This document shows, one piece after another, positions 1-33,884 of a stretch of DNA of 33,884 nt (its first letter is position 1; each line of letters begins with the position of its first letter). Under the pieces are notes generated by a model that saw nothing but the letters and a program-made list of their open reading frames with translations, made no database searches and was not told the origin of the DNA. Origin of the DNA: Bacteroidota bacterium (GTDB lineage: Bacteria > Bacteroidota > Bacteroidia > Chitinophagales > Chitinophagaceae); assembly GCA_018268035.1 (NCBI GenBank), contig JAFDXI010000072.1, forward strand, positions 1 to 33,884, given 5' to 3'. Position numbers and translations under genes: made by a program.

Positions 1-71
1 AAATTGTCATATTGTTTAGTCAGTCGTCTAAACTCTTTTTCTAATTCTGTCGCTGTCGTTATTAATTTCAT
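1..71 (-). CDS. 5' end of an unidentified gene running off the window
   Basis: An ATG on the minus strand (complement of 69-71) opens a frame that stays open to the window edge. It encodes about 23 residues beginning MKLITTATELEKEF, a charged, probably helical N-terminus. Too little is present to name a family. The reading is supported only by an uninterrupted frame with natural-looking composition and a position next to a long gene-free stretch. It could also be chance. Confidence 0.4.
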   Translation of the reverse strand, partial: MKLITTATELEKEFRRLTKQYDN

Positions 72-806
72 TATTTGTAGGGTGTCGGTTTAAGTTGACC
101 GCTAACGTTTGTATTTCCGAAAGTACGAACATGTAATAAAATTTTCAGAAAAAAATTGTTTTAAACATTATCAATGCTTTAGCTCACTTTTGCGAAAGAC
201 ACATTATTATTTTTTCTGTTTCGTAAATACAACTCATCATCCAATCTTTTGCTTTGTTTTTATTTTATGCTATTGGCAGTTTCACATAAAATGTAATGTT
301 TGCCCGGGTGATGTGGCAAACTATATTTTGTTACTCGCAATTAACAATAAGTATCCTATCAACTGAAATATTAACTATGGCTCGTAGCAAAAGAAGTTTT
401 CATTTTTTTGAAGAATAATCTTGCAAAATCACAGAAGCGAATTACAGTATTGAAACCCATAAATGAATCGCTTCATTCAATCAATAATACAACGGTAGCT
501 TAAATCAACCCTTTGCGCCCAATCAAATTTTTTTTCTATCGTTTATTGTCCTCACCAAAAAAAATGTTATTCATGATTTGTCTTTCTATAACTTTTCTCA
601 CACAATGCTAATTGCGCAAATCCATTAGTGTTAAAAAATATTACATCATATAAAACAAATGTTCAACTAAAATACATTTGGTAACCAAAATAAACCCGTG
701 CTACAGCCAATCAAATCAGCTTAGGTATTGAAGTAGTTGAATTTTTTTTTCACTTCTTCAACCAGGCATGCAAAAACTAATCATTAATAAAAGATATTTA
801 TATCCT
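72..806. other. 735-bp stretch with no convincing gene
   Basis: This AT-rich stretch has many stops in all frames. An 85-codon frame on the plus strand (109-366) has a Phe/Cys/His-rich composition unlike any neighbour and is probably noise. Structures visible are an imperfect 24-nt palindrome at 107-130 and a small hairpin AATGAA-TCGC-TTCATT near 462-477. The stretch may be a decayed intergenic region; no RNA gene was recognised in it. Confidence 0.5.
107..130. repeat. Imperfect 24-nt palindrome
   Basis: The left arm GTTTGTATTTCC and the right arm GAAAGTACGAAC are complementary apart from two G-T wobbles and one mismatched position. It lies about 35 bp upstream of the minus-strand start at 71. 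It could be an operator or a copy of a dispersed palindromic repeat. Only one copy was noticed in the window. Confidence 0.4.
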
Positions 807-1793
807 TTATTCTTTTCTTGCCCGCAGCATCCCTTTTTCAAATAATTCATTTTTCCGGTTGGCCCGCATTTCCCTGCGCAATTTCTTTTTGCCTGCACGG
901 TTTAATGCAGAGAGCTGCTTAAGGTTGGGTTTACCGGCATCTACCCAGGCGCTGTACCAGAAATCAGCTACCATGTTGGCGGAGTGTATCAGTTGGTTGT
1001 TGATGGATGCGCCCAATGCTTCTGCATATTGTTTTGCAAACTCTTCTGTATAAACTTTTCTCATCTTGCCATAATACATCTTCTCAACATATTTTGAATC
1101 GCCCGGAAAATTTTTTGCTACTTCTTTTTCTTTTGCAAACATTTCAGGCAGCAATGCATGTGCCTTCCTGATGGCATCCCAAACCATTGCAGGCTTATCT
1201 TTTACGTATTCTGCTTTATGTTTTGAATACAGGTTGTAATTGACAGTTTCAATTTCAGGGATGGTTGATTCCCACAATGCATGCAACCCTCTCTGTCCTG
1301 TCAACTGGCCATCATAATTAATGGCTGTATGCAAAGGCACATTGGCATCTTCAATATAATGCGCCAGGTCATCAGCGTAAAAAATTATACTATCCACATT
1401 GGTATGCCTGAATGCATTCACCAATGAATCATATTCTATCAACACCTGGTAAGGCACAAGGCCATATTTTTGTAATGTATCAATTGAATATTTCTTAACG
1501 GCTGTATTATAATCCCAAGGCAATTTATAAGCAGCGCTGTCGCCATAAGCTTCGATGTCAATAAAATGTTTCGGATTCTCTGTTTTGTCAATATACCGCC
1601 TTTTATCAGGACGGATGGAACTATTAACAAGCGAGTCAATATTCGAATAAAAAAACTGACGCATATTCCCGGGTAACTGATACACTGCAAGCTGTGTTGT
1701 GGTCTCATGTACATAAAACCCCCAGCTACAAAATGACAAGATGATAACTAAACAGGAAAAGATAACTGCTGAATGATTGAAAAACTTTTTCAT
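807..1793 (-). CDS. Secreted zinc-dependent phospholipase C / S1-P1 nuclease-like protein
   Basis: The 328-residue protein has a signal peptide (basic start, hydrophobic residues about 8-23). The mature chain would start near Trp24 in SWGFYVHE. In the zinc-dependent PLC and S1/P1 nuclease fold the mature N-terminal Trp and following His bind zinc. Further metal-ligand motifs follow in the usual order: HFIDIE (about residue 76), DDLAHYIEDANVPLH and GLHALWES. These families hydrolyse phospholipid head groups or single-stranded nucleic acid outside the cytoplasm; which substrate applies cannot be told. The C-terminal 30 residues are very basic (RAGKKKLRREMRANRK). It is a single gene, divergent from gatB, and its -7 box lies four bases before the ATG. 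Confidence 0.85.
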   Translation of the reverse strand: MKKFFNHSAVIFSCLVIILSFCSWGFYVHETTTQLAVYQLPGNMRQFFYSNIDSLVNSSIRPDKRRYIDKTENPKHFIDIEAYGDSAAYKLPWDYNTAVKKYSIDTLQKYGLVPYQVLIEYDSLVNAFRHTNVDSIIFYADDLAHYIEDANVPLHTAINYDGQLTGQRGLHALWESTIPEIETVNYNLYSKHKAEYVKDKPAMVWDAIRKAHALLPEMFAKEKEVAKNFPGDSKYVEKMYYGKMRKVYTEEFAKQYAEALGASINNQLIHSANMVADFWYSAWVDAGKPNLKQLSALNRAGKKKLRREMRANRKNELFEKGMLRARKE

Positions 1794-1797
1794 CCGG

Positions 1798-1805
1798 CAA
1801 ATGTA
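1798..1805 (-). promoter_or_regulatory. -7 box TACATTTG of the phospholipase-like gene
   Basis: The minus strand reads TACATTTG, a full match to the Bacteroidota -7 consensus TAnnTTTG, followed by CCGG and the ATG at 1793. No clear TTTG -33 box is visible. If used, transcription would begin at or next to the start codon, giving a leaderless mRNA. Confidence 0.5.
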
Positions 1806-1966
1806 AAATGGTTGAGGATAGAATATTTTAAAATAATTGAAAGACTAATTTATCCTTTTGATAAGCTGTATAAAAAATCATTGTTGTCAAACTAAAATTC
1901 TTACAATACCTGAAACCCTTTACAACTATGGGTTCTAAGGCCTTCTTTTTTGGAGAGGGCTTGGGG

Positions 1967-2006
1967 AGCCTGCATGCCTCGGGCGTAGCCTGCACGCCTC
2001 GGGTGT
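1967..2006. repeat. Tandem 20-bp duplication, GC-rich
   Basis: Two consecutive 20-bp units (1967-1986 and 1987-2006) both read AGCCTGCAYGCCTCGGGYGT and differ at two C/T positions. They sit in an otherwise AT-rich spacer right after a purine-rich block GGAGAGGGCTTGGGG. This has the look of a dispersed intergenic repeat, but only this copy is in the window. Confidence 0.75.
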
Positions 2007-2151
2007 GTGAGATCTTAATAATCAAATTTCCATCATCACTATTTAATCAATCACTATAAAAAAAATCATAACCGCCCCCGCAATTCTCCCGCTTTAACAG
2101 GTTTTGAAAAACCTTTAAGTAAGGGCTAACAATTATCCAGTAAACTCAACG

Positions 2152-2159
2152 TACTTTTG
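2152..2159 (+). promoter_or_regulatory. -7 box TACTTTTG of gatB
   Basis: TACTTTTG matches TAnnTTTG exactly and is separated from the gatB ATG (2166) by six bases, CCGCCC. The spacing argues for a leaderless or near-leaderless transcript. A -33 TTTG is not obvious. The box also shows that the TTG at 2157, inside it, is not the translation start. Confidence 0.6.
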
Positions 2160-2165
2160 CCGCCC

Positions 2166-3629
2166 ATGAGTGGCAACGCCCAAAAATATGAAGCTGTTAT
2201 AGGTTTGGAAGTGCATGCACGGCTTTCAACAAAAAGTAAATTATTCAGCAGTGATGCCAATGCTTATGGCGCTGCACCCAACGAAAATGTTGGGGTCATC
2301 ACACTGGCGCTACCGGGCACTTTACCAAAAATCAATAAAAAAGCCATTGAATATGCTGTGATGATGGGCATTGCCTGTAATTGCACCATCAATCAAAAAA
2401 ATTTCTTTGCACGCAAGCATTATTTCTACCCCGATCTTCCTAAAGGTTTTCAGACATCACAACATACTGTTCCTGTCTGTGCTGGTGGTCATGTTGTTAT
2501 CACTACTTCGGAAGGTGAATGTAATGTGCAATTGCATCATATCCACCTGGAAGAAGATGCAGGGAAAAGTATCCACGATATGGATGACACATACAGTTTC
2601 ATTGACCTGAACCGTGCAGGTACACCATTGATAGAAATTGTGACGGAGCCCTGCATGCATTCTGCTGAAGAAGCAGGTTTGTTTGTAACTGAATTGAGAA
2701 AGCTCGTCCGCTGGATTAATATCTGTGATGGCAATATGGAAGAAGGCAGCATGCGTTGCGATGCCAATATTTCTTTGCGACCAAAAGGTGCAACAAAACT
2801 TGGTACCAAAGTGGAAGTGAAAAATCTCAACTCCATCCGCAATGTGAAGAAAGCAATTGAATCTGAAATTGAAAGGATGACTGCAATGCTGGATAATGAT
2901 GAAAAAATCTTTCAGCAAACCAGGAGTTTTGATGCATCCAACGATACCACATTTGCCATCCGTGAAAAAGAAGAAGCCAATGATTACAGGTATTTCCCCG
3001 AGCCGGATTTACCACCATTACATTTGAGTGCGGAATTTCTCAACAATATCAAAAATAATTTACCTCCATTGCCGCAGGTTTTATTTAAAAAATACCATGA
3101 TGTTTTTGGGTTGAGTGAATATGATGCTGCACAGCTAACATTGGAAAAAGATATTGCATATTATTTTGAAACAGTAGTTTGTACATTTCAACATAATGGC
3201 CATACTGAAATTAATTACAAAGCAATTGCCAACTGGATCAATGGCCCTGTTAAGCAAATAGTGAATGAAACCGGTATTGCTCTGAATGAAATTGATGCCA
3301 CAAAATTGTCAGAAATTATTTTGATTGTGGAAAGTGGCGAGGTGAGTTTTTCAAATGCATCTCTCAAATTGTTGCCTGCAATCATAAAAGATAAAACAGT
3401 CAATGTATCACCACTTGCACATGATCTCAATATAATCCAGACAAAAAATAATGATGAATTAAAAGAATGGGTGGAAGCAGTCATCAACAAAATGCCGGAT
3501 AAAGTAGCTGCATATAAAAAAGGCAAAAAGGGATTGATCGGATTATTTGTTGGTGAAGTGAAAAAGCTGAGCAAAGGCAAAGCTGATCTTAAAACTGTGA
3601 CCCAATTGCTGGAAGAAGCATTGAAGTAA
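2166..3629 (+). CDS. gatB: Aspartyl/glutamyl-tRNA amidotransferase subunit B
   Basis: GatB of the GatCAB complex converts Glu-tRNAGln (and Asp-tRNAAsn) to Gln-tRNAGln/Asn-tRNAAsn in the cytoplasm. GatB holds the kinase/transamidation centre and the tRNA-binding tail. The family opening IGLEVHARLSTKSKLFS, then FARKHYFYPDLPKGFQ, HLEEDAGKS, DLNRAGTPLIEIVTEP and EVKNLNSIRNVKKAIE are all present in order. The C-terminal YqeY-like domain ends in a Lys-rich tail. From the ATG at 2166 the protein is 487 residues, normal for the family. A TTG nine bases upstream lies in the promoter box and was not used. gatA and gatC are not nearby. The thioredoxin-like gene follows after 17 bp and may be co-transcribed. 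Confidence 0.97.
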   Translation: MSGNAQKYEAVIGLEVHARLSTKSKLFSSDANAYGAAPNENVGVITLALPGTLPKINKKAIEYAVMMGIACNCTINQKNFFARKHYFYPDLPKGFQTSQHTVPVCAGGHVVITTSEGECNVQLHHIHLEEDAGKSIHDMDDTYSFIDLNRAGTPLIEIVTEPCMHSAEEAGLFVTELRKLVRWINICDGNMEEGSMRCDANISLRPKGATKLGTKVEVKNLNSIRNVKKAIESEIERMTAMLDNDEKIFQQTRSFDASNDTTFAIREKEEANDYRYFPEPDLPPLHLSAEFLNNIKNNLPPLPQVLFKKYHDVFGLSEYDAAQLTLEKDIAYYFETVVCTFQHNGHTEINYKAIANWINGPVKQIVNETGIALNEIDATKLSEIILIVESGEVSFSNASLKLLPAIIKDKTVNVSPLAHDLNIIQTKNNDELKEWVEAVINKMPDKVAAYKKGKKGLIGLFVGEVKKLSKGKADLKTVTQLLEEALK

Positions 3630-3646
3630 ATTTTTAAATCAATATA

Positions 3647-4777
3647 ATGAAGTATTTATTTTATTTCTCATTTGCAACGCTTGTATTTGCGTCGTGCAAA
3701 AACGGAGACGGCAATTTCACGGTAAGTGGTAAAATAGAAAATGCGCCATCAGATATGGTTTACCTCGAACATCTGTCTTACGATACTCCTGATATGAAAG
3801 TAACAGATTCAGTGAAGATTGGCAGTGATGGTACTTTCAAATTAAAAGGTGCATCACCACAACAGGATTTATTTGTGATTGGCTTTAAAGATAACCCTGC
3901 TGTTATTTTCATCAATGATGGCGATGATATCAAAATCAATTTCGATGTTAACGGCTTTCATTATCCTGATATCACCGGCTCCGATGCATCAAAAGAGTTG
4001 TACCAGTTTATAAAAGATTACTGGCAGAAAGATTCATTGTTGTCATTGACATATTACCAGCTTGATACTATCAGCAAGACAAATAAACCAGATACAAATA
4101 TTGTAAAAGAAGTACAGGAAAAATATACACAACAGCTTGGTGACCTTGCCAATGTGTTGCGCAGCTTCATTAACAGCTCCAAAAATCCTGCAGCTATATG
4201 TTTTGTTTTAGACAAAGCCAAAGGTGTTGTTGCGCCAGATGAATTGCAGGCAATGGTGGAAGGTGCATCTAAACGATTCCCCAATCACACAGGTATTACA
4301 TCATTTAAAAAAGCAATTTCACAACAACAAAATTCTGATGATCCCAATGTTAGTTATGCATTATTAAATCAGGAGGCGCCAGACCTCACCATGCAATCTG
4401 TGGATGGAAAGACTATGCACATAAGTGATTTCAAAGGGAAATATGTTTTGGTTGATTTCTGGGCAAGCTGGTGTGCACCCTGCCGGGCAGAAAACCCAAA
4501 TGTTGTGGTAGCTTATAATAAATTCAAGGATAAAAATTTTACCATACTTGGTGTGTCGCTGGATAATGATAAGCAAAGCTGGATGGATGCCATCAAAAAA
4601 GATGGTTTAATCTGGAACCAGATGAGTGACCTGAAACAATGGGAAAGCTCTGCAGTGACTGCATATCAGTTTGATGGCATCCCCTTTAATGTACTGATTG
4701 ATCCTTCGGGAAAAATTATTGCATCCGGCTTGCGGGGCGATGCTTTGGAAAAAAAGCTGACTGAAGTATTGCAATAA
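3647..4777 (+). CDS. TlpA-like thioredoxin-fold lipoprotein with DUF4369-type N-domain
   Basis: The 376-residue protein starts with a lipoprotein signal whose lipobox FASC places the acylated Cys at residue 17, so it is probably anchored in the envelope. Residues about 24-110 are a beta-rich domain resembling DUF4369 (VSGKIENAPSDMVYLEHL), which in Bacteroidota precedes thioredoxin domains. Residues about 245-376 form an AhpC/TSA-TlpA domain: APDLTMQSVDGKTMHISDFKGKYVLVDFWASWCAPC, with the redox pair at Cys276 and Cys279, and a later cis-Pro region GIPFNVLIDPSGKI. The likely role is thiol-disulfide reduction of envelope proteins; the substrate is unknown. It follows gatB by 17 bp and is closed by a strong terminator. 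Confidence 0.88.
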   Translation: MKYLFYFSFATLVFASCKNGDGNFTVSGKIENAPSDMVYLEHLSYDTPDMKVTDSVKIGSDGTFKLKGASPQQDLFVIGFKDNPAVIFINDGDDIKINFDVNGFHYPDITGSDASKELYQFIKDYWQKDSLLSLTYYQLDTISKTNKPDTNIVKEVQEKYTQQLGDLANVLRSFINSSKNPAAICFVLDKAKGVVAPDELQAMVEGASKRFPNHTGITSFKKAISQQQNSDDPNVSYALLNQEAPDLTMQSVDGKTMHISDFKGKYVLVDFWASWCAPCRAENPNVVVAYNKFKDKNFTILGVSLDNDKQSWMDAIKKDGLIWNQMSDLKQWESSAVTAYQFDGIPFNVLIDPSGKIIASGLRGDALEKKLTEVLQ

Positions 4778-4797
4778 CAATTCATTTTATTTTTTTG

Positions 4798-4834
4798 AAA
4801 ATAGCAGGCATTAGCCTGCTATTTTGCTTTTATA
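4798..4834 (+). terminator. Strong intrinsic terminator after the thioredoxin-like gene
   Basis: A perfect 12-bp stem (AAAATAGCAGGC paired with GCCTGCTATTTT, loop ATTA, 4798-4825) starts 21 bp past the stop codon and is followed by GCTTTTATAG. It separates the gatB/thioredoxin unit from the next transcription unit and, with A-rich DNA upstream, may work in both directions. Confidence 0.85.
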
Positions 4835-4975
4835 GAATATCACTCCTTTATTGTTTCAATTTTCTCTCTGTATCAAAAGACTTTCATTTCTGTTCATGAA
4901 AAAGAAATATGGTGCCATTGGAATGATAACATCATATTGGCAACAAATATTTTTTTTATTACAATAAGTCTATTT

Positions 4976-4992
4976 ACTTTGCATTTCAAAGT
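4976..4992. promoter_or_regulatory. Palindromic operator 1
   Basis: ACTTTG-CATTT-CAAAGT is a perfect 6-bp inverted repeat with a 5-bp spacer, ending six bases before the ATG at 4999. It belongs to a 23-bp block that recurs with one change at 5973-5995. The left half-site supplies the TTTG of a potential -7 box, so a bound repressor would block RNA polymerase. The winged-helix protein encoded between the two copies is the obvious candidate ligand. Confidence 0.75.
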
Positions 4993-4998
4993 GCTTTT

Positions 4999-5646
4999 AT
5001 GAACGAATCAGAAAAGCTTTCCAACGAGCTCAGCGATATAAAACAAATTATGGAACGCAGCAGCCGCTTTATCAGCTTAAGTGGTTTGAGCGGGATTGCT
5101 GCAGGTACCTGTGCATTGATTGGCACCTGGTTTGCAGCAGATGTTATTCAAAGAAACAAAGCTGCCGTCAGGAGTTTGAAAAGGTCAATAACAGATGTTA
5201 ATCTGAGATCATTATCAGAAATATTTGGTAGCCGTTTGTTCCAGATTGCCATACTTACATTGATTGCAGCGATGGTATCAGCTTTTATTTTTACCTACCG
5301 CCGTAGCAAAAAAGCAAATGTACCGGTATGGGGTACTACTGCCCGCAGGTTAACCATTAATGTACTGGTACCAATGATAACCGGCGGTATATTTTTAATG
5401 GCATTAATTCAAAATGACATTTACGGATTTATTGCACCCGGTTGTCTGATATTTTATGGCCTTGGGGTTTTAAATGCAAGCAAATACACTTTACCTGAGA
5501 CGAGATATCTTGGTTATGGTGAAATTTTGCTGGGCCTTATTAATTTATTTTTCGTAGGGGAGGGATTATATTTTTGGGCAGCAGGTTTTGGCGTGCTGCA
5601 CATCGTGTATGGAATTTTTATGTGGTGGAAATATGAACGTAACTAA
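4999..5646 (+). CDS. Multi-pass membrane protein of the winged-helix/CreD module
   Basis: The 215-residue protein has a hydrophilic, helical N-terminus of about 24 residues (MNESEKLSNELSDIKQIMER). About six hydrophobic segments follow, near 25-46, 78-98, 118-138, 143-158, 170-186 and 188-206. A charged, mostly soluble stretch lies between the first two. No enzymatic motif is visible and the family was not named. It is the first gene behind operator 1. The regulator gene starts two bases after its stop, so the two are surely co-transcribed. The context suggests a membrane component controlled by the same switch as the CreD-like protein; the function is unknown. Confidence 0.8.
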   Translation: MNESEKLSNELSDIKQIMERSSRFISLSGLSGIAAGTCALIGTWFAADVIQRNKAAVRSLKRSITDVNLRSLSEIFGSRLFQIAILTLIAAMVSAFIFTYRRSKKANVPVWGTTARRLTINVLVPMITGGIFLMALIQNDIYGFIAPGCLIFYGLGVLNASKYTLPETRYLGYGEILLGLINLFFVGEGLYFWAAGFGVLHIVYGIFMWWKYERN

Positions 5647-5648
5647 GC

Positions 5649-5951
5649 ATGGTGATGAAAAACCCAATTGAAAATCTCAACAAAATTTTTGACAGCAGAA
5701 TCAGGCTGGGCATTATGAGTGCGCTGATGGTAAATACATCAATCAATTTTAATGATTTGAAACAACTCATCAACGTAACTGATGGCAATCTGGCCAGTCA
5801 TATTAAAGCTTTGGAAGAAAGCGGTTATATAAAAGTGCAAAAAGGTTTTATCGGCAGGAAAACAAACACTTTATATTCTGCAACCAAAGCCGGTGAAAAA
5901 TCTTTCAGGTTGCACCTTGATGCTTTGGAAAAAATGATCAGGAACTTATAA
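5649..5951 (+). CDS. Small winged-helix transcriptional regulator (HTH_34 type)
   Basis: The 100-residue protein consists almost only of a MarR/ArsR-like winged helix. It has a first helix (NPIENLNKIFDSRIRLGIMS), the HTH (NFNDLKQLINVTDGNLASHIKALEE), a beta wing (YIKVQKGFIGRKTNTLYSATKAG) and a C-terminal dimerisation helix. This matches the stand-alone winged-helix DNA-binding family (PF13601-like). It has no cysteine or obvious ligand pocket. It starts two bases after the membrane-protein gene; a second ATG at 5655 is an alternative start. It is bracketed by two copies of a perfect palindrome and probably represses both its own operon and the CreD-like gene; this is inferred from layout. Confidence 0.88.
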   Translation: MVMKNPIENLNKIFDSRIRLGIMSALMVNTSINFNDLKQLINVTDGNLASHIKALEESGYIKVQKGFIGRKTNTLYSATKAGEKSFRLHLDALEKMIRNL

Positions 5952-5972
5952 TAGAAATTTTTTTATACTTAA

Positions 5973-5989
5973 ACTTTGTATTTCAAAGT
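5973..5989. promoter_or_regulatory. Palindromic operator 2
   Basis: ACTTTG-TATTT-CAAAGT differs from operator 1 by one spacer base; the identical downstream GCTTTT is also kept. It lies 21 bp after the regulator stop and directly before the CreD-like gene. Its presence shows that the CreD-like gene has its own promoter rather than relying only on read-through. Confidence 0.75.
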
Positions 5990-7799
5990 GCTTTTTAAAA
6001 AACAAAATATATCATCTGTTCAACTATCAGTAAGGCTTTGGCTCATAACAATGCTTAACCTTGCTTTTGGTATTACTGTTTATCTTTTCATTTTTGAACA
6101 GGGTTTTGAAGTATCTGTTTTACTGATAACAACTTTATGTTTTATCGGCAGCCTGCCTACCCTCCTGATTTTGCTGATATTAATACCAGCAACAGAAAAA
6201 TTCCTGCATGGTTATAATTGGAAAATCACGGTCTTAATTTTTATGATTTTCATTATTAGTATTGGATACGGATTTATCGGAGGATGGCTTTTTGAAAACC
6301 CATTTACTGAATATTCTTCCATTCAAAATTTTCTTGAATCATCCGGTATTTATGCAGCATCCATTTTTTTTGCAGGCTTACTATCCTGTATAATCAATCT
6401 TAAAAATATCAATAAATATTTCCAATTACCATCAAATAAAACACAGAAAATGGAAAACAATTCCATGCAGCCTTATGATGTATCCATGCAGGCTGCACCC
6501 GCTAATAAACTTTGGGTTAAAGGCTTTATAACAGCAGGCCTGATATTAGTGATGATGATACCTACTGTTTTTGTTTATAACCTTGTTGAAGAAAGACAAT
6601 CAAGACAGGAAGAAGTAAAAGATGAAGTGAGCAGCAAATGGGCCGGCGCTCAAAACATTACATTCCCGTATTTGTATGTACCATATACTGTGGCCACTAC
6701 AAATGCTGATGGCAAAACAACTATTGCGACACATTCATTCATCATCCTGCCAGCCAACCTCAATGTAAATGGTACTGTATCAACAGAGGAAAGAAAACGC
6801 TCTATTTACAGCGTGCTTTTATATAATAGTTCTTTGAATGCAAGTGGCAGTTTTAATATTGAAATACCAGATGGTATTGATGCTTCAACCATCAACTGGG
6901 CAGGCTCAACATTATGTTTTGGTATTTCAGATTTTAAAGGCATTGAACAAATGGTTACCACAAAATTCAACAATATTAATTATGATCTTGCTGCAGGACT
7001 GCCTTCTAATAAACTTGATTCAATTGGCTTATCTGCTCCTGTTGCTTTAACAGCAGAAAATGTCGGGCAACAAATTGCTTTTGCAATGCCTTTAAAAATT
7101 AAGGGCACAGATCAATTGCATTTTTACCCGATGGCAGGTAATAGCCATTTCAAAATAACATCTGGCTGGCACAGCCCATCTTTTGATGGCAACACATTGC
7201 CCAATGAAAGGACATTGGATAATAAAGGCTTTGAAGCAGTGTGGAATTTCAACAAAGCCAATCTTCCATTTAATACTTTACTCAAAGATTTTAATTTCAA
7301 AAAAGAAGACTATTCTTTTGGAGTCAGCCTGTTGCAGCCAGCAGACCAATATGTAAAAACAATTCGCTGTGTAAAATATGTCATCTTATTTATTGGCCTG
7401 ACATTCTCATTATTTTTTATTGTTGAGATCATGCAGAAAAAACCATTCCATCCAATTCAGTATGTGTTGGTGGGACTGGCACTTGTCATCTTCTTTACAC
7501 TGCTATTATCTATCAGTGAATTTTTATTGTTTGATGTTGCTTATCTCTTTGCTGCATTGGCCACAGTGTCGCTGATCACATTATATGCAAAAAGTCATTT
7601 CAAAAGCTGGCCTGTAGCAGGAGTATTTGCAGGTACAATAGGATTAATTTATGGTTTCATTTTCATTTTAATAAGACTTGAAGATACAGCCTTACTGGTA
7701 GGAAGTATCGGTTTGTTTATCATCCTTGCTACTGCGATGTATGCCAGCAGGAAAATAAACTGGTATGGCAATACAATTGTTTCAACGGCTGGAATGTAA
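5988..7799 (+). CDS. CreD-family inner membrane protein with extra N-terminal membrane domain
   Basis: Residues about 175-603 are CreD-like: a transmembrane anchor followed by LVEERQSRQEEV, then EVSSKWAGAQNITFPYL, a periplasmic beta-rich domain of about 250 residues, and five or six C-terminal membrane helices with the family stretch PFHPIQYVLVGLALVIFF. CreD is the inner-membrane output of the CreBC system in E. coli and affects envelope integrity; here no CreBC is present. Unusually, about 160 residues with four membrane segments precede the CreD part, joined by a polar linker (NKTQKMENNSMQ). The start is uncertain. TTG 5976 lies inside the operator. GTG 5988 is chosen because it keeps the basic N-terminus. 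ATG 6051 would begin within the first helix. Confidence 0.85.
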   Translation: MLFKKQNISSVQLSVRLWLITMLNLAFGITVYLFIFEQGFEVSVLLITTLCFIGSLPTLLILLILIPATEKFLHGYNWKITVLIFMIFIISIGYGFIGGWLFENPFTEYSSIQNFLESSGIYAASIFFAGLLSCIINLKNINKYFQLPSNKTQKMENNSMQPYDVSMQAAPANKLWVKGFITAGLILVMMIPTVFVYNLVEERQSRQEEVKDEVSSKWAGAQNITFPYLYVPYTVATTNADGKTTIATHSFIILPANLNVNGTVSTEERKRSIYSVLLYNSSLNASGSFNIEIPDGIDASTINWAGSTLCFGISDFKGIEQMVTTKFNNINYDLAAGLPSNKLDSIGLSAPVALTAENVGQQIAFAMPLKIKGTDQLHFYPMAGNSHFKITSGWHSPSFDGNTLPNERTLDNKGFEAVWNFNKANLPFNTLLKDFNFKKEDYSFGVSLLQPADQYVKTIRCVKYVILFIGLTFSLFFIVEIMQKKPFHPIQYVLVGLALVIFFTLLLSISEFLLFDVAYLFAALATVSLITLYAKSHFKSWPVAGVFAGTIGLIYGFIFILIRLEDTALLVGSIGLFIILATAMYASRKINWYGNTIVSTAGM

Positions 7800-7925
7800 A
7801 AGCTTATAGTTGCTAACCCTGAATTTTAAAACACTGCAAAAACATGTTTAACAGAATGCAAAAACAACAATTAAAAAGTAATTCAAAAAAATATTTTTTG
7901 TCAAACCATTTAAAAAATAAAAACC

Positions 7926-8081
7926 ATGATACGTATTAAAATCGCACTGAAATCAATGCTTTCATTACCAGTGTTATATGAATCATCCAATCATTTCCTG
8001 TTCATATTGGGTGCATTTATTTATTGTCTAATTGTGTTCATTGTTTTAAAGACATTCAAATTCAACAGGGACAGGTTTTAA
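7926..8081 (+). CDS. 51-residue single-span membrane protein
   Basis: ATG at 7926 opens a 51-codon frame: basic amphipathic start MIRIKIALKSML, one hydrophobic span (FLFILGAFIYCLIVFIVL) and a basic tail FKFNRDRF. It ends 18 bp before the diacylglycerol kinase gene, in the same direction, and probably shares its transcript. The layout of a positively charged N-terminus, one helix and a charged tail is typical of real small membrane proteins. No family was recognised. Confidence 0.6.
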   Translation: MIRIKIALKSMLSLPVLYESSNHFLFILGAFIYCLIVFIVLKTFKFNRDRF

Positions 8082-8099
8082 AAAAATAAATCAAAAATT

Positions 8100-8489
8100 A
8101 TGTCACAGGAAAACAGCCAGGCTGTTGTTTATAAACAACAAATAAATAAGGCGTTCACCAATGCCTGGAACGGTATTACATACTTTTTTAAAAACGAACG
8201 CAACGGAATCATACAAGCCGGTGTAGCAATGCTGGTGCTATTGCTCGGGTTTTATTTTCATCTTTCACCATCTGAATGGATAATCATTATCGTTTGCATT
8301 GGCGCCGTAATCGCTATGGAAATGATGAATGCCGCCATCGAACAATTATGCAACCTTGTTTATAAGGAATATCATCCTGCAATAAAAATTATTAAAGATG
8401 TGGCTGCAGGTGCAGTGTTGTTTGTTGCCATCATCAGTTCCGTTATCGGGTTGATTATTTTCATTCCAAAAATTTTACAATTGTTATGA
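8100..8489 (+). CDS. Diacylglycerol kinase family protein (DgkA/UndK-like)
   Basis: The 129-residue membrane protein has the three-helix DgkA plan. An amphipathic N-terminus (KAFTNAWNGITYFFKNERN) and helix 1 (IIQAGVAMLVLLLGFYF) come first. Helix 2 ends in the catalytic/metal signature AMEMMNAAIEQLCN, and helix 3 follows KIIKDVAAGAVL. In E. coli DgkA the signature is ELLNSAIEAVVD-like, with Glu69 and Glu76 kept here and the final Asp replaced by Asn. The enzyme phosphorylates diacylglycerol or undecaprenol at the inner membrane; Gram-positive relatives prefer undecaprenol. It overlaps the next gene by four bases (ATGA), indicating translational coupling. Confidence 0.9.
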   Translation: MSQENSQAVVYKQQINKAFTNAWNGITYFFKNERNGIIQAGVAMLVLLLGFYFHLSPSEWIIIIVCIGAVIAMEMMNAAIEQLCNLVYKEYHPAIKIIKDVAAGAVLFVAIISSVIGLIIFIPKILQLL

Positions 8490-9151
8490 AGCTAAATAAA
8501 TTAAACGACATCCAGAAGTTGGTCACTGTTTCTGTAATGTTTACTTTATCATTATTGTTTATCCGTGCGGTATATACACATACACTGACTTATTTTTTTT
8601 ACCCCTGGAATTTATTTCTGGGATTGCTACCACTCTTCTTCAGTGGTATGTTATTGAGGCAGAAAAAATTTAACCTGATAAGCATTATGCTACTTTCTTT
8701 ATGGTTATTGTTTTTGCCCAATGCACCTTATCTTGTTACAGACATTTTCCATTTTGAAACAAGACCACCCATACCCCAGTGGTTTGATCTGATGCTTGTG
8801 GTTTCCGGAGCATGGAATGGTATTTTATTTTGCATGATATCATTATTGTGGGTTGAAAAATTTTTGAGAACCAGGTATAAATCAAAACTGGCAGAAGCAT
8901 TAATGTTTTTGACATTGATACCTTGCGGTTACGGAATATATATCGGGCGATATTTACGGTATAATAGTTGGGATGTTGTCACAGACCCTGTAAGCCTTAT
9001 CAAAACATCATCACATCATCTTTATCATCCTTTCCAAAACCTGAATGTGTGGTTGTTTACGATGGTGTTTGCGGTTTTTCTCGGCATCATTTATTTCACC
9101 ATAAAAAAACTGCCGCAGCTTATGATGCAACGGCAGTTTAAAAATGAATAA
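8486..9151 (+). CDS. DUF1361 membrane protein
   Basis: The 221-residue protein has about six to seven membrane helices and the conserved stretches of DUF1361: YPWNLFLGLLPLFFS, WLLFLPNAPYLVTDIFH, WFDLMLVVSGAWNG and GIYIGRYLRYNSWD. The NAPY-TDxFH and R-NSWD polar residues within membrane segments suggest a catalytic or transport role, but the family has no established function. Its ATG overlaps the dgkA-like stop, so both are made from one mRNA. It ends 10 bp from the convergent outer-membrane gene. Confidence 0.88.
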   Translation: MKLNKLNDIQKLVTVSVMFTLSLLFIRAVYTHTLTYFFYPWNLFLGLLPLFFSGMLLRQKKFNLISIMLLSLWLLFLPNAPYLVTDIFHFETRPPIPQWFDLMLVVSGAWNGILFCMISLLWVEKFLRTRYKSKLAEALMFLTLIPCGYGIYIGRYLRYNSWDVVTDPVSLIKTSSHHLYHPFQNLNVWLFTMVFAVFLGIIYFTIKKLPQLMMQRQFKNE

Positions 9152-9161
9152 AAATATTTTT

Positions 9162-12100
9162 TTAAAAATCAAATCCCAGAGACAAATAATAAACTGCAGG
9201 CCCCCTGAAAATTCCACGCATTTGCCAGCCCACATCGCCTCTGATGAAATAACCCAGCAAAGTACTTCTCACACCAAAACCATAGCCACCTGCAAATGGG
9301 CCGAGGCCACCCGCTTTCACCTTTACTGTCAATGGGCTGGGAACGCCGTTATCATTACTGGTAAATATTTGTGTTGGTCTTTTAATATTGCTCAAAGGCC
9401 CGTTCCATGCTGTGCCTAAATCAAAAAACTGTATCACCTGGAAATTACGAAGGAAAGCATTGTTAATAGGGGTGCTGAAAAGTGTTGTAAATACAGGCAA
9501 CCTGAATTCACTGTTCAACACAATATTGTTGCTGCCATTAGCAGCATTCTGATCAAAACCCCTGAGGTTTACTGCCAGGGTCTGGAATGAATAATCCACA
9601 CTTGGATCAGCAGTATTTATACTATTAAACTTCGGGAAAATATTTCCATCAGTGCCGCCGAGATAATAAATAAGTTTTGATTCACCCAAAGAAAAATCAC
9701 CGGCGGCTCTTACTGCCCAGATAAAATTCCTGTAAATCTTCAGGTAATGTCGGGCGTCAAAACCAAGATTGAAAACAGAACCACCTTGTGGTGAATTAAA
9801 AAATTCAGCATAAGCTTTCCACCTCAATCCATTCCATATATTGCCAGTAGGATTTATGGTGTTGTCATACACATATTCCAATCTTGCCTGAATGGTATTG
9901 ACAACAGAATCTTTTCTTTTTAATAGATCAGGGTAACCTGTATAACCATTGATACCATTGGCTAATGGCTTTAAAATCCCTATATCTTTTCTAAGGCCAA
10001 CAGTTAATTGCAAACGTTTTGTTTCATCAAAAGGATAAGCAATATTAGCCTGGTAAAGATGTGTGATCACTTCATTGTCAGCTGTATTCAGATCAAGACC
10101 CAGAGAATCATCAATACCGGTGAAAAAGCCTTCATAGTTGGTCACATTGCTCCGGTAATAAGTAAGGCCCCAGTCGAGCCGCCTGCGATAATTCTGGTAA
10201 GAAACAAAAACATCCTTATCTGTAAGCGATGTACCCAATCTGAAACCACCAATCAATTTTACATCTTCCATTATATCACTTACTCCCACCCTAAACATAA
10301 AGCCTGCAGGATCATTATTTAAATAAATAGGCCCTTGCTGATTATAACCACCAAATGGCTGATAACGGTTGATAAGAATATTGTTATTAAAGCCAGCTAA
10401 AACATAATCTGCTTCATATTTTTTCTTATAATCAAACAGTTTTGCCTTTTTTATATAATTAATCTTTTCAGGTATATAACCACCCGAAGTATTGGAAGTA
10501 TTGTTTGAAGAAGTATCTTTCTTCTCTTCTTCAAATTCATTCTGGAACTGATTATTATTTTCTGGTTGCGGCGCTTCTTCAACCTGAATAGATCTGCCAC
10601 TTTCGAGTTTTTCAGCAGTAATCATCCTGCGCACAAAATCAGTGGGACGTGCATTTACATTCCTTTTTCTCAATGCGGCTGAATCCACTCTTAGTTTATA
10701 TAAAAATTTATAGTCACCTTCCTGTCTCACTTCACTCACCTGGTCGTTGTTGCCGGCAACTCTTGTTTCCAGTAAACTGCTTTGATAATTGGTGATGGGG
10801 AATGTGTAAGTGCTGTCCTGATAAACTTTAAAATACCTGATACTATCGGGTTGTGATTTTTGCCAGGCCATTAATGTTGAATCCATTTCTTTCGGATCTG
10901 GGTTATGCAAAACATCTCCTCCAATATAATATAATGTGTCAAGCCCGCCTGTTTGTGAAGTGAAGAAACCAGCCCATCTGTTATTGATACCGTTTTCATT
11001 ACTGACAAATGTGTAGTGGTTCTGGTTGTATTGCATTGGATAACGGGCATCACCATATTTCATATTGGTGAGTTGTGTTATTTGCCTGAACTCACTGTTG
11101 TTATTGATATCAGCAAGAAATATGTTGAAATGGTTTCTGCTTGGCAATACTGTATCAGCATTTGGTGCGTTGATACCCGGCCTGTTGGATGCAAAAATAA
11201 TTCCTAACCTGCCACCAGTAAACGAAACAAACGCAGGGTCAAGATCATCATACACATCATTGGTAATTTGTTTGATAGCACCATTATCAATCCTGTAAGT
11301 ATAAATATCACTGTGGCCATTTTTTACAGCACTCAACACAAGTGTGTTGGCATTAAAAATAAAACCTGCATCGAGTATTTGATCAAAACCGTCAATCTCC
11401 TGTTTAAAACGTTTTAGGTTGGCTACCACATCATAAACAAACATGTAAGTCTTTCCTTCTTTTGTATAAATGCAAAGCAACCGTGTGCCTTTACCATCCC
11501 AGGCAAGGATAGGCATATTAGGGTTCATATCACCTACAATAGTGCGCACACCATAATCAAGTAAAGTGCTTTCCTGATATAGATTGTCGAAAAATTTTAC
11601 TTTGTATTTACCTTTTGTAAACTGTACTACTGCGTAAGAATTATTTTTTGGGTTAGGGTTAGCAGCAAAATGGTAGTAGTCGCTTTTGCTGGCATCTTCC
11701 ACAACTGTAAGTTTTCCACGTGGTGCATTGCGGCGACGTTTTATATCATCAACATATCGTTGTTGTTCTTCATTCATAAAATCAGCTAAAACTTCTTTGA
11801 ATTTTTTCTGGCAAATCCTTTGAGATGCTGTATTCAGGTTTTTATACAACCGGGCGAGATAAAGAAAATAAGTTACGTTTTGCGGTTTGTATTTTCTTGC
11901 GATATAATACCAGAATGCATGGCCGGCCATAGTGGGTTTATCAAATGCAAACTGGTAGAAATTATTATAATTTCCGCTTAATATCACATTTTTCAAAGCA
12001 TCATCATCTTCAATGCTCCAGGGCCTTGCCACATATTCTATATAGCCATCCGTTAACCATTGAGGCAGGTCAAGCAAAGCCTGGTTGCTGGCAAATTCTC

Positions 12101-12578
12101 CCAAATCATCTCCAAACAAAATATTGTTGGTAAGAATTTGTGCTATACCCTGCCTTACTTTAAGTCTGAAAGTATTGTGGTTGCCATCAAAATAAAGAGG
12201 CACGCGGTTGTTCACTAACTTGGTTAATCCACCCGCATTTTGCCAGTCAATACCCAGGCCGATATTGCTGGTTTTATAATCATCATAATTATTATAGATA
12301 ACCAGTGTAGCCCTGCGTTGCAATGGATAGTTGACTTCATTTTCGATAGAGTCCAGTTCTTCTTCAGCTAACTGAAGTACATATTTTGCAAGCTCCAAAC
12401 CACCTGGGTTATAATAAATATCAAAATTTTTTGATTGGTAAAACTTCCAGTCGAATTTTTTATACTGTACACGGTTTTTTCCATATTCTACTGAATTAAC
12501 CTGGGCAGTAACTAAAAAAGGCAAGAGCAACAGTGATATTCCTAAAATGATTCCCGTTCCTAAGCGTTTACTTTGCAT
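9162..12578 (-). CDS. Giant outer-membrane protein: dead peptidase-MA-like domain, beta-propeller, BamA-like barrel
   Basis: From the ATG at 12578 (MQSKRLGTG) the protein is about 1138 residues with a classical signal peptide ending ..VTAQ. Longer upstream frames would bury this signal and overlap the divergent gene. Residues about 40-190 resemble a gluzincin (peptidase MA) domain. However, the site expected to read HExxH is RQGIAQIL (about residues 142-149), and the later motif is LPQWLTDGYIEY. Residues about 280-560 hold PD40/TolB-like propeller repeats (DLDPAFVSFTGGRLGIIFASNRPG). A charged linker (EEEKKDTSSNN) leads to about 400 residues of alternating strands with BamA/Omp85-style features (NLRGFDQNA, FDLGTAW, GYGFGVRS) and a terminal Phe. 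It is probably an envelope-assembly or surface protein; its partner is unknown. Confidence 0.85.
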   Translation of the reverse strand: MQSKRLGTGIILGISLLLLPFLVTAQVNSVEYGKNRVQYKKFDWKFYQSKNFDIYYNPGGLELAKYVLQLAEEELDSIENEVNYPLQRRATLVIYNNYDDYKTSNIGLGIDWQNAGGLTKLVNNRVPLYFDGNHNTFRLKVRQGIAQILTNNILFGDDLGEFASNQALLDLPQWLTDGYIEYVARPWSIEDDDALKNVILSGNYNNFYQFAFDKPTMAGHAFWYYIARKYKPQNVTYFLYLARLYKNLNTASQRICQKKFKEVLADFMNEEQQRYVDDIKRRRNAPRGKLTVVEDASKSDYYHFAANPNPKNNSYAVVQFTKGKYKVKFFDNLYQESTLLDYGVRTIVGDMNPNMPILAWDGKGTRLLCIYTKEGKTYMFVYDVVANLKRFKQEIDGFDQILDAGFIFNANTLVLSAVKNGHSDIYTYRIDNGAIKQITNDVYDDLDPAFVSFTGGRLGIIFASNRPGINAPNADTVLPSRNHFNIFLADINNNSEFRQITQLTNMKYGDARYPMQYNQNHYTFVSNENGINNRWAGFFTSQTGGLDTLYYIGGDVLHNPDPKEMDSTLMAWQKSQPDSIRYFKVYQDSTYTFPITNYQSSLLETRVAGNNDQVSEVRQEGDYKFLYKLRVDSAALRKRNVNARPTDFVRRMITAEKLESGRSIQVEEAPQPENNNQFQNEFEEEKKDTSSNNTSNTSGGYIPEKINYIKKAKLFDYKKKYEADYVLAGFNNNILINRYQPFGGYNQQGPIYLNNDPAGFMFRVGVSDIMEDVKLIGGFRLGTSLTDKDVFVSYQNYRRRLDWGLTYYRSNVTNYEGFFTGIDDSLGLDLNTADNEVITHLYQANIAYPFDETKRLQLTVGLRKDIGILKPLANGINGYTGYPDLLKRKDSVVNTIQARLEYVYDNTINPTGNIWNGLRWKAYAEFFNSPQGGSVFNLGFDARHYLKIYRNFIWAVRAAGDFSLGESKLIYYLGGTDGNIFPKFNSINTADPSVDYSFQTLAVNLRGFDQNAANGSNNIVLNSEFRLPVFTTLFSTPINNAFLRNFQVIQFFDLGTAWNGPLSNIKRPTQIFTSNDNGVPSPLTVKVKAGGLGPFAGGYGFGVRSTLLGYFIRGDVGWQMRGIFRGPAVYYLSLGFDF

Positions 12579-12636
12579 AAATATCATTGAAATCTTAAAA
12601 ATAGCCAATAACTTGTAAAGGACTTGCAAAAACATT

Positions 12637-13278
12637 ATGATAAAAGTAGAGTATTTTACATTCAATCCCTTTGCTGAAAATAGTTATGTGTTGAGCAACG
12701 AAAAAGGGTATGCACTTATTATTGACCCGGGATGTTATTTTGACGAAGAGGAAAAAAAACTGTTTGGGTTGATTGATGCAAACAGGATTAAGCCCCTGCA
12801 GTTGTTAAACACTCACTGCCATATAGATCATGTTTTTGGCAATAATATTATCTATCAGCAATATCACCTTGAGCTATATATTTCAGAAGGTGAAAAACCT
12901 GTATTGGATTTTGCAGCAGCCACTGCAAAAATGTATGCCTTAAGATTTACTCCTTACACCGGCAAACTTCATTTTTTAAAAGAAGGGGACACTGTTTTTT
13001 TAGGAAATGATAAGCTGGAAATTTTTTTAACCCCCGGCCATTCACCAGCCAGCATTTGCTTCTATTGCAGGGAACAGGGTTTTATTATCAGCGGCGATGT
13101 ATTATTTAATGAAAGCATAGGCAGGTTTGATTTACCAGGTGGCAATGAGCAACAACTGTATAAAAGCATCCGTGAAAAATTGTATGTGTTGCCTGACGAC
13201 ACAATTGTTTATCCTGGCCATGGCGAACCAACTACTATTGGCTATGAAAAAAAATATAACCCTTTTGTGAAGGGTTGA
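12637..13278 (+). CDS. MBL-fold metallo-hydrolase (glyoxalase II-like)
   Basis: The 213-residue protein has the metallo-beta-lactamase signature THCHIDH with His60, His62, Asp64 and His65. The remaining metal ligands lie in TPGHSPASICFY, SGDVLFNESIGR (Asp bridging) and YPGHGEPTT. This matches the short hydroxyacylglutathione hydrolase-like family that hydrolyses thioesters in the cytoplasm; the actual substrate is unknown. There is no signal peptide. It is divergent from the outer-membrane gene, with 58 bp between starts. The last codons form a hairpin AACCCTT/AAGGGTT (13258-13276) that may help end transcription. Confidence 0.92.
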   Translation: MIKVEYFTFNPFAENSYVLSNEKGYALIIDPGCYFDEEEKKLFGLIDANRIKPLQLLNTHCHIDHVFGNNIIYQQYHLELYISEGEKPVLDFAAATAKMYALRFTPYTGKLHFLKEGDTVFLGNDKLEIFLTPGHSPASICFYCREQGFIISGDVLFNESIGRFDLPGGNEQQLYKSIREKLYVLPDDTIVYPGHGEPTTIGYEKKYNPFVKG

Positions 13279-13289
13279 ACAATGTAAAA

Positions 13290-14852
13290 TCAACCGGTAT
13301 AAACCCTTGATTTTGCATTTAAATATTTCTTATGAACAATGTCGTGCATGGGTTTTTGATACACTTTACTTTCCACCCATGAAATAATATCGAGATAAGA
13401 AAAAGCACGTAATTCAAAACGATTGCCTTCGAGGTGTTTTATTTTATAAAGAAAATTTTCAAACTCAGGTTTTAATTGTTTGGGTGATAATTTCAATGAT
13501 GTCCTGATAAACTTAAATATCTCTTCTTCCACCACTGAAAGGTTTTTCATTTTAGCCATAAAGCGATATACTGACTTTGTGAGAGGCTCAATGATTTCAT
13601 CATTTCCTAATTCATAATGCGCCATCAGGTGCAATAGCCTTGCATAACATTGCAGGTCACTACGCAGGTTGCCGTGTTCATTTATCACGCGATGCAGGTA
13701 ATCAATGCAGGCAGCATAATCACCATTGCTAAAATAGAGCTGTGCAATTTTATAATTGAAAACAAGGATCCTGTGCAGGTCCACATAAGTTGCATATTGC
13801 TCCAATCCTTTTTCAATACCTGGAATAATAGTAACACCTGCAGCAAATGTACCTGTCATCAAATGCCAGTTCAGCTTTGCCGCACTGATGTATATGAAAG
13901 TATGGATACGAAAATTATCATAAGTCAAAGCTGCCTGTGTTGAAGCAAACTTTTCAAATTTTTTTAATACCAATTGGAATCTTTCATAACTTCTCAGATT
14001 AAACAAAGCATTCAACAATGTGTGCAGGCCTTTAATATAATGGCCGGTTTCAACACTAACCATGGCCGGCTCTTCACTAAACAAATCAATCCAACGCTTA
14101 CTGTAACGGTAATACATTAAAAAATCCTGGCGAATAAAAGCATACCAGCAAAAACTTTGATAGAGGTATAGCCGTTCATAAAAATCAGTGATAGTTTCAG
14201 TGTTAGGCGGCAACATATTTTTAAAAAATGCACGGACACCTTTTTCATCCTCCTTATTCCTGGCATGGCCATTCTGCACATACCACCTGTACAGCAATAA
14301 AGCAAGATTGGAAAGTTTCACCACATTTTCAATATGTGTGCTGATATCGGTGGCTTCCCTTGCAATCTGTTCTGTTTTTTCTAATGAGCTCCTCGTGATA
14401 TGGAGTGTTTCTATTTTTTTCTCCAAAGAAATAACCTGCGCCAGGAAATTATACTTATGGTTTGCTTTTGCAAGATCCTTTGCCCGCTCCAGCATTTTAA
14501 AACTCTGTAGTTTCAAACCCCGATAATAAAGCACTCGGGCATAATCGAGTAGTTCACTTAACTGCAAGTCAATATTCACCGAAGTTTTTAATAATCTTAA
14601 ACTGGCAAGAAGCTGTTTATATAAATGGGCTTTTAAATTGGCTAATTGAGGTTTGGTAACGGGTTTAAGCCGCCGCATCAAAATTTTTTCATCATACTCA
14701 TCCATTTTATCTAAAGCATCAAATAGCTGGATGATTTTGAGGTTTTCATTTGATGAGCTTCTTTTGATATAAAGTTTAAAATGTCGTTTCTCCGACTTTT
14801 CAAGCGATTTTACCAATTGAAATAATGCGTCTGTAAACCTGTTGGCTGTCAT
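13290..14852 (-). CDS. Large all-helical conserved protein of unknown function (TPR-like)
   Basis: The 520-residue protein is almost entirely predicted helix, rich in Leu, Lys, Tyr and Ala, with helix-pair spacing that recalls TPR or other alpha-solenoid repeats (for example AQLYFSNGDYAACIDYLHRVI). There is no signal peptide or membrane helix, so it is probably cytoplasmic. The N-terminus MTANRFTDALFQLVKSLEKSEKRHF is basic. ATG 14852 is chosen over a TTG at 14894 because AAAGGA lies about nine bases upstream and the extra residues look non-coding. The family was not recognised. It converges with the MBL gene and is divergent from the small RNA and murA. Confidence 0.8.
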   Translation of the reverse strand: MTANRFTDALFQLVKSLEKSEKRHFKLYIKRSSSNENLKIIQLFDALDKMDEYDEKILMRRLKPVTKPQLANLKAHLYKQLLASLRLLKTSVNIDLQLSELLDYARVLYYRGLKLQSFKMLERAKDLAKANHKYNFLAQVISLEKKIETLHITRSSLEKTEQIAREATDISTHIENVVKLSNLALLLYRWYVQNGHARNKEDEKGVRAFFKNMLPPNTETITDFYERLYLYQSFCWYAFIRQDFLMYYRYSKRWIDLFSEEPAMVSVETGHYIKGLHTLLNALFNLRSYERFQLVLKKFEKFASTQAALTYDNFRIHTFIYISAAKLNWHLMTGTFAAGVTIIPGIEKGLEQYATYVDLHRILVFNYKIAQLYFSNGDYAACIDYLHRVINEHGNLRSDLQCYARLLHLMAHYELGNDEIIEPLTKSVYRFMAKMKNLSVVEEEIFKFIRTSLKLSPKQLKPEFENFLYKIKHLEGNRFELRAFSYLDIISWVESKVYQKPMHDIVHKKYLNAKSRVYTG

Positions 14853-14939
14853 ATCGTTTTTTCCTTTCAAATCCTTTGCCAGTAAGGGTTTCAACTATTT
14901 TTTAACCCTTTTGCCATAATCAAAATAAGTCTTTTTTGT

Positions 14940-14971
14940 TTTGAATGGCAGCAAATCTGGATATAATTTTA
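14940..14971 (+). promoter_or_regulatory. Promoter of the putative small RNA
   Basis: TTTG at 14940-14943 is followed after exactly 20 bp by TAATTTTA at 14964-14971. This matches the Bacteroidota pattern TTTG-N19-21-TAnnTTTG with one mismatch in the last base. Transcription would start near 14975. No protein-coding frame follows before the terminator at 15089-15123. Confidence 0.55.
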
Positions 14972-14974
14972 CAT

Positions 14975-15123
14975 CAGTTTAGTAAATCACAAGGCAAAGC
15001 AATCGTAGAGAAGCAATCTGAAAGAGGCCTGAACTAAACAAATAAACGAGATTATTTGAAGTTTTTCATATGGCAAGCAATCGTTAGAGGCCGTTCCGTT
15101 TCCACGGAGGGGCCATTTTTTTT
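14975..15123 (+). ncRNA. Putative small RNA, about 148 nt, family not identified
   Basis: A promoter-like pair at the left and a strong intrinsic terminator at the right bound about 148 nt with no coding frame. The 5' end GTTTAGT (14977-14983) can pair with ACTAAAC (15033-15039), closing a first domain in which AGGC/GCCT can also pair. The octamer AAGCAATC occurs three times (14997, 15011, 15075). The first and third copies extend to AAGCAATCGTAGAG and AAGCAATCGTTAGAG. It ends 143 bp before murA, and the murA start has its own promoter-like site, so a free small RNA is more likely than a leader. Known families such as 6S RNA could not be excluded by eye. Confidence 0.5.
15089..15123 (+). terminator. 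Intrinsic terminator of the putative small RNA
   Basis: An 11-position stem (GGCCGTTCCGT with ACGGAGGGGCC, one G-G mismatch and one G-T pair, loop TTCC) spans 15089-15114 and is followed after one A by eight T. Orientation is plus. No plus-strand protein gene lies within 1.8 kb upstream (the MBL gene ends at 13278), so it needs a non-coding transcript to terminate. Confidence 0.85.
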
Positions 15124-15207
15124 GGCGCACTAAATTAAGACTATATTTTAATCGTCCAATTTTATTTTCAAACTTTTCAAAATAAGTGCTCTTCAATTTT
15201 TACAGAT

Positions 15208-15241
15208 TTTGATTTTCATAGTTGAAATCATTTTATCTTTC
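15208..15241 (+). promoter_or_regulatory. Probable murA promoter
   Basis: TTTG (15208-15211) and TATCTTTC (15234-15241) are separated by 22 bp and lie 24 bp before the murA ATG. The -7 box has one mismatch to TAnnTTTG. The spacer is slightly long, so confidence is moderate. Confidence 0.4.
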
Positions 15242-15265
15242 ACCTCTTAACTATTATCATATTTT

Positions 15266-16573
15266 ATGGCATCTTTTGAAGTGACAGGTGGTAAAAAACT
15301 AAGCGGTGAAATAATACCACAGGGCGCAAAAAACGAAGCGTTGCAAATTATTTCTGCAGTGTTGCTCACTGCAGAAAAAGTTACAATAAAAAATATACCT
15401 GATATATTGGATGTAAACCTATTGATTGATTTGCTGGGATTATTGAATGTAAAAACGGAACGTATTTCAGGTGATGTTTGCATCTTCCAGGCAGATGATG
15501 TGAATGTTGAATATTTTGCTACAAAAGATTTCAGGGAAAAAAGCAGCCGTATGCGCGGCGCTGTGATGATAGCAGGCCCCATGCTTGCCCGTTTCGGTAA
15601 AGCATACATTCCCAAACCCGGTGGTGATAAAATCGGCCGTCGAAGATTGGATACACACATTATAGGTTTTGAAAAATTAGGTGCACGGTTTGAATATGAT
15701 GATGCCTATCATGAATTTGTTTTAAAAGCACCTGAGCTTACCGGCACTTATATGTTGTTGGATGAGCCTTCTGTTACCGGCACTGCAAACATTATTATGG
15801 CTGCAGTGATGGCTAATGGCAAAACAACTATCTATAATGCAGCATGTGAACCTTACCTGCAACAGCTTTGTAAAATGCTCAACAGGATGGGAGCAAAAAT
15901 TAATGGAGTAGGCAGTAATTTATTGGAAATTGAAGGTGTTGATGAATTGCATGGCACAGAACACTCCATGTTGCCTGATATGATAGAAGTGGGCAGTTTT
16001 ATCGGCCTCGCAGCGATGACAAAAAGTGAAATCACCATTAAAAATGCAGGCATAGAACATCTTGGTGTTATCCCTGATAAATTCCGACAATTGGGGATTC
16101 AAATGGATTTTCGTGGTGATGATATTTATATTCCTGCACAGGAGTTATATGAAGTGCAACGATATCTTGATGGCAGCACATTAACAATTTCAGACCATCC
16201 CTGGCCGGGTTTTACACCTGATCTACTTAGCATAATTATTGTGACGGCTATTCATGCAAAAGGGAGTGTATTGGTGCACCAGAAAATGTTTGAGAGCAGG
16301 CTGTTCTTTGTTGATAAGCTGATTGATATGGGCGCACAGATTATTTTATGCGACCCGCACAGGGCAGTAATTGTAGGCAATGAAAGAAAACGGAATCTTA
16401 GAGGCGTTGTCATGTCAAGCCCTGATATACGCGCAGGCGTTTCATTGTTGTTTGCAGCATTAAGCGCTGAAGGAAAAAGTACCATCCAGAATATTGAACA
16501 GATACATCGCGGTTATCAAAACATAGAACAGCGTTTACAAAACCTTGGTGCAGCAATAAGAACCATCAGTTAA
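15266..16573 (+). CDS. murA: UDP-N-acetylglucosamine 1-carboxyvinyltransferase, Asp-type
   Basis: MurA transfers enolpyruvate from PEP to UDP-GlcNAc, the first committed step of peptidoglycan synthesis, in the cytoplasm. The 435-residue length and the EPSP-synthase-like double domain are normal. Lys22-Asn23 in QGAKNEAL, RMRGAVMIAGPMLARFG, EPSVTGTANI and the C-terminal PDIRAG stretch are present. The catalytic loop reads PGGDKIGRRRLDTH, so the Cys115 of E. coli is replaced by Asp121 (codon 15626-15628). Asp is a known natural variant (for example Mycobacterium, Chlamydia, Borrelia) that keeps activity but cannot be alkylated by fosfomycin. The gene stands alone behind the small RNA. Confidence 0.97.
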   Translation: MASFEVTGGKKLSGEIIPQGAKNEALQIISAVLLTAEKVTIKNIPDILDVNLLIDLLGLLNVKTERISGDVCIFQADDVNVEYFATKDFREKSSRMRGAVMIAGPMLARFGKAYIPKPGGDKIGRRRLDTHIIGFEKLGARFEYDDAYHEFVLKAPELTGTYMLLDEPSVTGTANIIMAAVMANGKTTIYNAACEPYLQQLCKMLNRMGAKINGVGSNLLEIEGVDELHGTEHSMLPDMIEVGSFIGLAAMTKSEITIKNAGIEHLGVIPDKFRQLGIQMDFRGDDIYIPAQELYEVQRYLDGSTLTISDHPWPGFTPDLLSIIIVTAIHAKGSVLVHQKMFESRLFFVDKLIDMGAQIILCDPHRAVIVGNERKRNLRGVVMSSPDIRAGVSLLFAALSAEGKSTIQNIEQIHRGYQNIEQRLQNLGAAIRTIS

Positions 16574-16630
16574 TCTTTTTATAGTATGGAAATTTTATGA
16601 CCCTGCATCTCATGCATCATAAACAGTTGC

Positions 16631-17409
16631 ATGAAGATGTTGCTAATTATACTTTGCGCTTTTTTATTTTCTTATTGCAATCAAATCCATCAACAGGAAG
16701 TTGTGGCAGATAGCAATACTATTACAGATCAAACAACAAGTTTTCCTGTTAGTAGCTGGCAATATTTCTTACAACATCTGCCAGAAAACAAAGCGCCAAT
16801 CCTTGATTATACATGCAAGCCTGTATAAAACCTGGCAAAACATTTTTCCATTATCAATTATGATATAGGCACACAAGACCTTCAGCAATGCGCAGATGCT
16901 TTGAAGCGGGTAAGGGCTGAATATTTATTTGCACAAAAACGATTTGATGAAATAGGTTTTCATTTCTGTAGTGGCCAATTTTACACCTGGAAAATGTATT
17001 GCAACGGAGAGCTCCCAGTTTCAAATGGCAACAATGTATATTTTATTTCAACGAAAAAATTGCATGACCATTCTCATACCTCATTGAGAAAATACATTGA
17101 TATCGTTTATACTTATGCCAACACTATTTCATTATGCAAAGAATTAATAACAACAGACAGCCTTGCTGTGGATACTGTAATTATCTGGCCGGGCAGCCCG
17201 GGTCATTGTTGTATAATCATTGATGAAAAAATAATGCATGGAAATGAAAAATTATTCAAACTGGCTGAAGGGTATATAACTGCGCAATCTGTTTATGTAC
17301 CCAGCAATCCATACAACCAGCAATTAACCCCTGGTACAAATTAAACACAACTGAAATCATTACCGCAAGTTGTGATTTTAAAAATTTCTATTTAAAAAAA
17401 TTTGAATGA
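16631..17409 (+). pseudogene. Broken DUF4846 lipoprotein gene
   Basis: The frame starts MKMLLIILCAFLFSYCNQ, a lipoprotein signal with Cys at residue 16, and continues as a DUF4846-like protein: WQYFLQHLPENKAPILDY, YDIGTQDLQQCADALKRVRAEYL, FHFCSGQFYTW, WPGSPGHCCIIID and KLAEGYITAQSVYV. An in-frame TAA at 16826-16828 cuts it after 65 codons, yet homology resumes at once in the same frame (NLAKHFSIINYDIG). A second lesion sits in the CCCC run at 17328-17331. Past it the expected C-terminus PWYKLNTTEIITASCDF is found in another frame, ending at TGA 17407-17409; one extra C would restore it. Two independent lesions make a decayed gene likely, though sequencing errors are possible. Confidence 0.8.
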
Positions 17410-17412
17410 TTA

Positions 17413-17919
17413 TCATTCTAAAATTTTTACCCACACATATTCATCCATTAATTCTTTATTTTTAAAAACATTTTTCCTGCGAATGGTTTCGAGGTAAAAA
17501 CCATTGTTGCGCAACACCTGCATTGAAGCTTTGTTATGTGCATATACCTCAGCATAAACCCGCACCACATCAAATTGTTTTTCGATATAATTCAGGAGTA
17601 TACGCACAGCTTCTGTTGCAATGCCATTGTTCCAAAACGCTTCCCCAATAAAATACCCCAGCTCCATATTTTTTTTATAAATATCATCTTTGGCAACACA
17701 ACCTATACTACCTGTTAGTGCAGACTGATAAATGACAGCAAAATTCATTACAGGCTTTTGTGTTTTGCAATGTGCAATCCAGTTCTGAGCATCTTTTAAT
17801 GTGTATGGGTGTGGTAAGCTGTCCCTTACATTGTTCCAGATTTTTTTATTATTGGCAATAAGTGCAAGTTGTGCAGCGTCTTCTTTTTTCCATGGACGCA
17901 GGTGGATATCAGATGTCAT
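17413..17919 (-). CDS. GNAT-family N-acetyltransferase (RimJ/RimL-like)
   Basis: The 168-residue protein is a single Acetyltransf_3-type GNAT domain. It opens IHLRPWKKEDAAQLALIANN, has strand beta-4 GYFIGEAFWNNGIATEAV with the acetyl-CoA loop (WNNGIATEA, where many family members have a WGKGYATEA-like sequence), and ends NKASMQVLRNNGFYLE. Such proteins acetylate alpha-amino groups of ribosomal or other proteins, or small amines; the target here is unknown. It is the third gene of a minus-strand group with the DUF2007 and two-helix genes, 18 bp after DUF2007. Its stop faces the pseudogene stop in the palindrome GAATGAT-T-ATCATTC (17404-17418). Confidence 0.92.
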   Translation of the reverse strand: MTSDIHLRPWKKEDAAQLALIANNKKIWNNVRDSLPHPYTLKDAQNWIAHCKTQKPVMNFAVIYQSALTGSIGCVAKDDIYKKNMELGYFIGEAFWNNGIATEAVRILLNYIEKQFDVVRVYAEVYAHNKASMQVLRNNGFYLETIRRKNVFKNKELMDEYVWVKILE

Positions 17920-17937
17920 TTGAAATTGTATATGATT

Positions 17938-18144
17938 TCAATTGCCCAAAGCATTATTTAACAACCTGATGGCAATTTCTTTATATTGTGCAGGTACATA
18001 TAACTCTATTTCACCAAAAGCAAGATAGCTGCTGTCCTGTTTATTCAACAATGCCACTTTCACCTGGTTTTCTTCAAGCATGCCTTTAATAATATTGGCT
18101 TCAAGATAATCTTTGGTAGTGTATAGTTTAAACCAATCTTCCAT
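17938..18144 (-). CDS. DUF2007-type small protein
   Basis: The 68-residue protein reads MEDWFKLYTTKDYLEANIIKG... and ends YKEIAIRLLNNALGN. It has the DUF2007 layout: strand, helix with EANIIKGMLEE, strand VKVALLNKQDS, and an amphipathic C-terminal helix. The fold is ferredoxin-like and has been called a putative signal-transducing domain; no activity is established. The ATG at 18144 is chosen because an upstream ATG at 18168 would overlap the preceding gene and add non-conserved residues. It lies 16 bp after the two-helix membrane gene. Confidence 0.85.
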   Translation of the reverse strand: MEDWFKLYTTKDYLEANIIKGMLEENQVKVALLNKQDSSYLAFGEIELYVPAQYKEIAIRLLNNALGN

Positions 18145-18160
18145 TTTGCAAAAATAAGGC

Positions 18161-18424
18161 TTATGCAAAATGCGACATCAGCAAAAGAATTATAGCAAAA
18201 ATGAAAAATATAAAAATGATTATGCTAAGTGTATTTTGAAAGTTTTTCTTTTTAGCAATTTCTGGTGTCCTTGAATTATAAATACTGTATTTAGTAAAGT
18301 ATAGCCAACTGGTAAGTTTATGACGGCGGCCACCCGAAAAGAACATTATTGTTTTTACAATAATTATAATAAACAGCAAGGCAACAATTATGTAAAAGGA
18401 AGTCAGGTAAAATTCCATAGCCAA
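18161..18424 (-). CDS. Two-helix membrane protein, unknown
   Basis: The 87-residue protein has one hydrophobic helix at about residues 6-30, a basic middle (GGRRHKLTSWLYFTKYSIYNSRTPEIAKKKN) and a second helix at about 66-84. The family is not recognised. The gene leads a minus-strand group with DUF2007 and the GNAT gene. An alternative start two codons downstream (18418) is possible. Confidence 0.65.
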   Translation of the reverse strand: MAMEFYLTSFYIIVALLFIIIIVKTIMFFSGGRRHKLTSWLYFTKYSIYNSRTPEIAKKKNFQNTLSIIIFIFFIFAIILLLMSHFA

Positions 18425-18511
18425 CTGCTTTTATTGTGAATACAGGATGTTTTGACAAAAATATCTTTTAAACCCTAATGATTTTCATAAATATTTTTTC
18501 CTAACCAAAAA

Positions 18512-19882
18512 TTATTCAAGCCCTAATTCTGCCTGTATTTTTTCCAAAGCCTTACCTTTTGTTTCCGGCACTTTGGTTATAACCCAAATGAGCTGCAACA
18601 CCATCATGCAGGAAAAGAAAATAAAAATCACCCACGGTGTATCTTTTAAAATACCATTTTTATCGTCAATAAACACCGGAGATACCAAAGTGATGATGGC
18701 AGCACAAACCCAATGGGTACCTGCGCCAAACGACTGGCCCATTGCACGGATCTTATTGGGGAAAATTTCAGATATAAACACCCAAATCACAGCACCCTGT
18801 CCTATTGCGTGTGAAGCAATAAACATAGCGAGAAAACTAACCAGCATGATAGCGCTGCTGTGATTATAAAAACACCATGCAACCGCAGCTAGACTAATGA
18901 TATAGCCAATTGAACCGATCAGCAATAAAGTTTTTCTCCCAATACGATCAATTAAATACAAGCCGACAAAAGTGAAAATAAGATTGACACCACCAATAGT
19001 GATAGAACTAAGTAGTGAATCATTGGAAGCTAACCCTGCACTCTGCAGAATGCGTGGAGCATAATATAAAATAAAATTGATACCCGAAAACTGATTGAAG
19101 AATGCAATGAAAAATGCAAGGCTTAAAATCTTAAAATGTTTTCTGTTGAAAAACGGGACATTTCTGCCACCAATATCTTCATGCCTGATAGCATCTTTAA
19201 TTAAAGTTATCTCCTCTTCAAAATTTTTTATCCCTAATTTTTTTAATACATCTCGTGCGGCTTTTTCACTGCCTTTTGTAATAAGCCATCTCGGGCTTTC
19301 AGGAATAGAAAAAACCATGACAGAATAAATAGATGAAGGTATAGCCATTACACCCAGCATCCATCGCCAGTCATTGATACCACCAACTCCTTTTAAAAGA
19401 TAGTTTGAAATGTATGCCAGCAAAATCGCAAAAACTATATTGAACTGGTACATGGCAACCAGTTTACCCCTTGATGATGCAGTAGAAATTTCTGAGATAT
19501 ATGTTGGTGCTGCCACAGACGATACGCCAATACCGATTCCGCCAATAAACCTGAAGAAAGAAAAAATATATGGATTCTGCGCCAATGCCGAACCGATAGA
19601 TGATATGGTGAACAATATCCCAATCCATATCAACACTTTTTTTCTGCCATATTTTTGAGTGGGTATGCCACCCGTCAATGCACCCAAAACTGTTCCCCAC
19701 AATGCCATTGACATAATAAAAAAACCATGTTGCCATGGTGTTAGATGCCATAAATCCTGAATGGGCTTATCCGCCCCGGAAATAACAACGGTATCAAAAC
19801 CAAAAATAAAACCAGCTAATGCTGCTGTTAATGAAATAACAAACAATTCATTTTTTTTTGTGGAAACTGTCTCTGCCTGCAT
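18512..19882 (-). CDS. Sugar porter, major facilitator superfamily
   Basis: The 456-residue protein has twelve membrane helices and the sugar-porter signatures: GFDTVVISG in helix 1, KYGRKKVL between helices 2 and 3, RFIGGIGIGVSS, PTYISEIS, the mid-loop PESPRWLITKG, QFSGINFILYY in helix 7, DRIGRKTLLL, and PETKGKALEKI at the C-terminus. The QFSGIN and PETKG motifs are typical of proton-sugar symporters or facilitators for hexoses and pentoses; the actual sugar cannot be told. It acts in the inner membrane. No sugar-metabolism genes adjoin it. Confidence 0.93.
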   Translation of the reverse strand: MQAETVSTKKNELFVISLTAALAGFIFGFDTVVISGADKPIQDLWHLTPWQHGFFIMSMALWGTVLGALTGGIPTQKYGRKKVLIWIGILFTISSIGSALAQNPYIFSFFRFIGGIGIGVSSVAAPTYISEISTASSRGKLVAMYQFNIVFAILLAYISNYLLKGVGGINDWRWMLGVMAIPSSIYSVMVFSIPESPRWLITKGSEKAARDVLKKLGIKNFEEEITLIKDAIRHEDIGGRNVPFFNRKHFKILSLAFFIAFFNQFSGINFILYYAPRILQSAGLASNDSLLSSITIGGVNLIFTFVGLYLIDRIGRKTLLLIGSIGYIISLAAVAWCFYNHSSAIMLVSFLAMFIASHAIGQGAVIWVFISEIFPNKIRAMGQSFGAGTHWVCAAIITLVSPVFIDDKNGILKDTPWVIFIFFSCMMVLQLIWVITKVPETKGKALEKIQAELGLE

Positions 19883-20129
19883 ACTTGTTGATTAAACTTT
19901 TTTTCAGTACTCTAATTGGTATATTTATAAACCTGATAGCTAAAAACGATTTTACCAAAATACAACTTATTCTGAAGCTGGTGTACACAAAAATTTCTTT
20001 TGCATGAAGTATTACTCTTTAATTAAAAAGATGTAGCTAAAATGACAATAAAGCCAAGTGAATCATTTAGATTGAATAACTTATCAGAGAAATATTATTG
20101 CGATACAAGTAATTTATGCAAATTATAAA

Positions 20130-20450
20130 TCAGTTATAATTTTTAAATGATAATGAAAAGTGAGGATTGACAACATAATATTTATCTGTATCCATGGGGT
20201 ATTCGCCATAATCCAATTGAACAAAAGAAAACCCGGGGTGCATTTCCCACAGATATAATTTTCTGTTACCATTCATTTGAAAAATTTCGGGTAGCAATTC
20301 AATAATCAAACCATTGGCACAGATTTCCTCCATCTGTTCCTGTGGTGTTGTGTGCTCATTTTTATTATCATCTATTTTGCACCATTGTCTTTGCGCAAAA
20401 TAGTTGTTGGTTACCAACAGGATTTCTTTATGTGTATTATTTGTTTTCAT
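20130..20450 (-). CDS. Hypothetical 106-residue protein
   Basis: The protein MKTNNTHKEILLVTNNYFAQRQWC... is soluble and rich in aromatic residues, with a plausible beta-rich second half (LYLWEMHPGFSFVQLDYGEYP). Codon use resembles the neighbours. It stands alone between the sugar porter and recA. Upstream, a 7-bp hairpin TAAAGAT/ATCTTTA (20484-20501) could be an operator. AGGAG directly abuts the ATG, too close for an ideal ribosome site. The family is not recognised. Confidence 0.6.
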   Translation of the reverse strand: MKTNNTHKEILLVTNNYFAQRQWCKIDDNKNEHTTPQEQMEEICANGLIIELLPEIFQMNGNRKLYLWEMHPGFSFVQLDYGEYPMDTDKYYVVNPHFSLSFKNYN

Positions 20451-20585
20451 CTCCTGTTTTTTTAAATGTTCTGAATAACCATTTAAAGATTTGCATCTTT
20501 ATGCATTGGACGTTTTCCAGTAGTAAAGGATACACATGATTATAAAAAGAATCAGTTAAAAAAATTGTAGGACGAAGTGGCGGAA

Positions 20586-20619
20586 ATTGTTTTTCTTGTT
20601 GCTAAATATATTAGTTTTG
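20586..20619 (+). promoter_or_regulatory. recA promoter
   Basis: ATTG (20586-20589) is followed after 22 bp by TAGTTTTG (20612-20619), an exact TAnnTTTG match, and the recA ATG follows 19 bp further. The 5' leader would be about 15 nt. No LexA-like palindrome was recognised near it. Confidence 0.55.
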
Positions 20620-20638
20620 CTGACTTTAAATTTTAATA

Positions 20639-21664
20639 ATGAAAAACGAAAAAGAAATCAGCCAGGACAAGCTCAAGGCGCTGAAATTAACCATTGAAAA
20701 AATTGACAAAGATTTCGGCAAAGGCAGTGTGATGATGATGAATGAACGCAGTGATCTGCAAATGGAAGTAATCTCAACAGGCTCCATTGGTTTGGATATT
20801 GCCCTGGGTGTTGGTGGCTTACCCCGTGGCAGGGTTATTGAAATTTACGGTCCTGAATCGAGTGGTAAAACCACTATTGCAACACATGTCATTGCTGAAG
20901 CACAAAAGAAAGGTGGTATCTGCGCTATCATAGATGCTGAGCATGCCTTTGATAGTTCTTATGCACAAAAATTAGGTGTTGATATTGACAACCTTTTAAT
21001 ATCACAACCAGATTATGGTGAACAGGCTTTGGAAATTGCAGACCGTTTGATTCTTTCCGGTGCTTTGGATGTTGTGGTGATAGATTCTGTTGCTGCATTG
21101 GTTCCAAAAGGAGAACTGGAGGGAGAAATGGGTGACAGCAAAATGGGCTTGCAGGCAAGGCTGATGAGCCAGGCATTGCGTAAGCTTACAGCCACAATCA
21201 GCAAGACCAACACGATTTGTATTTTCATCAACCAGTTGCGTGAAAAGATAGGTGTGATGTTTGGCAACCCTGAAACAACAACCGGTGGTAATGCATTAAA
21301 ATTTTATAGTTCAGTCAGGCTTGATATCCGTCGAATGACTCAGATAAAAGATGGTGATGAAGCTATCGGCAACCATGTAAAAGTGAAAGTGGTTAAAAAC
21401 AAAGTGGCTCCTCCTTTCCGCACTGCCGAATTTGATATCATCTTTGGTGAAGGCATCAGCAAAGTAGGTGAATTAATAGACATGGGTGTTGAATTAAATA
21501 TCATTCAAAAAAGCGGGAGCTGGTTTAGTTATGATGGGAATAAATTAGGACAGGGCCGTGATGCAGTAAAAGCTTTACTGAACGATAATGAAGGGCTGGC
21601 AACTGAAATAGAAAATAAAATAAGGGCAAAAGTAACAGAGATGCAGACCACTGGCGCTGAATAG
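20639..21664 (+). CDS. recA: Recombinase RecA
   Basis: RecA coats single-stranded DNA, drives strand exchange and triggers the SOS co-protease reaction. The 341-residue protein carries Walker A GPESSGKT (71-78), the Walker B strand [15 protein letters not shown], loop L1 [47 protein letters not shown] (L2) and the C-terminal domain. The C-terminal tail is short and only mildly acidic compared with E. coli. It is a single gene with its own -7 box; recX does not follow. Confidence 0.98.
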
Positions 21665-21820
21665 ATTTTTTAATTCAATTTGATTATTTTTTTAAACACA
21701 TATTTGAAGGGTATTTCAACACAAAAAGAACTTCATAAGATCAATTTTGTTGCGTGTCGGCAGAAAGCATTTTGCAGAGTATTCTAACGTTTTGAATTTG
21801 AAAAAAAACAAGCATAACTG

Positions 21821-22312
21821 ATGGCAAACAATCATTCATCCGACATCAATATAAGATACATAGTCATTGTTTTAGTTTTGACTTTTATATTACCAGCAGT
21901 TTGTGCTCTTATACAAATATTGATTAACAAAGACACAGTTTTTTCATTTGAATTACTTGGTAAATGGTTTATTTTTTCAGCAGTTGGTCTCAGGCTTTTT
22001 ATTGCAGGTATCAAGCAAACAACAGACCCTGCTTTTACTGCCAAAGAAATATTTCATCTTGATAATCCCGAGAGTTTCCCTATTGTCAGGGAATTAGGTT
22101 TTGCAAATCTTTGTTTTGGCCTGATAGGGATTATTTCATTGTTTTTACCGCAATGGAGAGTGGTCAGTGCCTTTGGTAGCGGTTTGTATTATGGCATTGC
22201 CGGCCTACAGCATTTTATAAAAATACCTGTTGGTTTAAATGAAAAATTTGCTTTAATAACAGATATATTAATTTTTCTTATCCTCCTGGTATATTTTGTG
22301 AAAATGATTTAG
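21821..22312 (+). CDS. DUF6790-like membrane protein
   Basis: The 163-residue protein has about four to five membrane helices (about 12-34, 47-65, 92-108, 113-130, 143-162). It carries conserved blocks FSAVGLRLFIAGIKQTTDP, VRELGFANLCFGLIGI and YYGIAGLQHF that I associate with DUF6790. The function is unknown. The N-terminus MANNHSSDINIRY is short and cytoplasmic. It lies 156 bp after recA and probably has its own promoter. Confidence 0.75.
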   Translation: MANNHSSDINIRYIVIVLVLTFILPAVCALIQILINKDTVFSFELLGKWFIFSAVGLRLFIAGIKQTTDPAFTAKEIFHLDNPESFPIVRELGFANLCFGLIGIISLFLPQWRVVSAFGSGLYYGIAGLQHFIKIPVGLNEKFALITDILIFLILLVYFVKMI

Positions 22313-22425
22313 GGTAAAAATGATTTTTAAAAAAAATCAAAGGTTAAAACATGTTAGCAGATATATCAACAATTTTTGAATAACTACTTTGATTAAAACT
22401 CAACCAATAAATTCTCAACATACTA

Positions 22426-22479
22426 AAACCCTTTACGAAAAAAACAACACTTTCTAAAACTCAATACAGTAAAGGGTTT
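22426..22479. repeat. 11-bp inverted repeat AAACCCTTTAC / GTAAAGGGTTT
   Basis: The perfect arms at 22426-22436 and 22469-22479 are 32 nt apart, between the convergent DUF6790 and tex genes. The same 11-mer lies at 1913-1923 between other genes, with similar flanks (TTCTYAMMATAC before it). It may act as a weak bidirectional terminator, or be part of a small dispersed repeat. Confidence 0.6.
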
Positions 22480-22515
22480 CAGCATATCCTATCAACAATT
22501 ACTGTGAAGTAATTT

Positions 22516-24756
22516 CTATTTTGCAAACTTCTTTTTCAATAATGACAATGCATCCTGCACATTCATTTCAGAAAGGTCAACCTGCCTGTTGGAGTGATGT
22601 TGACGTTGATTATTTCCTGATGGTCTTTGTGGCGCTTCCTGTGTTTGTTTGATGGACAAAGCTATGCGCTTCCTGAGCACATCCACTTCCACAACTTTTA
22701 CTTGTACCTTATCATTAAGCTTTAAAACTTCTGCAGGGTCACTGATATATTTATGTGCAATCTCACTCACATGTACCAATCCATCCTGCTTCACACCAAT
22801 ATCAACAAATGCACCAAAGCGGGTCAAATTGGTTACAACTCCTGGTATGACCATTCCTGGTTTTACATCATCAATTGAATATATCTGTGCAAATTCAAAC
22901 TGTTCAATTTCACTACGTGGATCAAGTCCTGGCTTGCTCAATTCTTTCAGGATATCTTTTATAGTTAATTCACCAATAGTTTCTGTGATATATTTTTTGG
23001 TATCAACTTTTTTGAGCAATACATCATTGCCAATCAGAGATTGCACATCTGCCTGCAAATCGGTTGCCATGGCTTGTACTATTGCATAAGCTTCAGGATG
23101 CACAGCGCTTACATCTAAAGGATTGTCGCCATCTTTTACTTTTAAAAATCCTGCACATTGTTCATAAGCTTTCTGACCAAGCCTCGGTACCTTCAATAGC
23201 TGGTTTCTGTTAGAAAATTTTCCTGTTTCTGTTCTGTATTGAATAATATTTTCTGCCAGGCTATTGCCTATACCACTTACATAACTGAGCAAATGTTTGG
23301 AAGCTGTATTCAGGTTTACACCAACTGCATTCACACAACTTACTACTGTGGCATCCAGTTTTTCTTTCAGCCTGAATTGATTTACATCATGCTGGTATTG
23401 ACCAACACCAATACTTTTTGGATCAATCTTAACCAACTCTGCCAATGGATCCATCAACCTGCGGCCGATGCTCACTGCTCCTCGCACAGTAACATCATAG
23501 TTGGGAAACTCTTCACGTGCTGTTTCACTCGCAGAATACACAGAAGCGCCATCTTCATTCACCAAAAACACAGGTAGTCCCAACTGTAATTGTTTAATAA
23601 ACTGTTCAGTTTCCCTGCCAGCAGTTCCATCGCCAATCGCAAATACCTGAACGTTATATTTTGAAACAAGTGATTTTATTTTTGCCGAGCTTTCATTTGC
23701 TTTATTTGGTTCATGCACAAAAATGAGATCATTATACAGCAACTCACCTTTTTCACCAAGGCATACTACTTTACAACCTGTCCGATAACCCGGGTCAATT
23801 GCTAATATGCGTTTACTGCCAAGGGGTGCACTCAACAATAACTGCCTCAGGTTTTCTGCAAACACGTTGATAGCTTCTTCATCAGCTTTTGTTTTCAGTG
23901 CTGACCGGAATTCTGTTTCAAGGCCAGGCTGCAACAACCTGCGGTAAGCATCTTTAGCAGCTTTCTTTACCTGTTCAACACAAGGGTTTAAACTATTTTT
24001 TACATATAGCGTTTCAATGATGTATAAAGCATCTGTTTCAACAGGTTCAATATTCATTCTTAAAAATCCTTCCATAAATCCACGCAATACAGCTAAAATT
24101 CTGTGAGATGGAACTTTTGAAATTGGTTCACTATAATCAAAATAATCTTTGTATTTGGCAGCAGCTTCTTTTTTATCTTCCAGCACTTTGCTTTGCAATG
24201 TTGCTTCATCTTCAAACAGCTTCCTCATTTTTGCACGCAGCACATCATCTTCATTCATCATTTCTGCAATAATATCCCTGGCGCCCTGCAATGCAGCATC
24301 TGCATCTTTTACGTTTTCTGAATTATACTTTTTAGCTTCATCCTGCAGGTTTAATGATTCTTGCTCCAATATCTTTAATGCCAAAGGCTCCAAACCATTT
24401 TCCCTTGCTGTTTGCGCTTTGGTTTTACGTTTTGGTTTATAAGGCAAATAAATATCTTCCAATGCAGCAAGTGTAGCAGCTTTATTAATTTTTTCCTGCA
24501 ACTCATCAGTCATTCTGCCCTGTTCAGTAATTGTTTTTTCGATGAAAGTTTTTCTTTCTGTAAATTCTTTTAATGCTTTCGCTTCTTCCAGTACCTGTTG
24601 TATCTGCACTTCATCCAATCCGCCTGTTTTATCTTTGCGGTAACGGGCGATGAATGGAATAGTAGCGCCTTCTTCAAAAAGATGTAATACTGCTTCTACC
24701 TGTTGTGGTCTAAGTTGAAGTTTGGTTGAAATTGCCTGGTTAAACATTATCATCAC
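22516..24756 (-). CDS. tex: Tex-family RNA-binding transcription accessory protein
   Basis: The 746-residue protein has the full Tex layout. It has an N-terminal helical region with EEGATIPFIARYRKDKTGGLDE and LEDIYLPYKPKRKTKAQTARE, and a YqgF/RNase H-like domain starting KRILAIDPGYRTGCKVV (about residue 318). Next come helix-hairpin-helix repeats (SGIGNSLAENIIQYRTETGKF; VPRLGQKAYEQCAGFL) and an S1 RNA-binding domain GMVIPGVVTNLTRFGAFVDIG (about 649-720), then a polar tail. Tex binds nucleic acid and in other bacteria affects transcription and toxin or competence genes. An internal ATG three codons in (24747) is an alternative start. It is a single gene. Confidence 0.96.
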   Translation of the reverse strand: MMIMFNQAISTKLQLRPQQVEAVLHLFEEGATIPFIARYRKDKTGGLDEVQIQQVLEEAKALKEFTERKTFIEKTITEQGRMTDELQEKINKAATLAALEDIYLPYKPKRKTKAQTARENGLEPLALKILEQESLNLQDEAKKYNSENVKDADAALQGARDIIAEMMNEDDVLRAKMRKLFEDEATLQSKVLEDKKEAAAKYKDYFDYSEPISKVPSHRILAVLRGFMEGFLRMNIEPVETDALYIIETLYVKNSLNPCVEQVKKAAKDAYRRLLQPGLETEFRSALKTKADEEAINVFAENLRQLLLSAPLGSKRILAIDPGYRTGCKVVCLGEKGELLYNDLIFVHEPNKANESSAKIKSLVSKYNVQVFAIGDGTAGRETEQFIKQLQLGLPVFLVNEDGASVYSASETAREEFPNYDVTVRGAVSIGRRLMDPLAELVKIDPKSIGVGQYQHDVNQFRLKEKLDATVVSCVNAVGVNLNTASKHLLSYVSGIGNSLAENIIQYRTETGKFSNRNQLLKVPRLGQKAYEQCAGFLKVKDGDNPLDVSAVHPEAYAIVQAMATDLQADVQSLIGNDVLLKKVDTKKYITETIGELTIKDILKELSKPGLDPRSEIEQFEFAQIYSIDDVKPGMVIPGVVTNLTRFGAFVDIGVKQDGLVHVSEIAHKYISDPAEVLKLNDKVQVKVVEVDVLRKRIALSIKQTQEAPQRPSGNNQRQHHSNRQVDLSEMNVQDALSLLKKKFAK

Positions 24757-25005
24757 ATTATTTTTTTAGAAAATTTTCGGGGTGCGAATATAGTGTGATG
24801 TAATTCTTTTTTTGATTGTAATCTTTTTAAAAATTGAGTTATAATTCAGCGCCAGTTTTTTGATATGAATAATACTGCCTGAATTAAAAATTATTATGAA
24901 TTGAGAAATAATTTTTATGATTCAGGGAATAGCAATTTTTTCAACTGGGTTTACCTAAACTTTATTTTTATTATTTATCTTGGAAACGAAATAAATCAAA
25001 GCCGC

Positions 25006-26409
25006 ATGTCAAAACAAAATCAATCATCCCGCAGGAAATTTTTGCAACAGATTGGCGCCACCAGTCTGTTGGCTGCTACATCACCACTCAGCAGCTTTGC
25101 TGCAAAAGAAAAAGCAGAAACAAGAAGATTATTTTATGAAAAGAAAATTTCAGCTGCAGATACAATCCGTGTTGGTGTAATCGGCTTTGGCATACAAGGC
25201 CATTTTGATTTATCAACTGCTTTGAAAGTACCCGGTGTGCAACTTGCAGGCATCTGTGATTTATATACTGGACGCATTGAGAATGCAAAAGAAACCTATG
25301 GCAAAGATTTGTTCACAACAAGAAATTATAAAGAACTTTTAGAAAGATCAGATATAGATGCAGTCATCATTGCAACCACTGATTGCTGGCATGCACAGAT
25401 CACAAAAGATGCATTGGCAAAAGGTAAAGCAGTGTATTGTGAAAAACCAATGGTGTATAAAATAAGCGAAGGCGATGAAGTGGTTGCAGCGCAAAAGAAA
25501 GCAGGTAAAATATTGCAGGTTGGCAGCCAGCGGGTAAGCAGCATTGGCCTGGCAAAAGCAAAAGAATTATTGGCAGCAGGAGAGATTGGAAAATTAAATA
25601 TGGTTAATGCTGTGTATGACAGACAGGGATCAATCGGTGCATGGGAATATACCATACCCGATGATGCCAATGCTGATACAACAGATTGGGAAGCGTTTAT
25701 TAAAGTAACAGAAAGGATGCCTTACGATTCAAAGAAATTTTTCTGGTGGAGAGCATTTAAAGAAGTGGGCACAGGTGTTGCCGGTGATTTGTTTATTCAT
25801 TTATTAAGTGGCACACATTTTATTACTAATTCAAAAGGGCCTGAAACAATTTACAGCACAGGCCAGTTTAGTTATTGGAAAGATGGCCGCAATATGCCTG
25901 ATGTAATGTCTGGTGTAATGCAATATCCTGATTCACCTGAACATCCTGCATTCCAATTAACATTACAGGTAAATTTTATCAGTGGCACAGGCGGTGAAGA
26001 ACGCATTCAGTTTGTAGGTTCAGAAGGTGTTATTGTTGTAGATGGAAATGATTTGCATGTTACTCACAGCATCATGCCTGAAGCGCCTGGTTTTGGTGGT
26101 TATGATTCACTATTTACATTTTCCAAAAGCATGCAGGAAAAGATGCAAAAAGAATATGATGCAAAATGGACAAAGGCACAACAGCAAAGACCTACAAAAA
26201 AAGATTTTGTTTATAAAGCCCCTAAAGGATATGATGAACATTTAGATCACTTCACAAATTTCTTTGACGCGATGCGCACAGGCAAACCTGTAGTTGAAGA
26301 CGCCGTATTTGGATTCAGGGCTGCAGCGCCTGCTCTGTCATGCAATGAAAGTTATTTTCAAAAAAAGGTTATACAATGGGACCCGGTGAATATGAAACTG
26401 GTGTATTGA
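25006..26409 (+). CDS. Tat-exported Gfo/Idh/MocA-family oxidoreductase
   Basis: From ATG 25006 the protein is 467 residues. It begins with a twin-arginine signal (SSRRKFLQQIGATSLLAATS), so it is folded and loaded with NAD(P) before export. The Rossmann domain has RVGVIGFGIQGHF, followed by VYCEKPMVY, the catalytic Lys region of the family. The alpha/beta C-domain continues to the end. Substrates in this family are sugars, inositols or amino sugars; this one is unknown. An open frame extends 35 codons upstream, but those residues are non-conserved in character and lie over TATCTTGG (24976-24983), a near -7 box 22 bp before the ATG. Confidence 0.9.
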   Translation: MSKQNQSSRRKFLQQIGATSLLAATSPLSSFAAKEKAETRRLFYEKKISAADTIRVGVIGFGIQGHFDLSTALKVPGVQLAGICDLYTGRIENAKETYGKDLFTTRNYKELLERSDIDAVIIATTDCWHAQITKDALAKGKAVYCEKPMVYKISEGDEVVAAQKKAGKILQVGSQRVSSIGLAKAKELLAAGEIGKLNMVNAVYDRQGSIGAWEYTIPDDANADTTDWEAFIKVTERMPYDSKKFFWWRAFKEVGTGVAGDLFIHLLSGTHFITNSKGPETIYSTGQFSYWKDGRNMPDVMSGVMQYPDSPEHPAFQLTLQVNFISGTGGEERIQFVGSEGVIVVDGNDLHVTHSIMPEAPGFGGYDSLFTFSKSMQEKMQKEYDAKWTKAQQQRPTKKDFVYKAPKGYDEHLDHFTNFFDAMRTGKPVVEDAVFGFRAAAPALSCNESYFQKKVIQWDPVNMKLVY

Positions 26410-26458
26410 TTTGATAAGAGAAAGAATAGTATAAAGTTGAATTGATTTTTATGCTGCT

Positions 26459-26992
26459 TTATTCTTCTCCCTTTTTGATCTGAAAAGAATCTTTTGTGGA
26501 AATTCCTTTTCTGTGTAAAAACCTGTTTGTCCATGGTGGCATTGGCGATGGATCAATCCATAAACCTGTTTTTGATTTTCTTGCGGCAACTTCTAATTTT
26601 TCCAGGTCTGCATCATGGTTATACTTTTTGAAATGCCATGCCATCCCTGCTTTTATCATTTCATGGCTCAATTCTCTTCCATCATCCAGGTAAGTGAAAG
26701 CTATCAGTCTGCCATTGCTGTCTGTTGAATGAATTTCCACTCTTACAATTTTTCCAAAACACAAAGATGCCAGGTAGTTTTTTGCTTTTCTGTAAAATGG
26801 CATTCCTTTTTCAGGTGCATCAATTCCCTCCATCCTTACACGCATGGTTTTTTTCCCGTTTAATAAAATATCATAAGTGTCGCCATCAACAATGCCAATT
26901 ACTTTTCCTGAAACAACACTATTATTAAATTTTTCCTGATGTGCTCTATTAAATGGGATGAACATCAATAATGGCAAAAGATATGAAAGCAT
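26459..26992 (-). CDS. Secreted staphylococcal-nuclease-like (SNase) protein
   Basis: The 177-residue protein has a hydrophobic N-terminus (MLSYLLPLLMFIPFN) that may be a signal. An SNase domain follows: VIGIVDGDTYDILL, RMEGIDAPEKG and STDSNGRLIAFTYL. The catalytic set corresponding to Arg35, Asp40, Glu43 and Arg87 of staphylococcal nuclease is Arg53, Asp58, Glu61 and Arg95, so it should be an active calcium-dependent nuclease. The C-terminus GLWIDPSPMPPWTNR is the usual family end. It is the last gene of the minus-strand group after cutC (33-bp gap). Its likely role is extracellular nucleic-acid degradation. Confidence 0.92.
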   Translation of the reverse strand: MLSYLLPLLMFIPFNRAHQEKFNNSVVSGKVIGIVDGDTYDILLNGKKTMRVRMEGIDAPEKGMPFYRKAKNYLASLCFGKIVRVEIHSTDSNGRLIAFTYLDDGRELSHEMIKAGMAWHFKKYNHDADLEKLEVAARKSKTGLWIDPSPMPPWTNRFLHRKGISTKDSFQIKKGEE

Positions 26993-27025
26993 TTAAAGGA
27001 TATATTGGAAATAAAAATATTTTCT

Positions 27026-27772
27026 CTACCGTATTTGCGAATGGCTAATTTTTAAAGCATCCACCATTGCCCTTACTTCTGTTTCATCAGCAATATAAAC
27101 GTGGCCATAATCGCTCACTGCTTCATTGATATATGTAACAGGGTTGGGAGCAATTTTCCTGGCTGATGAATGAAATTCATTTGCGCCTGTTGCATTTCTC
27201 AACGCTGCAATGTTGGATGATTTTACACCTGCACCCGGCATAATGATAATCCTGTTGCCAGCTTGCAGTACCATTTGTTGTAAAATCTCTGTTGCCTCGG
27301 GAGCCGCTGTTTTATGACCTGATGTCAGCACACGTTCACAACCACAACTGATGATATCTTCCAATGCTTTAAAAATATCCGGGGCGTTATCAATTACACG
27401 GTTGCAGGTAACGCCCATCGGGCCAGCCCATTCCACAATTTGTTTAAATCTTTCTATATCAATCTCACCATTCAATTTTGAAATACCCACAGAAATGCCA
27501 TCACAACCAAGTTGCCTGCATATTTCAATATCATCCCGCATCATGGCAAATTCTTCATCACTATAAAAAAAATTTCCAGCCCGTGGCCTGATGATTGGAT
27601 ATAACTGAATGGATATTTTTTCTCTTGCCTGTTTGATAGCGCCGTAGCTCGGTGTTGTGCCGCCTTCTACCGGGTTATCACAAAGCTCAACCCTGTCAGC
27701 ACCACATCTTTCTGCAATCACACAGGTATCAATATGAAATGCACAGATTTCTAATTTTAAATTATCAATCAT
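27026..27772 (-). CDS. cutC: CutC-family protein
   Basis: The 248-residue TIM-barrel protein opens LEICAFHIDTCVIAERCGADRVELCDNPVEGGTTPSYG and continues IQLYPIIRPRAGNFFYSDEEF, a clear CutC pattern. CutC was named for copper homeostasis, but its true activity is unsettled. Two usually conserved places differ: the expected T-F-H-R-A-F-D block reads TCNRVIDN, losing the His, and the usual GV..DG block is SVGISKLNGEIDI. It starts five bases after the asparaginase stop, so the two are translationally linked. It is cytoplasmic. Confidence 0.93.
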   Translation of the reverse strand: MIDNLKLEICAFHIDTCVIAERCGADRVELCDNPVEGGTTPSYGAIKQAREKISIQLYPIIRPRAGNFFYSDEEFAMMRDDIEICRQLGCDGISVGISKLNGEIDIERFKQIVEWAGPMGVTCNRVIDNAPDIFKALEDIISCGCERVLTSGHKTAAPEATEILQQMVLQAGNRIIIMPGAGVKSSNIAALRNATGANEFHSSARKIAPNPVTYINEAVSDYGHVYIADETEVRAMVDALKISHSQIR

Positions 27773-27777
27773 CTGTT

Positions 27778-28812
27778 TTATTTGTAATGACTTTTTGCAG
27801 GAAAAACACCTGTTACGGATTTGCTTTGTACTGCATATTCAAAACCCGGTTGCAAACTATAACCTCCATACTCACCGTTTTTATTGATAGCGATAAAACC
27901 AACCTGAATTTCTTTTGCTTTTTCAGGACTACGCTGAATGATTCTTTCCACTGCTTCCCTGCAGGCATCTTCGGGCGCACGGCCTAATCGCATCAGTTCA
28001 ACAACAAGATGAGAGCCAACTATACGGATAACTTCTTCACCCACACCTGTTGAAGTGGCTGCACCAATTTCATTGTCCACATATAATCCTGCTCCAATGA
28101 TTGGTGAATCACCCACACGGCCATGCATTTTAAATGCCATCCCGCTTGTAGTGCAGGCGCCACTTAAATTGCCATTCACATCAATAGCCATCATACCAAT
28201 AGTATCATGATTGTCAGGTCCACCCGGCATTGGATCTTTACTTTTATCATACAACCTGTTTTCAATATTTATTTCAGGATGATAGTTTGCTGTCTTCAAC
28301 CATTCTTTCCATGCTTTTTCACTCTCGGGTGTAAGCAGGTTCTGTGCTTTAAAACCATTAGCCAATGCAAACTGTAAAGCGCCATCGCCGGCTAAAACTA
28401 TATGTGGTGTTTTCTCCATCACCATGCGGGCAACAGAAATTGCATGAACAATATTTTCAAGGCACATCACAGAACCACAGTTATAATTTTCGTCCATGAT
28501 GCAGGCATCAAGCGTAACATGGCCATCACGATCAGGCAAGCCGCCATAACCAATGGTTTGATTTTTCGGGTCAGCTTCAGGAATTTTTACACCTGCTTCT
28601 ACTGCATCCAATGCCCTGCCTCCTTTACTTAAAATTTCCCAGGCACCAGCATTTGCTTCTTTACCAAAACCCCATGTGGAAACAACTATTGGATTGTCTT
28701 TGATAATAACCGGAACCTTTTTTTCATGTGCCAGCAAACGGGTCCCGGTGAGTGCTGCTGCTGATCCCAACGCTGCTGTCTGCAAAAATTTTCTTCTTGA
28801 TGATGATGCCAT
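27778..28812 (-). CDS. Tat-exported N4-(beta-GlcNAc)-L-asparaginase (Ntn hydrolase)
   Basis: From ATG 28812 the protein is 344 residues with a twin-arginine signal (ASSSRRKFLQTAALGSAAAL). It belongs to the glycosylasparaginase family, which releases Asp from GlcNAc-Asn or hydrolyses related beta-aspartyl bonds. The self-cleavage site is HDTIGMMA, placing the catalytic Thr at residue 204. The substrate-binding RVGDSPIIGAGLYVDN and GAATSTGVGEEVIR follow. Extracytoplasmic placement suits glycoprotein or peptidoglycan-fragment salvage. It leads a minus-strand operon with cutC and the SNase gene. A start 11 codons upstream exists but would displace the Tat motif. Confidence 0.92.
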   Translation of the reverse strand: MASSSRRKFLQTAALGSAAALTGTRLLAHEKKVPVIIKDNPIVVSTWGFGKEANAGAWEILSKGGRALDAVEAGVKIPEADPKNQTIGYGGLPDRDGHVTLDACIMDENYNCGSVMCLENIVHAISVARMVMEKTPHIVLAGDGALQFALANGFKAQNLLTPESEKAWKEWLKTANYHPEINIENRLYDKSKDPMPGGPDNHDTIGMMAIDVNGNLSGACTTSGMAFKMHGRVGDSPIIGAGLYVDNEIGAATSTGVGEEVIRIVGSHLVVELMRLGRAPEDACREAVERIIQRSPEKAKEIQVGFIAINKNGEYGGYSLQPGFEYAVQSKSVTGVFPAKSHYK

Positions 28813-29046
28813 GATTAAATTATTTATGTGTAGCTGATTCTGCAAATATCCTATTCAAAAAAATACCAAAGTGCAAATGTTTTTATGGTAAAGCATAAAC
28901 GATACAGCTACTAAATAAGCGCATAAATGTATTGCATCAGCAATTTAATCTTACTATTTTTTGTTGTCTTACACATTTTTGTTTTTAAGAATTGGCGGAA
29001 GAATTGTTAATGATTGCGGATTGTAACATCCACCACGCTGAATTAT

Positions 29047-29054
29047 TACCTTTG
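29047..29054 (+). promoter_or_regulatory. -7 box TACCTTTG of ispG
   Basis: TACCTTTG matches TAnnTTTG exactly and is separated from the ispG ATG (29061) by six bases, CAGCCT, the same spacing as at gatB. It argues for a leaderless mRNA and against the longer frame starting at 28992. Confidence 0.6.
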
Positions 29055-29060
29055 CAGCCT

Positions 29061-31133
29061 ATGCAGTTTTATTGTAATTCACTTACTGAATATAGCAGGT
29101 TGAAAACACGTGAAGTAAAGGTTGGTGAGCTTTTATTGGGAAACCTTCATCCCGTTCGTGTTCAAACTATGACAACAACAGATACGATGGATACCATTGC
29201 TACTGTTGAACAAAGCATCCGTTGTATTGAAGCCGGTGCCGAATTGGTGCGCATCACAGCGCCATCAAAAAAAGATGCGGAAAATTTACTGAATATAAAA
29301 AATGAATTGCACAAACGTGGTTATACTACTCCGTTGGTCGCTGACATTCATTTTACACCCAATGCTGCAGAAATTGCTGCACGCATTGTTGAAAAAGTGA
29401 GAGTGAATCCAGGCAATTATGTTGACAAGAAAAAATTTGAGCAGATTGAATATACCGATGCGGAATACGCAGAAGAAATAGACCGCATCCGTGAACGGTT
29501 TACACCTCTGGTGAAAATTTGTAAAGAGTATGGAACGGCCATGCGTATAGGCACCAATCATGGTTCTTTAAGTGACAGGATCATGAGCAGGTATGGTGAT
29601 TCGCCCAATGGTATGGTGGAAAGTGCAATGGAATTTTTGCGTATTGCACGCGATGAAAATTATCATAACATCGTGCTCAGTATGAAAGCAAGCAACACGC
29701 TTGTGATGGTGCAGGCTTACCGGTTATTGGTGCATACTATGTTTGCAGAATTTGGTGAAATATATCCTTTGCACTTAGGTGTAACAGAAGCAGGTGATGG
29801 TGAAGATGGAAGAATAAAAAGCGCAGTGGGCATCGGTACTTTATTGGAAGACGGACTGGGTGACACAATCCGTGTTTCATTAACTGAAGATCCGGAATTT
29901 GAAATACCTGTTTGTAAAGACTTAGTAAAACGTTATACTAACAGAAACCATCATGCGCCTATTCAACCGTTACAGGCCAAACCTGTTGATGCAGGTGTAA
30001 CTGAAAACATTTCCACTGGTATACAACAAAATATTTCGCTACCTTATAATCCATTTGAGTACAAACGTCGCAAATCCCATAAGGTGAATAATATCGGTGG
30101 CAGATCAGTACCTGTGGTGGTGGCTGATTTTATGCTGAAAGAAAAAATCAATGCTACTGATCTCACTGCTATTGGTTATACCTACGATGCTGTTACTGAT
30201 AAATGGAACATCAGTGATGCTGCTGCAGATTATATATATACCGGAAACAAAACTTTGGAGTTTCATTTACCAGGTACATTAAAAATTATCTGCGATGCAA
30301 AAACATGGTACCAGCAGAAAAACAATGCTTCAACCGGAGGAGGATATGCTGAAAATATTTTCCCATTATTTCATGGCGTTGAATATCTCGAAGTAAATGA
30401 AAAATCAGCAGCACAAAATTTTATTGCCATAGATGTACATGCGATTGATAAAGATATCAAAGGAAAAATCTTTGATTTAATTGCGACTGATGTTTCGGCA
30501 GTACTGTGTTTGTACTCTACTAATAAACACAGTATGGCAGATGTGCGCCGCAATATGATAGAGCTGATGGATCGGAATATAAAAACGCCGGTAATTATTT
30601 GCATAGAAAGCCATAACGAACAGGTGGATGATCAGTTGATACAATTTTCATCTGCAGTGGGGGCTTTGTTGTTGGATGGCTTTGGTGACGGCGCCTGGTT
30701 GATAAATGACCCGGAAAAAATGGACAATACCAAAATCAGTGGACGAAATTATATTTCTATTCAAAACAATTACCAGTTTTTAAACGCTACTGCATTTTCT
30801 ATTTTACAGGCAGCGAGGACACGTATTTCAAAAACAGAATATATCAGTTGCCCAAGTTGTGGGAGGACATTGTTTGACCTGCAGGAAACCACTGCAAAAA
30901 TCCGTGAGGTCACCAATCATTTAAAAGGCGTGAAAATAGCCATCATGGGTTGCATAGTAAACGGGCCGGGAGAAATGGCAGATGCAGATTTTGGTTATGT
31001 GGGCAGTGGTGTTGGGAAGATTACTTTATACAAAGGCAAAGAAGTTATCAAACGCAATGTTGACAGCCATGTGGCTGTAGATGAACTGATAAACCTGTTG
31101 AAGGAAAACGGTGCATGGGTTGACCCGGTGTGA
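29061..31133 (+). CDS. ispG: 4-hydroxy-3-methylbut-2-enyl-diphosphate synthase, three-domain type
   Basis: IspG makes HMBPP from methylerythritol cyclodiphosphate, the penultimate step of the MEP isoprenoid pathway, using a [4Fe-4S] cluster. The protein is 690 residues from ATG 29061. The N-terminal TIM barrel has VRVQTMTTTDTMD, AELVRITAPS, LVADIHFTP and RVNPGNYVD. A roughly 280-residue inserted domain (about 310-590) follows, as in Chlamydia, Bacteroidota and plants. The iron-sulfur domain has CPSC (Cys597, Cys600), GCIVNGPGE (Cys631, Glu638) and ADADFGYVG. The upstream codons 28992-29060 overlap the promoter box and are not counted. It is a single gene. Confidence 0.97.
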   Translation: MQFYCNSLTEYSRLKTREVKVGELLLGNLHPVRVQTMTTTDTMDTIATVEQSIRCIEAGAELVRITAPSKKDAENLLNIKNELHKRGYTTPLVADIHFTPNAAEIAARIVEKVRVNPGNYVDKKKFEQIEYTDAEYAEEIDRIRERFTPLVKICKEYGTAMRIGTNHGSLSDRIMSRYGDSPNGMVESAMEFLRIARDENYHNIVLSMKASNTLVMVQAYRLLVHTMFAEFGEIYPLHLGVTEAGDGEDGRIKSAVGIGTLLEDGLGDTIRVSLTEDPEFEIPVCKDLVKRYTNRNHHAPIQPLQAKPVDAGVTENISTGIQQNISLPYNPFEYKRRKSHKVNNIGGRSVPVVVADFMLKEKINATDLTAIGYTYDAVTDKWNISDAAADYIYTGNKTLEFHLPGTLKIICDAKTWYQQKNNASTGGGYAENIFPLFHGVEYLEVNEKSAAQNFIAIDVHAIDKDIKGKIFDLIATDVSAVLCLYSTNKHSMADVRRNMIELMDRNIKTPVIICIESHNEQVDDQLIQFSSAVGALLLDGFGDGAWLINDPEKMDNTKISGRNYISIQNNYQFLNATAFSILQAARTRISKTEYISCPSCGRTLFDLQETTAKIREVTNHLKGVKIAIMGCIVNGPGEMADADFGYVGSGVGKITLYKGKEVIKRNVDSHVAVDELINLLKENGAWVDPV

Positions 31134-31650
31134 TTGATTGAAGAAAGTTTTTTTTCTTAAAGTTGTCAATGTTTGGATAATGTATGAGCATCCTGCATAA
31201 AATCTATCAGCGATTTTTCTGTGCTTCATGCTTTCCATTCGAATGACGCTTCGAATACATTGTGCAGTTTATCTTCTTTAATTTTTGTATTGTTCGGGCT
31301 TGATAATAATCCGTTTAATGTTGAATAGATTGTATGTCTTTGCAAGTGTTGTATTAAATCATATACTTTGAAGCGTTTGCAATAAGATGCAATATTTTTG
31401 AAGTTTTTGCCTGTATTTCTAAATGCAAATACTGCATGTACAGACCAGGCATAATTATATAACCAATGATAAATTGCCTTTTTGTTTTTATTGACTGAAC
31501 CGGTTGTACTCAGTATCCCGGGCAATACTCATATTGAATAACCAGAGCCAATTATGATAAGTGAAGGCTATGAAATAAATGCTATTTTCTCGTGGTATAT
31601 TTTTTCGCATAACGCAAAGAGCTTTTCAACGCACCTGGTTTTGCCAAAGA
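31134..31650. other. Gene-poor stretch after ispG
   Basis: The first 90 bp carry no clear terminator. A 99-codon minus-strand frame (31226-31525) encodes MPGILSTTGSVNKNKKAIY..., rich in Asn, Lys, Phe and His, with no recognised motif. It could be a leftover of a mobile gene or noise and is not called as a gene. The rest appears to be decayed DNA leading into the recombinase remnant. Confidence 0.4.
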
Positions 31651-31957
31651 GATAATGCAGGGGAAAGAAAAGGATGTCTATTCGAAGGAAGTATCGCAAA
31701 GACACACCTTATAAAAACCGAAGCCTGCAGCGAGGACCACAACAATCCAAAAAAAGCCGGTAGAATGAAACCCTGGAAGCATACATAGTCTGCGGTATAG
31801 TTTCGCCACACACCTTATAGAAAAAGGAACAGATGTAACGATGATACAAAAATTACTTGGGCATACCGACCTAAAGACAACCATAATTTATCTACATACC
31901 AATAATAAAGACCTTTTAAAAATCATAAGCCCATTAGATGATTTAAAGTTAACCTGA
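31651..31957 (+). pseudogene. Shattered remnant of a tyrosine recombinase
   Basis: Pieces of one recombinase appear in shifting frames. MQGKEKD (near 31655) resembles the conserved QGKGxKDR block. LFEGS (31678 on), YKNRSLQRG and KKAGRMKP follow, then a clean C-terminus from [17 protein letters not shown] to [15 protein letters not shown], ending DDLKLT and TGA at 31955-31957. The HxxR, LGH and Tyr of the active site survive, but the N-terminal half with the first catalytic Arg is missing and at least three frameshifts separate the pieces. It resembles, but is not a copy of, the intact recombinase at 32590-33496. Confidence 0.8.
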
Positions 31958-32110
31958 GTTGTATTTGCGCTATAAATAATTTTCAGCGCTTTTTTTAAAA
32001 AAGGGTTGATATGCAAGTAATTAAAAATATTGTTCTACAGAAAATGATAGCGTATTTTAGCTGAATAATAATATTATGGGCAACTATAAAAGGCAACACA
32101 GCATATAATA

Positions 32111-32257
32111 ATGGCAACAGACGACTGGTATAGAAATTTAACATGAGACAGAGTCATTGAGACTGAATTTGGAGCACTGCTGAAACGTTCGAGAGGTACT
32201 TTCAACAAGGCACAGTATATAAGCATTCAAGCAAGAAAAGGATGTATAAAATTTTGA
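32111..32257 (+). pseudogene. Fragment of a DDWYRN-type Bacteroidota protein
   Basis: The frame from ATG 32111 reads MATDDWYRNLT, a TGA (32144-32146), then continues in the same frame as DRVIETEFGALLKRSRGTF and NKAQYISIQA, ending at a TGA at 32255-32257. I recall similar N-termini (a DDWYRN start, then EIE-FF-LKRSR and QYL-IQA) in helical-repeat Bacteroidota proteins often found beside accessory genes. This memory-based match is tentative. Only the N-terminal 48 codons remain, with an internal stop, so it would be a dead fragment. Confidence 0.45.
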
Positions 32258-32589
32258 GAACGTAAAAGATATTCAAAAATAAAATAACAATTAGACCTCA
32301 GACAAATCTTTGCATTTGCAAGGATCACAAAAAGAATTTATTTCAGCACAAATGAATATAAAATCACTTCTTCATTTAAACATATTATAAAAAAATCAAA
32401 ATCGGATTGTTACAACTACAATGAAAAAAGAATAATACTAAATAAATGATTTTCAGTAGTAGAATTTTTTTATGAGTTGCGTGTTATAACATAAATTAGC
32501 GCGTTGAACCAACATCGCCTGTACAGGCGCTGAGTCTGGATTCTTTCCTAACTTGTAGTTTTATTTCACATTCAAAAAACTATTAAGTC
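32258..32589. other. Non-coding stretch containing the probable left end of the IS91-type element
   Basis: The stretch is AT-rich and without open frames up to about 32470. A structured segment follows. It contains GTTATAAC (a palindrome), GTTG-AAC-CAAC (32503-32513 region) and the perfect 14-bp palindrome CGCCTGTACAGGCG at 32516-32529, about 60 bp before the recombinase ATG. IS91-type elements have no terminal inverted repeats but carry hairpins near the ends, so this may be the terminus; the exact border was not found. Confidence 0.4.
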
Positions 32590-33496
32590 ATGGAAAAAAA
32601 AATCATTAAGCCCGCAAGCTGTTGCGGCACTGGAAAAAACTAATCAGTATTTATCCATTGGTCATTACAGCTCACTGACCATTCGCAATTACCTGGCAGA
32701 ACTTCGTTTTATTTTTGTGTATTATCCCGATGTAGATCCAATGGATTTTACAGAAGAAATGCTCATGAGTTATTTACTGTACCTGAGTAAAACCCTTGGT
32801 TGCAGCCGGGTAAAATGCAAGATGGCTGCCCAAAGTATTTCCTTCTTTATGCGCCATGTAGCAAAACGCCCTTATGTAATTCCTACCGTTATTTATCCGC
32901 GGCCTTCCACTACACTTCCTTCAGTAAGGACAACCCCGGAAGTGATGAAGCTCATTGATGGCGTGCAAAATATCAGGCACCGCACTATCCTGATGTTGCT
33001 CTACAGTTCCGGTATGCGGGTAAGTGAAATAGCTAATTGCAAAATAGCCGATATTGATTCAAAGAACATGCGCATTAAAGTAGTGCAGGGCAAAGGAGCC
33101 AAAGACCGCTATACCATTATGTCTGAGCAGGTGCTGCTGGAACTGAGAGCTTACTATCTTATTTATAAGCCCAAAGAATATCTCTTTAATGGATACAAAC
33201 CGGGCAAAAGATATAGCGTTCGCAGCATACAACACCTGATGCAAAAAGCATTGCTAAAAGTAGGGCTTGAAAGCAAAAACTATACGATACACACCATACG
33301 CCATAGTTTTGCCACCCATCTTTTAGATAACGGAACGGACCTTTATACCATTAAAAAATTGCTTGGCCACAATAACATTCAAACTACCATGAGGTACATG
33401 CACCTGACCTCACGGCGCATTGATGAGATCACCAATCCTTATGATGCTTTACTGGTGGCAAAAGATAATAACATCATTAATCAGAATTTAAAATAA
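32590..33496 (+). CDS. IS91-associated tyrosine recombinase, frameshifted at an A9 tract
   Basis: The recombinase reads SLSPQAVAALEKTNQYLSIG, SSLTIRNYLAELRFIFVYYP and onward to 33496. It has an N-terminal SAM-like DNA-binding domain and a catalytic domain with all active residues: Arg in SGMRVSEIA, Lys in QGKGAKDRYT, HTIRHSFATHL, LLGHNN and the nucleophile in TMRYMHLT. The only suitable start, ATG 32590 (ATGG followed by nine A), is one base out of frame; eight A would give MEKKSLSPQ. In-frame starts exist only downstream (GTG 32717), which would delete half of the SAM domain. Its stop lies 6 bp before the transposase gene, as in two-gene IS91-type elements of Bacteroidota. Confidence 0.85.
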
Positions 33497-33502
33497 TGTG
33501 TT

Positions 33503-33884
33503 ATGTTATCCTATACAGCGCCGCGGGCAACCATTCAACAGTTGCTGCAAAAACATGAGCTGCCGGTAAGTAAAAATCTTCATGTACAAAAGGTATTACA
33601 GCGAATAAAAACATGCCGCACCTCAGCATTAGGCTATCATGTGTATCAGTGCAGTGATGAAAAATGTGGTCATGTAAAATATCAATACCATAGTTGCAGA
33701 GACAGGCATTGCCCTAACTGCGGCGCTGTAAAAAAGCAAGAGTGGATAGAAGCCCGCATGCAGGAACTGCTTCCGGTAAAATATTATCACGTAGTATTTA
33801 CATTGCCTCACGAGTTAAACAGTTTGGTGATGGGTCATCGTAAGCTTTTGTATAAACTATTGTTCGATGCTTCTGCGCAGACGC
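33503..33884 (+). CDS. IS91-family transposase, cut by the window end
   Basis: The frame from ATG 33503 is open to the last base (127 codons). It shows the transposase zinc-binding domain: CRTSALGYHVYQCSDEKCGH, then YHSCRDRHCPNCG and QEWIEARMQELLPV. Next is the start of the Y2-transposase region, YYHVVFTLPHELNSLV. IS91 enzymes are HUH/Y2 single-strand transposases that move by rolling-circle replication. The catalytic HUH and Tyr motifs lie beyond the window. It begins 6 bp after the recombinase stop and is probably co-expressed with it. Confidence 0.93.
   Translation, partial: MLSYTAPRATIQQLLQKHELPVSKNLHVQKVLQRIKTCRTSALGYHVYQCSDEKCGHVKYQYHSCRDRHCPNCGAVKKQEWIEARMQELLPVKYYHVVFTLPHELNSLVMGHRKLLYKLLFDASAQT

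Follow-up and report, generated by a model that had tools for sequence, protein, structure and literature searches.

A candidate autoregulated winged-helix repressor with a six-helix partner and a conserved operator in Bacteroidota

Genes and operator copies at the locus

In the window, by which we mean the whole 33,884-nucleotide stretch of DNA that was analysed, two adjacent genes, TM6 and REG, are flanked by two copies of a palindromic site. TM6 (4999..5646, forward strand) encodes a protein of 215 residues. It was modelled with a mean pLDDT of 86.4 as an N-terminal helix (residues 3-22) followed by six long helices, in agreement with the six-helix protein announced in a preliminary description of this DNA. 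Comparison with Pfam gave no match above cut-off, and comparison with the PDB gave none at E up to 0.001. With a best PDB value of E 0.92, assignment of TM6 to a known fold was rejected.

REG (5649..5951, forward strand) encodes a 100-residue winged-helix regulator. Its product matched Pfam HTH_34 (PF13601) over model positions 1-80 of 80 with 94.8 bits against a cut-off of 27, confirming the winged-helix protein of this length that had been proposed to lie between the site copies. The structural model (pLDDT 93) placed a probable recognition helix at residues 45-57, wing strands at 61-68 and 71-78, and a C-terminal helix at 80-99. Residues T44-A49 and H51, in or just before the probable recognition helix, were invariant in 37 aligned sequences. 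The model matched 1ub9, the PadR protein Rv3488, and DNA-bound PadR and MarR proteins.

The gene behind REG encodes a CreD family protein (5976..7799, forward strand), scoring 450.1 bits with PF06123 against a cut-off of 23 and 443.9 with NF008712 against 275; the CreD-like protein expected behind the second site copy is thus a family member. Its listed TTG start at 5976 falls within that site copy and is therefore probably not the true start; from the sequence, translation may begin at the GTG at 5988 or later. CreD is followed on the same strand by a small ORF of 51 aa with one hydrophobic stretch (7926..8080), a gene for a DgkA family protein (PF01219; 8100..8489) and a DUF1361 gene (8486..9151) that overlaps the DgkA gene. 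All three are recurrent companions, with clusters of 40 DgkA and 38 DUF1361 ORFs across loci. A homologue of the 51-aa ORF precedes the DgkA gene at three further distinct loci: L107, L155 (equal to L009 and L120) and L152 (equal to L007).

The palindrome ACTTTG-N5-CAAAGT was found exact at 4976-4992 and 5973-5989. In the first copy, O1 (4976..4998, forward strand), it is extended by GCTTTT to give ACTTTGCATTTCAAAGTGCTTTT. A 23-base block that differs from it at one position, as the preliminary description had it, forms O2 (5973..5995, forward strand), which precedes CreD, with a gap of 21 bases between it and the REG stop codon. A run of seven T (5958..5964, forward strand) lies 9-15 bases before O2 and is absent as a feature of O1. 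No other exact copy of the palindrome was present in the whole genome (4,467,244 bases in 181 contigs). Its restriction to these two promoters therefore held throughout the 4.47 Mb, and scattered unrelated copies far from promoters, which might have spoken against an operator, were not seen. At this genome size and the window's composition, about 0.5 copies of the bare palindrome are expected by chance. Since the bare palindrome is not rare, it is not the palindrome alone but the pairing of the copies, the extra bases they share and their conservation that exclude chance, and a chance palindrome was rejected on pairing and conservation. A genome-wide list of sites with two mismatches was unusable, with counts of 17/14 versus 19/17 in the control.

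Conservation of the gene pair and the site

We compared loci with a REG match of at least 80 bits (L004-L066, L119, L151-L230 and the window), reducing 144 rows to 131 by removal of 13 with identical REG DNA. TM6 adjoined REG in 130 of these 131 loci, one of the 130 matches (L202) being a 52-bit partial hit at a contig edge. REG stood without TM6 and without the site in L050. A 22-bp form of the site, ACTTTGNNNNNCAAAGNNCTTT, was found exact upstream of TM6 in 118/130 loci and with one mismatch in 8 more. Allowing up to two mismatches, 92 of 126 such sites began 23-26 bases ahead of the TM6 start. Downstream of REG the 22-bp site was exact in 105/130 loci and had one mismatch in 9 more; the gap from the REG stop codon to O2 was 15-18 bases for 98 of 117 sites (at most two mismatches) and 21 in the window. 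Two of the records, titled Williamsia sp. and Beijerinckiaceae (L158 and L181), had a Bacteroidota-type locus inside and are probably mislabelled or mixed MAG contigs.

The gene behind REG was more variable. CreD was the first ORF after REG in 58/131 loci, a lower bound because small spurious ORFs stand ahead of CreD, and a CreD hit occurred anywhere on the locus in 72. Elsewhere the first ORF encoded a DUF4153 protein (11 loci), a Coq4-like protein, a B12-radical-SAM protein or unnamed proteins. A CreD-specific switch was rejected, CreD being the first downstream ORF in just 58 loci. By sequence comparison, the constant unit is TM6-REG, and CreD is merely the commonest downstream gene. The same gene trio, for which a search of other Bacteroidota had been suggested earlier, thus recurs as the TM6-REG pair with the site, CreD being one of several downstream genes.

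Presence of REG and of the exact site was compared genome by genome, REG being called at E <=1e-24 in a class sample and an outside-class sample, and at 80 bits in a nearer sample of 119 genomes. Because the sampled genomes share ancestry, neither these counts nor the locus counts are independent, and Fisher test values computed from them overstate independence. In the class sample (98 genomes of the class to which the window belongs), 70 had both, 2 had REG without the site, none had the site without REG and 26 had neither. The exact site was therefore found in 70 of 72 REG genomes versus 0 of the 26 counted as lacking REG, among which are three with weaker REG hits (G028, G289 and G341; E 1e-15 to 1e-21). 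One of the two genomes with REG only (G398) carries a site with one mismatch (L272). At L068, in G028, a genome without an exact site, a REG relative with an internal stop lies, by eye, next to a transposase-looking ORF.

In the nearer sample, 61 genomes had both, 2 REG only, 4 the site only and 52 neither. Among the four site-only genomes, the REG hit of G065 is partial and lies where a contig begins, that of G082 has 76 bits, and the site of G109 had no ORF detected downstream. With the CTTT-extended pattern, the site was detected in 65 of these 119 related genomes; the reversed control pattern gave 1 hit in 119, and 10 hits in a 395-genome search.

Outside the class (297 genomes), both were found in 24, REG only in 22, the site only in 9 and neither in 242, so that the exact 22-bp site was present in 24 of 46 REG-positive genomes. 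For eight of the nine with the site only, the search did yield a REG-family hit of lower significance (E 1e-12 to 1e-22). We read the loci of 20 of the 46 REG-positive genomes, 14 of the 20 being without an exact site. A site with 0-2 mismatches stood before TM6 in all 20; 18 carried a common C-to-A change, and a second site followed REG in 15. As judged from these sequences, the pair and its site are shared widely within the class and also occur outside it, across much of the phylum Bacteroidota, and the comparative data make the conserved site a convincing operator.

Promoter layout and target genes

The available text of PMC9723704 describes the -7 box of Bacteroidota as TAnnTTTG at -12 to -5. 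O1 overlaps a predicted -7 box (TTACTTTG, 4974-4981) and a predicted start site at about 4986. Placed by this rule, the site spans roughly -10 to +7, and a REG dimer bound there would thus exclude RNA polymerase. The arrangement recurred among 128 O1 copies: TT precedes ACTTTG, giving TTACTTTG at the -7 position, and 81 of the 128 have a TTTG that starts 26 bases (55 copies) or 25 bases (26 copies) upstream. At the commonest O1 spacing the start codon lies at about +14. A -33 TTTG is not present at the window copies, which have TTTT at O1 and TATA at O2.

The 118 O2 copies have no -33 TTTG; they have a run of seven T, with 86-99% T at each position. With its conserved T run in place of a clear -33 box, O2 may be something other than an ordinary promoter. 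The stem letters of the site hardly vary across copies. The commonest O2 spacer, AAATA (25/118), and its most frequent O1 counterpart, TATTT (20/128), are reverse complements of each other; the O2 spacer in the window is TATTT. We sorted the loci by the orientation of the next ORF of at least 110 aa: of 123 where it was co-oriented, 116 had O2 at no more than two mismatches and 7 lacked it, whereas of 7 where it was convergent, O2 was present in 1 and missing in 6. This dependence on the orientation of the next gene suggests that O2 serves the downstream gene, for which, on sequence, it may act as promoter or roadblock. The sole convergent locus with O2 (L027) has a convergent ORF that overlaps REG and is probably spurious. 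At L224, counted as convergent without O2, the CTTT is lost but the palindrome itself persists, in front of an ORF whose 72 aa fall below the 110-aa limit.

The site was also found away from REG. Among the matches listed, 40 loci of relatives (L081-L120) carried such distal sites, 37 of them with an ORF, and three were dropped. Of 34 first genes, 30 had relatives elsewhere in the set and 4 had none; as any ORF near REG or in 20 further site loci counted as such a relative, 30/34 is generous. One member (L097) may be a site of the O2 type at the beginning of a contig. In the 20 further site loci, from other genera, sites stood before TM6 and before genes for Coq4-like, DUF4153, CreD and MpaB-like proteins. 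A site heads the row DUF1361-DgkA-TM6-REG in L324 and L326, and precedes a gene for a 223-225-aa protein outside the target set in L315, L316 and L319. An XrtN-sorted VIT family protein (representative, 922 bits) recurs among the targets. Two site copies, 77 and 78 bases apart, lie before a Coq4-like gene in L313 and L318. At L069, a distant REG relative without a TM6 hit stands, by eye, directly before a DgkA-like ORF, a hint that the link between REG and DgkA is old.

The preliminary description had seen in this locus a compact three-gene regulon. The regulator, the two operators and the two membrane-type genes were borne out; the limit to a trio was not, CreD being one of several downstream genes and relatives having distal sites. 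In Stenotrophomonas, loss of CreD harms envelope integrity, according to the available text of PMC4689548. By analogy with that CreD we infer that the TM6-REG regulon may have a role in envelope homeostasis.

A proposed mechanism and its relation to known systems

Our preferred reading of the sequence data, which we consider likely, is that REG is an autoregulated repressor of a membrane and envelope regulon, with TM6 as the likely membrane sensor. A REG dimer would bind the palindrome. Bound REG would repress the TM6-REG operon from O1, and the genes behind O2, that is, CreD and perhaps the small ORF, DgkA and DUF1361. TM6 would be produced under the same control as REG and probably couples the repressor to the state of the envelope; its N-terminal helix might, for example, hold REG at the membrane. 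Disturbance of the envelope would then alter the amount of free REG and, with it, the regulon, envelope or lipid stress being the presumed signal.

The strongest competing possibility, which we hold to be distinctly less probable, is that REG itself senses a small molecule and that TM6 is a regulated effector rather than the sensor. Many PadR and MarR proteins sense small molecules themselves. REG shares its fold with these ligand-binding winged-helix families, and TM6 has no recognised signalling domain. Against this, REG has 100 residues and no added ligand domain, TM6 is its near-constant neighbour (130/131 loci), and REG paralogues also lie near similar membrane proteins. We read 23 paralogue loci of related genomes (L070-L072 and L286-L305), one of which (L303) gave no hit. 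A similar membrane-type protein of about 200 aa, recognised by sequence pattern, was nearby in 17 of the other 22, and no site within two mismatches was found in any of the 22. In a profile built from the 23 of 30 candidates kept by sequence pattern, these proteins aligned with TM6 over almost the whole length (probability 94.7 in one direction and 88.3 in the other). Since REG paralogues are also paired with TM6-like proteins, the combination of an HTH_34 regulator and a membrane partner seems to be a recurring one. The regulator of this second HTH_34 dyad differs from REG in the letters of the recognition helix. It often stands behind one or two of the membrane-type proteins of about 200 aa, which have an ESLxLIxxMIxxAK-like start.

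That REG might activate through the site instead of repressing is unlikely: the lack of a -33 box at O2 would suit an activator-dependent promoter, but at O1 the site lies over the -7 box and the predicted start, a layout that normally blocks polymerase. We think it slightly less likely still that a different transcription factor binds the palindrome and that TM6 and REG are only members of its regulon. The assignment of the palindrome to REG comes from sequence comparison, which leaves room for such a factor; however, exact sites track REG (70/72 versus 0/26 in the class sample), and the invariant recognition segment of REG parallels the near-invariant site. Least probable is an element that works at the RNA level (as a hairpin, terminator or leader) and not as an operator in DNA: the window copies do fold weakly (-3.3 and -4.3 kcal/mol) and O2 would be part of readthrough RNA, preceded by a T run and followed by CTTT, but the stem letters are nearly invariant, the common variant outside the class breaks one pair and weakens the fold to -1.8, and the predicted O1 transcript contains the 3' arm only.

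No published account of a TM6-REG regulon was recognised in the open-access literature searched. A broader proposal is conceivable, and we advance it tentatively. Bacteroidota may possess membrane signalling units of a class not yet described, each made of two genes, for an HTH_34 winged-helix regulator and a six-helix membrane partner, and able to replace histidine-kinase systems. The present case would be a regulon of ancient origin for envelope and lipid homeostasis, in which the 22-bp operator is nearly fixed while the genes behind it have been exchanged in evolution (CreD, DUF4153, Coq4-like, DUF1361-DgkA, the XrtN-sorted VIT protein and others), and the second, paralogous dyad would use another operator. 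Should the preferred reading of TM6-REG hold, a Bacteroidota regulon could be read from DNA alone, and a set of membrane proteins of unknown function would be tied to a single switch, so that their common role could be tested. CreD would have a control circuit without CreBC, and TM6-REG would offer a candidate mechanism for a membrane-linked repressor.

The locus shares with CreBC-CreD of E. coli and Stenotrophomonas, as presented in the available text of PMC4689548, a CreD membrane protein under dedicated regulation. Unlike in that system, CreD is here one of several alternative genes behind the regulator. A search of the genome with residues 1-228 of E. coli CreC found no CreC-type sensor region (best E 0.33), which bears out, for the CreC sensor part, the earlier remark that the CreBC system is absent. 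As in an autoregulated one-component repressor, the operator lies, by sequence, over the promoter of the regulator's own operon. The closest solved sequence to REG was PH1061 of Pyrococcus horikoshii (1ub9; E 9.3e-9), which was also the top fold match (32% identity).

The nearest parallel is with the HAAS-PadR dyads, which consist of a standalone winged-helix regulator and a multi-membrane protein and have been proposed to handle membrane signals in place of two-component systems (available text of PMC11237479). TM6-REG likewise pairs a winged-helix regulator with a multi-membrane-type protein, in all but one of the 131 loci, and the REG model superposes on PadR structures (Rv3488 and 5x11) at 1.3-1.5 A over 80-88 columns. 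The likeness to PadR lies in the fold alone, the PadR score of REG being 13.6 bits, under the Pfam cut-off of 27. In the Pfam comparison, TM6 had no match to the HAAS models (DUF1700, DUF1129 and DUF1048) at E up to 1, and the operator and target set of TM6-REG differ from those of HAAS-PadR. TM6-REG thus resembles the HAAS-PadR dyads without being a member, and the working principle of the two may be alike.
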